A DNA stretch of 64,000 nucleotides, taken from contig JADZEM010000041.1 in the NCBI GenBank assembly GCA_020850535.1, positions 1 to 64,000 on the forward strand, given 5' to 3'. The notes beneath the pieces are model-generated. The model was not told the DNA's origin. It made no database searches and was given only the letters and a program-made list of their open reading frames with translations. This stretch comes from Chloroflexota bacterium (GTDB taxonomy: Bacteria; Chloroflexota; UBA6077; JACCZL01). A program made the position numbers and the translations under genes. Positions 1-64,000 of the stretch are shown one piece after another. Position 1 is the stretch's first letter. Every line of letters starts with the position of its first letter.

Positions 1-178
1 GGAACGGGCGGTCGGGGGTTGAAACCCCCGCCTACAGTCACACCGTCGCTGCGCGACGGAGACCGGGAACAGCCGTCGTCCGGTGAGACTGGAGCGTCGC
101 GCAGCGACTGCAGGATCGTAGGCGGGGCTTTCAAGCCCCGACGCGGCGGCACGACCACATCAACATGCAATCGCCCTG
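1..178. mobile_element. Family A miniature element, copy 1 (cut by window edge)
   Basis: Non-coding repeat ending with the 17-bp terminal repeat AACATGCAATCGCCCTG at 162-178. Internally it has the same order of small hairpins as the complete copy at 51805-52021 (in reverse orientation): a gggttgaaaccc hairpin, a GTCGCTGCGCGACG segment facing its complement, and a ggggctttcaagcccc hairpin. The left terminus lies outside the window, so a target duplication cannot be tested. It lies 41 bp past the clpP stop codon. Confidence 0.75.
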
Positions 179-219
179 TCCGGCGACCGCCCTTTATTGA
201 TCTGGGGATGAACGGCGAG

Positions 220-900
220 CTAAACGACGCTGGAGCCGTTCGTCGAGGGCGGCGTGTCGGTCAGTCCCTCGCCCTCGGCCGGGCGCCCGACCACCGAGTC
301 TGCGATGCCGTACTCGACCGTCTCCTGCGCGCCCATCCAGAAGTCGCGTGAGAGATCCTGCCGGATCAGCTCGGTGGTGCGGCCGGTGTGGAACGAGTAG
401 ATCTCCTCCATCCGCTTCTGGATGCGGAGGATCTCGCGGGCCTGCACCTCGATGTCAGCGGCGGTTCCCTGGAAGCCGGCCGAGCCCTGGTGGATCATCA
501 CGCGGGCATTCGGCAGGACGTGGCGCTTGCCCTTCGCACCGGCCGCCAGCAACAGCGAGCCCATCGACGCCGCCAGGCCGACGCAGGTCGTCGAGACGTC
601 ACTGGGGATCAGCTGCATCGTGTCGTAGATCGCCATGCCGGCCGTCACCGAGCCGCCGGGCGAGTTGATGTACATCGAGATGTCGCGATCTGGATCCTCG
701 CGGGCGAGGTACAGCAGCTGCGCGACGATCAGGTTGGAGATGTGATCGGAGACAGGCGTCCCGAGGAAGATGATGCGCTCTTTGAGCAGCAGCGAGTAGA
801 TATCGTAGGACCGCTCACCACGGTTCGTCTGCTCGATGACCATCGGGACGTAGTTGGTCGCCGAGTGGCGCGGATCGATGATTGAGCGCGGGTCTGCCAT
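220..900 (-). CDS. clpP: ATP-dependent Clp protease proteolytic subunit
   Basis: ClpP forms the tetradecameric serine-protease chamber that degrades proteins fed by Clp ATPases in the cytoplasm. The 226-residue product has the usual family length. The nucleophile Ser112 is in AASMGS, His137 is in VMIHQ, and the probable third member is Asp182 in the RQDLSRD stretch. The NSPGG and GMAIYDTM segments are also typical. I chose the ATG at 900 because an AGGAGG ribosome-binding site sits just upstream (906-911) and the longer reading adds 34 residues unlike ClpP. No ClpX or trigger factor gene is adjacent, so it appears monocistronic. The C-terminal tail is short and Ser/Thr-rich. Confidence 0.97.
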
Positions 901-922
901 GTGAGCCTCCTGCCAGAGTTGA

Positions 923-928
923 AGTATA
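923..928 (-). promoter_or_regulatory. Candidate -10 box for clpP
   Basis: Read on the minus strand this is TATACT, five of six matches to the sigma-70 consensus, 22 bp before the clpP start codon. No convincing -35 hexamer is visible at 16-18 bp, so only the -10 is proposed. Confidence 0.35.
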
Positions 929-1076
929 CGAGGCGCGCGCAACGCTCCCGCGAAAAGTCCGGCACACCGGTGCTGTCCTGGACGGCACAGCCGTGCGGAC
1001 AACGAGGGGCCGTGCCGCGGGAGGGACGGGCGGGCGAGATATCGGCCCGCCCCCAGCGTCAGGGCTATCGGCTGTC

Positions 1077-1142
1077 AGGGCAGTTCGAGCTGCGCATCAG
1101 GGCAGTTCGAGCTGCGCATCAGGGCAATTCGAGCTGCGCCAG
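1077..1142. repeat. 22-bp tandem repeat, three copies, over a gene 3' end
   Basis: The unit beginning AGGGCAGTTCGAGCTGCG recurs at 1077, 1099 and 1121, the third copy with small changes. The repeat covers the stop codon and last codons (AQLELP) of the glycosidase-like gene at 1119-2792, so extra copies of that gene end lie downstream of its stop. Each unit carries an internal dyad GCAG..CTGC. Confidence 0.9.
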
Positions 1143-2792
1143 CGCCCCGCTCTGCACATCCAGTTCTGCCGCGCGCTGCTCACCCCGCCCGCCGTTCGGG
1201 CGCACGGTGATCGCGTAGCGCCCCGGCGGCACCGAGAGCGCCCCGAACATGCCGGTGCCATCCGTCTCGCCGCCCAGGCTCTTGGGGCCGGAGAGATCGA
1301 CGCGCGCGCCGTCGAGGCCGGGCACGCGCAGCATCACGCTGCCGGCGCTCGCGCTCGGCTTCCAGGCGGTCGCCGGCGTCAGCGTCCGAGCCGGGAAGGG
1401 CGGCTGTCCGCCGTTGAGCGGCCCTGGCTCGGTCAGCGCGGCCCAGACCTCCGCGCCCTGGGCGCGCGAGGTGACGGTGTCGTCGCCGGCCGCCGAGGGG
1501 CGCGTCGCCGCATACGAGTAGAGCGCCACGCCGGCCGTGCCTGGGCCGTTCGGATTCTGCGCGAGCGCCCGCTTGATCTGCGCGATGCTCTCGGCCGGCT
1601 CGTTCAGGTAGAGCGCGACGGCCGGGATGATCTGCCGGCCGTAGGCATGGTTCCGCTGCCAGTCTACCCAACGGTCGAACCAGGGGCCTTGCCCGGCCGA
1701 CTCGCGGAAGTAGTTCATCGGCATGACCTGATCGACGATCCCCTCTTCGAGCCAGGAGCGCCAGTCCTGGAAGACGCTGCTGTAGCCGGCGCTGCGCTGC
1801 CAGTCGGCATCGGTGCGGGGGCCCTCGCCCCAGGGGATCGCCGCAACGCTGAGCTTGACGGTCGGCTTGACGGCCAGTGCGCCCAGGTAGATGCCGCGCA
1901 CCAACGCCGTCACCTGGTCGCGCCGCCACTGATTCCAGGCAGGATCATTCCCTGGCGGGCGGCCCTCCCGACCGTAGCGGGCGTTGAAGCGGTCGATGCT
2001 GGTCTGGTTGTAGCCCCAGCTCTGGCCGTCTGCGCGCTCGGGGTAGCGGATGTAATCCAGGTGCAGCCCGTCCACGTCGTACTCGCGCACGATGGTGAGG
2101 GCCACGTCCGTGGTGTACCGCGCGGCATCCGGGTGGCCCGGGTCCAGGAAGTACCCGCGAGACCACGTCGTACCGTCCTCGCGGCGGCTCAGCCAGTCCT
2201 CGCGGCCGGCGGCCGATGCGCCGTGCTGGTTGAAAACGTGGGCAGGATCGACCGGCGCGCGGTTCTGGCTGCCCCAGATGTTGGTGACGACGATCCAGGC
2301 ATGCACCTCGATGCGCGGCTGCTCGGCGCGGGCGCGCTCGATGAGGTAGGCCAGCGGGTCGAAGCCGGCGGCCAGCTCGGGGTCTTCGGCGCGCGGCTCC
2401 AGGCTGCGGGCGTACATCGCGTCGCCCCGCCGCCGCATCTGGACGATCAGCGCATTGACGTTGGCCCGGCGGGCGTCCGCCAGCAGCCGGTCGACCTGGG
2501 TTGGCGTCTTGAAGCCCTCGCGGTACGCATCGACCCAGAGGCCGCGGAACTCCGGGCCTGCGCCCGTCGGGTTGACGACGGCTGATGCGCCGCCCGGGCT
2601 GACCACCGCTCCGCCGCCGGCCGGGCCGGCCGCTGGCGCAGACGGGCTGGCTGGCCCCGCACCGCCCGGCGCGATGACCGGGGCCGAGCCACCGAACAAC
2701 TGGGCCTCAGCGGAGGGGACGGAGCCGAGCAGCAGCAGGGCTGCGAGCAGGCCGGCAAGGGCGATGGCCCAGGATGATCGGAGTGGCGTCAC
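1119..2792 (-). CDS. Secreted family-10-like glycosyl hydrolase (GHL10/DUF187 type)
   Basis: The 557-residue protein begins with a Sec signal peptide (hydrophobic core at residues 9-24, AEA cleavage near 30). A Pro/Gly/Ala linker follows to about residue 78. The main domain starts with EFRGLWVDAY and has the family landmarks GLHLDYIRYP and DQVMPMNYF. Such domains are TIM-barrel glycosidase-like enzymes, often found with envelope polysaccharide or lipoprotein genes. The last 80 or so residues resemble a small beta-sandwich of carboxypeptidase-regulatory type (LPPGRYAITVRP-like pattern). It is probably exported and acts on a polysaccharide, but the substrate cannot be read from sequence. The stop codon lies inside a tandem repeat. 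Confidence 0.85.
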   Translation of the reverse strand: MTPLRSSWAIALAGLLAALLLLGSVPSAEAQLFGGSAPVIAPGGAGPASPSAPAAGPAGGGAVVSPGGASAVVNPTGAGPEFRGLWVDAYREGFKTPTQVDRLLADARRANVNALIVQMRRRGDAMYARSLEPRAEDPELAAGFDPLAYLIERARAEQPRIEVHAWIVVTNIWGSQNRAPVDPAHVFNQHGASAAGREDWLSRREDGTTWSRGYFLDPGHPDAARYTTDVALTIVREYDVDGLHLDYIRYPERADGQSWGYNQTSIDRFNARYGREGRPPGNDPAWNQWRRDQVTALVRGIYLGALAVKPTVKLSVAAIPWGEGPRTDADWQRSAGYSSVFQDWRSWLEEGIVDQVMPMNYFRESAGQGPWFDRWVDWQRNHAYGRQIIPAVALYLNEPAESIAQIKRALAQNPNGPGTAGVALYSYAATRPSAAGDDTVTSRAQGAEVWAALTEPGPLNGGQPPFPARTLTPATAWKPSASAGSVMLRVPGLDGARVDLSGPKSLGGETDGTGMFGALSVPPGRYAITVRPNGGRGEQRAAELDVQSGALAQLELP

Positions 2793-3031
2793 GCGCGCGT
2801 CACCTCAGAGATGGCAGTGGCCCCTGGTCCCACGCGGCCCTTCGAGCAGACGGAAGACGAACGCGGCCTGCTGGAGGAACGGATTGGCGAGGGCGAGGGT
2901 TGCGGTCTGTCAGTGTCACGTGGGGGAACGCCTGGCGCAAGCGGCAGGGGGCGGCGTTTCGGGCGGACCTGACGGGCACGCCCAAAACTGTGACGCGCCA
3001 CGCTGTGATTTGCCGCTCAGGCGATACGCTA

Positions 3032-3454
3032 TCACTCGGCTCGGAGTCTTGTGACCGTACCTCTACCTCTTGCCGGACAATACGTGGCATGTATGGCCTC
3101 GCGGAGGATCGTGGCATGTATGGCCTCGCGGAGGATCACGGCACGCAGGCATGGACGGAGGGCGTCTGCCATCACCAGATCCACCTTCGCACCGAGTATC
3201 GCTTCGAGCCGCATCTGGATGCGTCCGAGATCGAAGAGATCGAGCTGTCGGCCCAGGTCGATCAGCAGATCGATATCGCTCGTCGGCCCTGCTTCGTCGC
3301 GCGCGACCGAGCCGAACAACGAGAGCGCTCCGACTCCCATGGCTGCCAGCTCCACGCGGTGCTCGGCGAGCAACCGCAGCACCTCATCTCGCTGCTCCCA
3401 GGGCTCAGAAGGCGTCGTCGCGCTGGCCGGAGGTGAACTCCGCCAGCCGCGCAT
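3032..3454 (-). CDS. MNT-type minimal nucleotidyltransferase
   Basis: It contains the nucleotidyltransferase signature LFGSVARDEAGPTSDIDLLI, in which the GS and the D-x-D of SDIDLL bind the nucleotide and metal. This is the fold of MntA, the antitoxin that AMPylates HEPN toxins, but no HEPN gene is adjacent. The tail contains ILREAIHAT twice in a row because of a perfect 27-bp duplication at 3084-3137. Homologues normally end close to LREAI, so the last 20 or so residues look like read-through. The start is uncertain: the annotated start overlaps the nitrile hydratase accessory gene by 50 bp, and the GTG inside RDEVLRLL is an alternative. Nothing suggests a role in nitrile metabolism. Confidence 0.75.
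   Translation of the reverse strand: MRGWRSSPPASATTPSEPWEQRDEVLRLLAEHRVELAAMGVGALSLFGSVARDEAGPTSDIDLLIDLGRQLDLFDLGRIQMRLEAILGAKVDLVMADALRPCLRAVILREAIHATILREAIHATYCPARGRGTVTRLRAE
3084..3137. repeat. Perfect 27-bp tandem duplication inside the MNT gene 3' end
   Basis: The unit starting GTGGCATGTATGGCCTCGCG occurs at 3084-3110 and again at 3111-3137 without mismatch. It is in frame and adds nine residues to the nucleotidyltransferase. Perfect identity suggests a recent event. Confidence 0.95.
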
Positions 3455-3761
3455 CCAGCTCCTCCTGGCTCACCAGCCCCTTCTCGACCAGCAGGTGCTC
3501 GAACGCCTCCAGCCAGCGCTCGTAGTACGTCGAGCTGCTGCCCGAGCGGTCCGCCTCGCCGATCTCTTCGATCAGCTCATCGCGGAACTCGTTCCATTCG
3601 AACAGGTTCCGCTCGTGCATCGAGATCGTCATGCCGAAGACGCGCGCCTCCCAGGCCGCGTCAAACACCAGCTCGCCGTTCTTGCGGGGCAGCGCTTCCG
3701 TCCCCTGCATATCGGCGATCTCGCGGCTCGGCCCCTGCGCCTCCGTACTGTCAGCCATCAT
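3405..3761 (-). CDS. Nitrile hydratase accessory/activator protein (P14K-like)
   Basis: This roughly 118-residue protein resembles the N-terminal half of nitrile hydratase beta subunits (LPRKNGELVFDAAWEARVFG, YYERWLEAFEHLLVEKGLVS). That is the hallmark of the small activator that delivers cobalt to the alpha subunit by subunit exchange. It follows the alpha gene directly. The ATG at 3761 is preceded by GAGGTGG that overlaps the alpha stop region; a GTG at 3770 is possible. The order beta-alpha-accessory is the order known from cobalt-type operons. Its 3' end overlaps the annotated start of the MNT gene. Confidence 0.88.
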   Translation of the reverse strand: MMADSTEAQGPSREIADMQGTEALPRKNGELVFDAAWEARVFGMTISMHERNLFEWNEFRDELIEEIGEADRSGSSSTYYERWLEAFEHLLVEKGLVSQEELDARLAEFTSGQRDDAF

Positions 3762-3771
3762 GCCCGCCACC

Positions 3772-4386
3772 TCAGCCGACCGCCGCCGGAGCCTGCACCT
3801 TCGCCACGCCGATCATCGAGTCGCGGGAGATCAGGTCCACCAGCTCATCTTCGGAGAGATGCTCGGTGCCGGCCGGCCGCTCCGGCAGCACCATGTAGCG
3901 CAGCTCCGAGCTGCTGTCCCAGACCCGCACCTCAACATCGTCCGGCAACTCCAGCCCGAACTCGCGCAGGACGGCGCGCGGCTCGATGACGGCCCGCGAG
4001 CGGTAGGCGAACGACTTGTACCAGGTGGGCGGCAGCCCGATCAGCTGGCTGGGGTAGCAGGAGCAGAGCGTGCAGACCACCATGTTGTGCACCATCGGCG
4101 TGTTCTCGACCACCGCCAGCAGCGCCCCGCCGAACCCCAGCTCCTCCACGGCGGACGACGCATCGGCCAGGAGCCGCTGCTTGTAGGCCGGATCGACCCA
4201 CGCCCGCGCGATCACCCGTGCGCCGTTCCGTGGCCCGATGTCGTCCTCGTACACGGAGATGACCTTGTCCACCACGTCGCTGGAGGTCAGGCCCTTCTCG
4301 ATCAGCAGCGATTCGAGTGCCCGCGCCCGCACGGACGCCGACGACTCCGGATGGCTGTGATGGCCGCTGCCGTGGTTGCCGCTCAT
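3772..4386 (-). CDS. nthA: Nitrile hydratase alpha subunit, cobalt type
   Basis: The alpha subunit holds the low-spin metal that hydrates nitriles to amides in the cytoplasm. The metal-claw motif CTLCSC is at residues 105-110. Thr in the second position is characteristic of the cobalt form; iron enzymes have CSLCSC. The following [15 protein letters not shown] segment and the 204-residue length match the family. The start ATG at 4386 has AGGAG upstream. It is transcribed after the beta gene and before the accessory gene. No amidase is present in the window, so the amide product must be handled elsewhere. Confidence 0.95.
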
Positions 4387-4477
4387 GGATCAGCACTCCT
4401 TCGATGAACGCGCAGCAGGAAGCTCGGGTCGGATGTCGCACGCCCGGGGCGCAGCGCCCGGACGGACCTACGGAGAT

Positions 4478-5167
4478 TCAGGACGGGGAGCCAGCCGGCG
4501 GCTCCAGGTAGCTTTCCCAGAGATCGATGTACACCCGCTCGCGCGGCTCCGAGGACGGCCCCCACAGCTCCCCGCCCTCGAAGGCGACGGTGTACATCGG
4601 CTGTGGCTGCTCGCCCAGGCCGTGCGCGTGGGTGTCCGGAAAGATGTAGCTGCCCCGCACGGCGTGGATCGTGCCGCGCTTGCCACGCACGTAGCGCGGC
4701 AGCCGGGTGTGCCCGAGCGGGTGCTCGTTGCGGGTGACGACAGCGTCCCCTTCGGCGAAGCGGGGCGCAGCGCCCGGGCGCTCGTACTGGTCGCGGCCGG
4801 CGCTGGGCGTCCGGAGCACCGCGATCAGGTCCGGATCTTCGCGCCGCGGCAGCGGGGCGTCCGGCTGCTCCTGGAGCAGGCGCACCCGGGCCTCCAGCTC
4901 TTCCTGGGTGACGACGCCCTTCTCCACGAGGTTCCGCTCCAGCGAGGAGAGCCACCGCTCGTAGTAGCTGGCGGCGAGGTACTCGGCTGGCGGCATCCGC
5001 TCGATGCCGTGGCGGGACTCGTCGATGTTGATGATGCCGCGCACGCGGGTCACGCGGGACATCATGAACACCTTCTTCTCCCACTCCTCGTGAAAGACCG
5101 GCTCGTTCTCCTCGCGCACGACCGGGCCGAAGCCGTGCATGCCCCCCATGTCATGTGCGCCGTTCAT
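4478..5167 (-). CDS. nthB: Nitrile hydratase beta subunit
   Basis: The 229-residue protein starts MNGAHDMGGMHGFGPV, the typical beta N-terminus, and contains YYERWLSSLERNLVEKG. In its second half it carries the SH3-like part (GDAVVTRNEHPLGHTRLPRY, RGKRGTIHAVRG). Beta subunits pair with alpha to form the active-site pocket. A GGGGAGGAG ribosome-binding site precedes the ATG at 5167. It is the first gene of the minus-strand nitrile hydratase operon and is divergent from the lhgO gene, sharing a 269-bp intergenic region. About 90 bp separate it from the alpha gene. Confidence 0.93.
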   Translation of the reverse strand: MNGAHDMGGMHGFGPVVREENEPVFHEEWEKKVFMMSRVTRVRGIINIDESRHGIERMPPAEYLAASYYERWLSSLERNLVEKGVVTQEELEARVRLLQEQPDAPLPRREDPDLIAVLRTPSAGRDQYERPGAAPRFAEGDAVVTRNEHPLGHTRLPRYVRGKRGTIHAVRGSYIFPDTHAHGLGEQPQPMYTVAFEGGELWGPSSEPRERVYIDLWESYLEPPAGSPS

Positions 5168-5436
5168 GCTGCTCCTCCCCGGCCCCGTCGCCGTCCCTGG
5201 CCCTGTCTCTGGCCAAACCGCCTCGTTCGATGATGCGCGATGCGGCTGACGATGGCAAGCATGCGGCCAGCCGGGCGGTCACCCTGGACCCGCGCCGCGC
5301 GACGCCCGGCCGGCCGCGCCGCACGTCGTCTGAGCGAAGAGGGGTCGCGTTACCCCCGGAACGCCTGACGCCTGTCTCATCACCCTCGGGACGCTGTCAG
5401 GTACCATTTCCTCTTGAGGACGGAGGTATCTTGACG

Positions 5437-6669
5437 ATGGCCCAGCAGTGGTACGACATCGTGATTGTGGGCGGCGGTATCGTCGGCCTCGCCACGGCCC
5501 GCGAGCTGCTCAAGCGACGCCCCGGACAGCGCGTCGCAATCCTCGAGCGAGAGTCGGCGATTGGCCAGCACCAGACCGGACACAACTCGGGCGTGATCCA
5601 CGCCGGCGTCTACTACGCGCCGGGCTCCCTGAAGGCTCGCCTCTGCACCGAAGGCCGCCTCAAGACGTATGAGTACTGCGAAGAGAAGGGCATCCCCTAC
5701 GAGAAGTGCGGCAAGCTGATCGTCGCCATCGAGCCGGAGGAGCTGCCCCGTCTGGAGAACCTCTACCAGCGCGCCACCGCGAACGGCGTGCCCGGCATCC
5801 GGATGGTTGGCCCGGAGGAGATCCGCGAGATCGAGCCGCACAGCGCCGGTATCAAAGGCATCTTCTCGCCCGAGACGGGCATCGTGGACTGGAGCCGCGT
5901 GGCCGAGGCGTACGCGGACGACGTACTGGCCCTCGGCGGCGAGATCCTGACCAACTACGAGGTCGATGGCATCCGCCGCAAGGGTGACTGGGTGCTCATC
6001 AAGACCACCTTTGACGAGATCATCCCGACCCGCTACCTGATCACCTGCGCCGGCCTCCAGTCCGACCGCGTGGCCGCGATGTCTGGCGCGGACAAGAACC
6101 CGCAGATCGTGCCGTTCCGAGGCGACTACTACAAGCTCAAGCCGGAGAAGGCGTACCTCACCAGGGGCATGATCTACCCCGTGCCCGATCCACGCTACCC
6201 GTTCCTGGGCGTCCACTTCACCAAGCGGCACGACGGCGAGGTCTGGCTTGGCCCCAACGCGGTGTACGCCTTTGCGCGGCACGGCTACGGCAAGCTCGAC
6301 ATCAGCATCCGCGACAACCTGGAGACGGTGACGTTCCCCGGCTTCTGGAAGATGGTCAAGCAGCACTGGAAGATGGGCGTGGACGAGATGGTCCGCGACT
6401 TCAGCAAGAAGCTGTTTGTCGAGACCTGCCAGAAGTACGTGCCCGAGGTCACCGAGGACGACTGCGAGCCCGGCCCGTCCGGCGTGCGGGCGCAGGCGCT
6501 GGGCGCAGACGGCTCGCTGGTAGACGACTTCGTGGTGCAGACCTCGGACCGTATCTTCCACGTACGGAACGCGCCGTCGCCGGCCGCCACGTCGTCGATG
6601 GCCATCGGCCGTGCCATCGCGGACCGCGCCGAAGAGGCGTTCTCGCTGCCGCACGGCCTCAGCGTGTAG
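5437..6669 (+). CDS. lhgO: L-2-hydroxyglutarate oxidase (FAD-dependent, DAO family)
   Basis: The product (about 410 residues) opens with the FAD-binding Rossmann motif IVGGGIVGLATAREL. It then has the LhgO landmarks QTGHNSGVIHAGVYY, PGSLKARLC and, near the C-terminus, GPSGVRAQA and NAPSPAATSSMAIG. These enzymes oxidise L-2-hydroxyglutarate to 2-oxoglutarate, clearing a side product of central metabolism. GGAGG at 5422-5426 supports the ATG at 5437; a TTG at 5431 is also possible. It is followed, after a hairpin, by a phosphotriesterase-like gene on the same strand. Confidence 0.92.
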   Translation: MAQQWYDIVIVGGGIVGLATARELLKRRPGQRVAILERESAIGQHQTGHNSGVIHAGVYYAPGSLKARLCTEGRLKTYEYCEEKGIPYEKCGKLIVAIEPEELPRLENLYQRATANGVPGIRMVGPEEIREIEPHSAGIKGIFSPETGIVDWSRVAEAYADDVLALGGEILTNYEVDGIRRKGDWVLIKTTFDEIIPTRYLITCAGLQSDRVAAMSGADKNPQIVPFRGDYYKLKPEKAYLTRGMIYPVPDPRYPFLGVHFTKRHDGEVWLGPNAVYAFARHGYGKLDISIRDNLETVTFPGFWKMVKQHWKMGVDEMVRDFSKKLFVETCQKYVPEVTEDDCEPGPSGVRAQALGADGSLVDDFVVQTSDRIFHVRNAPSPAATSSMAIGRAIADRAEEAFSLPHGLSV

Positions 6670-6726
6670 GTTACAGGGGACAGGTTACAGCGAAGGCTTG
6701 ATCCCTGTCCCCTGTCCCCTGCAACC
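6669..6726 (+). terminator. Inverted repeat between lhgO and the phosphotriesterase-like gene
   Basis: GGTTACAGGGGACAGG at 6669-6684 pairs with CCTGTCCCCTGCAACC at 6711-6726 (15 of 16 positions) across a 26-base loop. The stem begins at the lhgO stop codon. It may act as a terminator or attenuator, or it may be another small repeat; no U-tract follows. Confidence 0.5.
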
Positions 6727-6753
6727 TGTCCCTGACACCTCGTGGAGGCGCGT

Positions 6754-7815
6754 GTGAGCGATACCCGTGGCAAGGTCATGACCGTCCTCGGCCCGATCGC
6801 CCCTGAGGCCCTCGGCACGACGCTCATCCACGAGCACATTCTCTTCGACCTCTCGGTGTACCACGAGCAGCGCTTCGGGCCAGGCAAGGCCGAGCCGCTG
6901 CCGGATGAGCCGCTCGGCATCCAGCACCTCCACATCCTGAAGCACAACATCGCCCGGCTGCGCGACAACGTCTTCCAGAAAGATGTCGAGACCGCCGCCA
7001 CCGAGCTTGACCAGTTCAAGGCGCTTGGCGGCAGCACGGTGGTCGAGGTGTCCAGCGGCGGCCTCATGCCCGATCCGGCCGGGCTCGTCCAGCTTGCCCA
7101 GTGGACAGGCCTGAACATCGTCGCCGGGACCGGGTACTACATCGGCGCGTCGCACCCCGCCGACCTGGCGAGCAAGAGCGTCGAGCAGGTCACGGACGAG
7201 ATGCTGCGCGACGTGCTGGAGGGCATCCCCGGCACGGGCGTCCGCGCGGGCATCCTGGGAGAGATCGGCACCACCGAGCCGCTCTCCCGCACCGAGCGCA
7301 TCGTGCTGGAGGCGACAGGGCGCGTCCAGGCGCAGACCGGCACGGCCATCGTGCTGCATCCGGACTCGTTCCACCGCACCTACAGCCAGATCACCCCGAA
7401 CCTGGACATCCTGGAGCAGGCCGGCGCAGACCTGAGCCGCGTCATCGTGAGCCACTGCGACGACCGTCTTCACCAGCATGTTGAGTCGTACCGGAAGCTG
7501 GCGGCGCGCGGGTGTACGCTGGCGTTCGACACCTTCGGCAAGCAGGCGTACTACCCGACCCGCAAGCGCCAGTACCCAAACGACGATCAGCGCATCGCCA
7601 CCATCGCGCGGCTGGTAGACGACGGGCTGGCCGGCTCGGTCACGCTGGCGCATGACGTCTGCTACAAGACCGACCTGACGCGCTGGGGCGGCGACGGCTA
7701 CGGGCACATCCTGCGGAACATCGTGCCGAGGCTGCGGGAGACCGGCGTCCCGGACACGGCGATCCAGCAGATGCTGGTGGAGAACCCGCGCCGCCTGCTG
7801 ACGCTGACCCGCTAG
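6754..7815 (+). CDS. Phosphotriesterase-family metal-dependent hydrolase (PHP-like)
   Basis: This is an amidohydrolase-superfamily TIM barrel of 353 residues. The first metal ligands are His26 and His28 in LIHEH; later ligands are likely the His of VLHPD, the His of VIVSHCDD and the Asp of LAHDVCYK. At the position of the carboxylated lysine of true phosphotriesterases the sequence reads GEIGT, i.e. Glu, as in phosphotriesterase homology proteins, so paraoxonase activity is not implied. A lactone, carbamate or similar ester is a more likely substrate. GGAGG at 6744-6748 selects the GTG at 6754 over the upstream GTG. It is just downstream of lhgO and its stop overlaps the next start (TAGTG). 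Confidence 0.87.
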   Translation: MSDTRGKVMTVLGPIAPEALGTTLIHEHILFDLSVYHEQRFGPGKAEPLPDEPLGIQHLHILKHNIARLRDNVFQKDVETAATELDQFKALGGSTVVEVSSGGLMPDPAGLVQLAQWTGLNIVAGTGYYIGASHPADLASKSVEQVTDEMLRDVLEGIPGTGVRAGILGEIGTTEPLSRTERIVLEATGRVQAQTGTAIVLHPDSFHRTYSQITPNLDILEQAGADLSRVIVSHCDDRLHQHVESYRKLAARGCTLAFDTFGKQAYYPTRKRQYPNDDQRIATIARLVDDGLAGSVTLAHDVCYKTDLTRWGGDGYGHILRNIVPRLRETGVPDTAIQQMLVENPRRLLTLTR

Positions 7816-9041
7816 TGCAGGGGCAGACGACACCCGCTGGGAGCGCGCCATTCCCCGGGAGGGCGACACCCCCTGGGGGCGCGGCCATCCTGGCCGCCCC
7901 CGGGAGGGACACCCCGTACCGGGGCGGCCAGGATGGCCGCGCCCCCAGGCGAGACCGCGACCGTCCCCCACCAGCCACCTTCGAGCTGGAGTGCGTGGCT
8001 GGCCTTGAGTCGTTCGGCCTCGACGAGCTGCGACCGCTCTCCCCACGACCCGCGATCTACGCCCCATCACCCCGGTTCTCCTACGGTGGGTCGTGGGCGG
8101 CGTTGCTGCGGCTGCGGACCGTGGTGGCCGTGCACGTCATGGTGGCCGATGGCCTGCCCCGCCCGACCGCCCTTCTGGACGACGGCATCTTCCGCCGGCT
8201 CATCGCCACGGTCGGGCACATTCGGTCGCTGCACGGGGCCGGGGCGTTCAAGACGTTCCGGCTGAGCGCGGCCGGGGCTGACTCGCCAGTCTTTCAGCGA
8301 TTCGCAGCGCGGTTGACCCTGGAGACGGGCCTCAAGCCGGCCGAGGACGCCGGCGATCTGCTCCTGCGCTGCCGGCGCGGGGCCGATGGCGGCTTCGAGC
8401 TGCTAGTGCGGATCTCGCCGCGCCCGCTGGCCGCCCGGAGCTGGCGCGTCTGCAATCGGCCGGGCGCGCTCAATGCCGCCGTCGCCTCGATCGTGGCGAG
8501 GCTATCCGTGCCCCGCCCCACCGACGTGTACCTGAACCTCGCCTGTGGATCGGGGACGCTGCTGGTGGAGCGGGCCAGCCTCGGGCCGGCCGCGCGGCTG
8601 CTGGGGTGCGACCTTGACGCCGAGGCATTGGCCTGCGCGACGCGGAACGTCGAGGCCGCCGGACTGGCCGCCCTGTCCGCTGACAACGGCGCCACGACAA
8701 CGCCGACGCCTGACGGACGTGCCACCGTCGAGCTGGCGGCCTGGGACGCCACCGCGCTCCCGCTGGCAGACGCCTCGGTAGACGCGCTGACCGTCGATCT
8801 GCCGTTCGGGCAACTGGTCGGCACGCACACCGAGAACGCCGAGCTGTATCCGCGTCTCCTGGCCGAGGCCGCACGGGTGGCCCGGCCGGGCGCGCGGCTC
8901 GCCGCCATCACGCAGCAAGTACGCCTCTTCGAGCGGTCGGTGCGCGCCGAGACCTGGATCGCCGAGCGGGTGCTCCGCCCGACGCTCACCACCAGCGGCG
9001 GCGCGATCAAGCCCGGGATCTACGTCCTGCGCCGCGCCTGA
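7815..9041 (+). CDS. THUMP-type class I SAM-dependent RNA methyltransferase
   Basis: The C-terminal half is a Rossmann methyltransferase: SAM-binding motif I is VYLNLACGSGTLLVE, and the catalytic-loop motif reads DLPFGQ where Trm14/TrmN-like RNA methyltransferases have D-P-P-Y/F. The N-terminal half (FELECVAGLESFGLDEL onward) fits a THUMP-like RNA-binding region. It probably modifies a guanine in tRNA or rRNA. The GTG at 7815 overlaps the upstream stop, but the first 45 or so codons run through a 29-bp perfect hairpin and look unlike protein. No in-frame ATG/GTG/TTG occurs between the hairpin and the GTG at 7995, so the true N-terminus is uncertain. Confidence 0.78.
   Translation: MQGQTTPAGSAPFPGRATPPGGAAILAAPGRDTPYRGGQDGRAPRRDRDRPPPATFELECVAGLESFGLDELRPLSPRPAIYAPSPRFSYGGSWAALLRLRTVVAVHVMVADGLPRPTALLDDGIFRRLIATVGHIRSLHGAGAFKTFRLSAAGADSPVFQRFAARLTLETGLKPAEDAGDLLLRCRRGADGGFELLVRISPRPLAARSWRVCNRPGALNAAVASIVARLSVPRPTDVYLNLACGSGTLLVERASLGPAARLLGCDLDAEALACATRNVEAAGLAALSADNGATTTPTPDGRATVELAAWDATALPLADASVDALTVDLPFGQLVGTHTENAELYPRLLAEAARVARPGARLAAITQQVRLFERSVRAETWIAERVLRPTLTTSGGAIKPGIYVLRRA
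7872..7949. repeat. 29-bp perfect inverted repeat inside the 5' part of a CDS
   Basis: Arms 7872-7900 and 7921-7949 are exact reverse complements around a 20-base loop; each arm contains GGCCATCCTGGCC. A related direct repeat (CCCGGGAGGG near 7856 and 7900) suggests that a composite repeat was inserted or expanded here. Confidence 0.92.
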
Positions 9042-9134
9042 CCCTGACCGGGATGCGATGCCCTCAGGCGGGCGGGAACGCAGCATCTTGGAGCCTGCAC
9101 GGCCACCGTTCGCGTTGCTCGCGCGCTCACCCGT

Positions 9135-10115
9135 TCAGGCTGACATGCCGAGCGTCGAGCGGAGCACGGCCGGCGCGACGTTTCGGCCCGTCAACACCAG
9201 CACCACGCGCTGCCCGGCGACAGGGATCTCGCCGCGCAGCAGCAGCGCGACCGTCACCGCCGCCGAGCCCTCGATCAAGATGTGCTCGTGCTCCAGGGTG
9301 GCGCGCATCGCCGCCGCGATCTCCGCCTCGCTGACCAGCTTAACCTCGTCCACGTAGCGGCAGGCCAGATCGACCGTGATGCTGCCCACCGCGATGTTCC
9401 CCGAGAGGCCGTCCGCCAGCGAGTCCTCGACGGTCACCGGGACTTGATGGCCGGCCGCCAGCGCCGCGTGCAACGATGGCGAGGCCGTTGACTGCACGCC
9501 GACCACCCGCACGGCCGGCTTCAGGCCCTTCGCGGCGAGCGCCACCCCCGAGATCAGCCCGCCACCGCCGGCCGGCACCAGGAGCACGTCAGCATCCGGC
9601 TGCTCTTCGAGGATCTCCAGCGAGATCGTGCCCCCCCCGGCCACCACGGCAGGGTCGTCGTAGGCCGAGACGAACGTGATGCCGCGCGCGCGGGCCAGCT
9701 CGATGGCATGGGCCTCGGCGGCGTCGTAGTCCGGGCCGTGGAGGATCAGCGTGCAGCCGCTCTGCCGCAGCAGCTCGACCTTTGCCGCCGAGGCCGTTTC
9801 CGGCACGACCACCATGGCCGGCAGGCCGGTCAGCTGGGCCGCCTGCGCCACGCCCAGCCCGTGATTCCCCGCCGAGGCCGTCAGCACACCCTTCGCGCGC
9901 GCCTCGGCGTCCAGCGAGAGCAGCGCATTCAGCGCGCCGCGCAGCTTGAACGAGCCAGTGAGCTGGAAGCACTCGAGCTTGAGCCAGACCTCTGCGCCGC
10001 TGGCCTGGGACAGCCAGCCGGAGCGCTCCAGCGGCGTCCGCTGCACGTACGGTCGGATGCGGCGGCTGGCAGCCTGCACGTCCAGCAACGTGACGGCATC
10101 GGCGGGCTGACTCAT
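9135..10115 (-). CDS. PLP-dependent threonine/serine dehydratase-type enzyme
   Basis: A fold-type II PLP enzyme of about 326 residues. The Schiff-base lysine lies in GSFKLRGA, the substrate-carboxylate loop is TASAGNHG, and the phosphate-binding glycine loop is PAGGGGLISG. No C-terminal ACT regulatory domain is present, so it is of the catabolic dehydratase or serine-racemase type rather than the allosteric biosynthetic form. Threonine deamination to 2-oxobutyrate is the likeliest reaction; related ring-opening lyases cannot be excluded. A GAGGAG site favours the ATG at 10115 over a GTG three codons upstream. It is followed at 10159 by a kinase gene on the same strand. Confidence 0.87.
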   Translation of the reverse strand: MSQPADAVTLLDVQAASRRIRPYVQRTPLERSGWLSQASGAEVWLKLECFQLTGSFKLRGALNALLSLDAEARAKGVLTASAGNHGLGVAQAAQLTGLPAMVVVPETASAAKVELLRQSGCTLILHGPDYDAAEAHAIELARARGITFVSAYDDPAVVAGGGTISLEILEEQPDADVLLVPAGGGGLISGVALAAKGLKPAVRVVGVQSTASPSLHAALAAGHQVPVTVEDSLADGLSGNIAVGSITVDLACRYVDEVKLVSEAEIAAAMRATLEHEHILIEGSAAVTVALLLRGEIPVAGQRVVLVLTGRNVAPAVLRSTLGMSA

Positions 10116-10158
10116 CAGGATCACTGCTCCTCGTTCAGGCGTGCCGAAGGATAGCCGG

Positions 10159-11124
10159 TCACGGCAACATGATCTCCCGGGTGCGGCGGGCCGTCCAGGT
10201 GAGATTGTCCCAGTCCCCGGCGAACGCCTGGTAAGCCAGCCCGCCGAGCGCGATGTGGAGCTGGCAGGCCAGCAGCCGCTCGCGGAAGCAGGGGATCGTC
10301 AGCCCGATTCGTGTGTAGTATCCCCGCGCCTCGGCCTCGAAGTCGATGCCATCCCAGGCAGCGAACCAGCGACCCCAGAAGGAGAACCACGCCACATCGT
10401 AGAGGAAATCCCCGTAGAGGCCGCAGCCCCAGTCCAACACGCCGGTGATGCGGTCGTCGGTCACCAGCACGTTGAAGTGGAGCAGATCGCTGTGGATCAG
10501 GGAGCGATCCTCCGGCTGATGCTCGATCAGCGATACCAGCCGCCGGTAGCCGTCGTCGAAGGCCGCCAACGCATCCGGACGCTCGGCGAGGCGGGCGCGC
10601 CAGCCGTGGATGCGCTGCGTCGGAGGATCGTTCGCCACGTCGAGCAGGAACGCCCGCCAGGTGGCGACCATCCCGCGTCCAGCGCCATCCCAGCCGCCAT
10701 AGCCAGCGGTGTCGGCGACGTCCGCCAGCCGCATCGCGTCGAGCGTGCGAAAGAGCGACGGCAACAGCGCCCGCATCTGTGCGCCGTCCACGTCGTCGAT
10801 GTAGCCGCCGTGCAGCCGCTCGGAGATGGCGTAGTACCCGCCGATCTGGCGGCCGGTTACCCCGACGCCCTCGGCCTCGCCGATCTCCAGCACGCGCGGG
10901 ATCGGCAAATCCGGCCCGGCGAAGCGCATCGCGAACCGGTCGCGGTCGAAGTCCTCGCGGAGCGCCCCGAAGCGGATGACCAGATCGTCGCCGGCGTGCC
11001 GGAACGCAAACGCTTTGGACCAGACGCCCGTGCCCAGCACGGCGACCTGCTGTACAGCCGCGCCGAAGCGCTCCTTCAGGAAGGCGGTGGCGCGCGCCTC
11101 GTTCACGGCATCAGGATCGACCAT
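10159..11124 (-). CDS. Aminoglycoside phosphotransferase (APH)-fold kinase
   Basis: The catalytic loop reads LIHSDLLHFNVLV (H-x-D-x4-N) and the metal-binding motif is VLDWGCGLYGD, both diagnostic of the APH/choline-kinase fold. The N-lobe includes GTGVWSKAFAFR and VIRFG. The layout resembles hygromycin-B-kinase-like family members, but most environmental homologues phosphorylate unknown small molecules, so resistance is not claimed. The start at 11124 (MVDPDAVNEA) is preceded by GGGAGAGG; the longer reading adds 18 low-complexity residues. It is upstream of the dehydratase gene, and the pair may be co-transcribed. Confidence 0.85.
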   Translation of the reverse strand: MVDPDAVNEARATAFLKERFGAAVQQVAVLGTGVWSKAFAFRHAGDDLVIRFGALREDFDRDRFAMRFAGPDLPIPRVLEIGEAEGVGVTGRQIGGYYAISERLHGGYIDDVDGAQMRALLPSLFRTLDAMRLADVADTAGYGGWDGAGRGMVATWRAFLLDVANDPPTQRIHGWRARLAERPDALAAFDDGYRRLVSLIEHQPEDRSLIHSDLLHFNVLVTDDRITGVLDWGCGLYGDFLYDVAWFSFWGRWFAAWDGIDFEAEARGYYTRIGLTIPCFRERLLACQLHIALGGLAYQAFAGDWDNLTWTARRTREIMLP

Positions 11125-11187
11125 GCGCCCTCTCCCCGCGGCGTCTCGCGTCATGCTACCGCGTTCGGCGGCCCGCATGGCGAAAAG

Positions 11188-11268
11188 AAGACCTCACGCC
11201 GCGGCCGTCGTGCCCGCGCCGGGAAGGGGAAGCATCCCGGCGGAGCACGGGGCTGCGGGTGAGGTCTT
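11188..11268. repeat. Hairpin of the CCTCAC/GTGAGG group
   Basis: AAGACCTCAC at 11188-11197 is the exact complement of GTGAGGTCTT at 11259-11268, with a GC-rich internal segment. Similar CCTCACCCC/GGGGTGAGG dyads occur at 21216-21246 and in the linker of the CoA transferase gene at 15180-15235. It lies between the kinase gene and the decayed binding-protein fragment. Confidence 0.7.
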
Positions 11269-11323
11269 TCGGTTGGGCGGACGTGCCCAGGGCAGGTGAG
11301 TTCGACGCCGGTCAGCGCAGCAT

Positions 11324-11378
11324 GCGTGATGCGGACGGTCAGCCCAGCGTGATGCGGACGGTCAGCCCGGCGTGATGC
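11324..11378. repeat. 23-bp tandem repeat over a pseudogene 3' end
   Basis: GCGTGATGCGGACGGTCAGC begins units at 11324 and 11347, with a third partial unit from 11370. The unit carries the stop codon region (ITPG-stop on the minus strand) of the binding-protein fragment. Confidence 0.9.
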
Positions 11379-11640
11379 TCCGCACGTCCAGGAGCTGGCT
11401 GGCGCGCGGCGCGAACCCGGCCATCTTCTTCGCGCCGGCGTAGAAGTCGTCCGGAGCGAACAGCGGCACACCCGGCGGATCCTTGTCGATGACGGCAAGG
11501 GCCTGGAGGTAGATCTTGATGCGCTCGTCGCGACTGGCCGTCGACGCGCCGGCGTCGATCAGCTTGTCCAGATCCGGATTCGAGTAGCAAGCGTACCGGA
11601 AACCGGTCTGATACGTCTGCCCTGAGGCCCAGGCCGTGCG
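11362..11640 (-). pseudogene. C-terminal remnant of a Dpp/Opp-type solute-binding protein
   Basis: About 90 residues read GFRYACYSNPDLDKLIDAGA, then SRDERIKIYLQALAVIDKD and a PLFAPDDFYA segment. This is the C-terminal end of family-5 extracellular solute-binding proteins, where the last beta-strands close the ligand pocket. Residues upstream of about 11640 lose similarity and run into the LacI gene end, so the first 80 percent of the gene is gone. No transporter genes are adjacent. It is a deletion remnant and its stop is embedded in a tandem repeat. Confidence 0.75.
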
Positions 11641-11648
11641 GGGCGGCC

Positions 11649-12647
11649 TCAGGCTGGCGGCGGGCCGCTGCTGCCGCGCACCCTCAGCGGGCACGTCAGC
11701 ACCCGCGACGCCACCCGCGGGCCACCGTCGAGCTGCTCCAGCAGGCCGGTCATCGCCAGCGCGCCCATCTCGTGGCGCGGGACGGACATCGTCGTCAGCG
11801 GGGGCCAGGACAGCCGCGCGGCCGTCGTGTCGCCAAACCCGACGATGCTCAGCTGCTCGGGCACGGCCAGCCCCCGCCGGTGGGCCGCCGTCAGCGCGCC
11901 GACAGCCATCTGATCGTTGACACAGATCAGCGCCGTCAGGCTCGGGTGCTGGTCGAGCAGCCGCTGGGCGGCCTGCTCGCCGCCATCAGCCGTGAACACG
12001 CCGCTCATAACGCGATCCTCCGGCAGCACGTCGGCGTCCAGCACACCGCGAATGCCCTGGAGGCGCGCCCGCGAGGTGGTCAGGGTGGCCGGCCCGGCGA
12101 TGACGCCGATCTCGCGGTGCCCCAGCCCGACGACGTAGCGGGCCATCTCGGCGGCGGCGGCGCGGTTGTCGATGGTGATGCACGGCGCAGCGGCGGCCAC
12201 CTCCGCCAGCGCCACGACCACCGTGCCCTGCTGTTCGAGCCGCGCGACGGCGTCGGCGTGCCGGGCTGCCTGGACCGCATCCGTGACGCCGCCGGCGGCC
12301 AGGATCACGCCATCGACCCGGTAGTCGTGCAGGGTCTGGAGGTAGCTCAGCTCGGTCACAGGGTCGCGGTCGGCGTTGCAGACGATGACGAGGTAGCCGG
12401 CCTTCCGCGCCACGTCCTCGACCCCGCGCACGATCTCCGCAAAGTACGGATCTTCGACGTCGCCGACGATCACCCCGACGATCTGGGTCCGGCGGGTGAC
12501 GAGCGCTCGCGCCAGCACCGATGGCGAATACTGGAGGGCGTGAGCGGCCTCCAGCACGCGCTGCCGGGTGGCCTCGGCCACGGGGTAGCCGGTGTCGTTG
12601 AGGACACGCGAGGCGGTGCTGAGCGAGACGCCAGCGCGACGGGCCAC
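11649..12647 (-). CDS. LacI-family transcriptional regulator, 5' end damaged or unusual
   Basis: The HTH reads ARRAGVSLSTASRVLNDTGY, followed by the hinge ALQYSPSVLARALVT and a periplasmic-binding-like effector domain (GVIVGDVEDPYFAEIVRG, CVNDQMAVGAL, SIVGFGDT). Such proteins repress sugar or other catabolic operons until an inducer binds. The usual start of helix 1 (LxDVA) is readable upstream as LDDVA. However, between it and the in-frame TGA near 12787 there is no ATG, GTG or TTG, and the GTG at 12647 lacks a ribosome-binding site. Either the gene starts with a truncated helix 1, or it carries a mutation or sequence error. The adjacent decayed binding protein suggests a former sugar/peptide locus. 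Confidence 0.8.
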   Translation of the reverse strand: MARRAGVSLSTASRVLNDTGYPVAEATRQRVLEAAHALQYSPSVLARALVTRRTQIVGVIVGDVEDPYFAEIVRGVEDVARKAGYLVIVCNADRDPVTELSYLQTLHDYRVDGVILAAGGVTDAVQAARHADAVARLEQQGTVVVALAEVAAAAPCITIDNRAAAAEMARYVVGLGHREIGVIAGPATLTTSRARLQGIRGVLDADVLPEDRVMSGVFTADGGEQAAQRLLDQHPSLTALICVNDQMAVGALTAAHRRGLAVPEQLSIVGFGDTTAARLSWPPLTTMSVPRHEMGALAMTGLLEQLDGGPRVASRVLTCPLRVRGSSGPPPA

Positions 12648-12786
12648 GTCGTCGAGGCGGGGCCGAGCGGGCCTGTCGGGTGCGGGGATACGGCGCTCCC
12701 AGAAGTCACCGGGCGCAGCAGCGCGCGGAGCAGTCGGCGGGAGTCTAGGGCGCGAGTCGATGCGCTGGCAAGCAGGCGTCGCTCAG

Positions 12787-13758
12787 TCAGAGCTGGCTGA
12801 CGAACCACGCCCGGACGGCGGCCGGGTCTTTGATCAGGTTCCGCTTGCCCCAGGTCCGGTCGAACGCCTGCGAGAACGTCTTCACCACCGACAGCCCGGC
12901 CATCTCCATCCCGAAGATCGTCCAGCCCTGGGCGTTCACCATGTGGGCCTGCCGCAGCGTCAGCAGCACGACCTCGTGCCCGACGATGGTGGCGTCGAAC
13001 GGCAGCGCGTCCTCCTCCAGCCCGATGGAGAAGTTCGGGTAGTGGCGGTCCAGCAGCCCGAGGATCAGGTCCACCTGATCGCGGATCTGCTCGTGGGTGA
13101 GCTGGTTGCCCTGCCACTGGCGCGAGCGCAGGTACCCGGCCATCGTCTGCATGCTGTAGATGTGGCGGACCTCGTACTCCTCGACGCGCCGCTCCCACCG
13201 TTCGAGCCGCTGCGTCTGCTCCTGCACATACCGCTCGACGACATCCTGGTCGTACCACTGCTCGTAGATGCGCGTGATCGAGTCCGGGCGCAGGAACGTC
13301 GGCGGGCGATGCAGCATGCCGTGCATGCTGCCCTGGATCTCGCGCTCGATCTCCGTGGAGCGGCGCGACCATTCGGAAGGGAAGCTGCGGCGCTCGTACT
13401 GGTAGGCGTAGACGGCACAGCGGTCCGGCAGCTCGACGCGGTTGCGCTCGTCGGGCCCGCCCGGCGCGAGCAGCGGCTGACCATGGCCGGCCAGCACCAG
13501 CAGCCGATCCCAGTGTGCGCCCTCCACAGATGGCGTCCCGCCGCCGTCCGACCATTGCAGCACGTTCTGGAGCCGCTCCAGGTTCCGCCGCGACGGCATC
13601 GAGCGGCCGGTGCGCCAGCGGAAGACCTCGGAGCGGGAGACGTCGAGCCGCCGCGCCAGGGCCGTGTCCCAGACGTTCGCGCGCAGCATCAGCGCTTCGA
13701 GCGCCTGCCCGAACTCCTGATGCGCCGATCCGCCCGCGCCCCGTGGCCGCCCTGGCAT
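12787..13758 (-). CDS. XRE-type helix-turn-helix regulator with large C-terminal domain
   Basis: Of 323 residues, about 20-65 form a Cro/XRE helix-turn-helix (ALARRLDVSRSEVFRWRTGR, then PSRRNLERLQNVL). The remaining 250 residues include a Tyr/Arg/Glu-rich, mostly helical region (RLERWERRVEEYEVRHIYSM) and a mixed alpha/beta end (GWTIFGMEMAGLSVVKTF), which may sense a ligand. I do not recognise that domain. AGGAG six bases before the ATG at 13758 sets the start. It is transcribed away from the CoA transferase at 13916 and probably regulates that block or itself through the shared 157-bp region. Confidence 0.8.
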   Translation of the reverse strand: MPGRPRGAGGSAHQEFGQALEALMLRANVWDTALARRLDVSRSEVFRWRTGRSMPSRRNLERLQNVLQWSDGGGTPSVEGAHWDRLLVLAGHGQPLLAPGGPDERNRVELPDRCAVYAYQYERRSFPSEWSRRSTEIEREIQGSMHGMLHRPPTFLRPDSITRIYEQWYDQDVVERYVQEQTQRLERWERRVEEYEVRHIYSMQTMAGYLRSRQWQGNQLTHEQIRDQVDLILGLLDRHYPNFSIGLEEDALPFDATIVGHEVVLLTLRQAHMVNAQGWTIFGMEMAGLSVVKTFSQAFDRTWGKRNLIKDPAAVRAWFVSQL

Positions 13759-13795
13759 GCCGTTCTCCTGGTCCTGTCGCATTCGACGCTGCATA

Positions 13796-13825
13796 CAACG
13801 TTGCATCCGCCCTGGGGCGTGCAAC
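13796..13825. promoter_or_regulatory. Candidate operator between XRE regulator and CoA transferase
   Basis: The divergent intergenic region holds the palindrome CAACGTTG (13796-13803) and an inverted pair GTTGCA (13800-13805) and TGCAAC (13820-13825) with 14 bp between. The position next to a helix-turn-helix gene suggests autoregulation. Confidence 0.35.
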
Positions 13826-13915
13826 GCGCCCAACGATACCATGAGCCAACCCCGCGCGGAGTTGCGGATCATCGCCGTGCGGGCCTGAGCAGCGGTCTCG
13901 ATGGGGAGGGGTGGA

Positions 13916-16441
13916 TTGGCTGACCGACCACTGGCCGGCCTGCGTGTGCTGGAGCTGGCAACCGGAATCGCCGGGCCGTACGGCGGCAAGCTGTTGGCCG
14001 ATCTCGGCGCGGACGTGCTCAAGGCCGAGCCGCCAACGGGCGACCCATCCCGTGCCCGCGGCCCGTTCCGCGCCGGCCGCCCGGACCCCGAGGCGAGCGG
14101 CTTCTACCTCTACCTGAACAGCGGCAAGCGCGGCATCACGCTCGATCTGGAGAGCGCCGAGGGCCGGGCCGCCCTGCTCGACCTCGTGGGCGGCGTCGAC
14201 GTGCTGCTGGAGAGCTTCGCGCCGGGCCTGCTGGATCGGTTTGGCGTGGGCGTCGAAGCGCTCCAGGCCCGCAATCCCCGGCTGGTGGTCGTCTCGACGA
14301 CGCCGTTCGGGCAGTGGGGGCCGCGCTCGGGGTGGCAGGGCAACGACCTGATCGCCTTCCAGAGCTCGGGTTTCGCCTACGGCTTCCCCTCCCGCGAGAT
14401 CGAGGCCGCCGATCTGCCGCCATTGAATGCCCCCAGCCACGCGGGCCTGTTCCTGGCCGGCGAGATGGTGGCCGGGGCCGCGGTCCACGGCCTGCTGGTG
14501 GCCCAGCGCGACGGCGTCGGCAGCCACCTGGACATCTCCGAGCAGGAGGCCGTCAGCGCCGAGAACCAGGCCCAGCACAACGCCCTGGACCGGAAGGCCG
14601 GCGAGCGCGGCGGCTACGATGGCGGGGATGGCGGCGTCAGGAGGACGGTGGTCGAGAGCTCGGCCAACGCGACCGTCTTCTTCCTGCCCTGCCGCGACGG
14701 CTGGGTGGTGGTCTCGCCGCGCGAGGATCACCAGTGGGCGCGCTGGCTGGAAGTCATGGGCGGCCCGTCCTGGGCCGACGACCCCCGCTTTGCGACCAAG
14801 GCTGCCCGCCAGGACAACTGGCTGGTGCTGCATCCGCTGATCTGCGAGTGGAGCCGCCAGCAGGCGAAGCGCGACATCTTCGAGGCGGCCCAGGCCGAGC
14901 GGGTGGCCTGCTACCCGCTCGGCACGGCCACCGACATGCTGGAGCTGCCGCAGTTCGCCCATCGCGGCTTCTTTGTGGAGCAGGAGCATCCGACGCTCGG
15001 CACGCTCTCGTTCCCGGGCGTCTCGTACCAGTCGCCGGACGTGGCGCGCCCGCGGCCGACGCTGGCGCCGCGCCTGGGGCAGCACAACACCGAGGTCTAC
15101 GGCGAGCAGCTCGGCTACGACGCCGCGCGGATCGCCGAAGTCAGCGGCCAGGGACAGCGCAACGGCACGGACGGACCTCGCCCCCCCTTCCCTTCTCCTC
15201 ATAGGGGAGGGGCCGGGGGTGAGGTTTTCTCGAAGCCAGCCGCCCGGCCGTCGAACGGCCACCTGCCGGCATCCAAGCCGCTGGCGGGCGTCCGCATCGT
15301 CGACTTTAGCTGGGTGATGGCCGGGCCGATCTGCACCAAGTACCTCGGCGCGATGGGCGCTGAGGTCATCAAGATCGAGTCGAAGGCCCGCCCGGACCTC
15401 TCGCACCGCAACCCGTCCTGGGAGGAGCTGAACCCGGGCAAGCGCAGCATCACCCTGAACCTCAAGGACGAGCGCGCCCGCGACCTCGTGCGGCAACTAG
15501 TGGGCATCGGCGATGTCGTCATCGAGAACTTCTCGACGGGCGTCATGGAACGGCTCGGGCTGGGCTACCCGGCCCTGCGCGAGATCAACCCGCGCATCGT
15601 GATGGCCTCGGCGTCCGGCTTCGGGCGGACCGGGCCGCAGCGCGACCTGGTGGCCTACGGGACGCTGCTCCAGTGCTTCACCGGCTGGGCCAGCCTCTCG
15701 GCCTACCCCGACCGCGTCCCGACCTCCTCGGGCGGCGTCTGGACCGATCCGCTGACGGCCTGCATCGAGGCGTTCCTGCTGATGTCGGCGATCTACCGCC
15801 AGCGCAAAACCGGCGAAGGCGGCTTCTTCGACCTCTCGATGACCGAGACGATGATCGCCGCGCTGCCCGAGCCGATCCTGGCCTGGACCGTCGCCGGGCA
15901 GGTGCTGGAGCCTAGAGGCAACCGCGATCCGCTGGCCGCGCCGCAGGGGGCCTACCAGACGGCCGGCGACGACCGCTGGATGGCGCTGAGCGTGGCCGAC
16001 GACGCGGCGTGGCAGCGGCTGTGCGGCGTGCTCGGGCGGGCCGACCTGGCCGCCGACCCCGGGCTGGCGACGGCCGCCGGCCGGCGCGCGCGCCACGACG
16101 AGTTGGACGCGGTCATCGCGGCCTGGGTCCGCGACCGCGACGCACAGGAGACGGCGGCGCTGCTCCAGTCACACGGCATCGCGGCCACCCCGACGCTGAC
16201 GGCGCTGGACGTGGTCTCGGACGCCCATCTCGCGGCCCGCTCCTTCGTGAGCGAGGTCGAGAAACTGGGCGGCGGCACCCGCTACACGCTCGGCGCGCCC
16301 TGGATGGTGGACGGCGAGCGGCCGAACGGCTTCCGCCGCGCGCCCGAGGTGGGCGAGGACAACGAGTACGTCTTCAAGTCGCTCCTGGGACTCTCGTCGC
16401 AGGAGTACGACCGGCTCGTCGGCGAGCAGGTCATCTACTGA
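13916..16441 (+). CDS. Tandem two-domain CaiB/BaiF (class III) CoA transferase
   Basis: About 841 residues, twice the normal length. Residues 1-400 and 456-841 each form a CaiB/BaiF domain (starts LAGLRVLELATGIAGP and LAGVRIVDFSWVMAGP; nucleotide landmarks NSGKRGITLDLES and NPGKRSITLNLKD). Class III enzymes move CoA between carboxylic acids through an Asp-thioester in interlocked dimers. By eye, the Asp position is Ser174-His175 in the first domain but Asp611 in the second, so only the second half looks competent. The linker (about 412-452) is encoded by a CCTCACCCC-type intergenic repeat, suggesting a gene fusion. The TTG at 13916 follows GGAGGGG; an ATG at 13901 is an alternative. A crotonase gene follows. 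Confidence 0.88.
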   Translation: MADRPLAGLRVLELATGIAGPYGGKLLADLGADVLKAEPPTGDPSRARGPFRAGRPDPEASGFYLYLNSGKRGITLDLESAEGRAALLDLVGGVDVLLESFAPGLLDRFGVGVEALQARNPRLVVVSTTPFGQWGPRSGWQGNDLIAFQSSGFAYGFPSREIEAADLPPLNAPSHAGLFLAGEMVAGAAVHGLLVAQRDGVGSHLDISEQEAVSAENQAQHNALDRKAGERGGYDGGDGGVRRTVVESSANATVFFLPCRDGWVVVSPREDHQWARWLEVMGGPSWADDPRFATKAARQDNWLVLHPLICEWSRQQAKRDIFEAAQAERVACYPLGTATDMLELPQFAHRGFFVEQEHPTLGTLSFPGVSYQSPDVARPRPTLAPRLGQHNTEVYGEQLGYDAARIAEVSGQGQRNGTDGPRPPFPSPHRGGAGGEVFSKPAARPSNGHLPASKPLAGVRIVDFSWVMAGPICTKYLGAMGAEVIKIESKARPDLSHRNPSWEELNPGKRSITLNLKDERARDLVRQLVGIGDVVIENFSTGVMERLGLGYPALREINPRIVMASASGFGRTGPQRDLVAYGTLLQCFTGWASLSAYPDRVPTSSGGVWTDPLTACIEAFLLMSAIYRQRKTGEGGFFDLSMTETMIAALPEPILAWTVAGQVLEPRGNRDPLAAPQGAYQTAGDDRWMALSVADDAAWQRLCGVLGRADLAADPGLATAAGRRARHDELDAVIAAWVRDRDAQETAALLQSHGIAATPTLTALDVVSDAHLAARSFVSEVEKLGGGTRYTLGAPWMVDGERPNGFRRAPEVGEDNEYVFKSLLGLSSQEYDRLVGEQVIY
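15180..15235. repeat. Intergenic-type repeat now encoding the interdomain linker
   Basis: A C-run/GGGGAGGGG segment followed by GGGGGTGAGGTTTTC resembles the hairpins at 11188-11268 and 21216-21246, which are non-coding. Here it is read in frame as a Pro/Gly-rich linker between the two CoA transferase domains. Confidence 0.55.
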
Positions 16442-16518
16442 ACGATACCCACCACGACGATGGCGGCGCGCAACGGCTGCGTCTGACGCCCGAGCAATCA
16501 CGGAAAGGCACCACCAGC

Positions 16519-17337
16519 ATGGCAGAGAACGGCACGGCGCAGTACGAGTACGTGACCCGCGAGCAGACCGGGTCGATCATGCGGATCACCCTGAATCGCC
16601 CTGAGAAGCTGAACGCCATCGACTATCAGGTGGGCGCGGAGCTGTACGACGCCTTCGCGCTCTGCCAGGACGATCCGTCGATCCGCGCCATCATCCTGGC
16701 TGGCGCGGGCCGGGCGTTCTGCGCCGGCGACGAGCTCGGCCGCGAGCGCACCGCTGACGAGCAGCTATCGCTCAAGCGGCGCGGTCACATCAAGCACTAC
16801 GTCCAGGGGCCGGGCCGCTGGACCAGCACCGTCCGCCTGATGCGCAGCCTGCCCGCCCCGGTCATCGCGCGGGTCCAGGGCTACGCCTACGGGGCCGGCT
16901 TCAACCTGGCGCTCGGCTCGGACTTCCGCGTGATGGCGCGCGACGCGAAGCTGGCAACGCCATTCATCAAGCGCGGTCTCGCTACCGGCACCAACCTGCT
17001 CCAGCAGTACGTCGGCATCGGCAAGGCCATCGAGATGACGCTGCTCGGCGAGCCGCTCGACGCCGAGGAGGCGCTGCGGCTCGGGCTGGTCAACGAGGTC
17101 GTCGATCTTGCCGATCTCGACGTCGCCGTCGAGCGCTGGGCCGAGAAGCTGGCGAACGGGCCGAGCGCCGCCATCGGCCTGACCAAGCACGCCGTCTACC
17201 GGGGCTGGGACCACGACCCCGACGAGGCGTACTGGCACCAGGGCTCGGCGGTGGCCCAGGGGCGCGAATTGGAAGACCTTGCCGAGGGCGTGGCCGCTTT
17301 CAAGGAGAAGCGCCCGCCCGCGTTCACCGGACGGTAA
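16519..17337 (+). CDS. Enoyl-CoA hydratase/isomerase (crotonase) family protein
   Basis: A 272-residue crotonase-fold protein with the CoA-pocket and oxyanion segments RPEKLNAIDY, AGAGRAFCAGDELG and GYAYGAGFNLALGSDF. The two catalytic glutamates of classic hydratases (in GGGCE and QPE contexts) appear as Asn in GAGFN and Phe in TPF. Simple hydration is therefore doubtful; isomerase, hydrolase, dehalogenase or ring-cleaving activities remain open. GGAAAGG lies about 10 bp before the ATG. It follows the first double CoA transferase by 77 bp and precedes the Dpp-type importer, consistent with processing of a CoA ester made from an imported acid. Confidence 0.88.
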   Translation: MAENGTAQYEYVTREQTGSIMRITLNRPEKLNAIDYQVGAELYDAFALCQDDPSIRAIILAGAGRAFCAGDELGRERTADEQLSLKRRGHIKHYVQGPGRWTSTVRLMRSLPAPVIARVQGYAYGAGFNLALGSDFRVMARDAKLATPFIKRGLATGTNLLQQYVGIGKAIEMTLLGEPLDAEEALRLGLVNEVVDLADLDVAVERWAEKLANGPSAAIGLTKHAVYRGWDHDPDEAYWHQGSAVAQGRELEDLAEGVAAFKEKRPPAFTGR

Positions 17338-17445
17338 CGCAGCCGTTCGTTCGCAGTTCGACATCTTCGCGCCGCGCAACGATGCACGGCGTACCGCGCG
17401 ATCTCGCCACGTCCGACCGTGTGTGTCGGGGAAGGAGCCTAGGCG

Positions 17446-19338
17446 ATGAGGCGATTGGAAGGCCAGAGGGCGCTCACTCGGCGCTCGTTCTTACGAAGCA
17501 TGCTGGTGGTCGGGGCGGGCGCCTCGGCCGCCCTGATCCAGGCCTGCGGGCCGCAGGCGCCGGCCCCGGCGGCCGGCGGTGGGCAGTCGGCGGGCGCTGG
17601 CGCCCAGGCGAGCGGCCCGGTCGTCCCGACCTCGACCCCGCGCGCCGTACCGGCCACCCAGGCGCCGGCCGCGCAGGCAGCACCCGCGCAGACCGCGCCG
17701 GCTCAGGCTGCCCCGGCGGCTGGCGCGGCCCAGCCCACGGCAGCGCCGGCCGCAGCCGCGAAGCCGGCCGCCGCCGTGAACAATCGGCCGCCGCTGGTAC
17801 GCCAGCAGGACCCCGGCCCGCCGAAGCGCGGCGGCATCCTGGAGACCTCCGTCGGCAAGGATCCCGAGACGCTGGAGGTCATGCAGGCCGTCAACGGGCC
17901 GCTGCGGATCACCTCCAGCCTCGTCTACCGCCGGCTGGTCCAGTTCCGTGGCACCGACTACTACGACATCGAAGTCGAGCCGGACATGGCCGACTCCTGG
18001 ACGGTCTCGCCGGACGGCAAGACCTGGACGTTCAAGCTGCACCAGGGTATCAAGTGGCACAACGTCCCGCCGGTCAACGGCCGCGAGTTCACCTCGGCTG
18101 ACGTGGCCTGGACCGTCGAGTACTACAAGACGAAGTCCAAGGAGTACGCCTGGCTCTGGGAGTGGGTCTCGAAGGTCGAGACGCCGGACAAGTACACCGT
18201 CGTCTTCCACTCCGACAAGCCGAACGCCGAAGCCCTGCTCAACATGGCGGTGGACAACAACGCCATCGTCCCGAAGGAAGTCTTCGACCAGGACGGCAAC
18301 TACCGCTCGAAGATCATCGGGACGGGGCCGTACATCTGGAAGAACTGGGAGCCGGGCGTCAAGGTCGAACTGGTCAAGAACCCGGACTACTGGGAGGTCT
18401 CCGAGGTGGACGGCAAGCCGCTGCCGTACCTCGACGGGATCACCGCCTACATCATGCCGGACTACGCCACGCGGCTCGCGGCGTACCGCTCCGGCAAGAT
18501 CGCCGGGCACCGCTGGGGCTTCCAGGCCGCCCGCAACGACGTCGACAGCCTCTTCAAGGGGATGCAGGGCCAGCAGCGCTGGGACGGCGTCCACTTCCTG
18601 TCCGGCGGCGGCTTCACCCTGAACATCTCCAAGAAGCCGCTCGACGATCTGCGGGTCCGCCGCGCGATGTCGATGGCGCTCAACCGCGACGCCATCATCA
18701 AGGACGTCCAGCAGGGCGCGGCCCAGTGGGCCGGCTTCGTCACGGCCTCCTTCACCAAGTACGCCTGGCCCGAGGAGAAGCTCAAGGGGCTGGAGTTCCT
18801 GAAGTACAACCCGGACGCGGCCCGCGCCCTGATCAAGGAGGCCGGCGCCGAGGGCGGCAAGATCATCATCGACCTGCACCCGGACACCACGCCGGGCGCA
18901 AAGGTGCTGGTCGAGATGGCCCAGCAGATGTGGAAGGACATCGGGCTGGACCCGGTCATCGACCCGACGGACACCCCGGCCTCGTACGCCAAGCGCCAGT
19001 CCGGCGACTTCATGGTCTTCGGGAACGGCGTCGGCTTCAGCTCGGCGTCCATCGACGCGGGCACCCGCCAGCTCTACCACTCCGAGGGCCAGCGGAACTA
19101 CACCCGCAACAAGGATCCCGAGTTCGACAAGCTGGCCGATGCCCAGGCCATCGAGCTGGATCTGGAGAAGCGCAAGCAGCTTGTCGATCAGATCCAGCAG
19201 AAGATCTACGACAACATGTGGGTCATCCCCCACTACGACGCCATCGACACGCTGCTCAACCAGCCGTGGGCGAAGAACTGGGGCTTCCACTGGCAGCTCG
19301 GGTGGGTCCACTCCGAGCGCATCTGGATCGACAAGTAA
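17446..19338 (+). CDS. Dpp/Opp-type solute-binding lipoprotein (SBP family 5)
   Basis: A 630-residue binding protein. The leader has a twin-arginine-like RRSFLRS motif and a lipobox ending LIQAC at residues 31-35, so it is probably an exported lipoprotein. A long Ala/Pro/Gln linker (about 36-115) follows. The mature domain has the family-5 pattern: PDMADSWTVSPDGKTWTFKL near the N-terminus, then RRAMSMALNRDAII, then NPDAARALIKEAG. Ligands of this family are peptides, opines, sugars or acids. AAGGAG precedes the ATG. The two permease genes follow with almost no spacing; no ATPase genes are here. Confidence 0.93.
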   Translation: MRRLEGQRALTRRSFLRSMLVVGAGASAALIQACGPQAPAPAAGGGQSAGAGAQASGPVVPTSTPRAVPATQAPAAQAAPAQTAPAQAAPAAGAAQPTAAPAAAAKPAAAVNNRPPLVRQQDPGPPKRGGILETSVGKDPETLEVMQAVNGPLRITSSLVYRRLVQFRGTDYYDIEVEPDMADSWTVSPDGKTWTFKLHQGIKWHNVPPVNGREFTSADVAWTVEYYKTKSKEYAWLWEWVSKVETPDKYTVVFHSDKPNAEALLNMAVDNNAIVPKEVFDQDGNYRSKIIGTGPYIWKNWEPGVKVELVKNPDYWEVSEVDGKPLPYLDGITAYIMPDYATRLAAYRSGKIAGHRWGFQAARNDVDSLFKGMQGQQRWDGVHFLSGGGFTLNISKKPLDDLRVRRAMSMALNRDAIIKDVQQGAAQWAGFVTASFTKYAWPEEKLKGLEFLKYNPDAARALIKEAGAEGGKIIIDLHPDTTPGAKVLVEMAQQMWKDIGLDPVIDPTDTPASYAKRQSGDFMVFGNGVGFSSASIDAGTRQLYHSEGQRNYTRNKDPEFDKLADAQAIELDLEKRKQLVDQIQQKIYDNMWVIPHYDAIDTLLNQPWAKNWGFHWQLGWVHSERIWIDK

Positions 19339-19340
19339 GC

Positions 19341-20291
19341 ATGCTGAGGTACGTCGCGCGGCGGCTGCTCCTGATGCTCCCGGTGCTCTGGGGCGTCAGC
19401 CTGATCGTGTTCATCGCGATCAGGCTGGTCCCCGGCGACGTCATCCTGGCCAAGATGCAGGGCGAGTTCTCCGCCAAGCCCGAGCAGATGGCCAGAATGC
19501 GTGCCGAGCTTGGACTGGACGTGCCGGGCTACGTCCAGTACTTCCGATGGATTGGCGGCGTCGTCACGGGCGACTTCGGCGTCTCGATGAACACGTTCCG
19601 CCCGGTCCTCAGCGAGATCGTGAGCCGCATCCCGATCACCGCTGAGCTGGCGATCCTCTCGCTGTTCTTCGCGGTGGTCATCGCGGTGCCGATCGGGGTG
19701 GCCTCGGCCGTCTACCAGGACACCTGGATCGACTACACCGGGCGACTGCTGGCGATGCTGGCGCTCTCGATACCGAGCTTCGTCATCGCCAGCGCGCTGA
19801 TCCTCTTCCCGTCGATCTGGTGGGGCTACTTCCCGCCGATGGGACTCACGGCGCTGACGAAGAATCCGCTGGAGAACCTCCAGCAGGTGCTCCCCGCCAC
19901 GATGGCCCTCGGCGCGATCCTGGCGGGACAGGTCATGCGCCTGACCCGCTCGTCGGTGCTGGAGGTGCTCCGCAGCGACTTCGTGCGGACGGCCCGCGCG
20001 AAGGGGCTGAGCGGCTACGCCGTCATTGCGAGGCACGTCCTGCGGGCCTCGCTGATCCCCGTCATCACGCTGATCGGCAGCGACTTCGGGCGTCTGCTGG
20101 GCGGGACGGTGGTCATCGAATCGATCTTCGCCTTCCCCGGCATGGGCCTGCTGACGCTGACCTCGATTCAGCTTCGGGACTACACCCAGCTTCAGGGCAA
20201 CGTCCTGTTCATCGCGGCGGTCTTCGTGCTGTTCAACCTGCTGGTCGACTTGCTGTACGGCGTGCTCGACCCGCGCATCAGGTACAGCTAG
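19341..20291 (+). CDS. ABC transporter permease, DppB/OppB type
   Basis: A 316-residue inner-membrane protein with about six hydrophobic segments, beginning LLLMLPVLWGVSLIVFIAIRLVPGD. The ATPase-coupling EAA loop lies near RTARAKGLSGYAVIARHVLR and the family end reads LLVDLLYGVLDPRIRYS. It pairs with the DppC-type gene that starts 3 bp after its stop. The start ATG is two bases after the binding-protein stop, so translation is probably coupled. Confidence 0.94.
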   Translation: MLRYVARRLLLMLPVLWGVSLIVFIAIRLVPGDVILAKMQGEFSAKPEQMARMRAELGLDVPGYVQYFRWIGGVVTGDFGVSMNTFRPVLSEIVSRIPITAELAILSLFFAVVIAVPIGVASAVYQDTWIDYTGRLLAMLALSIPSFVIASALILFPSIWWGYFPPMGLTALTKNPLENLQQVLPATMALGAILAGQVMRLTRSSVLEVLRSDFVRTARAKGLSGYAVIARHVLRASLIPVITLIGSDFGRLLGGTVVIESIFAFPGMGLLTLTSIQLRDYTQLQGNVLFIAAVFVLFNLLVDLLYGVLDPRIRYS

Positions 20292-20293
20292 CC

Positions 20294-21211
20294 ATGAGTA
20301 CGCGAGCAGCAGCCATCACCGAGGTTGGCAGCCTGCCGGCCGTGGGGGCGCGCAGCCCTCGCCGCCGGCTGCTGTCGCAGATCCAGCGTCGGCCGCTCGG
20401 GGCGCTGGCCCTGGGCATCGTGATCCTGGTCATTGCCGTCGCGATCCTGGCGGACGTGATCTCGCCGCAGGATCCGTATCGCATCTTCAACGGGCAGACC
20501 CGCGCCGCGCCCGGCGTCGTGGCCGCGAACGGGGTGCCGTTCGTGCTCGGCTCGGACGAGTCCGGCCGGGACATCCTGAGCCGGATCATCCACGGGGCGC
20601 GCGTCTCCCTGTGGGTGGGCGTGCTCGCCGTGGCCGTCGGGACGCTCGGCGGCACCATCGTCGGGGTGGTCAGCGGCTACCGAGGCGGCCGGGTCGATCT
20701 GATCCTGCAACGGGTGATGGACAGCGCCCAGGCGATCCCCTCGCTGGTGCTGGCGCTGCTCCTGATGGCCGTCCTCGGCTCCAGCCTGACGAACGTGATC
20801 CTGGCGATTGGCATCGTCCAGATCCCGTACACCAACCGGGTGGTGCGGTCAGCGGTCCTCAGCCTGAAGCAGGAGACGTTCGTCGAGTCGGCGCGGGCCA
20901 TCGGCGGCACCGACACCTGGATCATGCTGCGCCACATCGTCCCGAACGTCTTCGCGCCGATCATCATCATCAGCACGTCCGGCCTGGGCGGCGCGATCCT
21001 GACCGAGGCGTACCTCAGCTTCCTGGGGCTGGGCGCGCCCCCGCCGATCCCGTCCTGGGGCGGCATGGTCAGCACGGCCCGGACCTACATGCTGACGAAC
21101 CCGCAGTTGCTGCTGGCGCCGGCCGTGGCGCTGAGCGTCACCGTACTGGCCTGGAACCTGGCCGGCGACGCCCTGCGAGACATCCTCGATCCGCGCTTGC
21201 GGCACCGGTAG
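20294..21211 (+). CDS. ABC transporter permease, DppC/OppC type
   Basis: A 305-residue membrane protein with the DppC N-terminal extension and GSDESGRDILSRIIHGARVSL-type entry motif. It has five to six membrane segments and the coupling loop FVESARAIGGTDTWIMLRHIVPN. It ends DALRDILDPRLRHR, as is usual. It completes the membrane part of the first Dpp-type importer; ATPases must be supplied in trans, for example by the pair at 43435-45284. Confidence 0.94.
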   Translation: MSTRAAAITEVGSLPAVGARSPRRRLLSQIQRRPLGALALGIVILVIAVAILADVISPQDPYRIFNGQTRAAPGVVAANGVPFVLGSDESGRDILSRIIHGARVSLWVGVLAVAVGTLGGTIVGVVSGYRGGRVDLILQRVMDSAQAIPSLVLALLLMAVLGSSLTNVILAIGIVQIPYTNRVVRSAVLSLKQETFVESARAIGGTDTWIMLRHIVPNVFAPIIIISTSGLGGAILTEAYLSFLGLGAPPPIPSWGGMVSTARTYMLTNPQLLLAPAVALSVTVLAWNLAGDALRDILDPRLRHR

Positions 21212-21215
21212 GAAT

Positions 21216-21246
21216 ACCTCACCCCGCAGGGGGCTGGGGGGTGAGG
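21216..21246. terminator. Hairpin after the dppC-like gene
   Basis: ACCTCACCCC (21216-21225) and GGGGTGAGGT (21237-21246) pair perfectly around an 11-base loop, five bases after the permease stop. It is terminator-like and belongs to the repeated CCTCACCCC group; no U-tract follows. Confidence 0.6.
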
Positions 21247-21283
21247 TTCCCCCACACTGCGAATGTTCTCTGGAGCAACTGAT

Positions 21284-23563
21284 ATGACGGGTCCACTGGC
21301 CGGTATTCGCGTCATTGATTTCGGGCAGTACATCGCCGGGCCGCTGACGGCGATGCTGCTCGCCGATCACGGGGCGGACGTGATCCGTGTGGACCCACCG
21401 TCTGGGCCAACCTGGAAGACGCCGGCCAACGCCACCTGGAACCGGGGCAAGCGCAGCATCGCGCTGGACTTGAAGCAGGCCGCGGATCGGGAGGCGGCGC
21501 AGGCGCTGATCGCCGGGGCGGATGTCGTCGTCGAGGGGTTCCGCCCGGGCGTCATGGACCGGCTCGGGCTGGGCGCGTCAGCAGCCCTGGCCGCCGATCC
21601 GCGCCTGATCTACTGCTCGCTGCCGGGCTTCGCCTCGGACGATCCACGCGCGCAGATGCCCGGCTGGGAGGGCGTCATCGGCGCGGCCACGGCGACCTAC
21701 CGCCCGCCGATGGACACGCCGAAGGGGCCGCCCGCCTACACGGCGATCCAGATCGCGTCGCACTTCGCGGCGTTCCAGGCGGCCGTCGCCATCGTGATGG
21801 CGCTGGTCGCACGGGAGCGCTCGGGCCTGGGGCAGCGCATCGAGATGCCGCTGTTCGACGCCACGTTCGCAGCCATCGGGGCGCACGGGCTGCTGATCGA
21901 CGGCGGCGTGGCGGGCGGCCGGCCTGACGACTTCTGGGGCGGCCTCTTCGAGTGTGGGGATGGCCGCTGGGTCTTCTTCAGCGGCTCGACGCCCCGGTTC
22001 CGCCGCCGGTTTGTCGATGCGGCCGGTATCCAGAGCTGGGAGGCCGAGGGCCTGCTCGACATCCCTCGGATGACGCGCGATCCGGAGCTCGGCTCGCAGC
22101 TACGGCCACGCCTGCGGGCGCTGTTCAAGACCCGGCCGGCCCTGGAATGGCAGGAGCTTGGCGCAGCGGCCGGCGTCCCGATCACCGTCTCACGGACCAG
22201 CGCCGAGTGGATCGCGGAGGACCACGCACGGGCGGCCGGCATCGTGCGAGAGGTGGCCGACCCGGCGCTCGGCCCGACGTGGCAGCCGGGCCGAGCCGTG
22301 CGACTCTCGGCCTTCCCAGACGAGCCGTTGCGGCCGGCCTCCCGCCTGGACGCCGACCGCGCGAGCGTCCTGGCCGAGGCTGCTCGGCCGGCCGGCACGG
22401 TCACCTCGACGCACGCTGCGCTGACCCAGGCGCTCGGCGGCATACAGGTGGTGGACGTCTCGCTGGTGCTGGCCGGGCCGACGGCTGGCCGGACCCTCGC
22501 GGAGTACGGCGCGCGCGTCGTCAAGATCAATGGGCCGCGCGAGGAAGGGGCCGGCTACCGCACGAGCGTCCACCGCTACCACACCGACGTCAACCGCGCG
22601 AAGGAGACGATCCTGCTCGACCTGAAGGACGAGGCCGGCCGGGACGTCTTCTTCAACCTCGTGCGGCAGGCCGACGTGGTGGTGCAGAACTTCCGCCTGG
22701 GCGTCCCCGAGCGCATGGGCATCGGCTACGAGCAGCTTCGGGCCATCAAGCCAGACCTGATCCACGTCTCGGTGAGCGCGTTCGGCTACAGCGGTCCGTG
22801 GGGCAATCGCCCGGGCTACGAGCCGAACGCCCAGGCCGCGACGGGCCTCCAGACCCGTTTCGGCGGCGACGACGCACCGCTGATGCAGCCGTTCGCCGTC
22901 AACGACTACGGCACCGGCCTGCTCGGGGCGTTCGGGGCGGGGCTGGCGCTCTACCACCGCGCGAAGACCGGCCAGGGGCAGCGCGTCGAGGCGGCGCTGG
23001 CCTACACCGGCACGCTGCTCCAGTCCGCGCACCTGAACGACTACGCCGGCAAGGTCTGGGACGAGCCACGTGGTCGGGCTGCGCGCGGGACCGGGCCGCT
23101 CCACCAGATGTACCAGGCGGCGGACGGCTGGCTGTTCCTGGGCGCGAGCGAGGATCAGGTGTCGATGCTGGCATCCGTGGACGGGCTGGCCGGCTGCGAG
23201 GCCCTGGCGGGCGACGCGCTGGCCGCGTTCCTGGAGGCGCGTCTCGTGGCCGGCAGTGTCGAGCAGTGGGTGACGGCGCTGACGGCGGCCGGGCTGGCTG
23301 CGGCGCGGGTGGTCACCTCAGTGCCGGCCGTGATGGTCGATCCGTGGGTGGTCGCGCACGGCCTGAGCGTGACCCGCCCCCATGACACCGGCGAGCAGAT
23401 CACGACGGTCGGCCCCGGGGTGCGCCTCTCGCGGACCCCGGCGACGCCCGGGCGGCCTGCCGCCACGCCGGGCGCAGACGCGCGCGCGGTGCTTCAGCAG
23501 GCCGGCTCGGCAGAGGCCTTCCCCGCGCTTGCCGAGCGCGGGGTGGTGCTGGAGCGCCCGTAG
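21284..23563 (+). CDS. Second tandem two-domain CaiB/BaiF CoA transferase
   Basis: A 759-residue protein with two class III CoA transferase domains. Domain one starts LAGIRVIDFGQYIAGPLTAML; domain two starts near residue 385 with IQVVDVSLVLAGPTAGRTLA. As in the protein at 13916, the position of the catalytic Asp is Ser159-His160 in the first half (QIASHFAAF) and Asp541 in the second (AVNDYGTG). The halves are joined by a short linker (AGTVTSTHAALTQALGG) rather than a repeat-derived one. It probably transfers CoA to or from a carboxylic acid imported by the adjacent transporter. GGAG eight bases upstream supports the ATG at 21284. Confidence 0.88.
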   Translation: MTGPLAGIRVIDFGQYIAGPLTAMLLADHGADVIRVDPPSGPTWKTPANATWNRGKRSIALDLKQAADREAAQALIAGADVVVEGFRPGVMDRLGLGASAALAADPRLIYCSLPGFASDDPRAQMPGWEGVIGAATATYRPPMDTPKGPPAYTAIQIASHFAAFQAAVAIVMALVARERSGLGQRIEMPLFDATFAAIGAHGLLIDGGVAGGRPDDFWGGLFECGDGRWVFFSGSTPRFRRRFVDAAGIQSWEAEGLLDIPRMTRDPELGSQLRPRLRALFKTRPALEWQELGAAAGVPITVSRTSAEWIAEDHARAAGIVREVADPALGPTWQPGRAVRLSAFPDEPLRPASRLDADRASVLAEAARPAGTVTSTHAALTQALGGIQVVDVSLVLAGPTAGRTLAEYGARVVKINGPREEGAGYRTSVHRYHTDVNRAKETILLDLKDEAGRDVFFNLVRQADVVVQNFRLGVPERMGIGYEQLRAIKPDLIHVSVSAFGYSGPWGNRPGYEPNAQAATGLQTRFGGDDAPLMQPFAVNDYGTGLLGAFGAGLALYHRAKTGQGQRVEAALAYTGTLLQSAHLNDYAGKVWDEPRGRAARGTGPLHQMYQAADGWLFLGASEDQVSMLASVDGLAGCEALAGDALAAFLEARLVAGSVEQWVTALTAAGLAAARVVTSVPAVMVDPWVVAHGLSVTRPHDTGEQITTVGPGVRLSRTPATPGRPAATPGADARAVLQQAGSAEAFPALAERGVVLERP

Positions 23564-23637
23564 CGCACAGCCAGCCCACACCGTCGAGGATCTGGCTCGG
23601 CAGACGCCCTCTCGGAGCGCGGCCACGCACTCCCCCC

Positions 23638-23721
23638 TGTCATCCTGAACGGAACGAGCCTGCGAGTGAAGTGAAGGATCTCACCCGCTGACCGTCAGCG
23701 ATCGCGTCAGCGGGTGAGGAT
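23638..23721. repeat. Family B hairpin element, copy 1 (right end eroded)
   Basis: It starts TGTCATCCTGA and contains GAAGGATCTCACCCGCTGAC facing GTCAGCGGGTGAGGATC. The distal part of the right arm is missing. The right arm overlaps the 3' end of the DUF4038 gene, whose last codons (LTR-stop) are read from it. Confidence 0.7.
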
Positions 23722-25020
23722 CAGCACCCAGTCCTCGGCTGACGGCCTGGCGGGGGCCGGCCAGACGCCATTCTCGGGTGGGGTGACCGCGCCAGCCGAC
23801 TGCTCGGCGCCGGTCCGCGGGTCGAACCAGGCGGCCTGCCAGCTGTCCCCGTTCAGGCCGAGCAACTCAACCGCACCGCTGCCGTCCGGACAGTAGACCA
23901 GCCAGAGGCTGCCCTCGATCAGGCCGCAGGCCGGCTGCCGCACACGCAGCGTCTCGCCGCTTGCAGCGCGGACGCGCTCGGGGGCCGGGCGCAGTTCGTA
24001 CCAGGGCAGCGTCCGCAGCTTGCGCGCCCCGATGCCGCAGTGCTCGCCGCCCGCGCGCTTGAGGCCCACATCCCAGGTCTCACCGATCTGTGGGCCGGCC
24101 AGGAACTCCTCGGAGTCACCGGGGCGCTTCCAGTTCCAGATGCCCTGCGAGCCGTAGGTGTGGCCCATCGTCGCGCCGGACAGGACGCTGACCCAGAAGG
24201 CGTAGCGGGCGTGCTCGGCGGTGAACAGCGGCCCGAGGCGGGGACGGTCGGTCATGTCCGGGTGGCCTTCGTACCACGGCTCGCCGTTGACGTACGCTTT
24301 GACCGGCTCGGCGCGGTAGTAGGCCAGCGCCGTATCCGCGACGTTCGGGCGTGCCCAGCCATAGTGGCCGGTCTGGATCATGTGAAAATCGTGCCAGGAC
24401 GCGTCGTGGTGCAGGAAGCGCCAGCCGCGCTGCGTCATCAGGTGGTTGGTGGTCGGGTGGCCGTTCGGATCAGCCGCCTCCACGGCGCGGCCCACGGCGT
24501 CCCACTTCTCCGGCTCCTCGTCGTACGGGGCGTCGCCGGAGAGGCTCCAGAGCACCGGAAACCGGGTGTAGCGCCGCACCAGCCACGCGACGTGCCGGGC
24601 GGCCTGTTCCGTCGAGAAGTGGACGGCCGAGAGGTGCGGACGCGGGCCGCCCCAGATCAGCATCAGGCAGGTGAAGAGGCCGCGCTCGGCAGCCATCTCC
24701 ACGAACCGGTCATACCGCTGAAAGTACGCTTCGTTGGGGCGTTCGGGATCGCCGTCGTAGAAGGCGACGTTGCCATCAGCGTCTGGCGCGCCCCAGGTCC
24801 AGGGCAACGTGTCCACCTGCACGACGCTGAACCCCTGGGCCTTGCGGCGGTCCAGGTAGGCGGCCCACTGGTCCGGCTGGCCCTTCCAGACGATAGACCA
24901 TGCGGTATCGGCCAGGAAGAAGAACGGCTGCCCGGTGGCGTCCACCAGATACCGTCGGTTCTCGCTGAGTCGGAGCGGGGCGACAGCGCCCGACTGCGAT
25001 GTGGTTGCCGAATCCGCCAT
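23707..25020 (-). CDS. DUF4038-type glycoside hydrolase-like protein
   Basis: A 437-residue TIM-barrel protein with the DUF4038 entry LVDATGQPFFFLADTAWSIVW, then YLDRRKAQGFSVVQVDTLPW, and at the end a small beta-domain of the collagen-binding-like type (VYCPDGSGAVELLGLNGDSWQAAWFDPRTG). No signal peptide is visible, so it is probably cytoplasmic. Relatives act on plant glycosides, but the substrate here is unknown. GGAGG lies about 12 bp before the ATG at 25020. The stop codon lies in a family B repeat arm, so the natural C-terminus may have been altered slightly. It is divergent from the membrane protein gene at 25176. Confidence 0.85.
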   Translation of the reverse strand: MADSATTSQSGAVAPLRLSENRRYLVDATGQPFFFLADTAWSIVWKGQPDQWAAYLDRRKAQGFSVVQVDTLPWTWGAPDADGNVAFYDGDPERPNEAYFQRYDRFVEMAAERGLFTCLMLIWGGPRPHLSAVHFSTEQAARHVAWLVRRYTRFPVLWSLSGDAPYDEEPEKWDAVGRAVEAADPNGHPTTNHLMTQRGWRFLHHDASWHDFHMIQTGHYGWARPNVADTALAYYRAEPVKAYVNGEPWYEGHPDMTDRPRLGPLFTAEHARYAFWVSVLSGATMGHTYGSQGIWNWKRPGDSEEFLAGPQIGETWDVGLKRAGGEHCGIGARKLRTLPWYELRPAPERVRAASGETLRVRQPACGLIEGSLWLVYCPDGSGAVELLGLNGDSWQAAWFDPRTGAEQSAGAVTPPENGVWPAPARPSAEDWVLILTR

Positions 25021-25089
25021 GGGATCGCTGACCTCCGTCGATGACGGGGTGAGTGTAGCGCGTACCCGCCATCTCGCCCCTGCGCGCCC

Positions 25090-25155
25090 CGGCAGGCGCA
25101 TGCGCCTGCCGCGCACAGCGGGCTACACTCCGTCTGGGCGCTGGGCGCCCAGACG
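25090..25155. promoter_or_regulatory. Two dyads in a divergent intergenic region
   Basis: A perfect 22-bp palindrome spans 25090-25111 (centre GCGCATGCGC). A second stem pairs CGTCTGGGCG (25131-25140) with CGCCCAGACG (25146-25155). They sit between the divergent DUF4038 and membrane-protein genes. They could be operators or cruciform-forming repeats; no promoter boxes are clear. Confidence 0.4.
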
Positions 25156-25175
25156 CCGAACGGGGGCGGGAACCG

Positions 25176-25634
25176 ATGGCGAAGCGCTCGCGGGCCGTCG
25201 TTCCGCTGACGGACCAGCCAGGGAGCATGCGCCGGCCGGCGGCGGTCACCCTGGTCGGCTCCATCTACGTGCTCCAGGGGCTGCTGTCCGTGGCCTCCGG
25301 GATGGTGGCGCTGGCCGTCCTGCGGATTCCCAGCCCCGAGGGCCAGTACCCGCCGTTGACGCTCGCCCTGGCGCAAGAGACCAGCCTGGAGATCGTCATC
25401 GGGCTCGGGCTGCTGCTCGCAGCCTACGGCCTGTTCAGGCTGCGACGCTGGGCCTGGACGGCGGCCATGGCCACGCAGTGCATGATCCTCACCGCATCGT
25501 TGGTGGACCGCCTTTCTGGGACCGCCCCCTACGGCGTGATGGTTCTGGGCGTGCTGAGCGTGCTGATCCTCAATCAGCGCGACGTCCGCCTCATCTTCGA
25601 ACCGGCGCAGGGAGAGGGCGCTTCGCTGCTATGA
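25176..25634 (+). CDS. Small multi-pass membrane protein of unknown function
   Basis: The 152 residues contain three to four hydrophobic stretches: AAVTLVGSIYVLQGLLSVASGM, IVIGLGLLLAAYGLF and APYGVMVLGVLSVLILNQ, with a possible one around AWTAAMATQCMILTASL. Basic residues sit on the short loops. I do not recognise a family. Its stop overlaps the start of the next gene (ATGA), so the two are translationally coupled and probably act together at the membrane. Confidence 0.7.
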   Translation: MAKRSRAVVPLTDQPGSMRRPAAVTLVGSIYVLQGLLSVASGMVALAVLRIPSPEGQYPPLTLALAQETSLEIVIGLGLLLAAYGLFRLRRWAWTAAMATQCMILTASLVDRLSGTAPYGVMVLGVLSVLILNQRDVRLIFEPAQGEGASLL

Positions 25635-27493
25635 CAGTCGCAGCCACGGAGGCCCGCTCGCGCGCCGAGGATCTGGCGCTGCTTCGCCGCTTCGAGCCGG
25701 TCCTGCGCTTCAACGCCGGCGAGGCGTACCTGCCGCAGACGGTGGATGCCTACGTCGAGCGCTGTTCGCTGTGGGTCCACCACGCCGACGGCCGCGACGA
25801 GCTGCTGGTCGAACGGGGCAAGCTGACGATGCCCCTGCTGACCGCGCCGCGCGATCTGCCGGCCGGCTCCGTCCTCTACCTGGACTTCGTCGATCCGCTC
25901 GACCTGCCAGAGCTGACGGCGCTGGCAGTGCAGGAGGGCGTGGAGCGGCTGCGCGGCGGCACGGACCTGTTCCGTCCGCACATCGGGCGGCTGGCCCGGC
26001 TCGGCTACGGCTCGCGGCTGCTGGCAGCGCTGTTCAGCCTGACGCTGTTCATGCGGGGGCGGGTGCCCGGCGATACCGCCGCTGCCGCCACCCTGGTGAC
26101 CCGCCAGATGCGGAAGCAGCATCCCGCCCCGGTCTACTACGGGCGCGTCCTGCGGGATCCGCGCGGCTGGATCGTCCTCCAGTACTGGTTCTTCTACGCC
26201 TTCAACAACTGGCGGTCCGGCTTCTACGGCGCGAACGACCACGAAGCCGACTGGGAGATGCTGTGCGTCTACGCCTACGAGCGTGAGGACGGCGAGATCG
26301 TGCCACAGTGGGCGGCGTTCTCCTGCCACGATTTCTCGGGCGGCGACCTGCGCCGGCGCTGGGACGACACGACCGAGCTGACGCTGATCGGCGAGCACCC
26401 GGTAGTACACGTCGGGGTCGGATCGCACGCGGGCTACTTCAGACCGGGCGACTACATCGCCGAGATCGAGCTGGCCCTGTTCGCGCCGCTCGCCCGCGTG
26501 GTCAACCTGCTGCGGCGCTTCTGGGTCGGGACGCTTCGGCAGGCGGGCGTCGCGGCCCGCGTCTCACGATTCCAGCTGTTCCGCGTGCCGTTCGTGGAGT
26601 ACGCGCGCGGCGACGGCGTCCAGGTCGGGCCCGGGCAGGAACAGGAATGGTCTCCCGTGCTGCTCGATCCGATCCCGGCCTGGGCCAGCCAGTATCGCGG
26701 CCTCTGGGGCTTCTACGCGCAGGACCCGGTCGGCGGCGAGGACTCCCCCGCTGGCCCGATGTACGAGCGGAACAGCAGCCCCCGCCCCTCGTGGCAAGAC
26801 CCGCTGGCCTGGGCCGCCCTGGATGGCGTCCCGACGCCCGCCTCGGAGAAGGAGCTGCTGGCACGGCGGCGCGTCGAGCTGCTCGGCCGGCACCGCAAGA
26901 TCGACGGCGAGCTAACCGAGCACCTCGACCAGTTGGAGCACCTGAACGTCGATCTCGGGGTGCTCCACGACGAGCCGTTCCTGCGCGGGATGCACCAGCA
27001 GTTGACAGACCGGCGTAGCGACCTCCGCCGGCGCATCGACGCCCTCCGCGACCAGCACGACGAGACCAGGACGCTGGTCGAGGCCATCGAAGCCCGACAG
27101 GCCCGCCTCGCCGCCGGCGAGTCCGATCCACCACGCACCCACATCACGAAGCTCGCCACGCCGGTCCCAGAACCGTCCTACCGCCTGCGCCGCCTGGCGG
27201 AGCTGTGGTCGGCGCTCAGCATCGCGGCGCTGATGCTTGGCGTCTTGACCCTGACGGTGGCGGACCGGTCGCTGTTGGGGCCGCATCTGCTGCTGCTGGT
27301 GATCGCCTTCTTCAGCATCGATTCGCTGCTGCGTCAACAGGTTGGCACGTTCGTGTCGCGGCTGGCGATCATGCTGTCCGGCGTCTGCGGGCTGATCCTG
27401 GTGATGGATTTCGCCTGGCAGATCCTGGTCGGGGTGATCGTCGTGGCCGTCTTCTACCTGGCCTGGACGAACGTGCGGGAAGTGTTCCGCTGA
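25631..27493 (+). CDS. Vps62-like domain protein with coiled coil and C-terminal membrane anchor
   Basis: A 620-residue protein in three parts. Residues 1-390 resemble the Vps62/DUF946-type fold: RFEPVLRFNAGEAYLPQ, LQYWFFYAFNNWRSGFYGANDHEADWEMLCVY, and HVGVGSHAGYFRPGDY. About 400-510 is charged and heptad-like (coiled coil). About 520-620 holds three to four membrane segments ending VFYLAWTNVREVF. The Trp/Tyr-rich NDHEADWE and GSHAGY motifs look conserved and could be catalytic or metal-binding, but no function is established. The ATG at 25631 overlaps the previous stop. The protein is probably anchored with a large soluble head. Confidence 0.72.
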   Translation: MTVAATEARSRAEDLALLRRFEPVLRFNAGEAYLPQTVDAYVERCSLWVHHADGRDELLVERGKLTMPLLTAPRDLPAGSVLYLDFVDPLDLPELTALAVQEGVERLRGGTDLFRPHIGRLARLGYGSRLLAALFSLTLFMRGRVPGDTAAAATLVTRQMRKQHPAPVYYGRVLRDPRGWIVLQYWFFYAFNNWRSGFYGANDHEADWEMLCVYAYEREDGEIVPQWAAFSCHDFSGGDLRRRWDDTTELTLIGEHPVVHVGVGSHAGYFRPGDYIAEIELALFAPLARVVNLLRRFWVGTLRQAGVAARVSRFQLFRVPFVEYARGDGVQVGPGQEQEWSPVLLDPIPAWASQYRGLWGFYAQDPVGGEDSPAGPMYERNSSPRPSWQDPLAWAALDGVPTPASEKELLARRRVELLGRHRKIDGELTEHLDQLEHLNVDLGVLHDEPFLRGMHQQLTDRRSDLRRRIDALRDQHDETRTLVEAIEARQARLAAGESDPPRTHITKLATPVPEPSYRLRRLAELWSALSIAALMLGVLTLTVADRSLLGPHLLLLVIAFFSIDSLLRQQVGTFVSRLAIMLSGVCGLILVMDFAWQILVGVIVVAVFYLAWTNVREVFR

Positions 27494-27528
27494 CACCCCG
27501 CACCGCATCCCGGGTGCAACACCCACAT

Positions 27529-27669
27529 TGTCATCCTGAGCGGAGCGAAGGACCTCACCCGCTGGCCGTCAACGCACGTGTCACACGTCGACCGTCATCT
27601 TATGCATCACCCGCCGACGGTCACGTATCGCGTCAGCGGGTGAGGTCCTTCGCTCCGCTCAGGACGACA
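27529..27669. repeat. Family B hairpin element, copy 2
   Basis: Arms 27529-27564 and 27634-27669 are reverse complements except for one position (TGTCATCCTGAGCGG against the complement of CCGCTCAGGACGACA). The interior is 69 bp. It lies between the Vps62-like gene and the sugar permease gene, which converge on it, so it may serve as a bidirectional terminator. Confidence 0.85.
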
Positions 27670-27693
27670 GGGAAGCGTGTGTCTGTCGCGAGG

Positions 27694-28578
27694 CTACCCC
27701 TTGAGCGCCCCGCTCGTCATGCCGGCGATGATGTACCGCTGCGTGAACAGGTAGAGCAGCACCAGCGGCGAGGCCGTGATCGCGATGGCCGCCGCGATCA
27801 GCGTCCACTGCGCCGCGAACTCGGCGAAGAACTGGAGCAGCCCGGCCGAGATCGGCTTGATCGAGTTCGAGGGCAGGAAGATGACCGGCCCGATCACGTC
27901 GTTCCAGACGCGGATCGCCACGATCAGCCCGACCACGCTCAGGGCCGGCCGCAGCAGCGGCACGATGATCTGGAAGATGTAGCGGACGTACGGGCAGCCG
28001 TCGATGGCGGCGGCGTCGTCCAGCTCAGACGGGATGCTCTTGATGAAGCCCGTCAGGATGAAGATCGGCAGGGCGATGCGGCTCCACCAGAGCAGGATGT
28101 AGCCGATGCGGGTGTCGTAGATGCCGACCTGCTGCATCACGAAGAACTGCGGGATGATCCCCGCCGGCAGCAGGATGCCTGACAGGAACAGGATGTACAG
28201 CCCGTTGCTGCCGCGCACGTGCGCCCGCGCGATGGGGAACGCCGCCAGCGTGGCGAACGTCAGCGTCCCGGCCACCACGCTCACGGTGTAGACGATGGTG
28301 TTGATGAAGTACCGCTCGAACGAGCCTTTGACCCAGGCCTCCGGGTAGTTCGTCCACATGATCGGGTCCGGAAAGGACGCCGCGTTGAGGGCGAACTGGC
28401 GGCTCGACATCAGCGAGACCTGAAACACGAACGCCAGCGGGATCAGGTAGATCAACGAGAGCAGCGCCAGGATCACGTAACCGCCGATACTGCCAGGGCG
28501 GATCCGCAGCTGCACCTGCGATCCTGGCTTGACGGCCGCTGCTGCTGCTTGATTCAGACCGGATGACTGTCCAATCAC
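27694..28578 (-). CDS. Sugar ABC transporter permease, MalG type
   Basis: A 294-residue permease with six membrane segments. The coupling loop is ELDDAAAIDGCPYVRYIFQIIVPLLRP, the MalG-class EAA motif, and it ends RYIIAGMTSGALKG, a common CUT1 permease end. The GTG at 28578 overlaps the stop of the MalF-type gene (GTGA) and is preceded by GGGAGG. Together with the genes at 28575 and 29705 it forms a CUT1-type carbohydrate importer; the ATPase is not encoded nearby, as is common when a shared MsmK-type ATPase is used. Confidence 0.93.
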   Translation of the reverse strand: MIGQSSGLNQAAAAAVKPGSQVQLRIRPGSIGGYVILALLSLIYLIPLAFVFQVSLMSSRQFALNAASFPDPIMWTNYPEAWVKGSFERYFINTIVYTVSVVAGTLTFATLAAFPIARAHVRGSNGLYILFLSGILLPAGIIPQFFVMQQVGIYDTRIGYILLWWSRIALPIFILTGFIKSIPSELDDAAAIDGCPYVRYIFQIIVPLLRPALSVVGLIVAIRVWNDVIGPVIFLPSNSIKPISAGLLQFFAEFAAQWTLIAAAIAITASPLVLLYLFTQRYIIAGMTSGALKG

Positions 28579-29459
28579 AGCACGGCCTCCCGACGCCGCA
28601 GGTAGAACTGCATGATCATCGCTACCAGGAAGACCATCGCAAACTGCACCATCGCGATGGCCGAAGCGTAACCGGGCAGGCGGTTGCCCGTGAAGAACGC
28701 CTGGTTGAAGACCCACATCCCGAGCGTCTGGGTGGTGAAGGCCGGGCCGCCGTCCGTCAGCACGAAGATCAGCTCGAAGCCAGTCATGGTGCCGATGACC
28801 GCCAGCAGCACGTTGATGGTGATGCTCGGGGCCAGCAGCGGGATCGTCAGGAAGCGGAACGCGCTCCACGAGGTCGTGCCGTCGATCTTGCCGGCCTCGT
28901 AGACCTCAGCGGGGATGCCCTGCATGCCGGCCAGGTAGACCATCATGCTGAAGCCGAGGTTGGCCCAGATCTGGACCCAGATGACGGCGTAGATCGCCGT
29001 GTCCACGCTGCCGAGGATGTTGGCCCGAATCCCGAACTCGCGCAGCACCATCGTGACCGGGCCGCCGAGCGGGTTGAACATGACGTACCAGGTCAGGCCG
29101 TTGATGGTGGCGCCCAGCACGACAGGCAGGAACACCAGCGAGCGCACCGCGATCTGACCGCGCAGATTGGAGTTCAGCAGCCAGGCGATCAGCACGGCGA
29201 AGCCGTTCTGCAAGACCGTGACGGCGATGGAGAAGACCACCGTGACCTGGAGCGCCCGGATCAGGAACGTCTGGCCGCCGGTCAGGAGGTCGATGTAGTT
29301 CTGGATGCCGACGAAATGGATCGGTGCGTTCGGCAGGCCGGTGTAGTCGGTCAGGGAGAAGATCGACGTGGCAAACGCCGGCACGATCTCGAGCAGGATG
29401 AAGACGGCCAGGGCCGGCATCAGACAGAGGTACGGCCAGATGCCCGCGGTTCGACCCAT
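28575..29459 (-). CDS. Sugar ABC transporter permease, MalF type
   Basis: A 294-residue membrane protein starting MGRTAGIWPYLCLMPALAVF. The EAA loop reads PAEVYEAGKIDGTTSWSAFRFLTIPLL and the C-terminal VFLVAMIMQFYLRRRE is typical. Six transmembrane segments are evident. It is separated from the binding-protein gene by about 245 bp containing a family B element and is coupled to the MalG-type gene downstream. Confidence 0.93.
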   Translation of the reverse strand: MGRTAGIWPYLCLMPALAVFILLEIVPAFATSIFSLTDYTGLPNAPIHFVGIQNYIDLLTGGQTFLIRALQVTVVFSIAVTVLQNGFAVLIAWLLNSNLRGQIAVRSLVFLPVVLGATINGLTWYVMFNPLGGPVTMVLREFGIRANILGSVDTAIYAVIWVQIWANLGFSMMVYLAGMQGIPAEVYEAGKIDGTTSWSAFRFLTIPLLAPSITINVLLAVIGTMTGFELIFVLTDGGPAFTTQTLGMWVFNQAFFTGNRLPGYASAIAMVQFAMVFLVAMIMQFYLRRREAVL

Positions 29460-29537
29460 AGGAGCTCCAGACGGGGGTGTCAGCGGTCAGTGGTCACTGG
29501 CCAGGAGAACTCCTGGTGAAATGCTGCGAATCCCAGT

Positions 29538-29642
29538 GGTCATCCTGAGCGCAACGAAGGATCTCACCCGCTGACGCGAGCATTGATGGCCAGCGGGCGA
29601 GATCCTTCGTTGCGCTCGCAAGCTCGCTTCACTCAGGATGAC
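29538..29642. repeat. Family B hairpin element, copy 3
   Basis: The left arm GTCATCCTGAGCGCAACGAAG is mirrored on the right. The right arm carries an extra GCAAGCTCGCTTCACT-like insert before CAGGATGAC; a related insert is present in copy 1. It lies inside the sugar-importer operon, between the binding protein and permease genes, and may lower expression of the permeases relative to the binding protein. Confidence 0.8.
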
Positions 29643-29704
29643 AATTGAGACTTGGACGCATGTACCATGTGCTGACGCCGGACGCTGACGCCCGACCGCT
29701 TGAC

Positions 29705-31198
29705 CTACACGCTGAAGTACAGCTTGGCCCAGTCCTGATCGAACATGCCGATGTACTTCTGCCACTGCGGCCGGGAGTCTTCGAAGTTCTTCTGCACGTA
29801 CTTCGCGTACGCCTCGGGCGTGTACTGCTCCGAGAGGATCAGCTCCGACCACTGGTTGTCGTAGGTCATGCCCGGCAGCGCCAGGCGGACCATCGAGACG
29901 GCCGTCTTCTTGAGCAGCGGCGCTTCGGCCTCCGGCACCGGGCCGGTCAGCTTGACATCCTGCGTCGGGTAGTACTGGAGCACCTGCATGAAGCTCTGGA
30001 AATTCTCCTTCTCGCCGAAGAAGTTGATCCAGTCCTTCACGGTGTCCACGTTCTTGCTGTAGCGGAGGCCGGCCCAGCCGAGGTCGCCGTAGACGGGCTG
30101 GACAGCGTTGGCCTCCTTGTCGTCGGACATGGCGCCGGTGAACGCCTCCAGCTTCTGGAAGGTCGGCTTGTTCGCCATGATGTCGCCGCCGGAGAACGAG
30201 CCCTCAGGCCACATCGCGTACTTGCCGGTGGCGAAGAGGCCGGCCGTCGTCGGGTAGTCGATGCCGCTGAAGGCCGGGTCGAAGTTGGTCTTGACGAAGT
30301 CCTTCGCCCGCTTGAACGACTCGACCCACTCGGGCGTAGTGAAGTCGGCCTTGCCCGTCACCAGCATGTCGGCCCAGAAGTTCGGGTGCTTCGGCCGGCC
30401 GACCGTCATCTCGGTGATGCTCGACCAGCGGGTGAGCGCCGTGGACGGCTTCGCGCCGTAGAGGATCGGCGTCTCCTTGGCCTTCAGGAGCGTCTCGCAG
30501 ACCGAGTTCCACTCGGCGTACGTCGTGGGGGCCTTGAGGTTGTACTTGGCCATCATGTCGCCGTTCGCCCAGACGACATGCCCCACGTACGCCAGCGTCA
30601 TCTGCCAGACCTTGCCCTTCCAGGTCATGAAGCGCTGGATGTTGGTCTTGTCGAAGTTCTTGAGCGCGTCCAGGCCGGTCAGGTCGATGAACTGCTCGTC
30701 CGGGCGGAAGTTGATGATGTCCTGCGGCGCGAAGCCGTACGTCGCCGTGACGTCCGCCGTCTGGCCGGCGATGCGGGCCATCTGGGCGTTAGTCCAGGTC
30801 GCGCCCTGCCCGAGCGGCTCGAAGGTGATGGTGACGTTCGGCTTCTTGGCCTTGAACTTGTCGTTGATCTGGGCCATCGCGTTCTTGAACGCGTCGGCGC
30901 TCGATCCAGAGTTCCAGGCGATGACGGCGATGGTCACCGGGCCGGAGCTGCTGCCAGCCGGCGCGGCGGCGGCTGGAGCGCTGGTCGGAGCCGGAGCGGC
31001 GGCGCCGGCTGGGGCGGTCGTGGCGGCCGGCTGGGCGGCCGGGGCCGCGGGCTTGGACTCGGCCGGCTTCGATTCGGCTGGCTTCGACTCAGCAGGCTTG
31101 GCTGGCGCTGACGACGAGGACTGACCACACGCGGCCAACACGACCGCGCCCGCGCCCATCGCGAGCGACCCAAGCAGACGTCGACGGCTCCACTGCAT
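29705..31198 (-). CDS. Sugar-type solute-binding lipoprotein (SBP family 1)
   Basis: A 497-residue binding protein. The leader MQWSRRRLLGSLAMG has a twin-arginine-like motif and a lipobox VVLAAC at residues 20-25. The linker contains repeated PAESK units and Ala/Pro runs up to about residue 80. The mature domain begins VTIAVIAWNSGSSADAF, typical of CUT1 carbohydrate-binding proteins. GGAGG nine bases upstream supports the ATG at 31198; upstream codons in the open frame are low-complexity. It is the first gene of the minus-strand sugar importer. Confidence 0.92.
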   Translation of the reverse strand: MQWSRRRLLGSLAMGAGAVVLAACGQSSSSAPAKPAESKPAESKPAESKPAAPAAQPAATTAPAGAAAPAPTSAPAAAAPAGSSSGPVTIAVIAWNSGSSADAFKNAMAQINDKFKAKKPNVTITFEPLGQGATWTNAQMARIAGQTADVTATYGFAPQDIINFRPDEQFIDLTGLDALKNFDKTNIQRFMTWKGKVWQMTLAYVGHVVWANGDMMAKYNLKAPTTYAEWNSVCETLLKAKETPILYGAKPSTALTRWSSITEMTVGRPKHPNFWADMLVTGKADFTTPEWVESFKRAKDFVKTNFDPAFSGIDYPTTAGLFATGKYAMWPEGSFSGGDIMANKPTFQKLEAFTGAMSDDKEANAVQPVYGDLGWAGLRYSKNVDTVKDWINFFGEKENFQSFMQVLQYYPTQDVKLTGPVPEAEAPLLKKTAVSMVRLALPGMTYDNQWSELILSEQYTPEAYAKYVQKNFEDSRPQWQKYIGMFDQDWAKLYFSV

Positions 31199-31432
31199 TC
31201 CGAAAACCTCCGCGTCTCCGAACTGGCGCCTGACATGCACACGACCGGCGTGCATGCCCATCTGGTTGCTGCCGCCCGAGCGGCTCGACGACGGCAACGG
31301 TGGACCCCGCCTGCGTCGGCGGTGCAAGGCACTATAGCCCTGTCTTTCGGGGATGTCCACCCATAGTGTCGCGCTCATATTCACAGGGCGCTGTCCTACA
31401 GACCGGGCGAGCATCCGGCCGGCCCGGCACGC

Positions 31433-31565
31433 CAGGGCACGTGCATGTTCACACGTGCATGTTCATTGGTGTTCCCGAAACCCGTCGCAGCGCGACGGTG
31501 TACGGTAGGCGGGGCTTTCAAGCCCCGACGAGGCGGCACGACGCGCTCAACATGCAATCGCCCTG
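31433..31565. mobile_element. Family A miniature element, copy 2 (internally deleted)
   Basis: The right end AACATGCAATCGCCCTG (31549-31565) matches the other copies exactly. The left end CAGGGC at 31433 leads into a GTGCATGTTCATTGGTGTTCC stretch shared with the complete copies. About 80 bp of the centre are missing. It is flanked by CCCGGCACGC (31423-31432) and CCCGGCGCGC (31566-31575), a 9-of-10 direct repeat that looks like an aged target duplication. Confidence 0.8.
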
Positions 31566-31884
31566 CCCGGCGCGCTCGTCGGGGTGACGAAGCACCCAGA
31601 CGGTGCTATGGTGCGGGCCGGGCGCTATTGCGTGAGGTCTCCATATGGTGACCGCTCGCCGACATCTTTCGGACTGACCGGGCATGACCCGTCCCGAACC
31701 AGACCGCGATTCCGATTAAGCGGAGTGCAGGCGTCGGCGGAACCCCCAGGCCGCCGTCGCCGCGCGGGCAACGCTGGACGCACCCTTGCTCTGCCCTTCT
31801 GTCATGGGGCGTCCGGGCTGGGGAACGCCACGCCTGCAGTGTGCGTGCCACCGACGGCGTGGCCGCAAATGGTGACGAGTCGGC
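31566..31884. other. Intergenic region without recognised gene
   Basis: This 319-bp stretch separates the family A element from the sensor kinase at 31885. It may carry the kinase promoter, but I see no clear -10/-35 pair, dyad, riboswitch core or coding frame of typical composition. Confidence 0.5.
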
Positions 31885-34737
31885 ATGGGGCGCTTCCGAA
31901 TCGATCTGCTCCAGGGACTCAGCGGGGCATTCGCCTTGCTGGCCGGGCTCCTGATGTTGATGGAGCCCCACCGGCTCGTGCGATTCGCAGCCTTCGCGCC
32001 GCTGCAGCCGTACTTTCACCTGGCCGGCTCCCTCTTCCTGATAGGTGGGGTGCTGCTGATCGGCCGGATGGTCGCGCGGCCACGCCGCGACGGCACGACG
32101 CCGCTCGCAGCCGTCCTGGCGTTTGCGCTGTCGCTCGCGGTCGCGACACCTATCGTGGCGGCGTTTGCCATCGACGCCGCCCGCGACGATGCCGAGACCC
32201 GCGCCCACAAGTTCGAGGACACGCAGGATGCAGCCGCCCTGATCTCCGAGATGGTTGCCGGCGCCATCACCAACCAGCAAACCATTGCCATCAGCGTCGC
32301 CTCGGGGACGGACCTGCTGTCCCTGCCGCCGGACGACGTGCATCGGCGGCTCACGTCCCGCGCGACACGCCAACCGACGCTGAGGGCCCTCGCGGTCTTC
32401 CGGGCCGATGGGACGCCGCTCGGGCGCAGCGACGACGCGGCGCCCCGTTCGCCGGCCGGCCTGCCGACCTTCCAGCAGACGGTGACGACCCAGAAGGTGC
32501 ACACCGGCCTGGAACGATCCCTGGCGCTCGGGCGACTGCTCGTCATCAGCGCCGCGCCGATGCTCAACGAGCGCGGCGAGCTGATCGGCGTTGCTGCCGC
32601 CAGCTCGGAACCGGGCCAGGTGCTCGCGTCGCTCTCAAACCTCCAGATCCCTGGTGCGCGCGTGTTCCTGGTTGACGAGCAGGGCGTTGTGGTGGCCACG
32701 AACACCGACGCCGCCATCGGGACACAGGTCGCGTCGCCGACCGTCCTCGCCGCGCGGGAGCGCGGGCATGAAGTCGGCACAATCGCCTACGGCACTGGCG
32801 GAGACGAATGGCTGACGGCGTACCAGCGGCTGCCCGACACCGGCTGGATCGTCGTGGTGGAACGGTCGGCTGCGACGCTGCTGGCCGACACCTATGCGTA
32901 CCGCGACCGGATGCTCGTCTACCTCCTGGTGGCGATGGCGGTGGCCATCGTCGGCGGCGTCGCCCTGGCCCGCCGGGTGTCAGCGCCCCTGATCCGCCTG
33001 GCTGCCGCCGTCGGGCAGTTCGACGGCCGACACCCTTCCTCGCTGCCGCACAGCACACTGACAGAGGCCGCCGAGCTTGCGGCGGCGTTTGCCGACGCGC
33101 AGATGAGACTTGCCGCACGCACCGCCGAGCAGGAGGCCAGCGAGGCCGAGGTGCGCCGTCTGAATCAGACGCTGGAAGAGCGCGTGCGGCGGCGAACGGC
33201 GGAGCTTGCCGCCGCCTCCGCCGACGCTCAGCGTTTCCGGGCGCTCGTCGCCTCGTCTGACGACGCCATCTTGAGTAAGGATCTCCGTGGAACCGTCCTG
33301 AGCTGGAATGCCAGCGCAGAGCGGCTGTACGGCTACGCGGCCGAGGAGATGATCGGCCGTTCAGTCAGCATGTTGTTTCCCGCGGACCGCCAGCATGAGC
33401 TGCCGGAGCTGCTCGCACGGGTGGCGCATGGCGAGTCCGTCGAGGCCTTCGACACCATCCGGGTCCACCAGGATGGACGACGGCTCGATGTCTCGGTGCG
33501 GGTCTCGCCGATCCGCGACGACGATGGGACGGTTGTCGCGGTGTCCGCCATCGCGCGCGACCTGACCATTGAGATCGAGCGGCAGCGGCGGGAGATCGGG
33601 TCCGAGAAGCTGCGGGCGCTGGGGCAGATGGCCGGCGGCATCGCGCACGACTTGAACCAGTCGCTCTCGCTGATCACCGGCTACGGCGAGCTGCTCGAAG
33701 ACGCGCTCGCCTACGACGCCGAGCGACCGCTGCCGCCACACCTCGCAGAGATGCTGCGGACCATCCGTCAGGCCGCCCATGACGGTGGCGAGACGGTTGC
33801 GCGGCTGCTCCGGTTCGCCCGTGGCGGCAGCGACAGCCCGGCGATAGCCCCGGAGCCGGTCCACATCTCCACCCTGCTCGACGAGGTGGTGCGGCTGACC
33901 GCGCCACGCTGGCGCGACGCCAGCCAGGCTGACGGGCGCCCGATCCGGCTCGACGTGGAGAGCGCCCCGGATGTCGTGATCCAGGGCCATCCGGCCGGGC
34001 TGCGCGAGGCCTTGACCAACCTCGTCTTCAACGCGGTCGATGCTCTGCCCCAGGGCGGGCGGATTCGTCTGGTGGCGCGCCAGCGCGTCGGAGGCGTGCG
34101 CCTGATCGTCGAAGACGATGGCCAGGGGATGCCGGCCGACGTGCGCGAGCGCATCTTCGAGCCGTTCTTCACCACGAAGGGCGACCGGGGGACCGGCCTC
34201 GGGCTGGCGATGGTTCAGAGCATCGTCGAGCGCCACCGGGGGACCATCACGGTGGAGTCGGCGCTCGGGCAGGGCGCCCGCTTCGTGCTGGACTTCCCGC
34301 TGGCCGGCCAGCCCCTCACGATGGACCAGCCAGATGATGAGGCTGCGCCCCCGGCACGGGGGCGGCTGCGCCTGCTGCTGGTGGACGACCAGAAGGGCAT
34401 CACCGCGATGGCGTCGATGATGCTGGCGCGCCACGGGCATGCGGTGGCGCAGGCGTCGTCGGGCGAAGAGGCGCAGTTGCGGCTGGAGGCGCAGCCGTTC
34501 GACATCGTCATCTCGGACGTGGCGATGGGCGAAGGGATCAACGGCTGGCAGCTTGCGGCCCAGATCCACGAGCGCTGGCCTGGGCTGCCGGTGGTCCTGG
34601 CGACGGGCTGGGCGGCCGGCATCGATCCTGATGAGGCCACGGCACGGGGCATCGCCGGGGTGCTGCACAAGCCGTATCGCTCGGCCGATCTGCTGGCGAT
34701 GATCGCGGCGGTGACGGCGTCCGCACCGGCCATGTGA
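31885..34737 (+). CDS. Membrane hybrid histidine kinase (Cache-like, PAS, HisKA, HATPase, receiver)
   Basis: A 950-residue sensor. Two or three membrane segments (residues 8-70 and around 75-95) lead into a Cache-like extracytoplasmic domain (about 100-345, with GARVFLVDEQGVVVATNTD). A membrane segment (LVYLLVAMAVAIVGGVAL) and a HAMP-like/coiled-coil stretch follow. Next comes a PAS domain (about 450-570, FRALVASSDDAILSKDL). The phosphoacceptor His588 is in GGIAHDLNQSLSL; the HATPase shows NLVFNAVDALP, DDGQGMP and GTGLGLAMV. A C-terminal receiver has LLLVDDQKG and phospho-acceptor Asp878 (ISDVAMG). From the PAS onward it is closely similar to the kinase at 60722. The ATG at 31885 has no strong ribosome-binding site. 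Confidence 0.92.
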   Translation: MGRFRIDLLQGLSGAFALLAGLLMLMEPHRLVRFAAFAPLQPYFHLAGSLFLIGGVLLIGRMVARPRRDGTTPLAAVLAFALSLAVATPIVAAFAIDAARDDAETRAHKFEDTQDAAALISEMVAGAITNQQTIAISVASGTDLLSLPPDDVHRRLTSRATRQPTLRALAVFRADGTPLGRSDDAAPRSPAGLPTFQQTVTTQKVHTGLERSLALGRLLVISAAPMLNERGELIGVAAASSEPGQVLASLSNLQIPGARVFLVDEQGVVVATNTDAAIGTQVASPTVLAARERGHEVGTIAYGTGGDEWLTAYQRLPDTGWIVVVERSAATLLADTYAYRDRMLVYLLVAMAVAIVGGVALARRVSAPLIRLAAAVGQFDGRHPSSLPHSTLTEAAELAAAFADAQMRLAARTAEQEASEAEVRRLNQTLEERVRRRTAELAAASADAQRFRALVASSDDAILSKDLRGTVLSWNASAERLYGYAAEEMIGRSVSMLFPADRQHELPELLARVAHGESVEAFDTIRVHQDGRRLDVSVRVSPIRDDDGTVVAVSAIARDLTIEIERQRREIGSEKLRALGQMAGGIAHDLNQSLSLITGYGELLEDALAYDAERPLPPHLAEMLRTIRQAAHDGGETVARLLRFARGGSDSPAIAPEPVHISTLLDEVVRLTAPRWRDASQADGRPIRLDVESAPDVVIQGHPAGLREALTNLVFNAVDALPQGGRIRLVARQRVGGVRLIVEDDGQGMPADVRERIFEPFFTTKGDRGTGLGLAMVQSIVERHRGTITVESALGQGARFVLDFPLAGQPLTMDQPDDEAAPPARGRLRLLLVDDQKGITAMASMMLARHGHAVAQASSGEEAQLRLEAQPFDIVISDVAMGEGINGWQLAAQIHERWPGLPVVLATGWAAGIDPDEATARGIAGVLHKPYRSADLLAMIAAVTASAPAM

Positions 34738-34745
34738 GACACTGT

Positions 34746-34793
34746 CGGTGTGACGCGCTGGCGGTGTGACGCGCTGGCGGTGTGACGCGCTGG
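34746..34793. repeat. 16-bp tandem repeat, three copies, after the kinase gene
   Basis: CGGTGTGACGCGCTGG occurs perfectly at 34746, 34762 and 34778, beginning nine bases after the kinase stop codon and ending before the esterase start. Confidence 0.95.
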
Positions 34794-34832
34794 CAGGCGG
34801 CGCGGCGCAGAGTACGACAGGTGGGACGGGGG

Positions 34833-35684
34833 ATGCAACGGACGGGGCGACGGCGGCTCGTGATGGGTGTGGCGGCGAGCCTGTCGGCGGCGGTGCTGGC
34901 TGCCGCCGGACCCGGGCCTGTGCTGGCCGCCCCTGGACAACGCGTTGGGCAGAGGAGCGCGATGGCGAACGACTGGCAGGCGTGGGCGGGGCGGCGGCAG
35001 GCCACCCCTGGGGCCGGGCGGTTGTCGGCACGGCCCCGGCCCCCGAGCGAGAGCGGCTCGGGAGGCTCCCAGCCAACGGGCCTGCAGCCGCTCGGCCTGG
35101 ACGCCGAGCGCGACGGCCTCCTGTACATCCCGTCAAGCTACCAGCCCGATCACCCGTTGCCGCTGGTGTTGATGCTGCACGGCGCGGGCGGCAACGCGCA
35201 GGGCGGCATGGGGCCGCTGGCCGCCCGCGCCGAGGCCGCCGGCCTGATCCTGCTGGCGATAGACTCGCGGGGGAAGACCTGGGATGTGGTCCGCACCGAC
35301 TTCGGGCCGGACGTGACGTTCATCGACCGGGCGCTGCAGCAGACGTTCGGGCGGTACACGGTGGACCCGGCCAGGTTCACCGTCGAGGGGTTCTCGGATG
35401 GCGGGTCGTATGCGGTCTCGCTGGGCGTCTCGAACGGCGACCTCTTCTCGTCGATCCTGGCGTTCTCGCCGGGATTCATCGCCGCCAGCGGGCTGATCGG
35501 CTCGCCGCGCGTGTTCATCTCGCACGGGACGCAAGACCCGGTCCTGAACATCGACCGGTGCAGCCGGCGGATCGTGGCGCTGCTCCGGCAGTCGAGCTAC
35601 GACGTGCAGTACCACGAGTTCGAGGGCGGCCACACCATCCCGCCGGAGATCGTGGACGAAGCACTGGCATGGCTCTCCGCCTGA
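34833..35684 (+). CDS. Secreted alpha/beta-hydrolase esterase (polyhydroxybutyrate depolymerase/LpqC-like)
   Basis: The 283-residue reading from ATG 34833 begins with a basic, hydrophobic leader (GRRRLVMGVAASLSAAVLAAA, cleavage near VLAAP), so export is likely. The hydrolase domain has the oxyanion entry LMLHGAGGNAQGG, the nucleophile elbow GFSDGGSYA, an Asp in GTQDPVLNID and a His in GGHTIPPEI. Relatives are feruloyl or short-chain esterases and depolymerases. A GTG at 34782 would add 17 residues read from a tandem repeat, which I consider unlikely. Its 3' end overlaps the end of the convergent DUF433 gene by 88 bp. Confidence 0.84.
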   Translation: MQRTGRRRLVMGVAASLSAAVLAAAGPGPVLAAPGQRVGQRSAMANDWQAWAGRRQATPGAGRLSARPRPPSESGSGGSQPTGLQPLGLDAERDGLLYIPSSYQPDHPLPLVLMLHGAGGNAQGGMGPLAARAEAAGLILLAIDSRGKTWDVVRTDFGPDVTFIDRALQQTFGRYTVDPARFTVEGFSDGGSYAVSLGVSNGDLFSSILAFSPGFIAASGLIGSPRVFISHGTQDPVLNIDRCSRRIVALLRQSSYDVQYHEFEGGHTIPPEIVDEALAWLSA

Positions 35685-35959
35685 CTCGCCCTTGCCGCGC
35701 GGCAAAGATCGCCCGCTCGGCTCAGCCGCCGCGCACTGTCGGCATCGAGCTTCTGCTGATGGTCCCAGGAGTAGGCCAGCGCTGAGTGCACCTGACCGAG
35801 CGTCAGAGTCGGAGACTGAAAGACCAGTTCCTCGGCGCTCCAGCCATACATCTGCTGCGCCACCACCAGCTCGACGACCTTCATGGTCGTACCGGCGATC
35901 AACGGCACACGGCTATCGTCAAGGACAATGTGCTGATACGCCGTCCCGACGATGCTCAT
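35597..35959 (-). CDS. DUF433 protein (antitoxin-like), C-terminus altered
   Basis: Residues 1-75 match the DUF433 family (HIVLDDSRVPLIAGTTMKV, then the helix-turn-helix-like GWSAEELVFQSPTLTLGQVHSALAYSW). The family is related to VapB-type antitoxins and is often followed by a DUF5615 PIN-like toxin. Here, after about residue 80, similarity ends and the frame continues antisense to the esterase gene. The normal 3' end and any toxin partner therefore appear to have been lost. The start at 35959 (MSIVGTAYQ) matches the family start. Confidence 0.68.
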   Translation of the reverse strand: MSIVGTAYQHIVLDDSRVPLIAGTTMKVVELVVAQQMYGWSAEELVFQSPTLTLGQVHSALAYSWDHQQKLDADSARRLSRAGDLCRAARASQAESHASASSTISGGMVWPPSNSWYCTS

Positions 35960-36060
35960 CTTGGCTCCACGCAGAGTACAGAACAACAGTCCAACGAGCA
36001 GTGCCGACTTCTATCGTAGTCCAGGCTCGCAACGCTCCCGTGGGATCCTGGGGCTTCCCT

Positions 36061-36128
36061 CAGAGTGATTGCATGGTTGCTCATGTTCCCAAGCACGGCG
36101 AATCGGGCGGTCAGGGGTTGAAACCCCA
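36061..36128. mobile_element. Family A element, half remnant
   Basis: A degenerate left terminus CAGAGTGATTGCATG at 36061 is followed by CATGTTCCCAAGC and GGCGGTCAGGGGTTGAAACCCC, matching the outer and first inner hairpin of the complete copies. The rest, including the right terminus, is absent. It lies between the DUF433 start and the end of the beta-propeller gene. Confidence 0.65.
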
Positions 36129-36202
36129 ATGTCGTTCAGAGAGGACGCCATCCGCACTGCGAGCATCAGCGAGCCGGACCTTCGCCAATCGGGTCCACTC
36201 GC

Positions 36203-39200
36203 TTACCGCGGGCCGCCGCCCGCCCCCACGAACGTCGTGTACGGGCCGCAGCCATCCACGATCTCCAGGTGGGCCGTCATCGGGCCGGGCTGCTCGCGGG
36301 TGACCAGCAGCCGGACCTCCCGGCTCTCCTCCGGCGGCGTGTACGCCGCCCCCTGCGCCAGCGACGGCCCGCCCACCACCGCCACCTGGGCGTTTGAGAG
36401 GCCCGTCAGCCGCACAGACCGCAGCGCGTTGCCAGGGGAGGCCGCCGTCGCCTCGGTCGAGATCGCCGCTTCGAGCTGACCGGGGCCAACCTGGGACGTG
36501 CGAACCTCGATCTTCGGGCGCGGCGCGCAGGCCGAAGGGCTGCCCGCCGGCGTCGCCTGACTCGGAGCTGCCGTGCCGGCCGGCGGCGTCATGGTGGCCG
36601 TCAGGGTCACGCTGATGCCCGGCGTGCCGCTGCCCGGTGTGGCGCTGACCGACGGCGTGGCCGTCGCAGTGGCCGGTGGCGTACCGGCCTCCGCCTCGGG
36701 CACGAAATCGGCGCTCACGTCCAGCAGCGACCGCTCACCGCGCGCGGACCGAACCGCCGCGCCGTCTGCCGCCGCGCCGCCCACCAGCGTGCCAGTCCCC
36801 GTGAACGCGATCCTGAACGACTCGCGCCGTTGCAGCCCGACCTCGATCGCGAGGCTGAAGCTCTCGTTCGGGCCGAGGTTGCCGTCAGTCCCCAGCGCCG
36901 CGTCCGGCACCGAGACCACCGCCCCGACGCCTGTGGGCGTGCTGGTGGGCGCGCCGTCCCGGTTCACCACCGTGTGCCCGCCGGTCAGCTCGGCGATACG
37001 CGCCTGCAGGTCGGTGAAGGTGTCCTGGCTGATGTTCCGGAAGCTGAAGGTCGCCCGGTAGACTCCGGCCGGGGCGCGCGGATCATTCGGCAGGTACGTG
37101 CCGCTGGCGCTCAACTGCTGCACACTCCCACCGATCGGTCGGACCGTCCCCGTCCCCGGCGACGGCCTCCAGTCCACGTCTGAGGCGCTCAGCTTGTAGA
37201 GGCGCTGGTCGCTGCCATCGGCCTTCATGATGAAGATGCCGTTGTACTGCTCCAAGAACGTGTTGCGGTACTTCTCGAACGCGATGCTGACGCCATCCGG
37301 CGACCAGTCCGGCCGGAGATTCTTGTCCTCATGGGTCAATTGCACCGGGTTGGAGCCATCGGCATTCACCACGAAGATCTGGTCACCCGACTCATAGGCA
37401 AGCTTCGTCCCGTCGGGTGACCACGTCGGGCTCAGGCTTGCACCCATCGACGTCAGACGCTGCGAAGCACCGCCAGCCGCTCCGATGACCCAGATATCCC
37501 CCAGGGCCAGATACGCGATCTTCGAGCCGTCAGGGGACCAGGCTGGATCCATGCCGCCCACCGGTGCGCCCTGCTGGTCCCGCAGCAGTCGCTCGCCCGT
37601 GCCGTCGGCGTTCATGATGCAGAGGGCGCTCGGCTGGTTCCCGCGAATGCAGCCAAACACGATACTCCGGCCGTCCGGCGACCAGGCCGGCTGGGCGCTC
37701 AACTGACGGCCCGCCGTCAGCGAGGCCTTGCCACTGCCGTCGGCGTTCATCACCCAGATCTCCCCGTCCGGGAACCCGTTCGAGTTCACGTAGGCGATCT
37801 TCTGCCCATCCGGGGACCATGCAGGAGCGCCATTGCCCTTCGGCCCGCCCGTCAGGACGCGCTGGTCCCCGCCATCGGCATTCGCGACAGCGATATCCGA
37901 GAAGACACTCGACGGGCGGAGGATCGAGTAGGCAAGCTGCGCGCCTGCGACCGGCAGCGGCGTTGCCGTTGGCGGGACCGTCGCCGTGGGCGGTGGTTGT
38001 GAGCCGCCGGGCGCGTTGATCCGCGCGACGAATGCATCGAAGAAGCCGTGAAACGTCTGCCCGGGCCAGACGCCAAAGGTCCAGCCGCCGATGTAGGCGT
38101 GCCCGAGGCTGTCGCCGGCCACGACCCGCACGTTCTCGCCGCTCGACGTGCCCACCTGGCGTTCCCAGGCCGCTGCGCCGTCCGGCGAGTAGGCGCGGAC
38201 GTAGACATCTGTTGCACCGGCCGATGTCTGGCCCGGCAATGAGCCACCATCGCCAACCCCGCCGGTCACCAGTACCTTGCCGGTGCCGTCCACGGCGATC
38301 GCCTGTATGCCCTCGCCGAACTGGCCGACCAGGGGGGCCAGTTGCGTCCAGCGGACGGATCCATCGGGGCCGTAGCGCCTGATGAAGTTGATGCGTCCGC
38401 TCGCCGGCGGCATCCCCCAGAGCGCGCCCTCGGCGGCCCCGGCGAGGTACAGATCGCCACCAGCATCCAGCGCTGCGCCCACGATGCGGACGTCTGAGCC
38501 TCCCTGAGCGCTGGTGGAGCCGATCTGACGCGTCCAGACTTCACTGCCGTTGCGGTCGTACTTTCTGAGAAAGCCGTACCCACCGCTGCCCGACGTGTGT
38601 CCGGGCGGCAGCGTCTGACCGGGGAAGACGCCACTCGTGTTGCCCGCGACGTAGACAGCGTCTTCACGAGCGGCGACCGCATAGGCAACGTCACGTTCGG
38701 CTGTCCCAAACTGCCGCGTCCAGGTCGGATAGCCGTTCAGATCGTAGGCGGTGATGTACGCATCAGTGGGGCCTTGCAGCTGATAGCCCGGCAATGGGCG
38801 GTCCGTGCCGCTGACGACGTAGACCTGCTGCACGCCGTCGGTCGCCACGGCCGGGTTGCGATCCGGGTTCGACAGCTCGCTGGACAGGATGATCTGGGTC
38901 CAGAGCACATCCCCATCCGAGCTGTACTTGCGCAGGTAGGCGTTGTGCGAACGAAGCCCGGCTTGATAGACCCCGTAAACTGGGCCGTTCCGATCCACGG
39001 CAACCCCGCGCCCCTCCATGCTGTCCAGTTCCCACGGCTCAGACGCGAACGTCCGCACCCACACCTGATTGCCAACCGTGGAGTACCGTCGGAGGAACGC
39101 CTCATTCCGGCTCCCGCCAGCGTTCATCCCCGAGACGTACACTGCGCCTGGGCCGAGCGCGATGCCCCAGAGCTCTTCGGCGCTGTCAGTACCGAACTGA

Positions 39201-39301
39201 CGGACCCAGGACAGCTCTTGTGCCCCGACGTCCAGCTGGGGCTGCGCGAGAACGAGACACGCCAGGAGAATGAGCGCAAGCACGACGCCGCGGGCGACCA
39301 T
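36203..39301 (-). CDS. Large secreted beta-propeller protein (SBBP-like plus TolB-like repeats)
   Basis: A 1032-residue exported protein. The signal peptide is residues 1-27 (LALILLACLVLAQP, DVGAQ). About 29-435 is a propeller of SBBP-like repeats, each with a WxRQFGT..., a GNxYVAG and a FLRKYxxDG pattern. A Pro/Thr linker (about 440-460) leads to five or six TolB/PD40 blades (PAWSPDGQKIAY, IWVMNADGSG). A C-terminal region of about 300 residues follows, with FRNISQDTFTDL, and contains another Thr/Pro linker (TPPATATATPSVSATPGSGT). It is probably a cell-surface binding or scaffold protein; no enzyme motif is visible. The ATG at 39301 follows a weak GAGG. Confidence 0.85.
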   Translation of the reverse strand: MVARGVVLALILLACLVLAQPQLDVGAQELSWVRQFGTDSAEELWGIALGPGAVYVSGMNAGGSRNEAFLRRYSTVGNQVWVRTFASEPWELDSMEGRGVAVDRNGPVYGVYQAGLRSHNAYLRKYSSDGDVLWTQIILSSELSNPDRNPAVATDGVQQVYVVSGTDRPLPGYQLQGPTDAYITAYDLNGYPTWTRQFGTAERDVAYAVAAREDAVYVAGNTSGVFPGQTLPPGHTSGSGGYGFLRKYDRNGSEVWTRQIGSTSAQGGSDVRIVGAALDAGGDLYLAGAAEGALWGMPPASGRINFIRRYGPDGSVRWTQLAPLVGQFGEGIQAIAVDGTGKVLVTGGVGDGGSLPGQTSAGATDVYVRAYSPDGAAAWERQVGTSSGENVRVVAGDSLGHAYIGGWTFGVWPGQTFHGFFDAFVARINAPGGSQPPPTATVPPTATPLPVAGAQLAYSILRPSSVFSDIAVANADGGDQRVLTGGPKGNGAPAWSPDGQKIAYVNSNGFPDGEIWVMNADGSGKASLTAGRQLSAQPAWSPDGRSIVFGCIRGNQPSALCIMNADGTGERLLRDQQGAPVGGMDPAWSPDGSKIAYLALGDIWVIGAAGGASQRLTSMGASLSPTWSPDGTKLAYESGDQIFVVNADGSNPVQLTHEDKNLRPDWSPDGVSIAFEKYRNTFLEQYNGIFIMKADGSDQRLYKLSASDVDWRPSPGTGTVRPIGGSVQQLSASGTYLPNDPRAPAGVYRATFSFRNISQDTFTDLQARIAELTGGHTVVNRDGAPTSTPTGVGAVVSVPDAALGTDGNLGPNESFSLAIEVGLQRRESFRIAFTGTGTLVGGAAADGAAVRSARGERSLLDVSADFVPEAEAGTPPATATATPSVSATPGSGTPGISVTLTATMTPPAGTAAPSQATPAGSPSACAPRPKIEVRTSQVGPGQLEAAISTEATAASPGNALRSVRLTGLSNAQVAVVGGPSLAQGAAYTPPEESREVRLLVTREQPGPMTAHLEIVDGCGPYTTFVGAGGGPR

Positions 39302-39759
39302 CGGGGATGCCTCGGTGCGTAGTGGACGTGACGTCCCGACAGGAGCACGTCCGAACGGCTGAACCGACGCGAGACCATGCTCCAAGGGTGCGCCACGGCC
39401 GCCATCATGACGACGCGTGGTCGCGATGGCTGCTCCACAATGGCGCAACCTTGCCACGCTGTCAATCCGCAAAGTGGCCAGCGCGACGGCTCCCTCATTC
39501 TGCCGGGCGACTGCACAGATGGACAGTCAGGACAGGACGCGCCGGTCAGCAGCGATGGTCGCGACGCGTGCGGGCACGGAGGGGCGGCCGGCCAGACTCG
39601 GGGGCAGCGGCCGAAGCGGACGGACGCCCACGAGCCGGCCCGTTTCCTCCAATCGGACATCGGCTGGAATGTAGCAGTGTGCCCAATGACACTACATGTA
39701 GTGTGTAGTACACTGGCTCTCACTCGGCAGGGAAACCTCAGATCGGGTGGGGGTGTCAC
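39302..39759. other. Divergent intergenic region
   Basis: The 458 bp separate the beta-propeller gene from the Opp-type binding protein. Several short open frames here lack ribosome-binding sites and family resemblance, and I reject them. The only clear structure is the dyad pair at 39689-39713. Confidence 0.6.
39689..39713. promoter_or_regulatory. Overlapping palindromes upstream of the Opp operon
   Basis: ACACTACATGTAGTGT (39689-39704) is a perfect 16-bp palindrome, and GTGTAGTACAC (39703-39713) is a second dyad around one central base, overlapping it by two bases. They lie 47 bp before the ATG of the binding-protein gene in an AT-richer pocket, a good place for a repressor such as a GntR-type dimer. 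Confidence 0.55.
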
Positions 39760-41475
39760 ATGTTGACCCGTCAATCCAGCCAGTCCTGGCGGCGCTCGAG
39801 CGCGGCCATGGCCGGCGCCGTTCTTCTTGCCACGCTGACAGCGTGCAGCCAGCCGGCCGCGCCGCCGGCTCAGAAGCCGGCGGCCCAGGCGACAACCGCT
39901 CCGGCCGCGCCAGCGGCCACCACTGCGCCGGCTGGGGCCGCCGCCCCGAAGCCAGAGGCCGCCAAGCCGGAGGCCGCGAAGCCCGCCGCGGCCGCCGCCG
40001 CCGCCGCCGCCGCCGCCGGTGGGAAGGACACCCGCCTTGTCGTCGTCTACAACAACACCGTCAACTCGGTGGACCCCGTCAACGCCGACTTCGCCCAGTC
40101 CAACCAGATCGAGCAGGCTCTCTACGACACCCTCGTCGGCTACAACGCCGAGAACAAGGTCGTCGGGCGGCTCGCCCAGGAGTTCAAGCTCGCAGCGGAC
40201 GCCTCCTCCCTCGACATCACCCTGCGCTCGGGCGTCAAGTTCCACGACGGCACGCCCCTCACGGCGAAGGATGTCGCGTTCAGCCTCGACCGCTACAACA
40301 AGCTCGGGAAGGGCGTCGCCCAGTTCATCCGTGGGTACGAGTCCACCACGATCAAGGACGACACCCACCTGACCATCAAGCTCAGCCGCCCCAACTCGCT
40401 GATCCTCGGCGGCCTCAGCAAGATCTACATCCTCAACTCGGCGCTGGTCACCAAGGAGGCCGGGTCAGACGACGGCCAGGGCTGGCTCTCGAATCATGCC
40501 GCCGGCAGCGGCCCGTTCACGCTCGGAGCCATCGAGCAGAACGGCAACATCACCGTCAACCGCTTCGATGGCTACTGGGAGTTCGACGCCGGCCGCCCCA
40601 AGACCGTCATCTACCGTCTGATCAAGGAGACGGCCACCCAGCGCGATGAGCTGAAGGCTGGCAACGTCGACGTGACGGCGGCGCTCGGGCCGCTCGACGT
40701 GAAGGCCCTCGAAGGCGCCGGCGGCCTCAAGATCCTCCGCAACCGCGACCGCTCGATCGCGTATGTCGCCTTCAACATGGTGAACGGGCCGACGACCAAC
40801 CTCGCCGTCCGCAAGGCGATGCAGCTTGCCTACGACTACGATGGCGCGATGGCCAAAATCTACGGCGGCGACGCCGAGATCGCGAACGGCCCCCTGCCGA
40901 CGACGATGGCCTGCCACCCGGACCTGCCGAAGTCGAAGCGCGACGTCGAGCAGGCAAAGAAGATGCTCGCGGATGCCGGCATCAAGGATCTCTCGCTGAC
41001 GATGCACTTCCAGACGGCCTTCGAGAACCAGAAGCAGGAGGCCACGCTCCTTCAGTCCAACCTCAAGGACGTCGGCATCAACCTGGATCTCCAGCCGCTG
41101 GCCTTCCCGGACTGGCTGGCCCGCCTCTCGGACCGGAACCAGATCCCGCAGTTGTTCTTGCTGGCTGACTTCGCGCAGTATCCCGACCCGGGCGTCATGC
41201 TGGTGCCGTACTACCAATCGACCTCGGTTGGCTCGAACCGGACCGGCTACGCCAACCCGAAGGTGGACGAGCTGCTGACGAAGGCCCTGGGCACCGGCGA
41301 TGCTGCCGAGCAGTGCAAGCTGTACGAGGAAGCCCAGAAGCTCATCGACGCCGACGCCGCGATCCTGAGCATGTACACGCGGATCACCAGCTACGGCTAC
41401 CGCGAGAACGTCCAGGGCCTGCACGTGGCCTACGCGGGCAACGGCCCGTGGGTGCCCGACCTGCGCGTGCCCTGA
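39760..41475 (+). CDS. Dpp/Opp-type solute-binding lipoprotein (SBP family 5)
   Basis: A 571-residue binding protein with a lipoprotein leader (MAGAVLLATLTAC, lipobox Cys near residue 29) and an Ala/Pro/Lys linker including a run of about 11 alanines. The mature part has the family-5 markers NAENKVVGRLAQEFKL, SGVKFHDGTPLTAKDVAFSL and RKAMQLAYDYDG. It is the first gene of a five-gene importer operon followed by an aldolase-type and a dehydrogenase gene, so the ligand is probably the substrate for these enzymes. The ATG at 39760 follows a weak GGTGGGGG. Confidence 0.93.
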   Translation: MLTRQSSQSWRRSSAAMAGAVLLATLTACSQPAAPPAQKPAAQATTAPAAPAATTAPAGAAAPKPEAAKPEAAKPAAAAAAAAAAAGGKDTRLVVVYNNTVNSVDPVNADFAQSNQIEQALYDTLVGYNAENKVVGRLAQEFKLAADASSLDITLRSGVKFHDGTPLTAKDVAFSLDRYNKLGKGVAQFIRGYESTTIKDDTHLTIKLSRPNSLILGGLSKIYILNSALVTKEAGSDDGQGWLSNHAAGSGPFTLGAIEQNGNITVNRFDGYWEFDAGRPKTVIYRLIKETATQRDELKAGNVDVTAALGPLDVKALEGAGGLKILRNRDRSIAYVAFNMVNGPTTNLAVRKAMQLAYDYDGAMAKIYGGDAEIANGPLPTTMACHPDLPKSKRDVEQAKKMLADAGIKDLSLTMHFQTAFENQKQEATLLQSNLKDVGINLDLQPLAFPDWLARLSDRNQIPQLFLLADFAQYPDPGVMLVPYYQSTSVGSNRTGYANPKVDELLTKALGTGDAAEQCKLYEEAQKLIDADAAILSMYTRITSYGYRENVQGLHVAYAGNGPWVPDLRVP

Positions 41476-41495
41476 TCCCCCGGATCTCTACCATC

Positions 41496-42533
41496 ATGGC
41501 AGCATTTCGCGGTCCGCTCTGGTTCCTGGCCCGGCGGCTGGGAACCGTCTCCCTGACCCTGCTCGGCCTGGTCACCATCGTCTTCGCGATGACGAAGGTT
41601 ATCCCGGGGGATGAGGCCCAGGTCGCGGCCGGGGCCGGCGCCACGCCCGAGCAGGTGCAGCGCATGCGCGTGCAGCTGGGGCTGGATCAGCCGGTGCTGG
41701 TGCAGTATGGCCGGTACGTCGGGCGGCTGGTGCAGGGTGACCTGGGCACGTCCGTCGTCAGCCACCGCCCCGTGCGGTCCGATATCGGGGCGGTGCTGCC
41801 GGCCACCGCCCAACTGGTGATCCTGTCACTGGCGCTGGCCCTGGCCGTCTCGATCCCGCTGGCGAGTCTGGCAGCGCTCCAGTCCGGGGCCGGCTCGGCC
41901 ACGGCCAGCCGCGTGATGGTGATTGTGGCGGCGGGCCTGCCGACCTTCTGGCTGGCCCTGGTGCTGCAATGGGTGCTCGGATCGTGGCTGCGGCTGCTGC
42001 CGATCTCGGGCACGATGCCGGTCGGCACGTCGGTCCCGCCGGTCACCGGCATGACGGTGCTCGACGCGCTGCTCGCGGCCGACCTCGGCCTGAGCGCGGA
42101 CGCGGTACGGCACCTGATCCTGCCGGCTGGCGTCCTGGCCGTCCACGCCGGGGCGCAGTTCTACCGGCTCCTTCGCGCCGAGATGCTGGCCGTCCTCCAG
42201 CGCGAGCACATCCTGGTGGCCCAGGCCAAGGGCGTCCCGATGACCCGGCTGGTGGTGGCGCACGCCCTGCCGAACGCGCTCGGGCCGGTCCTCACGCAGC
42301 TCGGCATCCAGGTCGGCTTCATGGTCGGCTCGGCGGTGCTGGTCGAGTCGGTGTTCAGCCTGCCGGGCGTCGGCTCGTACCTGTTCTACGCCGTCGAGCA
42401 GCGGGACATCTTCGCGGTGCTCGGGGCGGTGCTGACCATCGGCGTGATCGTCGTCGTCGCCAACTTCACGATGGATGTCGTGCAGCTCTGGCGCGACCCC
42501 AGAATCCGTGCGGCGCAGATCGGGGGGAGATAG
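41496..42533 (+). CDS. ABC transporter permease, DppB/OppB type
   Basis: A 345-residue membrane protein opening RRLGTVSLTLLGLVTIVFAMTKVIPGD. The coupling loop is LVAQAKGVPMTRLVVAHALPN and the end is MDVVQLWRDPRIRAA. Six membrane segments are evident. It starts 20 bp after the binding-protein stop and ends five bp before the DppC-type start. Confidence 0.93.
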   Translation: MAAFRGPLWFLARRLGTVSLTLLGLVTIVFAMTKVIPGDEAQVAAGAGATPEQVQRMRVQLGLDQPVLVQYGRYVGRLVQGDLGTSVVSHRPVRSDIGAVLPATAQLVILSLALALAVSIPLASLAALQSGAGSATASRVMVIVAAGLPTFWLALVLQWVLGSWLRLLPISGTMPVGTSVPPVTGMTVLDALLAADLGLSADAVRHLILPAGVLAVHAGAQFYRLLRAEMLAVLQREHILVAQAKGVPMTRLVVAHALPNALGPVLTQLGIQVGFMVGSAVLVESVFSLPGVGSYLFYAVEQRDIFAVLGAVLTIGVIVVVANFTMDVVQLWRDPRIRAAQIGGR

Positions 42534-42538
42534 CTCCG

Positions 42539-43438
42539 ATGATCGTCCCGGCTGAAACACCCGCACCCGCACCTGCGCCCACGCCGTCAGCCGCCGTTGC
42601 TGCGCCAACCCGCGCACCCGGGCGCTTCCGAGTCTCCCTGCTGGAAGCGGTCGTCGGGCTGCTCGTGCTCACCATCTTCGGCGCGGCGCTCTTCGGCCCG
42701 ATGATCGCCCCCTCCTCGATCTACGCCTCAGACATCCTGAACTCCCTGGAGCCGCCGAGCGCCAGGAACTGGCTCGGGACGGACGACCAGGGCCGCGACG
42801 TCTTCTGGCGGATCGTGGCGGGCAGCCGCGAGAGCCTGCTCTCGGCCATGGTCATCGTGCTGGGCTACTCGACGGTCGGCGTGCTGGTGGCGACGGTCGC
42901 GGCGGTTGGCGGACGCTGGGTTGACGAGACCCTGATGCGCCTCACCGACACCGTGCTGGCGCTGCCGGGCATGCTGGTGGCGCTCGGGTTCGCGGCGGCG
43001 CTCGGGCCGAGCCTCAAGAGCGCCATCATCGCGATGATCCTGGTCGGCTGGCCGGCAACGGCCCGCTTGCTGCGCGGCATCATGCGCGAGACGATGGCGA
43101 TGCCGTACGTGGACAGCGCCCGGGTGCTCGGCGTCTCGCGGTTCCGCCTGATGGTGCACCACGTCCTGCCGAACTCGCTCGACGTACTGATCGTCAAGTG
43201 GGCCGCCGACATCGGCTTCACGATCCTGGTGCTGGGCGGACTCTCGTTCATCGGGGTGGGCGCGCAGCCGCCGAGCGCCGAGTGGGGGGCGATGGTGGCC
43301 CAGGCCCGAGGGTACATCACGACCGCCTGGTGGGCGGCCCTCTTCCCGGGCGTGGCGATTGCGCTGACGGCCACGGCGTTCGGCCTGTTCGGGGAGATCC
43401 TCCAGGTGCGCCGCAACCCGATGCTGAGGGACGCATGA
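42539..43438 (+). CDS. ABC transporter permease, DppC/OppC type
   Basis: About 299 residues with an Ala/Pro-rich cytoplasmic N-terminus. The entry motif is LGTDDQGRDVFWRIVAGSRESL and the coupling loop VDSARVLGVSRFRLMVHHVLPN; it has five or six membrane segments. Its stop overlaps the ATPase start (ATGA). Confidence 0.93.
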   Translation: MIVPAETPAPAPAPTPSAAVAAPTRAPGRFRVSLLEAVVGLLVLTIFGAALFGPMIAPSSIYASDILNSLEPPSARNWLGTDDQGRDVFWRIVAGSRESLLSAMVIVLGYSTVGVLVATVAAVGGRWVDETLMRLTDTVLALPGMLVALGFAAALGPSLKSAIIAMILVGWPATARLLRGIMRETMAMPYVDSARVLGVSRFRLMVHHVLPNSLDVLIVKWAADIGFTILVLGGLSFIGVGAQPPSAEWGAMVAQARGYITTAWWAALFPGVAIALTATAFGLFGEILQVRRNPMLRDA

Positions 43439-44478
43439 GCAGCGCGACGGTACGCTCTCCCCTGACCGTGGATCATCCTGGCTCCGCCTCCGCGCCGTTG
43501 CTCGCGGTTGACCAGTTGTGCGTGAACGTGCCGACCGAGCGCGGCCCCCTGCGGCTGGTCGAGCAGTTCGACCTGACGCTCGCGGCCGGCGACCGCGTCG
43601 CGCTGGTCGGCGAGTCCGGCTCCGGCAAGACCGTCACCGCCCGCGCCATCATGCGGCTGAACCACCGGCTCCACGTGACCGGCTCGATTCGGCTCGACGG
43701 CGTCGATCTCCTGAAGCTCGGCGAGAAGGAGATGACGCGCATCCGGGGCAGCCGCATCGGGATGGTCTTCCAGGACCCGATGGACGCGCTCAACCCGCTC
43801 CAGACGGTCGGGGATCAGGTGGCCGAGCCGCTGATCCTGCGTGGCACCTCTCGCAAGGAGGCGCTGGCCCGTGCCCAGGCGATGCTCGAAGAGCTGGGCG
43901 TCGCGCGGGCCGCCGAGCGCATGAAGGCGTACCCGCACGAGTTCTCGGGCGGGATGCGGCAGCGCGTGGTGCTGGCGATGGCCCTCATCGGCGAGCCAGA
44001 CGTGCTGATCGCCGACGAGCCGACGACGGCGCTCGACGTGCGGGTGCAGCGGCAGGTGCTCAATCTGCTGGACGAGGTTCAGCAGCGGCGCAAGTTCGCC
44101 GTGCTGCTGATCACCCACGATCTGGCCGTCGTGGCCGGCTTCGCAGACCGGGTGGTGGTGATGTACGCCGGACGGAAGGTCGAGGAGCACCCCACCGAGC
44201 GCCTGTTTGCCGCGCCGGCCCACCCATACGCCTCGGCGCTGTTGCAGGCGCTGCCGCGCATCGACCGGCCGCCGGTCAGGCTGGAGCCGATCCCCGGCGC
44301 GCCGCCCTCGCCGGCCAGCCGCCCGCCGGGCTGCGCCTTCCATCCGCGCTGCCCGCAGGCCGTCGACCTCTGCCGCGAGGACGTGCCGCCACTGCTCCCA
44401 ACCGCCGATGGCGGGATGGTCGCCTGCCACCTTGCCGACACCATCCCTGCCGAGTCCCCGCTGCCGGAGGCCCGATGA
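43435..44478 (+). CDS. Oligopeptide-type ABC transporter ATPase, DppD/OppD
   Basis: A 347-residue cytoplasmic ATPase with Walker [10 protein letters not shown]-loop [11 protein letters not shown], signature FSGGMRQRV, Walker [13 protein letters not shown] and switch His in [10 protein letters not shown]. The C-terminal OppD extension contains [15 protein letters not shown], whose cysteines bind an iron-sulfur cluster in some family members. Overlapping ATGA junctions on both sides indicate translational coupling. Confidence 0.95.
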
Positions 44479-45284
44479 GCCTGCTGAGCGTCTCCCGCCT
44501 GACCAAGACGTTCCATGCCATCGGCAAGCCGCCCGTCCACGCCCTCAAGGACGTCTCGCTGGAGATCGACGAGGGACAGACGTTTGGGCTGGTGGGCGAG
44601 TCCGGCTCCGGCAAGTCCACGCTGATCCGCTGCATCGTCAAGCTGGAGCACCCGGACAGCGGCAGCATCGCCTACGACGGCATCGACGTGGTGCGCGCCT
44701 CGGGAGCGACCCTCGGGCGGTTCCGCCGCGAGGTCCAGATGGTGTTTCAAGACCCGCACTCCAGCCTGAACCCGCGCATGACCGTCGAAGAGCTGGTGGG
44801 CGAGGGGATGCTGGTGCACCGGCTGGAGCCGACCGCCGCCGCGCGCCGCGAGCGGGTGGGTGAGCTGTTGTCGCTGGTCGGGCTGACGCCCGGCGACATG
44901 CGGCGCTACCCGCACTCGTTCTCGGGCGGGCAGCGCCAGCGGATCGCCATTGCGCGGGCGCTGGCCGTCCGGCCTCGGCTGCTGGTCTGCGACGAGCCGG
45001 TCTCGGCGCTCGACGTGTCGGTGCAGGCCCAGGTGATCAACCTGCTGGTGGACATGCAGGCGCAGCTTGGCCTGACGATGCTGTTCATCGCCCACAACCT
45101 CGCCATCGTGCGCCAGATCTGTCAGCAGGTCGCGGTGATCAGCAGCGGGGAGATCGTGGAGCAGGGGCCGACCGAGGCGATCTTCGCGCGCCCGCGGCAC
45201 GAGTACACCCGCGACCTGCTGGACGCCGTGCCGATCCCCGACCCATCGGTGCGGCAGCGGGCGCGGCTGAGCGCACCAGCATGA
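44475..45284 (+). CDS. Oligopeptide-type ABC transporter ATPase, DppF/OppF
   Basis: A 269-residue ATPase with Walker A GESGSGKST, Q-loop VFQDPHSSLNP, signature FSGGQRQRI, Walker B LLVCDEPVSALD and switch His region LLFIAHNL-like (MLFIAHNLAIV). It heterodimerises with the OppD-type subunit. It lacks the long Cys-rich C-terminal extension common in OppF. This pair could also energise the ATPase-less importer at 17446-21211. Confidence 0.95.
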   Translation: MSLLSVSRLTKTFHAIGKPPVHALKDVSLEIDEGQTFGLVGESGSGKSTLIRCIVKLEHPDSGSIAYDGIDVVRASGATLGRFRREVQMVFQDPHSSLNPRMTVEELVGEGMLVHRLEPTAAARRERVGELLSLVGLTPGDMRRYPHSFSGGQRQRIAIARALAVRPRLLVCDEPVSALDVSVQAQVINLLVDMQAQLGLTMLFIAHNLAIVRQICQQVAVISSGEIVEQGPTEAIFARPRHEYTRDLLDAVPIPDPSVRQRARLSAPA

Positions 45285-45308
45285 GTGTGGTTCGAAAGGG
45301 GAGGCGCT

Positions 45309-46604
45309 GTGCTCAATCCCGACAAGGTTCACCGGCGCGAGGGCTCCTTCTGGGTCAGCACGACCAACTTTGATCCCGAGGTCACCGCCGAGTTCTCCTG
45401 GCCCGATCCGTTCCTGGTCATCGACAGCACCCTGCGGAAGATGCTGTTCACGGCCGGCGCGCTGACCAGCATCGACGGCTTTGTACGCGTCGCCGAGGCG
45501 CTGGCCGAAGCCGGCATCAAGCATGAGAGCCTCAACATCAACTGGGCCGGCGGGCGCACGCCGATCCCGCGCGGGCTGGCACTGGTCAAGGCGATTGCCG
45601 GGCGTGACTTCGGCTTTGAGCTGAACGTCTACGCCGACACCCTGCTCTCCGACGGCGAGCGCCGCCAGCCCGTCACCGCCCGCGAGACGGCCGAGCTGCT
45701 GGCCGAGCACGGCGTCCGGACGCTCGGCGTCGGCATCGTGCAGGCGCCCTCAGCCGACGCCCAGGCCCGCCAGATGGACGAGCTTGCCGCCTACTTCGAG
45801 ACCGTCCGCGAGCTGGGCCTCACGTCCACCGTGACGCTGGCCCGGGCGGGCTGGCGCGGCTTCGACAGCCTGGTGGCCGTCTCCAACGAGGCGATCGCGC
45901 TCGGGGCCACCCGCATGGACCTGATGGACTCGTCGAGCAGCCTCAGCCCCGAGGCGATGAAGGTCTTCGTGCGCCGCTACCGGCAGGGGCTGATCTCCGA
46001 CGTGCCGGTCACCATGCACATGCACGACGACTTCGGGCTGGCGACGGCCGGCGCCATCGCGGCGGCCACGGCCGGCGCGTCGCCTGATGTGTCGGTGGCC
46101 GGCGTCTCCTACCGCTGTGGCTTCGCGCCGCTCGAAGAGGTGATCGTCAGCCTGGAAGTGCTGTACGGCGTGGACACCGGCATCAAGGTGGACCGGCTCC
46201 AGCCGCTGGCCGATCTGGTCGCTGCCGAGATGGGCGTGCCGATCCCGCCGCTCAAGCCGCTGGTGGGGCAGTACGCCTACCTGCGGCACATGCCGGGCGA
46301 CGTCCTGGCCTGCCTGAAGGGGGGCCTCGATCAATTCCCTGCGCCGGCCGCCTGCGTCCACCCGAGCGTCATCGGCTCGCAGATGACCTGGGTCTGGGAC
46401 GCCCTGACCACCGACGCGAACGTGCGGGCGCTGGCGGCAACCATCGGGGAGACGCTCGCCGAGGACGAGGTGCCGGCGGTGCGAGCGGCGCTCGACGGCG
46501 CGGTGGACGCGATCACGACCTACCCGCGCTGGCTCACCGCCGAGCAGGCAACGGAGATCTGCCGCGCGGCGATCCGCGAGGCCCGCCGGGCGCCGGCCAG
46601 GTAA
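45309..46604 (+). CDS. HMGL-type aldolase/lyase (pyruvate carboxyltransferase superfamily)
   Basis: About 431 residues. The HMGL-like TIM barrel is marked by FLVIDSTLRKMLFTAGA at the N-terminus, GVGIVQAPSADAQ, and the metal-binding MHMHDDFGLATAGAIAAA, with the His pair as divalent-metal ligands. Relatives include hydroxymethylglutaryl-CoA lyase, 4-hydroxy-2-oxovalerate aldolase and homocitrate synthase; the RCGFAPLEEV segment resembles the GNAPLEEV/AGNA signature but differs. The exact substrate is unknown. GGGGAGG four bases before the GTG at 45309 supports that start over the GTG at 45285. It is co-directional with and 24 bp behind the importer operon, suggesting it cleaves or extends the imported acid. 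Confidence 0.8.
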   Translation: MLNPDKVHRREGSFWVSTTNFDPEVTAEFSWPDPFLVIDSTLRKMLFTAGALTSIDGFVRVAEALAEAGIKHESLNINWAGGRTPIPRGLALVKAIAGRDFGFELNVYADTLLSDGERRQPVTARETAELLAEHGVRTLGVGIVQAPSADAQARQMDELAAYFETVRELGLTSTVTLARAGWRGFDSLVAVSNEAIALGATRMDLMDSSSSLSPEAMKVFVRRYRQGLISDVPVTMHMHDDFGLATAGAIAAATAGASPDVSVAGVSYRCGFAPLEEVIVSLEVLYGVDTGIKVDRLQPLADLVAAEMGVPIPPLKPLVGQYAYLRHMPGDVLACLKGGLDQFPAPAACVHPSVIGSQMTWVWDALTTDANVRALAATIGETLAEDEVPAVRAALDGAVDAITTYPRWLTAEQATEICRAAIREARRAPAR

Positions 46605-46674
46605 GCAAGGCCCGCCCCCCCGTATCCTGCGCTATCCTCCTGTCGCGCCTTCGCAGGCGCGAGGGAGGCTGGCG

Positions 46675-47667
46675 ATGAAGGCTGCCATCTACTACGGACC
46701 CCGCGATATCCGCGTCGAGGACATCCCACGCCCGACGCCCGGCCCGAACGAAGTCCTGGTGGCCGTGAAGGCCTGTGGGATCTGCGGGTCCGACCTGCAC
46801 ACCTACCGCTACGGCATCTTCGAAGATCTCGGCGTCGAGCTGTCAGGGCGCGATGGGCGCGTCATGGGGCACGAGTTCGCAGGCGAGGTCGCGGAGCTGG
46901 GGCCGGGCGTCACCAGCCTCAAGGTAGGCGACCGGATCGGCGGGATCGGCCGGGGCGCCTACTCCGAGTACGCGATTGTCGAGGTCGGCGCACGGAGCGT
47001 CCATCCGCTGCCAGACGCGGTCAGCTTCGAGGAGGCGGCCACGTTCGAGCCGTTCGCCACCTCGCTGCACGGCGTGGGGCTGGCCGCGCTCCAGCCCGGC
47101 GAGACGGTGGTGGTGCTCGGGGCGGGCATCATCGGGCTGGGAGCGGTCCAGGCGATCCGCGCCACGACGACGGGTGTCCGCGTGATCGCCGTGGACGGGG
47201 CCGCCCCGCGCCTGGCGATGGCCCGCCAGATGGGCGCTGACGACGTGGTGGACTTCACGCACGGCAACCCGGTCGATCAGGTGCTGGCGCTGGTCGGCGA
47301 GCAGGAGATCCCACGTCTCGGCTACCCGGGCGGCAACGTCGATGCCGTCATCGACTGCGCGGGAGCCGTCAACTCGTCCCAGCAGGGCTTGCAGATGCTG
47401 AAGCAGGAGAACGGGCGGCTGGTGCTGGTGGCCCTGTTCGAGCACGATGGCCCGCTGGACCGGAACATGATCGTGCGGAAGCACGTCCGGCTGCTCGGCT
47501 CGTGGGCCTGGACCACCGAGGACATCCAGCACGCCGCCGCGCTGGTGCGGAGCGGCAAGGTGGACCGTCGGCCCCTCGTCTCGCACACGTTCCCGCTCGA
47601 TCAGGCAGCTGAGGCGTTCGTGCTCCAGGAGAAGGGGCAGGCGATCAAGGTGGTCATCACGCCGTAG
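46675..47667 (+). CDS. Medium-chain dehydrogenase/reductase, single zinc lobe
   Basis: A 330-residue MDR protein. Catalytic zinc ligands are in ACGICGSDLH and VMGHEFAGEV, and the Rossmann motif is VVLGAGIIGLGAVQ. The four-cysteine structural zinc lobe of classic alcohol dehydrogenases is absent: the sequence passes directly from GDRIGGIGRGAYSEY. It may oxidise a polyol or secondary alcohol. A GAGGGAGG-like site precedes the ATG. It follows the HMGL gene by 70 bp and probably belongs to the same pathway. Confidence 0.88.
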   Translation: MKAAIYYGPRDIRVEDIPRPTPGPNEVLVAVKACGICGSDLHTYRYGIFEDLGVELSGRDGRVMGHEFAGEVAELGPGVTSLKVGDRIGGIGRGAYSEYAIVEVGARSVHPLPDAVSFEEAATFEPFATSLHGVGLAALQPGETVVVLGAGIIGLGAVQAIRATTTGVRVIAVDGAAPRLAMARQMGADDVVDFTHGNPVDQVLALVGEQEIPRLGYPGGNVDAVIDCAGAVNSSQQGLQMLKQENGRLVLVALFEHDGPLDRNMIVRKHVRLLGSWAWTTEDIQHAAALVRSGKVDRRPLVSHTFPLDQAAEAFVLQEKGQAIKVVITP

Positions 47668-47837
47668 CCGGGGTGTGCGTCGCCGGCGGCGGCTGTGCTG
47701 CCGCCTCGCGACCACCAGCAACACGAGACAACCTGACAGTGCAGCCGGCCGGGTGCACGCTCGCTCATGCTCGGTCGCTGATGCGTGAGGCTATCAGCGG
47801 CGGAGCGTGCACGTGAGGTGGAACAGCGGTCAACGGA

Positions 47838-48579
<742 letters not shown>

Positions 48580-48633
48580 TGAGATTCTGGCCGAGAATAC
48601 GCTGCCGGTTCGTCCGGAAAGCGCCCGCCGGAG

Positions 48634-48642
48634 TGGTATGAT
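48634..48642 (+). promoter_or_regulatory. Candidate extended -10 for the aldehyde oxidoreductase gene
   Basis: TGGTATGAT forms an extended -10 (TGn plus TATGAT) 46 bp before the ATG at 48688. No good -35 is seen, which is acceptable for extended -10 promoters. Confidence 0.35.
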
Positions 48643-48687
48643 CGTGCCGAGTGGACTGACTCCGCCCACGATGAGGAGGCGAGCGGC

Positions 48688-50577
48688 ATGGCGCACGGCT
48701 TTACGGGCAAGATCCTGCACGTCGATCTGACGGAAGGTCGGCACTGGGTCGAGGAGCCCGACGACGCGTTCTATCGAAAGATGATGGGTGGTCGCGCCCT
48801 GGTCTCCCACTACCTGCTGACGCTGGTGCCGCCCGGCGCTGACCCGCTCGGTCCAGAGAACATCTTCGTGATGGCCCCGGGCATCGTGACCGGCTCGACG
48901 TTCTCCGGCCAGGGTCGCAACGGCGTGGGCGCGAAGAGCCCCTTGACCGGCGGCCTGGGCAGCGCTGAGGCTGGCGGCTACGCCGGCTCCGAGCTGAAGC
49001 GGTCTGGCTACGATGCCGTGGTGGTCCGAGGGAAGGCGGCCAGGCCCGTCTACATCTGGATCAATGCCGGCAAGGTCGAGATCCGCGACGCCGCGAACGT
49101 CTGGGGGCTGGACATCGCGGACGCCGAGCACAAGATCCGCGAAGAGGTTGGCGAGCGGACGGCCCGCACATCGCTGATCGGCCCGGGCGGCGAGAACCTC
49201 GTGCGGTTCGCCTGCGTCGTCAACGACATCTCGCACTTTGCGGGGCGGACGGGCGTCGGCGCGGTGATGGGCTCGAAGAACCTGAAGGGCCTCGCGATCA
49301 AGGCGAAGGGCGCCCTGCCGGTCAACGACAAGAAGCCCAGCCTCGACCTCAGCAAGTGGATGACCGAGAACCTGGATCTGACGTGGCACTTCCACGACGT
49401 TGGGACGGCTGGCGGTCTGCGCGCGCTGAGCCTCGCCGGCGGCCTGCCGACCTTCAACTTCCAGGAAGGCGCCTTCGAGGGCAACGAGAAGATCACCGGC
49501 ACCACCATGCGCGACACGATCCTGATCAAGCGGGACACGTGCTACGCCTGCGCGGTGCGCTGCAAGCGGGTGGTCGAAGTTGAGGACAAGGAGCGCGGCA
49601 TCTACGTCAACCCGATCTACGGCGGGCCGGAGTACGAGAGCCTCTCGGCGCTCGGGAACAACTGCGGCATCGACGACCTGATCGCGCTGGCGAAGGCGAA
49701 CGAGCGGACTGCCGCCCTCGGCCTGGACAGCATCTCGACGGGCATGGTCATCGCCTGGGCAATGGAGGCCTTTGAGCGGGGGCTGATCACCAGAGAAGAC
49801 TTTGGCATCGAGCTGAACTTCGGGGACACCCAGGGGATGCTCGACATGGTCGAGGCGATTGGCAAGCGCTCCAACCCGCTGGGCGACCTGCTGGCCGAGG
49901 GATCGTACCGCGCGGCCCAGAAGGTCGGCAGGGGCAGCGAGGAGTTCGTCAACCACGTCAAGAAGCAGGAGTTCCCCCTGCACGAGCCGCGCATCAAGCA
50001 CGCGCTCGGCATGGGCTACATGGTCTCGCCGACGGGCGCCGACCACATGCACAACATGCACGACGTGGCGGCAGTCAGCGAGGGGCCGTTCCTGAACCGC
50101 ATGCGCGAGTATGACCCAAGCTTCACGACGGTCCAGGCGCACGGCTTCGACGAGAACAAGCTGAAGCTCCACTGGGCCTTCACGACCTGGCGGCACTTCT
50201 GCGACTCGGTGGGTCTGTGCCACTTCCTGCCGTACTCGCCGTCGCAGATGGTCAGCGTCGTCAACGGCATGACCGGCTGGGATGTGGACATCGACGAGCT
50301 GTTCGAGGTCGGGCGGCGCACGGCGACCATCGCGCGGATCTACAACCTGCGCGAGGGGCTGGACTCCACGACGGACACGCTGCCGAAGCGGTTCTTCCAG
50401 GAGTTCCGCAACAACAACTCGGCTACCGGCAAGCCGCTGGACGAGGCCGCGACGTATGCCGCCCTCAAGTGGCACTACCAGCGCAACGGCTGGGACGAGA
50501 ACGGCGTCCCGACGCCGGAGACGCTGAAGGAGCTTGGATTGGAGGAGTACGCGGGGGCGCTGGCCGCCAGGGCGTAA
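48688..50577 (+). CDS. aor: Tungsten-dependent aldehyde:ferredoxin oxidoreductase (AOR family)
   Basis: A 629-residue AOR-family enzyme that oxidises aldehydes to acids, or the reverse, with ferredoxin. It uses bis-pterin tungsten or molybdenum and one [4Fe-4S] cluster. The cluster ligands are visible as Cys285, Cys288 and Cys292 (CYACAVRC) and Cys511 in DSVGLC, matching the spacing of archaeal AOR. Pterin-binding landmarks include GPGIVTGSTFSGQGRN, GRTGVGAVMGSKNLK and GPEYESLSALGNNCG. AGGAGG precedes the ATG. It ends at a strong hairpin, so it is probably monocistronic; a MoaD-like gene lies 1.5 kb downstream on the other strand. Confidence 0.95.
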   Translation: MAHGFTGKILHVDLTEGRHWVEEPDDAFYRKMMGGRALVSHYLLTLVPPGADPLGPENIFVMAPGIVTGSTFSGQGRNGVGAKSPLTGGLGSAEAGGYAGSELKRSGYDAVVVRGKAARPVYIWINAGKVEIRDAANVWGLDIADAEHKIREEVGERTARTSLIGPGGENLVRFACVVNDISHFAGRTGVGAVMGSKNLKGLAIKAKGALPVNDKKPSLDLSKWMTENLDLTWHFHDVGTAGGLRALSLAGGLPTFNFQEGAFEGNEKITGTTMRDTILIKRDTCYACAVRCKRVVEVEDKERGIYVNPIYGGPEYESLSALGNNCGIDDLIALAKANERTAALGLDSISTGMVIAWAMEAFERGLITREDFGIELNFGDTQGMLDMVEAIGKRSNPLGDLLAEGSYRAAQKVGRGSEEFVNHVKKQEFPLHEPRIKHALGMGYMVSPTGADHMHNMHDVAAVSEGPFLNRMREYDPSFTTVQAHGFDENKLKLHWAFTTWRHFCDSVGLCHFLPYSPSQMVSVVNGMTGWDVDIDELFEVGRRTATIARIYNLREGLDSTTDTLPKRFFQEFRNNNSATGKPLDEAATYAALKWHYQRNGWDENGVPTPETLKELGLEEYAGALAARA

Positions 50578-50600
50578 CGCTCATTCCGCAGCCGATCAGG

Positions 50601-50632
50601 GAGGCCCCGCACGACCAGTCGTGCGGGGCCTC
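50601..50632 (+). terminator. Strong hairpin terminator after AOR
   Basis: GAGGCCCCGCACGA (50601-50614) and TCGTGCGGGGCCTC (50619-50632) pair perfectly over 14 bp with a four-base loop CCAG, 23 bases after the AOR stop. There is no clear U-tract. It may serve both this gene and the convergent one at 50759. Confidence 0.8.
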
Positions 50633-50758
50633 TGCATGGATGGGGAAGCTGGAGATTCAAGCGACGCCGGTGGCCGCCAGCAGCCAGTCTGGGAGTTGCT
50701 CGGGCCATCCACCGGTCCTGACGACATACAGAAAGTGGAGCTCATCTTCGCGGAAGCT

Positions 50759-51310
50759 CTACCCGGCTGGCGGCCTGGGCGCTCCATCAAGCCGACGAAG
50801 ATCGTCCGGGTCTCGGTCGTAAAGCACGAGATAGCGCGGGCCGGCTGGCGTATCGATGACGCCCTGTACCGTTCCCGATTGTCCCGTTGCCTTGACGCGG
50901 ACTCGTGCATCATGTCCGATGGCATCGCCACGCACTCGGTAGATGCGGGCTGACCGGTAGAGGCGATTGCCGACGCTCAGCAGCTCGAAGCGAATGTCGT
51001 GCAACCCATCATCGGTGCCGACTCTCCGTTTCAGATCACGGACGATGTGCTGATTCGGGCCTGCCACGTAGAAGTCGCTGAGATCCAGCTCCGAAATGCT
51101 CAATGCAGGGAGCAGCTCTAGGATTGCAGCATAGATGGGGCGCGAGCCAATCTGCCCACCGTCCGGCGACGAGATGGCCAGTTGCCAGACGCCGGTTTCG
51201 TCGTCCTGGAGCCAGGCTGCAACGTCGATCACGAAGCCGCGCGCTTCCAGAGCGTTGACAATAGCCCGCCCCGCTTCAAGGTCGACATCTACCAGTGTTG
51301 TCTTGTCCAT
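50759..51310 (-). CDS. Uncharacterised partner of a HEPN protein, with SH3/KOW-like C-terminus
   Basis: A 183-residue soluble protein that I cannot assign to a family. The N-terminal two thirds are alpha/beta (TLVDVDLEAGRAIVNALEAR, WLQDDETGVWQLAISSP, LSDFYVAGPNQHIVRDL). The C-terminal 45 residues look like a small SH3/KOW barrel: ARVRVKATGQSGTVQGV, then GPRYLVLYDRDPDDLRRL. Its start lies 22 bp inside the HEPN gene at 51289, a tight overlap that usually means the two products act together. It could be the neutralising or effector partner of a HEPN module; this is inference from gene order. Confidence 0.65.
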   Translation of the reverse strand: MDKTTLVDVDLEAGRAIVNALEARGFVIDVAAWLQDDETGVWQLAISSPDGGQIGSRPIYAAILELLPALSISELDLSDFYVAGPNQHIVRDLKRRVGTDDGLHDIRFELLSVGNRLYRSARIYRVRGDAIGHDARVRVKATGQSGTVQGVIDTPAGPRYLVLYDRDPDDLRRLDGAPRPPAG

Positions 51311-51705
51311 TCCAACACTCCATCGGGAACGGCGTCAACGGCAGCAAGAAGTTGCCACGCTTCCTGCATGGTCCAGCTCTCGTACCGGCTCTGCTCGGAC
51401 CATTTGAGGGTATCTTCCCAGTTCACGCTGAACTGCGGCGAATGCCGCATCCGTGCTGCCAGGACATCGCTCAGGCCGGCGAGTCTCACAAGGTCTCGAA
51501 TGCTATGGGTGAAAAGGTCACGCGAGTAGGTGGCGCTCGGCGGGTACTCGTACTGCCGGATCTGCCGCGCAATGCACGCTTTGAGACCGCACTCGACGGC
51601 ATAGCCTGCCAGGTAGTATGCCCCAGAGTAGCGAGCACTCTGGAAGAGGGCCTTCGCAGCGTCCAGGCGCTCCTCTGCCAACCGTTGGAGATCAGACCGG
51701 TTCAC
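51289..51705 (-). CDS. HEPN-domain protein
   Basis: A 138-residue helical protein. LAEERLDAAKALFQSARYSG and AYYLAGYAVECGLKACIA form the two core HEPN helices. The family includes RNase toxins and nucleotidyltransferase partners. The typical R-x4-6-H catalytic motif is not clearly recognisable, so it may be a binding rather than a nuclease member. GGAGGGGG four bases upstream supports the GTG at 51705, whereas the longer frame adds 27 unlike residues. It is translationally overlapped with the downstream partner at 50759. A family A element ends up immediately upstream, at 51805-52021. Confidence 0.75.
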   Translation of the reverse strand: MNRSDLQRLAEERLDAAKALFQSARYSGAYYLAGYAVECGLKACIARQIRQYEYPPSATYSRDLFTHSIRDLVRLAGLSDVLAARMRHSPQFSVNWEDTLKWSEQSRYESWTMQEAWQLLAAVDAVPDGVLEWTRQHW

Positions 51706-51804
51706 GCCCCCTCCGCGCCACAGCCTCGCGACCGGAACATGCGTTCTGGTGGACGCTACCATCGCAGCCGGGGGTTGCGCCGTCAAGACAGGCCGGCAGC
51801 CATC

Positions 51805-52021
51805 CAGGGCGATTGCATGTTGATGTCGTCGTGCCGCCGCGTCGGGGCTTGAAAGCCCCGCCTACCATCCTGCAGTCGCTGCGCGACGCGCCAGTCGCAC
51901 CAGTGCCTGCCGTTCCCGACGGCCGTCGCGCAGCGACGGCATGCGTGTAGGCGGGGACGTCAGTCCCCGACCGCCCGTTCCAAGATGCTTCGGGGACACC
52001 AATGAACATGCAATCGCCCTG
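51805..52021. mobile_element. Family A miniature element, complete copy with target duplication
   Basis: The 217-bp element has perfect 17-bp termini CAGGGCGATTGCATGTT (51805-51821) and its complement (52005-52021). Inner inverted segments are CCCCGCCTAC against GTAGGCGGGG, and GTCGCTGCGCGACG against CGTCGCGCAGCGAC, with two small local hairpins. It is flanked by perfect 10-bp direct repeats GGCAGCCATC at 51795-51804 and 52022-52031. No coding capacity is evident. This is the structure of a non-autonomous, transposed element. Confidence 0.88.
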
Positions 52022-52098
52022 GGCAGCCATCGCCTGGACGCTGGCGGGCACGCCTGGGACGGGGTGCGCCGGCCGCGTGTTGGCCGTTGCGGAGAGGG

Positions 52099-52365
52099 TC
52101 AGCCGCCGGCCACGGGCGCGAACAACTCGATGGTGTCGCCGGCGTCCAGCGTCACGTCGCGCGGGCAGGTCTCGCCATTCTTCGCGACGAGCCAGACCTC
52201 TTTCCGCGGGATCCCCAGCCGGTCCAGCAGGGCTTCGATGGTGATGCCCGGCTCAATCGGGATGTCGATGCCGCCGTAGCTGCGCGTGAAGTAGACGGTC
52301 AGCTCGCCGTGGGGATGCACGGTGATCGTGGGTGCAGCCGACTCGCCGGTCGTCTGAGTAGTCAT
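52099..52365 (-). CDS. MoaD/ThiS-like ubiquitin-fold sulfur carrier
   Basis: An 88-residue protein with the beta-grasp pattern TITVHPHGELTVYF, IEPGITIEALLDRLGIP, VWLVAKNG and DTIELFAPVAGG. It ends in the Gly-Gly that is activated by MoeB/ThiF-type enzymes to carry sulfur. GAGGAG nine bases before the ATG at 52365 sets the start. AOR-family loci often include such a carrier for pterin-cofactor synthesis, and an AOR gene lies 1.5 kb away, so a role in tungstopterin assembly is plausible. Thiamine or other sulfur transfer cannot be excluded. Confidence 0.85.
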   Translation of the reverse strand: MTTQTTGESAAPTITVHPHGELTVYFTRSYGGIDIPIEPGITIEALLDRLGIPRKEVWLVAKNGETCPRDVTLDAGDTIELFAPVAGG

Positions 52366-52739
52366 GGACTGGGCTCCTCGGGGCCGTTGGGGATCAAGGT
52401 GCCGTGGTTGGGCATCGGGCGGTGACGGTGTGCAACAGAGCCGTTCGGCATGAAGCGTACGCCATCCGGGCGCGACCGGCCCGAACAGCCGGCGTATCGC
52501 CGACGAGTTTGACGCAGCCGCCGTGCCAGCCATCCCTTTCCGTGCACGGGATGCGTTGACTGATCGCTCCTTGCACAGACATCTTCCGTGCTGCCCGGTT
52601 GGTTTGAGGAGGCTGGCCGGGCAGCGTTCCATTCCGCCAGCCAGATGGGCAGCCAGCCAGATGGGCGGCCAGCCAGATGGGCGGCCAGCCAGCACCGTGC
52701 CAGCGTGCTGCCAACGCCGCACCGCTGTGCTGCTCGCGC
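52366..52739. other. Intergenic region between MoaD-like and FMN reductase genes
   Basis: This 374-bp stretch has no credible gene. It contains the 16-bp tandem array at 52636-52683 near the 3' end of the FMN reductase gene. The MoaD-like promoter should lie near 52370-52450, but I see no clear boxes. Confidence 0.6.
52636..52683. repeat. 16-bp tandem repeat, three copies
   Basis: GCCAGCCAGATGGGCG (the first copy ends in A) occurs at 52636, 52652 and 52668, with a partial fourth. It is 57 bp beyond the stop of the minus-strand FMN reductase gene. Confidence 0.92.
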
Positions 52740-53318
52740 CTACGCCGAGCGCACTTTCTGCGCCCAGTCTGCCAGCGCCGCGACCAGCCCGGCCAATGAT
52801 GCGCGCGTCGCCTCGTCGGTCAGGCGGCCGTCAGCATCGAACTTCCGCGGCGCTTGCTGGATGTACAGCTCCGGCTTGGGCATCAGGTACGCCTCGTTCG
52901 ATGCCAGCACGGGCCGCAGCGCCAGTTGCGCGCGGACCGTGCCGAAGCCGCCGCCAGCCCCGGCCAACGCCACCGGCTTCTGCCTGAGCGCCGAGACGGG
53001 ACGCGGCCGGGAGGCCCAGTCGAGCGCGTTCTTGAGCACGGCCGGGAATGAATGGTTGTACTCGGGGACGGTCAGCAGCAGGGCGTCGGCGGCCTCGATG
53101 CGGGCGCGCAGCTGCAGGACCGCGTCTGGCGTGCCTTCAGCTTCCACATCGCCGTTGTAGAATGGGATCGGGGCAAGGTCGAAGATCTCAACGGCGACGC
53201 CCTCAGGGGCCAGCTCCTGGGCCGCGATCAGCAGCCCCCGGTTGAACGACGCCCGGCGTAGGCTGCCGGCGATGCCAAGAATCGTGATCTGCGAATCGGC
53301 CACGCTGTCTATCCTCAT
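52740..53318 (-). CDS. NAD(P)H-dependent FMN reductase family flavoprotein
   Basis: A 192-residue flavodoxin-fold protein. The FMN phosphate loop is GIAGSLRRASFNRGLL, the second flavin segment is PEYNHSFPAVLKNALDW, and the third is GAGGGFGTVRAQLALRPVL. The family supplies reduced flavin or reduces quinones and chromate. The ATG at 53318 is used; a GTG at 53303 (VADSQITILG) with GAGG upstream is an equally good start. It is divergent from the gamma-glutamyltransferase gene. Confidence 0.9.
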   Translation of the reverse strand: MRIDSVADSQITILGIAGSLRRASFNRGLLIAAQELAPEGVAVEIFDLAPIPFYNGDVEAEGTPDAVLQLRARIEAADALLLTVPEYNHSFPAVLKNALDWASRPRPVSALRQKPVALAGAGGGFGTVRAQLALRPVLASNEAYLMPKPELYIQQAPRKFDADGRLTDEATRASLAGLVAALADWAQKVRSA

Positions 53319-53570
53319 GGTCGTGGGACGGCCGGAGCGCCTGGGCGTTGCCTTCAGGAGCGCCCGCGTCGGCCGGCCCCGGTGAGACGCTCGAAGCTGT
53401 CTGTCTCACCTCCTCGCTCTAACGGCCGGGCCGGCTGGATATTCCCAGGACGGCCGCCCGGCCTGGCGCGCCTCGACGCCCGGGACAACGCTCCAACCGC
53501 GCCCCTCAGCTATGATCCCGCAACGGCCTCACTGCCCTGCGCGGGCAGCGTCACGCGGGAGGATGACACC

Positions 53571-55322
53571 ATGTCCAGCGCCCGGAACTCTGCGTGGATC
53601 ATCGGCAAGCAGCAGGCGGAAGCCGACAACGGCATGGTCGCCTCGCTGCACCCGCTGGCCTCGGCGGCCGGCCTGGAGATCCTCAAGGCCGGTGGCAACG
53701 CCGTGGACGCAGCGGTTGCCACGGCGTTCGCCATCGGCGTGGTCGAGCCGTTCATGAGCGGCGCGGGCGGCGTCGCGGCGATGGTCTTCTACAGCGCCAG
53801 CACCGGGAAGACCGTGGTGGTGGACGGCTCGGGCATTGCGCCGCGCGCCGCCCGGCCGGACAGCTTCGAGCTGGACGACGCCGGCACCCAGGGCGGGCTG
53901 TACGGCTGGCGCGGCACGAAGGGCAACGCCCAGAACCAGGGCTTCCGCGCGCCCATCGTGCCGGGGATGCCGGCCGCCATGCTCTACGCCCACGCGACGT
54001 ATGGCTCCGGCAAGGTCTCGCGGGCACAGGTGCTGGCCCCGGCCATCCGGCTGGCCGACGAGGGCTTTCCGGTCGACGGCTACGTCGCCTCGACCATCGC
54101 CTACCACCAGCGGATGCTCAGGCAGAACGCCGAGGCGTTCCGGACCTTCTTCCATGCGGATGGGACGCCGCTGATGCCCGGCAGCCTCGGCACGAAGCCC
54201 GAGCGGCTGGTCCAGAAGGATCTCGCACGGACGCTCACGCTGCTGGCTGAGGGCGGCGTCGACGCCTACTATCGCGGCGAGATCGCGCGGATGATGGTGG
54301 ACGACTTCCAGGCCAACGGCGGCATGCTCACCCTGGAGGACTTCGCAGACTACGCCGATCATGGCGTCCGCGAGTTCGACCAGCCGCTCGCCGCCACCTA
54401 TCGCGACTACACCCTGCACGGCATCCCGAAGGCCTCCGGCTGCGTAACGGCGTACCAGGCCCTCAACATCCTGGAGCAGTTCGATCTGGCCGCGTGTGGG
54501 GCGGGCACGGCCGGCGCGACGCACCTGATCGCCGAGGCCCTGCGGCGGGCGTTCCTCGACCGGCTGACCCACCTGGCGGATCCCGACCGCCAGACGGTCC
54601 CCTTCGACGGCGTGCTCTCCAAAGGGTACGCGCAGCACCTCGCCAGCACCATCGATCCCGAGCGGGCCACCCCGAACGTCGGTCCGGGCGATCCGTGGGC
54701 GTTCCAGGAGACCCGCCGCCCGGCCCTGGTCGGCGCAGCCGGCGGCGACGGCGGCGACACCTGCACCACCCATCTCACCGCCGTAGACGCCGACCGGAAC
54801 GTCGTCACGCTGACCACAACCCTCGGCGAGCTGTTCGGGTCCGGGGTGATGCCGCGCGGCACCGGCGTGACCCTGAACGGCGGCATGACGTGGTTCAACC
54901 CGGAGCCGGGCACCGTCAACTCGATTGAGCCGGGCAAGCGCATCTTCTGGGCGCCCACCCCGACCATCGTGCTCGACGGCGCGGGGCAGCCGATCCTCGC
55001 GCTGGGCGCGCCGGGCGGGCGGCGCATCATGTCGGCGGTGCTCCAGAGCATCGTCAACGTGCTGGACTTCGGGATGGGCGTGCAGGACGCCGTCACGGCG
55101 CCGCGCATCCACTGTGAGGGCCCGACGACACTGGCCGAGGCCCGCCTGGGCGAGGATGTGCTCGGGCAACTGGCGGGCATGGGCCATCAGCTTGACGTGG
55201 TCGAGGAGAGCGGCCCGACCTTCAGCTTCGCCCGCCCGAACGGCATCGCCATCGACCATGCCAACGGCCGGCTGACGGGCGGCGTGAACCAGTTCACCCC
55301 GTCAACGGCGCTCGGCTACTGA
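53571..55322 (+). CDS. ggt: Gamma-glutamyltransferase family protein
   Basis: A 583-residue Ntn-hydrolase precursor. Self-cleavage before the nucleophile Thr399 (in DTCTTHLTAVDADRN) would give large and small subunits. The substrate-binding regions GGNAVDAAVATAFAIGVVEP, GSGGVAA-like (GAGGVAAMV) and GAPGGRRIMSAVLQ are present. No signal peptide is evident, so it may be cytoplasmic or released otherwise. Such enzymes hydrolyse or transfer gamma-glutamyl groups, including from glutathione; some members are cephalosporin acylases or oxamate amidohydrolases. GGGAGG precedes the ATG at 53571; the longer frame adds low-complexity residues. Confidence 0.92.
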   Translation: MSSARNSAWIIGKQQAEADNGMVASLHPLASAAGLEILKAGGNAVDAAVATAFAIGVVEPFMSGAGGVAAMVFYSASTGKTVVVDGSGIAPRAARPDSFELDDAGTQGGLYGWRGTKGNAQNQGFRAPIVPGMPAAMLYAHATYGSGKVSRAQVLAPAIRLADEGFPVDGYVASTIAYHQRMLRQNAEAFRTFFHADGTPLMPGSLGTKPERLVQKDLARTLTLLAEGGVDAYYRGEIARMMVDDFQANGGMLTLEDFADYADHGVREFDQPLAATYRDYTLHGIPKASGCVTAYQALNILEQFDLAACGAGTAGATHLIAEALRRAFLDRLTHLADPDRQTVPFDGVLSKGYAQHLASTIDPERATPNVGPGDPWAFQETRRPALVGAAGGDGGDTCTTHLTAVDADRNVVTLTTTLGELFGSGVMPRGTGVTLNGGMTWFNPEPGTVNSIEPGKRIFWAPTPTIVLDGAGQPILALGAPGGRRIMSAVLQSIVNVLDFGMGVQDAVTAPRIHCEGPTTLAEARLGEDVLGQLAGMGHQLDVVEESGPTFSFARPNGIAIDHANGRLTGGVNQFTPSTALGY

Positions 55323-55325
55323 CCC

Positions 55326-55348
55326 GGGGCCGTCACCCTGACGGCCCC
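55326..55348 (+). terminator. Hairpin after the gamma-glutamyltransferase gene
   Basis: GGGGCCGTCA (55326-55335) pairs perfectly with TGACGGCCCC (55339-55348) around a three-base loop, beginning four bases after the stop codon. It is a good intrinsic-terminator candidate although the following bases are not U-rich. Confidence 0.75.
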
Positions 55349-55359
55349 AGAAGTACGGT

Positions 55360-55385
55360 GTCGCGGCCACGCGCGTGGCCGCGAC
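55360..55385. repeat. 26-bp perfect palindrome
   Basis: Every position of 55360-55385 matches its reverse complement (centre CCACGCGCGTGG). It lies 11 bp after the terminator hairpin. It may be a second terminator stem or a protein-binding site. Confidence 0.8.
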
Positions 55386-55583
55386 CCTGAGTCCACGGCC
55401 ACCGGCCACGCCAGACTTGCGCCGATATGGTGCAGCCCACCTGGGCTACTTGCCATAACTTCGTCACCGCCGGTGACCATCACACGTTTTCCATGCTGGC
55501 AGCGGCGTCTCGTCCGCATCACGGCGGGCGCACCGATCTCCCCTCATACCCTCCCCGCTCTGGCTGTCAGAAAGGTCACCGAC

Positions 55584-57194
55584 GTGTCACCCCTCGGTCT
55601 TCGGCGCAGTCCGCTCGCCCAGACGGCTGCCCGCCTCCTGCTGCTTGTGGTCGTCGTCGGGCTGGTCTTCGCGCCGCTCTCCACGCCAGCCGCCCAGGCG
55701 ACCCCGGCCGCTGCGATCACCCGTGACTCGCGGTTTGGCCTCAACGAGGCGTGGCGCGCCGCCGAAGCTGCCGACCGTGCCGGTGCTGGCTGGTCCCGCA
55801 TCCTGTTCTGGTGGAGCGAGATGCAGAAGGACGGCCCTGGCGGCCTGAACCTGTTCGCGACGGACCAGGATGCCTACATCAACAACGAGGCGGATCGCGG
55901 CCGGCTGCTGGTCGGCGCGGTCCTGAACACGCCGCCGTGGGCCAGCGCAGACGGCTCGCGCAATGGCGTCCCGAACGGTCTCTACCTGCCCTACGATCAC
56001 CCGGACAACACCTGGGGCCAGTTCATGCGCCTGATGGCGCAGCACTACAAGGGACGTATCGACACCTGGATCATCTGGAACGAGGTCGATATCTCCCACG
56101 GGCAGTGGGCGACCTGGAACGGCTCGCTGGAGGAGTACGTCCAACTGCAGAAGGTAGCGTACAAGGCGATCAAGGCCGGCAACCCCAATGCGACGGTCCT
56201 GCCGTTCGGCGCAGCCTGGTGGTACGACTACGGCGCGACGATCAGCCGGATGCTCGACCTGCTGAAGGCCGATCCCGAGGCGGCAGCGAACAACTACTAC
56301 TTTGACGCGGCCAACCTGCACCTCTACAGCCGGGCAGCAGACATCCCCCGCATCGTTGGCTGGTACCGGGCGGAGATGGCGGCGCGCGGTATGATGAGCA
56401 AGCCGATCTGGATCGGCGAGACGAACGCCATCCCCTACGATGACGCGATCTGGCGCGCGCCGAAGGCCAACTTCCGCGCCTCGATGGACGAGCAGGCCAG
56501 CTACATCATTCAGGCGTTCGCGACGTATGTCGGGCTGGGCGTCGAGCGGATCGGCGTGAACCGCACGATCGACGGCACCGACTTCGAGGCTGGCGGCGAG
56601 CCGTTCGGCCTGCTGCGCAATGACGGCTCGACGCGGCCGGCGTTCACGTCCTATCAGGTGGCGACCCGCTACTTCGCGGGCGTCCACAACGCCTCCCTGA
56701 CCCAGGATGCTGCCAGCGGCGTGACGCGGGTGGTGATGCAGCGCGCGGGCGAGCGGGTGACGGTGCTCTGGACGATGTCGCCGGGCGGCTCCACGGCCAC
56801 GATTGACGCGCAGGGCGGACAGGCCCTCAAGGTCAGCAAGTGGGGCGACGCCGAGCCGATCTCGGCAGCGGGCGGCAAGTACACCATCGGCCTCGCGCCG
56901 GCCACCGCCAACTCGAACGAGCATGACCGCGCCGACTACGTGGTGGGCGGCGATCCGGTCATCCTGGTGGAGCGGACAGACGGCAACGTGATGGCCGCGT
57001 ACCGCTCGCTGGACGATATCCCGGTGCCCGGCCCGCAGGTGGTCGAGGCGGCAGCGGCGTCCGACGCCCCGATCATGAACCAGCCGCAGCCGGTGGCGAA
57101 CCCACCGCAGCAGTCTGGCAGCAAGAAGGCGACGGCAACCCCGACGCCCACCCCGAAGAAGGCCACACCGACCCCGACGCCAAAGAAGCGGTAA
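55584..57194 (+). CDS. Secreted clan GH-A glycosidase (GH39/GH5-like)
   Basis: The product has about 536 residues. A signal peptide (LLLLVVVVGLVFAPLSTPAAQA, residues 17-38) indicates export. The TIM barrel shows FGLNEAWRAAEAADRAGAGWSR-type entry, the acid/base Glu167 in IIWNEVD, and the probable nucleophile Glu279 in IWIGETN, the clan GH-A arrangement. A C-terminal beta-sandwich (VTVLWTMSPGGSTATI) follows, and the tail is a Thr/Pro/Lys repeat (PTPTPKK). The substrate is unknown. The GTG at 55584 follows AAAGG and gives a sensible signal peptide; an ATG at 55473 would prefix 37 unlike residues. A 7-bp tandem array starts three bases after its stop. Confidence 0.85.
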   Translation: MSPLGLRRSPLAQTAARLLLLVVVVGLVFAPLSTPAAQATPAAAITRDSRFGLNEAWRAAEAADRAGAGWSRILFWWSEMQKDGPGGLNLFATDQDAYINNEADRGRLLVGAVLNTPPWASADGSRNGVPNGLYLPYDHPDNTWGQFMRLMAQHYKGRIDTWIIWNEVDISHGQWATWNGSLEEYVQLQKVAYKAIKAGNPNATVLPFGAAWWYDYGATISRMLDLLKADPEAAANNYYFDAANLHLYSRAADIPRIVGWYRAEMAARGMMSKPIWIGETNAIPYDDAIWRAPKANFRASMDEQASYIIQAFATYVGLGVERIGVNRTIDGTDFEAGGEPFGLLRNDGSTRPAFTSYQVATRYFAGVHNASLTQDAASGVTRVVMQRAGERVTVLWTMSPGGSTATIDAQGGQALKVSKWGDAEPISAAGGKYTIGLAPATANSNEHDRADYVVGGDPVILVERTDGNVMAAYRSLDDIPVPGPQVVEAAAASDAPIMNQPQPVANPPQQSGSKKATATPTPTPKKATPTPTPKKR

Positions 57195-57197
57195 CGC

Positions 57198-57272
57198 GTG
57201 GATCGTGGATCGTGGATCGTGGATCGTGGATCGTGGATCGTGGATCGTGGATCGTGGATCGTGGATCGTGGA
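57198..57272. repeat. 7-bp tandem repeat (GTGGATC), about 10.7 copies
   Basis: The unit GTGGATC is repeated without mismatch directly after the glycosidase stop codon. Such an array is prone to slippage and could be length-variable. Confidence 0.95.
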
Positions 57273-57324
57273 AGCGTGCTGCCTGATATGCGCAGTACGC
57301 TCATAGCAAACACGCAACTCCCCA

Positions 57325-57517
57325 TGTCATCCTGAGCGCAGCGAAGGACCTCACCCGCTGACGCGAGCGTTGACGGTCAGCGGGCGACGGGAGTATTGAC
57401 GCTCGGAGGGTGGCACGAGCGTTGACGGTCAGCGGGCGACGGGAGTATTGACGCTCGGAGGGTGGCACGAGCGTTGACGGTCAGCGGGTGAGGTCCTTCG
57501 CTGCGCTCAGGATGACA
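57325..57517. repeat. Family B hairpin element, copy 4, with internal 52-bp duplication
   Basis: The termini are a perfect inverted repeat of about 38 bp (TGTCATCCTGAGCGCAGCGA... and its complement ending 57517). Between them a 52-bp unit beginning CGAGCGTTGACGGTCAGCGG occurs at 57364 and 57416, with a partial third from 57468. Copies 2 and 3 lack this expansion. Confidence 0.9.
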
Positions 57518-57620
57518 ATTGCGACTTGCATGATTTCACAATCACTGAGAACCCGAAACCCATCGGGCCTCGCCTGCGCTAGACTCTCCCTCGTCGCTCC
57601 GGGCGACAGGGAGGGCAGGT

Positions 57621-58511
57621 ATGGCGGTCAAGCTCGGCACCGCCCCGGACTCGTGGGGCGTCTGGCACCCGCAGGACGATCTTCAGACGCCCTGGCAGCG
57701 GTTCCTGGACGAGGTTGTTGAGGCGGGCTACACGCGCATCGAGCTGGGGCCATACGGCTACCTGCCGACGGACCCGGCGGTCCTCCGTCGGGAGCTGGAG
57801 TCGCGCGGACTCTCGCTCTCGGGCGGGACGTTCGGCGGCCCGATCCATCACGCAGACGCGCTGCCTGATCTTGAAGAGCAGGTGCGCCGGGTGGGCGACC
57901 TGATCGGCGAGCTGGGAGGCGCCTACCTCGTCCTGCTGCCAGCCGCCTACCGCGATGAGACTGGCCCGGACCGCGAGCCGCGTGAGCTTGACGCATCCGG
58001 CTGGCAGCGCCTCGTGGAGCATTCCAACCGGCTCGGTCTGCTGGCCCAGGAGCGCTCGGGCGGCCAGCAGACCGTGGTCTTCCATCCGCACGCCGATTCG
58101 CACGTCGAGACGGCGGCGCAGGTTGAGCGGTACCTGGACGAGACAGACCCTTCGCTGGTGGGCCTCTGCCTGGACACCGGCCACTACGCCTACCGCGACG
58201 GCGACTCCGTCGATCTGATGCGGCGGCGCCCAGAGCGCATCCCGTACCTCCATATCAAGACGGTGCACGGCGCACGCCTGCGCGACGCCCACGCCCAGGA
58301 TCTCAGCTTTCCGCAGGCGGTGGCTGCCAGCGTCTTCTGCGAGCCGGCGGATGGCGTCATCGACTTTCCGGCGCTCCAACTCCTGCTGACAGCACAGGGC
58401 TTCGATGGGTACGCCATTGTCGAGCACGATCTCTACCCCTGTGCGTTCGATGTGCCACTCCCGATTGCGCGACGGACATGCGCATATCTCGGAGGCATTG
58501 GCATGGGATAG
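57621..58511 (+). CDS. Sugar phosphate isomerase/epimerase, IolE-like TIM barrel
   Basis: A 296-residue AP-endonuclease-2-fold protein. The start LGTAPDSWGVW is typical of inosose dehydratase (IolE). Likely metal ligands lie in the Glu of YTRIELGPYG, the His of VVFHPHADSH, the Asp/His of LCLDTGHYAY and the Glu of YAIVEHDLYP. IolE dehydrates 2-keto-myo-inositol, but no other iol genes are present, so a related sugar or keto-inositol reaction is all that can be said. It follows the repeat region and precedes a sensor kinase. Confidence 0.87.
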   Translation: MAVKLGTAPDSWGVWHPQDDLQTPWQRFLDEVVEAGYTRIELGPYGYLPTDPAVLRRELESRGLSLSGGTFGGPIHHADALPDLEEQVRRVGDLIGELGGAYLVLLPAAYRDETGPDREPRELDASGWQRLVEHSNRLGLLAQERSGGQQTVVFHPHADSHVETAAQVERYLDETDPSLVGLCLDTGHYAYRDGDSVDLMRRRPERIPYLHIKTVHGARLRDAHAQDLSFPQAVAASVFCEPADGVIDFPALQLLLTAQGFDGYAIVEHDLYPCAFDVPLPIARRTCAYLGGIGMG

Positions 58512-58705
58512 CCGCGCGGATGCGCGCGACATGCGGCGCGGTCTTGAGCGTGCGCCCGGGCCTTGACAGCGTGTCTGATGCGCGCAATAGTGTCCACAAG
58601 GCTCGCCCCAGCCTGTCCGTCTGTGCAGCATGGCGCAGGGTGTTCCGGTTGCATGTGTGCCGGCGGACAGTCGCGGAATCTCGCGCGGATGGTGAGACAC
58701 GTGCC

Positions 58706-60280
58706 ATGAGCGAGGCGGTACCGGCGGCGCGCGAGTCAGTCATCTATCGACAGCAGGCCGAGGCCCTCGAAGCACGCATGCGCGGCCTCCTCGACGCTGC
58801 GCCCGATGCGATGGTCGGCGTCAACCAGGATGGCTACATCGTGCTGGCGAACCTGCAGACGTTCCGGATGTTCGGGTACGCCCGAGAGGAGCTGCTGGGG
58901 CAGCCCGTCGAGTTCCTGGTACCCGAGCGGTTCCGGGCCGCGCATCAGGGGCACCGGCAGGGCTACTTCGCCGATCCGCGCACCCGCCCGATGGGGGCGA
59001 GCCTGGAGCTGTTCGGCCTCCACAAGAGCGGCCGTGAGCTGCCGATCGAGATCAGCCTCAACCCGGTTGAGACGGAGTTCGGGCCGCTCACCATGAGCGC
59101 CATCCGCGATATCAGCGACCGCAAGAGCGCGGAGGCGCGCTTCCGCACCCTGCTCGAATCCGCGCCCGACGCCATCGTCATCACAGACAGCAGCGGCACG
59201 ATACGGCTGGTGAACGCGCAGACGGAAGCCCTGTTCGGCTACCCGCGTGAGCGGCTGCTGGGTCAGAGCGTCGAGCTGCTGGTGCCGGAGCGCTACCGTC
59301 ACGCGCACGTTCGTGAGCGCGACGCCTACGCTGACGCGCCGCGCACCCGCCCCATGGGCGCCGGTCTGGATCTGATCGGGCTGCGATCTGACGGCGCCGA
59401 ATTCCCGGTCGAGATCAGCCTGAGCCCGATGGAGACGGCGGACGGCCTCATCGTCATGAGTACCATCCGCGACGTCACCGAGCAGCGAGCGGCTGCCGAG
59501 CGTGCCCACCTGCTGGTGCAGGAGCGCATCGCGCGGACCCAGGCCGAAGAGGCGGTTCGCGCCCGCAACGAGTTTCTCTCCGTGGCCGCCCACGAGCTGA
59601 AGACGCCCATCACCAGCCTGCGCGTCTTCGCCGAGCTGCTGCTGCGCCAACTGGATCAGCACGGCAGCGTCGAGCCGCAACGCTTGCGGATGGCCCTGGC
59701 GACCATCGATCAGCAATCCCACCGGATCTCGCGGCTCATCGATCAACTCCTCGACCTCTCGCGGATCGAGGGCGGGCGGCTGACCGTTGCGCTGGAGCCC
59801 GCGGACCTCGTGGTGGTGGTGCGGATGGTGGCAGACGCCATCCAGGTGCGGACCAGCCGCCACATCATCTCACTGGACAGCCCAGACACCGTGCTGGCGC
59901 AGATCGATACCCTCCGCATCGAGCAGGTGCTGACGAACCTGCTCGACAACGCCATCAAATACAGCCCGGAGGGCGGAGACATTCAGGTGACGATTCGCCA
60001 GCCAGACGCGGACTGCACCGTCACCCAGATCTCGATTCGCGATCGTGGCATCGGGATCCCAGCAGAGAGCCGCGCCCACATCTTCGACCGCTTCTACCAG
60101 GCCCGCGAGCACAATTCCACCTCGGGCATGGGCCTGGGCCTCTACATCAGCCGGCAGATCGTCGAGCTGCACGGCGGCGAGATCGCCGTCGAGTCACCCC
60201 CGGATGGTGGAAGCTGTTTCACCGTCACGCTCCCCACCCAGGCGGGCCGCGCGAGTGCGTCGGCCGGGACGGTACAGTAG
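58706..60280 (+). CDS. Soluble PAS-PAS histidine kinase
   Basis: A 524-residue cytoplasmic kinase. Two similar PAS domains lie at about 20-145 (GLLDAAPDAMVGVNQDGYIV) and 150-270 (TLLESAPDAIVITDSSGTIR). Each carries the P-E-R-[FY]-R and R-P-M-G-A repeats, so one arose by duplication. HisKA has the phosphoacceptor His296 in VAAHELKTPI, and the HATPase shows NLLDNAIKYSPEG, DRGIGIP and GMGLGLYIS. No membrane segment is visible. The start ATG at 58706 is not strongly marked by a ribosome-binding site. A receiver gene starts five bases after its stop, forming a kinase-regulator pair. Confidence 0.92.
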   Translation: MSEAVPAARESVIYRQQAEALEARMRGLLDAAPDAMVGVNQDGYIVLANLQTFRMFGYAREELLGQPVEFLVPERFRAAHQGHRQGYFADPRTRPMGASLELFGLHKSGRELPIEISLNPVETEFGPLTMSAIRDISDRKSAEARFRTLLESAPDAIVITDSSGTIRLVNAQTEALFGYPRERLLGQSVELLVPERYRHAHVRERDAYADAPRTRPMGAGLDLIGLRSDGAEFPVEISLSPMETADGLIVMSTIRDVTEQRAAAERAHLLVQERIARTQAEEAVRARNEFLSVAAHELKTPITSLRVFAELLLRQLDQHGSVEPQRLRMALATIDQQSHRISRLIDQLLDLSRIEGGRLTVALEPADLVVVVRMVADAIQVRTSRHIISLDSPDTVLAQIDTLRIEQVLTNLLDNAIKYSPEGGDIQVTIRQPDADCTVTQISIRDRGIGIPAESRAHIFDRFYQAREHNSTSGMGLGLYISRQIVELHGGEIAVESPPDGGSCFTVTLPTQAGRASASAGTVQ

Positions 60281-60284
60281 GCCT

Positions 60285-60725
60285 ATGCGAAGCCCATCAC
60301 CCGGCAGTCTGGCGCTTGCCCAGCACCGCCAACAGGCCGGCCATCCGGCGCCGCCGACGATCCTGGTGGTGGATGACGACGAGGCGATACGGACCGTCGT
60401 CAGCATGGTGCTGGCCGACGAAGGGTACCGGGTCGTGATGGCGGAGCATGGCCGGGCGGCCCTGGAGCGGCTGGCCTCAGAGCAGCCCGACCTGATCCTG
60501 CTGGACATGCGGATGCCGATCATGGACGGCTGGGAGCTGGCGCGGGCCTACCGCAGCAGCCCGGGGCCGCACGCCTCCATCGTAGTGCTCTCAGCGGCGC
60601 AAGATGCAGCGGCGCGCGCCGCGCAGATCGACGCCGACGGCTATCTCGCCAAGCCGTTCGACCTGGACGAGCTGCTCCGGACCGTGAGCCAGTTCCTGCC
60701 GCCGCCGCCAGGGGCGTCAGCGTGA
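60285..60725 (+). CDS. Single-domain response regulator
   Basis: The 146-residue protein is a CheY-like receiver with a 20-residue N-terminal extension. It has the acidic pocket LVVDDDEAI, the phospho-acceptor Asp74 in LLDMRMP, Ser/Thr at VVLSA and Lys in YLAKPFDLDEL. There is no output domain, so it probably relays phosphate between the PAS-PAS kinase upstream and the hybrid kinase downstream, whose GTG start overlaps its stop. Confidence 0.93.
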   Translation: MRSPSPGSLALAQHRQQAGHPAPPTILVVDDDEAIRTVVSMVLADEGYRVVMAEHGRAALERLASEQPDLILLDMRMPIMDGWELARAYRSSPGPHASIVVLSAAQDAAARAAQIDADGYLAKPFDLDELLRTVSQFLPPPPGASA

Positions 60726-62725
60726 GCACGGCCACCCCCCATCCCATGAGCGTGCTCATCGTGGACGACGACCGCGCGATTGGCCTCGCGTTGCAGCTTG
60801 CCCTGGAAGACCTGGGGTACGCATGTCGCGTGGCTGAGGACGGACTGACGGCGCTGCGCCTTTTCGAGGAGCACGGGGCGGATGTCATCGTCAGCGACTG
60901 GCGCATGCCCGGCATGGAGGGTCCAGAGCTGTGCCAGCGCGTGCGCGCGCTGACCACCGCCGACCATCCCACGCCGTACGTGTACGTCATCCTGATGACG
61001 GTCCTCAACGAGCCGCGACACGTGCTGGCCGGCATGCACTCTGGAGCAGACGACTTCCTGAACAAGCCGTTCACCGTGGACGCACTCCAGGCACGGATGA
61101 TCGCGGCGGAGCGGGTGACGCGGCTGCATCGGACGCTGGTGGAGCGGCAGGCGGAGCAGGCGCGGCTGGCCGAGGAGCGGCGGCAACTGGCCGAGCAGTT
61201 GGGCCGCGAGCGCGGCCAGCTCCAGGCCGTCATCGCCCAGCTGCCGGTCGGCGTGCTGATCGCGGGTGCGCCGTCCGGCGAGGTGCTGCTCGTCAACGAC
61301 CACGTCTTGCAGATGTGGCGCTCCGAGACGGCCGACCATTTGTTACACCGCCCCGTCACGTACCCGTGGCGCGGGTTTCACGCCGACGGCCGGGAGTACC
61401 GCCCGGACGAGTGGCCGCTGTGGCGTGCCCTGACGACCGGCGAGGCGGTGCCCGGCGAGGAGATCGATGTCGCCTGGCAGGACGGCACGCTCGGCGCGGT
61501 CCGGATCAGCGTCGCGCCGATCCGTGAAGACGCTGCCGTGCTGGCCGTGGTGTGCGTGTTGCAGGACATCAGCGAGGAGCGCCGTCGCCAGCGGGGGGCC
61601 GCGCAGACCGACAAGCTGCGGGCGCTCGGGCAGATGGCCGGCGGCGTCGCCCACGATCTGAACCAGTCGCTCGCGCTGGTGACCGGCTACGCCGAGATGG
61701 TGCGCGAGGCGCTCCAACACTCGCCCCGGCAGGACACGGTGGAGGTCCGCGAGATGCTGCGGATCATCACGCAGGCGGCCTACGACGGCGGCGAGACGGT
61801 CAAGCGGCTGCTCACCTTCAGCCGGGCGCCTGTCGAGACGGCCCCCGAGCCGATTGACCTGCCACTGCTGCTGGACGACGTGGCGAAGCTGACCGCGCCG
61901 CGCTGGCGGCACGATGCCCAGGCCGAAGGGCGGCCGATCGCGCTGCACGTCCGGGCCGATCCTGGAGCGGTGATCGACGGCTGGTCGTCCACGCTGCGCG
62001 AGGCGCTCACAAACCTGATCTTCAACGCCGTGGATGCGCTGCCCGCGGGCGGCGAGATCGTGCTGGAGGCGCGTATCGTGGGGACGCGCGTCCGTGTGGA
62101 CGTGCGCGACAGCGGCATCGGCATCCCGCCCGAGATCCAGGAGCGGATCTTCGAGCCGTTCTTCACGACCAAGGGCGAGCAGGGGACGGGACTCGGGCTG
62201 GCGATGGTCTTCGGGATCGTCGAGCGGCACCGGGGGCAGGTGACGGTCGAGTCTGCGCCGGGGCAGGGCGCCACTATCCGCATGGAGTTTCCGTTGCGCG
62301 CCCCTCAGGCGGCCCCGCTGCCCACCAGCACGGCGAGCGGGCCGTCCGGCCGTCGCATCCTGCTGGTGGACGATCATCCGGGGATTCGCCTGATGGTCAG
62401 CCGGATGCTCTCCGAGCTTGGGCACCAGGCCGAGCCGGTGGAGTCGGCAGAGGCGGCGCTCGAGCGGCTCGCGCGGGAGCCGTTCGACATCCTGCTGACG
62501 GATGTCGGGCTTGGCGCCGGCATGAACGGCTGGCAGCTGGCGACCGAGGCGCGCGCACGCTGGCCGGAGCTGGCCATCGTGCTGGCGACCGGCTGGGCCG
62601 CCGGGATCGACGCCGAGGCCGCACGCGCCATCGGGATCAACGAGATCCTGGCCAAACCGTACCGCTCGGCGGACCTGGCCCGCGCGGTCGATGCGCTCTC
62701 GGGCCGCTCCGCGCCCGACGCCTGA
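60722..62725 (+). CDS. Hybrid histidine kinase, receiver-PAS-HisKA-HATPase-receiver
   Basis: A 667-residue soluble hybrid. The N-terminal receiver has VLIVDDDRAI, Asp59 in VSDWRMPG and Lys in FLNKPF. A coiled stretch (LVERQAEQARLAEERRQLAEQL) leads to a degenerate PAS domain (about 165-295). The phosphoacceptor is His311 in GGVAHDLNQSLAL; HATPase motifs are NLIFNAVDALP, DSGIGIP and GTGLGLAMV. The C-terminal receiver has Asp594 in LTDVGLG and ends AKPYRSADLARAV. The kinase core and last receiver closely resemble the membrane kinase at 31885. The GTG start overlaps the regulator stop (GTGA), so the three genes form an operon-like phosphorelay. Confidence 0.93.
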   Translation: MSTATPHPMSVLIVDDDRAIGLALQLALEDLGYACRVAEDGLTALRLFEEHGADVIVSDWRMPGMEGPELCQRVRALTTADHPTPYVYVILMTVLNEPRHVLAGMHSGADDFLNKPFTVDALQARMIAAERVTRLHRTLVERQAEQARLAEERRQLAEQLGRERGQLQAVIAQLPVGVLIAGAPSGEVLLVNDHVLQMWRSETADHLLHRPVTYPWRGFHADGREYRPDEWPLWRALTTGEAVPGEEIDVAWQDGTLGAVRISVAPIREDAAVLAVVCVLQDISEERRRQRGAAQTDKLRALGQMAGGVAHDLNQSLALVTGYAEMVREALQHSPRQDTVEVREMLRIITQAAYDGGETVKRLLTFSRAPVETAPEPIDLPLLLDDVAKLTAPRWRHDAQAEGRPIALHVRADPGAVIDGWSSTLREALTNLIFNAVDALPAGGEIVLEARIVGTRVRVDVRDSGIGIPPEIQERIFEPFFTTKGEQGTGLGLAMVFGIVERHRGQVTVESAPGQGATIRMEFPLRAPQAAPLPTSTASGPSGRRILLVDDHPGIRLMVSRMLSELGHQAEPVESAEAALERLAREPFDILLTDVGLGAGMNGWQLATEARARWPELAIVLATGWAAGIDAEAARAIGINEILAKPYRSADLARAVDALSGRSAPDA

Positions 62726-62793
62726 CTGTGGCGGACGCCTGACGGCCGGCGGCGGCGCGCTCGTCGGGCCGGGCTGGCCGGCTGAGGGCACGG

Positions 62794-62817
62794 CGAGGAT
62801 GGGGGCGAGGATGGGGG
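62794..62817. repeat. 12-bp tandem repeat, two copies, between convergent gene ends
   Basis: CGAGGATGGGGG at 62794 and 62806, with a partial third, lies between the 3' ends of the hybrid kinase and the TerC-like gene. Confidence 0.85.
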
Positions 62818-62832
62818 CGAGCGCGGTGGACG

Positions 62833-63528
62833 CTACCGTTCGGAGAATTGCTGGCGCAGCCGGCGCTGGCGCGGGCGATGCCGGTGGAAGTAGTGGGCCG
62901 CGCCGATGACCACCCCCGTGCAGACGATGGCGAACGGGATGGTGAGCGGGCTGTGCTCTCCCACGAGGTGCTCGATAGCAGGATCGGCCACCAGCATCTC
63001 GGCGCCCGTCCACACGATGACGGCGCTGCCCAGGTAGACCAGCCACCAGAGACGGTCGATCAGCGAGGCGATCAGGTTGCCGCCCACCAGCATGATGGCC
63101 ATGCTGAGCACCAGCCCGAAGATCAGCAGGGCAAAGTCGCCGTGCGCCGCCGCCGCCACGCCGAGGATGTTGTCCACACTCATCACCACGTCGGCGATGA
63201 CGATGGTGGAGATCGCCTCGATCAGCCGCTCGGAGCCGGTGACGCCCTCATGCACTTCTTCCTCTTCCTTGAGCAGCTTGAACCCGATGAAGAAGAGGAG
63301 GCCGCCGCCGATCAGGCGCAGCCAGGGCAGTTGGAGCAGGACCGTGGCGACGGCCGTCAGCCCGATTCGCAAAATGATGGCGGCACCCGCGCCAAACAGG
63401 ATCGCGAAGCGGCGCTGCTGGGCTGGCAGCCGGTGGGCCGCCATGCCGATGACGACGGCGTTGTCGCCGCTCAAGACCAGATCGATCAGAATAATCGTGA
63501 GGCCCGCTGAGATGAGCCCTAGCTCCAC
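62833..63528 (-). CDS. TerC/YjbE-family integral membrane protein
   Basis: A 231-residue protein with six to seven membrane segments. It carries the paired acidic motifs LIDLVLSGDNAVVIGMA and VIADVVMSVDNILGVA typical of the TerC family, whose bacterial members export manganese or protect secreted metalloenzymes. AGAGGAG eight bases before the GTG at 63528 sets the start. I looked for a yybP-ykoY riboswitch upstream and did not see one. It converges with the hybrid kinase gene. Confidence 0.92.
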   Translation of the reverse strand: MELGLISAGLTIILIDLVLSGDNAVVIGMAAHRLPAQQRRFAILFGAGAAIILRIGLTAVATVLLQLPWLRLIGGGLLFFIGFKLLKEEEEVHEGVTGSERLIEAISTIVIADVVMSVDNILGVAAAAHGDFALLIFGLVLSMAIMLVGGNLIASLIDRLWWLVYLGSAVIVWTGAEMLVADPAIEHLVGEHSPLTIPFAIVCTGVVIGAAHYFHRHRPRQRRLRQQFSER

Positions 63529-64000
63529 GCAGATGCTCCTCTAGATCGTTCGAGAGCGGGCCAGGCGCACGCCACCGCGCTCGTAGGGACGTTCAGCCCC
63601 GCGCGTGACGTGACAGCGTTGTTGTGACCGCACCACTATGGACTATATACCCTGCCCGCTCCTGACGGTATGTCCGAAGGGGACAGGGCGATTGCACGTT
63701 GGGCGGGTCGCGCGGAGTGGTCGGGGCTTGAAAGCCCCGCCTACCATCCTGCAGTCGCTTCGCGACGCTCCAGTCGCACCAGTCCCTGCCGTTCCCGGCG
63801 TCCGTCGCGCAGCGACTGAATGCGTGTAGGCGGGGGTTTCAACCCCCGACTGCCCGTCGTACCACGATGTGGAAACACCAACGAGCATGCAACTGCCCTG
63901 GTCCGAAGGGGACAGGCATTGAGGGGACACGCCGCGGGATGCTTGCCGGCCGACGCCCAGGCTGCGACGATACCTCCGCACCGTGAGGAGGGGCTCATGT
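63529..64000. other. Terminal non-coding region
   Basis: It contains the TerC-like gene leader and family A copy at 63684-63901. The last 100 bp hold no recognisable gene; open frames here lie within the repeat and are rejected. Confidence 0.7.
63684..63901. mobile_element. Family A miniature element, complete copy with target duplication
   Basis: The 218-bp element runs from CAGGGCGATTGCACGTT to GCATGCAACTGCCCTG, with the same internal hairpin order as the 51.8-kb copy. It is flanked by perfect 11-bp direct repeats TCCGAAGGGGA at 63673-63683 and 63902-63912. The match extends by chance or design into the terminal CAGG. Confidence 0.88.

Follow-up and report, generated by a model that had tools for sequence, protein, structure and literature searches.

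Frc, YfdE, and CaiB are class III CoA-transferases that form single-domain symmetric homodimers with two active sites. Asymmetric and two-domain members of the class have also been described. The benzylsuccinate CoA-transferase BbsEF is an asymmetric pair of separate polypeptides, of which BbsF has a CoA-bound Asp (D178; PDB entry 9FOL is titled “D178-CoA adduct”) and BbsE has a Tyr at the site (Tyr171). PtmU4, which acts in thiocarboxylic acid biosynthesis, has tandem domains in one chain, a poorly conserved linker, and a catalytic Asp in the C-terminal domain, shown by mutants to be D430 (PMC6006322). DddD, a DMSP CoA-transferase/lyase, has two CaiB domains (PMC7174347) in ∼820 amino acids, and its catalytic Asp is required (PMC4437653).

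Proteins A and B, encoded in the window analyzed here (the first 64,000 nucleotides of contig JADZEM010000041.1 of a Chloroflexota bacterium; Table 1), are further cases of this described, little-characterized class, and A represents the BbsEF type in fused form. A sequence-only reading of the same DNA had suggested a distinct architecture, but the two-domain enzymes DddD and PtmU4 and the paired BbsE and BbsF were already known. Compared by description, A and B share the domain arrangement, the poorly conserved linker, and the C-terminal position of the catalytic Asp with PtmU4 and the two CaiB-like domains, approximate length, and catalytic Asp with DddD; they differ from PtmU4 in its biosynthetic role and from DddD in that neither a DMSP lyase function nor a ddd gene neighborhood is apparent here. 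Unlike BbsE and BbsF, A and B are each one chain, and the genes adjoining A are those of an importer and one enoyl-CoA hydratase. Frc, YfdE, and CaiB have the same fold as A and B, and their catalytic Asp is found in the C halves of both. A fused CoA-transferase of a Dinoroseobacter plasmid was considered as a DddD and rejected, as it adjoins a dimethylformamidase-like gene and not ddd genes.

Table 1. Features of the locus encoding proteins A and B (positions within the window)
Feature	Position	Strand	Basis or remark
Protein A, fused two-domain class III CoA-transferase, 846 aa	13901..16441	+	Two PF02515 stretches; AF2 pLDDT 82.6, pTM 0.88
N half of A, BbsE-type, without catalytic Asp	13928..15169	+	Groups with BbsE (SH-aLRT 100 for clade)
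Ser179-His180 of A (“Ser-His” of the sequence-only reading), 4 and 3 residues before catalytic column	14435..14440	+	Alignment; model helix starts at 181
Leu183 of A, residue in catalytic column of N half	14447..14449	+	Alignment
Copy of 18-base dispersed genomic repeat within disordered linker of A	15207..15224	+	7 exact genome copies including this one
C half of A, BbsF-type, active-looking	15272..16438	+	Alignment, tree of halves, structural match
Asp616 of A, predicted nucleophile, aligned with BbsF D178	15746..15748	+	Invariant among 12 aligned fused proteins
Enoyl-CoA hydratase/isomerase (PF00378)	16519..17337	+	76% identical homologue beside A homologue in G016
Solute-binding protein (family 5) of Dpp/Opp-type importer	17446..19338	+	PF00496
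Dpp/Opp-type permease 1	19341..20291	+	PF00528, PF19300
Dpp/Opp-type permease 2	20294..21211	+	PF00528, PF12911
Protein B, fused two-domain class III CoA-transferase, 766 aa	21263..23563	+	Tandem PF02515; AF2 pLDDT 88.6, pTM 0.93
Ser166 of B, catalytic column of N half	21758..21760	+	Ser in 14/14 family members
Asp548 of B, predicted nucleophile of C half	22904..22906	+	Invariant in fused alignment

Both reading frames are intact, and each encodes a single chain with two complete CoA_transf_3 domains (PF02515; 606 bits for A and 528 bits for B, at a cutoff of 23.3), which upholds the initial description of both as fused double-domain CoA-transferases. Neither protein reached an NCBIfam equivalog cutoff, and no NCBIfam model matching DddD or PtmU4 was among their matches. 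The full-chain AF2 models, whose input alignments left out rows from plasmid records, are confident for both proteins. The linker of A has a pLDDT of ∼28 in its model and differs in length among relatives; in the fused relative L026, it is ∼11 residues long. The repeat located in the linker of A is GC-rich and in frame with the protein, and with ≤2 mismatches it has 77 copies in the genome, compared to 33 for a reversed control.

The catalytic column, i.e., that of Frc D169, CaiB D169, and the YfdE Asp, was identified in an alignment of 107 domains, including these three Escherichia coli proteins and both BbsEF chains. All residues named in the sequence-only reading are present; numbered from the starts at 13901 and 21263, S174-H175 and D611 of A become S179-H180 and D616, and S159-H160 and D541 of B become S166-H167 and D548. 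Alignment with Frc and CaiB bore out both the proposed Asp in domain two of each protein, with D616 and D548 in the catalytic column, and its proposed absence from domain one, where the column is occupied by Leu183 in A and Ser166 in B. Replacement of the Asp by Ser-His, which had been proposed for both proteins, stands for B but not for A, in which the Ser-His lies four residues upstream of the column; the alignment of this half is gapless from the catalytic column to the downstream Gly. In the predicted structures, D616, D548, and S166 are each found where a long helix begins (residues 615 to 637, 546 to 569, and 164 to 187, respectively), as is the catalytic D165 in the structure of the class III enzyme Mct of R. 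castenholzii (helix 163 to 186) (PMC9196870). The corresponding helix in the N half of A (residues 181 to 204) includes Leu183 and excludes S179-H180. Alignment and helix positions rule out a shared Ser-His as a homologous feature, and its presence in both A and B is a coincidence.

Across the relatives, the column holds Asp in all 16 single-domain proteins, all 26 BbsF-type halves, and all 14 B-family C halves, compared to 7/26 BbsE-type halves and none of the 14 B-family N halves, all of which have Ser; the following His of B is not kept by its relatives. The N-half residue in this column varies within the A family: it is Leu in A, Glu in L026 (57% identical), and, in other members, Ala, Pro, Thr, Tyr, Gln, His, Trp, or Cys. 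A single site is the common state of such pairs but not a strict requirement, because some relatives of A (L027, L055, L067, the Ancylobacter loci, and L046) retain Asp in both partners. N halves have also lost other residues that active enzymes conserve: the residue of the N96 column is found in 12% of BbsE-type halves, the residue of the Frc Q144 column is kept in 0/14 B-type N halves, and Gly is found in the S131/G130 column in 0/14 of the same halves. By sequence, α-methylacyl-CoA racemase is one of the solved proteins near the N half of B; it was considered and rejected, as B has Ser166 and not Asp in the column.

Taken as a whole, A and B are very probably single-chain pseudo-heterodimeric class III CoA-transferases with one working site each. 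The presence of the Asp in both C halves and in neither N half supports the earlier suggestion of a covalently joined pair in which only the C-terminal site is competent. By analogy with the chemistry of known relatives, the C half would provide the nucleophile (D616 in A or D548 in B), which would attack the acyl-CoA donor to form an aspartyl anhydride and then an aspartyl-CoA thioester, from which CoA would be transferred to the acceptor acid. Each pocket would be formed jointly by both halves, one contributing its large domain and the other its small domain, and we propose that the N half is retained because it completes the live site around D616 or D548, the mirror pocket of A and B being, in the simplest reading, dead. 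This explanation draws on sequence for domain content, column residues, clades, purifying selection, and gene neighborhood and on known relatives for the chemistry and the shared pocket; we infer the substrate class and the link to the importer.

The kinship of A with BbsEF is indicated by several lines of evidence. First, the best solved relatives of A by sequence are BbsE for the N half (35% identity) and BbsF for the C half (34%). Second, the BbsF and BbsE chains are the top structural matches of the A model, with TM-scores to the target of ∼0.91 and ∼0.85, and D616 aligns with BbsF residue 178. Third, in a tree of halves built by quick search, the N half of A belongs with BbsE to a 26-member clade and the C half with BbsF to a 28-member clade, and each of these clades mixes fused proteins with adjacent two-gene pairs. 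The halves of B fall in two other clades of that tree, in which all relatives are fused, and do not group with BbsEF. A is a fused BbsE- plus BbsF-type pair, split two-gene relatives of which are common, and it probably arose through fusion of a BbsE-type gene with a BbsF-type gene; B is a member of another family, in which all proteins are fused and the Ser of the dead site is invariant. The occurrence of the two proteins around one importer is not evidence of one recent fusion, which the phylogeny of the N and C halves does not favor, with A placed among BbsE, BbsF, and split pairs and B in an all-fused family. In the split BbsE/BbsF-type pairs L027, L029, L056, L062, and L066, the partners are in the same frame with exactly one stop codon between them, and loss of that stop would therefore yield the fused form.

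Common deep ancestry is nevertheless compatible with AU tests, which do not reject a single clade of N halves (P = 0.31) or of C halves (P = 0.605; here the joined tree has the higher score). One ancient fusion ancestral to both A and B, with the split pairs arising by later fission, would accord with these results but seems unlikely, as split pairs are scattered over the A family on both halves, at least six changes of fusion state are required on the BbsE-type rows, and the N halves of A and B are just 27% identical, less than the identities of the A halves to BbsE and BbsF. Because A nests among split pairs, the fusions that gave rise to A and B look separate, which is the better reading but is not proven.

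Alternatively, the N halves might have a different activity of their own (a lyase, a hydratase, or a Ser-based acyl step), making A and B bifunctional with two distinct sites. DddD provides a precedent, in that its two-domain chain has both transferase and lyase activity, and the Ser in the dead site is invariant in the B family, in which the N half is better conserved than the C half (mean identity, 48.8% versus 42.9%). However, a structural role accounts for this conservation equally well, the position drifts in the A family (L, E, A, P, T, Y, Q, and others), and the B-type N halves lack other conserved pocket residues; bifunctionality is quite improbable. Decay of the N halves into remnants without function, which the loss of the nucleophile and other pocket residues could suggest, has almost no chance of being correct, as the N halves of both families remain full length and their dN/dS in fused relatives with measurable divergence is about 0.09 to 0.27 (0.13 to 0.19 for the C halves), values that are approximate, with synonymous change near saturation in most pairs.

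The N half evolves more slowly than the C half in 5/5 pairs of the B family (L031/L032 being nearly equal) and faster in the Roseomonas pair of the A family (dN/dS of 0.27 versus 0.15). These ratios indicate that the dead N halves of single-site pairs such as A and B are clearly maintained under strong purifying selection, in agreement with the original argument that the architecture is functional rather than decaying. With the residue assignment corrected, A and B provide material on the loss of a nucleophile in one half of an interlocked dimer under continued selection.

The hydratase, the solute-binding protein, and the two permeases encoded between A and B are on the same strand with short gaps, and no importer ATPase gene was seen in the operon within the window. 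Elsewhere in this genome, Dpp/Opp permeases are also found near paired or fused CoA-transferases on contigs C49 and C60, and in genomes G015 and G016 they lie near B homologues. A family-5 binding protein is located within 5 kb of three of the four paired or fused loci in this genome, compared to about 1 of 10 single-domain loci (Fisher P of ∼0.04; the test was selected once the data were known). The genome (7.65 Mb) shows a large expansion of Dpp/Opp-type importers, with 92 family-5 solute-binding protein genes, and because of this number the importer link is weak; the association of importers with CoA-transferases in this genome is no more than suggestive. A and B probably activate a carboxylic acid that enters through the Dpp/Opp-type importer and would then be processed by the enoyl-CoA hydratase, and their likely role is CoA activation of an organic acid.

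The reverse arrangement of residues also occurs. In this genome, C60 encodes a fused protein of 822 amino acids (G000:C60:5911-8373, equivalent to L040:1912-4374) with Asp in its N half and Gly in its C half, and a neighboring two-gene pair has Asp and then Tyr. A fused protein of G136 (L086) has Asp followed by Gln, and two-gene pairs in G220 and G387 have Asp followed by Ser; fused proteins with this mirror order are thus found in two genomes of the phylum, this genome and G136. In the tree of halves, those of the C60 fused protein cluster with those of the C60 pair, outside the A and B families. These loci, with Asp first and a non-Asp residue second, indicate that one nucleophile is lost in either order. 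A broader proposal, in which half-dead pairs arose repeatedly, in either order, and the invariant Ser of B is part of a second working site that makes B bifunctional, has little likelihood. No description of the mirror order was found in a literature search aimed at other questions and, if the reading of C60 and G136 is true, it would be an undescribed variant. Because this one genome holds split, fused, and mirror-order pairs, fusion and second-site loss can be compared in it side by side. C60 also contains a 691-amino-acid open reading frame (L040:11256-13328) that immediately precedes an enoyl-CoA hydratase gene. It encodes a degenerate CoA-transferase part and then a domain broken off at position ∼200 of 366, reflecting a truncation, a frameshift, or an assembly error.

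Follow-up and report, generated by a model that had tools for sequence, protein, structure and literature searches.

A MITE with ISAs1-type ends has several hundred copies and forms head-to-tail multimers in a Chloroflexota draft genome

REP, REPIN, and BIME repeats are associated with RAYT and are not known to have target duplications. Insertion sequences (IS) can form tandem dimers, such as (IS30)2 and (IS21)2, in which the two copies are arranged head-to-tail with a short spacer between them. The ISApl1 dimer is reported to have the same arrangement (PMC6349718). Bacterial MITEs with a known parent include MITEPye1 (IS1182 family), which has 1-3 copies (PMC11578231), and the TIMEs (Tn3 family), which usually have one copy (PMC4133298).

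The repeat that we describe here resembles each of these systems in part. It lies in the genome of a Chloroflexota bacterium, in a stretch of 64,000 nucleotides that we will call the window. (The window comes from contig C41; the draft genome totals 7.65 Mb over 227 contigs and is 96% complete.) Like REP, REPIN, and BIME repeats, the element is palindromic, intergenic, and present in hundreds of copies, but it has target duplications and ISAs1-type ends. It shares its CAGGGCRATYGCATN terminal inverted repeats and its 10-bp duplication with the IS of the ISAs1 family (NF033564; PF13808 + PF01609). However, its interior is unrelated to the IS copies that we examined, and we rejected its classification as an ISAs1-family IS proper because it is 217 bp long and non-coding and lacks the ~350-amino-acid DDE transposase. 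It is also multi-copy and is bounded by 17-bp terminal inverted repeats, which are features of a MITE.

Among bacterial MITEs, MITEPye1 (PMC11578231) and the TIMEs (PMC4133298) are likewise short and non-coding, with a long stem-loop, parent-type ends, target duplications, and a preference for intergenic locations. The present element works like these IS-parented MITEs, but it differs in its ISAs1 parentage (discussed below), its hundreds of copies, and its unusual tendency to form head-to-tail multimers with fixed 10-bp spacers. Compared to the tandem IS dimers, including that of ISApl1, the MITE's spacer is 10 bp, which is the length of the duplication, and its dimers are widespread, non-coding, and not transient intermediates. 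In the open-access literature that we searched, we found neither comparable multimers of bacterial MITEs nor an ISAs1-derived MITE; we claim no priority. Overall, this short gene-less DNA, with several hundred copies in one Chloroflexi genome, is an unusually abundant case of a known type of parasite.

The window contains 8 matches to the element's ends with up to 3 mismatches, versus 0.13 expected. As the initial annotation had described, the copy at 51.8 kb has perfectly inverted 17-bp ends (CAGGGCGATTGCATGTT) and is flanked by a perfect direct repeat (GGCAGCCATC on both sides), and the copy at 31.4 kb has flanks that agree at 9 of 10 positions (Table 1). The 51.8-kb copy sits in the plus orientation; the ORFs on either side of it (51289-51786 and 52099-52722) are both on the minus strand. 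The copy at 63.7 kb had been assigned a perfect 11-bp repeat; the repeat is exact, but it is 12 bp long. This copy (63672-63912 with its repeats) is the sole clear exception to the 10-bp rule described below, and CAGG follows the repeat on both sides. The window also contains a tandem array of 26-bp units of two alternating types, one of which is TGACGCGAGCGTTGACGGTCAGCGGG (57333-57514). A dispersed repeat, GTCATCCTGAGCGCAGCGAAGGACCTC, adjoins the array and recurs near 23.7, 27.5, and 29.5 kb.

Table 1. Copies of the element and related features, with positions in the window or as contig:position elsewhere in the genome.
Feature	Position	Strand	Basis or remark
Intact 217-bp MITE copy, reference orientation	51805..52021	+	96% identity to 54-copy consensus
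Left 10-bp target duplication, GGCAGCCATC	51795..51804	.	sequence
Right 10-bp target duplication, GGCAGCCATC	52022..52031	.	sequence
Left terminal inverted repeat, ISAs1-type	51805..51821	+	end search and ISAs1 end comparison
Right terminal inverted repeat, ISAs1-type	52005..52021	-	end search and ISAs1 end comparison
Inner palindrome, left arm (partner 51924-51971)	51841..51888	+	inverted-repeat listing and fold
Inner palindrome, right arm	51924..51971	-	inverted-repeat listing and fold
Second full copy, 83% to consensus, 3 mismatches in right end	63684..63900	+	sequence
Left 12-bp direct repeat, GTCCGAAGGGGA	63672..63683	.	sequence
Right 12-bp direct repeat, GTCCGAAGGGGA	63901..63912	.	sequence
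133-bp copy, partly decayed or deleted	31433..31565	-	sequence, profile search
Flanks of the 133-bp copy, CCCGGCACGC and CCCGGCGCGC (9/10)	31423..31432 and 31566..31575	.	sequence
Fourth copy, cut by contig start (model 1-176)	1..178	-	profile search
Weak end fragment of the MITE family	36061..36127	-	nhmmer E 6.8e-8
Insertions with empty paralogues	C19:21699 (six empty paralogues aligned), C143:92248, C3:17323		
Dimers and trimers with exact outer 10-bp duplication	C127:7162, C217:10268 (trimer), C141:7939, C142:33828, C21:4915, C219:48451, C13:5310, C143:57178, C170:8422, C19:12033, C38:7841		
412-bp composites	C10:11542, C38:7841 (exact outer duplication), C143:31102, C143:64042		

Across the genome, a search for the 17-bp terminus, which the initial annotation had suggested, gave 684 matches (347 + 337) with up to 2 mismatches, while the reversed control gave none (0 + 0). 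This end count would correspond to about 340 elements, or near 1% of the 7.65-Mb genome. With a profile of the element, we found 198 copies, of which 118 were near full length, in 2.09 Mb of the genome sequence that was picked partly for the presence of copies. The identity of 54 copies to their consensus ranged from 68% to 97%. The MITE accounts for many of the breaks in the draft genome. Among 28 other genomes of the class, we found no copy of the MITE's DNA. Single end matches in four genomes (G018, G021, G054, and G058) had no MITE around any of them, and we disregarded two exact 17-mers in viral contigs as chance matches, as the rest of the element was absent.

To tabulate the flanks, we counted each single element or multimer as one unit if both of its ends were usable. 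An exact 10-bp flanking repeat was present in 31 of 70 units; 43 had a repeat with at most 1 mismatch, and 48 had one with at most 2. For lengths of 7, 8, 9, 11, and 12 bp, an exact repeat was found in 0, 0, 1, 0, and 1 of the 70 units, which is the background. The counts thus single out 10 bp as the length of the target duplication. The duplications of 10-11 bp that had been proposed are real, with their length corrected to 10 bp. The number of flanking repeats is far above the shuffle expectation: in an earlier set of 60 units, 31 had a repeat with at most 1 mismatch, as compared to a mean of 0.5 and a maximum of 4 when the right flanks were shuffled between copies (2000 shuffles). A recognisable duplication is absent from about a third of the units, and multimer neighbours or decay account for some of these.

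Sites without the element are also informative. At three insertions in repeated DNA (Table 1), the other copies of that DNA lack the element and contain the 10-mer just once. So the flanking repeats were not there before the element, contrary to the condition under which the initial annotation would have been refuted. One source of empty sites is a second dispersed repeat, gatccctcgactgcgttcgcacgctcactccgctcgggatgacgg (L127, C19:20001-40000), which is the insertion target near C19:21.7 kb and has at least 10 paralogues. Also, at C65:17108, an element splits phnA, the gene for phosphonoacetate hydrolase, and has AAGCCCCCGG on both sides. The halves of phnA align to residues 2-209 (upstream) and 212-383 (downstream) of 1EI6, a phosphonoacetate hydrolase, and the two codons that are missing between them fit one copy of the 10-mer. 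The split gene, the single-copy empty sites, and the different duplication at each site bear out the initial annotation's reading of these repeats as products of transposition.

A search for larger elements with the same ends found a 1256-bp IS in a sister genus of the same family (genome G001, contig C70:1658-2913; record JACCZL010000153.1, Chloroflexi bacterium MGR_bin229). Its ends are identical to the MITE's at 17/17 and 16/17 positions, and its transposase matches NF033564 (transpos_ISAs1, E = 4.5e-119) as well as PF13808 and PF01609. The transposase gene has a frameshift near the C-terminus, and no duplication is visible in the flanks of this IS. We also collected independent ISAs1 elements by their proteins, not by their ends. 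Most of these, from Anaerolineales, Gammaproteobacteria, and other groups, have CAGGGCRATYGCAT-type ends. Exact 10-bp duplications were found at the ISAs1 elements L179, L181, L183, and L194.

Given its sequence, its duplication length, and the empty sites, we are confident that the element is an ISAs1-type MITE, which would be mobilised by an ISAs1-family DDE transposase with a 10-bp duplication; ISAs1 is the family that the initial annotation could not name. We propose that the transposase acts in trans here. It would recognise the 17-bp CAGGGCRATYGCATN-type ends of the nearly self-complementary 217-bp MITE, and a 10-bp staggered cut would leave a 10-bp direct repeat at each new site. The ends alone would suffice for movement. 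Insertions in genes would mostly be lost, which would leave the surviving copies between genes. With this assignment, an orphan repeat gains a parent family, and ISAs1 joins the IS families that have had a MITE burst. The insertions, empty sites, and duplications together provide a clean 10-bp rule for target cutting of the ISAs1 type.

We found no intact ISAs1 gene in the MITE's own genome, which is a 96%-complete draft, and repeats often drop out of such assemblies. The genome does contain two damaged copies: an interrupted one on C136, whose ends differ slightly (CAGGGGGATTGCATAACC), and a 5' fragment on C187, whose ends are CAGGGCGATTGTATAGT. The active source may have been lost from the genome, or it may be located in the unassembled part. 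Between its ends, the MITE shows no evident similarity to the IS copies, so it did not arise simply by internal deletion from any known copy. The C136 copy (L071, G000:C136, 2343-8785) is the genome's best ISAs1 gene. The ~5.5 kb that interrupt it include a resolvase-like recombinase ORF and a group II intron (Rfam RF00029), which has a reverse-transcriptase-like ORF.

Palindromic, intergenic repeats with a high copy number could instead be REP/REPIN-like palindromes that are moved by RAYT (a Y1 transposase), or they could be a family of regulatory RNAs. Neither would account for the exact 10-bp duplications or for the presence of the same inverted ends on an ISAs1 element, and an Rfam search of the window gave no match. 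We consider this explanation extremely unlikely.

The nested palindromes had been expected to fold into a multi-arm structure. Instead, the reference copy is predicted to fold into a single long, imperfect hairpin that the terminal repeats close (-75.4 kcal/mol and z = -7.9 as DNA; -128.4 kcal/mol and z = -8.3 as RNA). Some copies are 108-bp versions that lack model positions ~60-157 and retain the outer ~59 bp on each side. Because these versions have exact or near-exact duplications of their own, the interior of the MITE is dispensable for movement. We rejected the idea that the inner palindrome (GTCGGGG..TTGAAA..CCCCGCCTAC) is a captured independent repeat, as it is almost confined to elements or to the neighbourhood of element ends. 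One inner palindrome without recognisable ends lies at C41:87047-87188 (L109; model 31-172), and a pair at C13:119272-119384 resembles it.

Few of the copies interrupt genes. With a home-made gene finder that was run on the joined flanks (with the element removed), only 5 of 92 insertions were inside predicted genes, as compared to 86% of positions drawn at random. Where the two neighbouring genes are co-directional, the element is antiparallel to transcription in 37 of 48 cases, even though it is nearly palindromic; for the first count (11 in 46), the bias had a binomial p of ~5e-4. The 51.8-kb copy follows this pattern.

Where copies of the MITE are neighbours, they are head-to-tail at all 39 of 39 junctions, and the spacer is exactly 10 bp at 36 of these. 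The same spacers recur. ATGCTGCTAC is found at 63 places in the genome, 52 of which have an identical 25-mer, and AGTCACGAAC is found at 17 places; there are also several rarer families. The outer duplications vary among multimers with recurring spacers, and at least 11 dimers or trimers are flanked by an exact outer 10-bp duplication that is unlike their spacer (Table 1). These patterns suggest that a copy in tandem was formed at a target duplication, which was left as the spacer, and that the spread of the multimer came afterwards. With their fossil 10-bp spacer, the head-to-tail multimers are probably a propagating form, either by composite transposition or by the conversion of monomers in place. 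The recurring spacers are natural barcodes for tracing the spread of tandem multimers, which is rare for bacterial MITEs.

Inferences about multimers are limited by the assembly, since numerous contig ends fall within dimers. This feature, along with several lineage-A dimers that lack matching outer flanks, might suggest that the multimers are artefacts of short-read assembly. But a chimeric join would not yield an exact 10-bp duplication around at least 11 multimers in unique DNA, and the multimers have spacer variants and unit-specific substitutions. We therefore consider an artefact to be improbable.

As to how multimers spread, one possibility is composite movement of whole dimers and trimers, in which the transposase would use the outermost ends of an element-10 bp-element array and the fossil inner spacer would be carried along. 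The consistent orientation and spacing of the junctions, the recurrence of the two main spacers between differing outer flanks, and the 11 listed multimers with exact outer duplications all fit this. Also, the inner ends are more decayed than the outer ends (means of 1.9 and 1.0 mismatches, p = 5e-4), which is expected if only the outer ends are used. However, composite transposition predicts that within a spacer lineage, the outer quarters of dimers should be related, and their relatedness was at background. This quarter-linkage test weakens simple composite transposition as the sole origin of dimers, and we give composite movement slightly less than an even chance.

Alternatively, the dimers could owe their spread to gene conversion or ectopic homologous recombination. 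With a dimer as the template, the spacer block would be copied into a monomer that is already at a locus, which would become a dimer there and retain its own outer duplication. In lineage A, the left quarter of the downstream unit does cluster (the nearest neighbour is in the same role at 0.59, versus 0.15 expected). That relatedness is present only in the junction-proximal block and not in the outer quarters, which points to exchange between copies. So do the trimers with mixed spacers, on C69 (C then A), C59 (B then C), and C71 (E then A). On the other hand, the divergence between copies (roughly 5-20%) lowers recombination, and neither the first tandem events nor the faster decay of the inner ends would be explained. 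The argument from linkage is also open to the objection that later shuffling could erase linkage after composite transposition. We view spread by recombination or conversion as a serious contender whose chances are somewhat below even.

There is also a second type of composite, of 412 bp, in which a copy without its first 22-26 bp adjoins a full copy, with 0-4 bp between them (Table 1).
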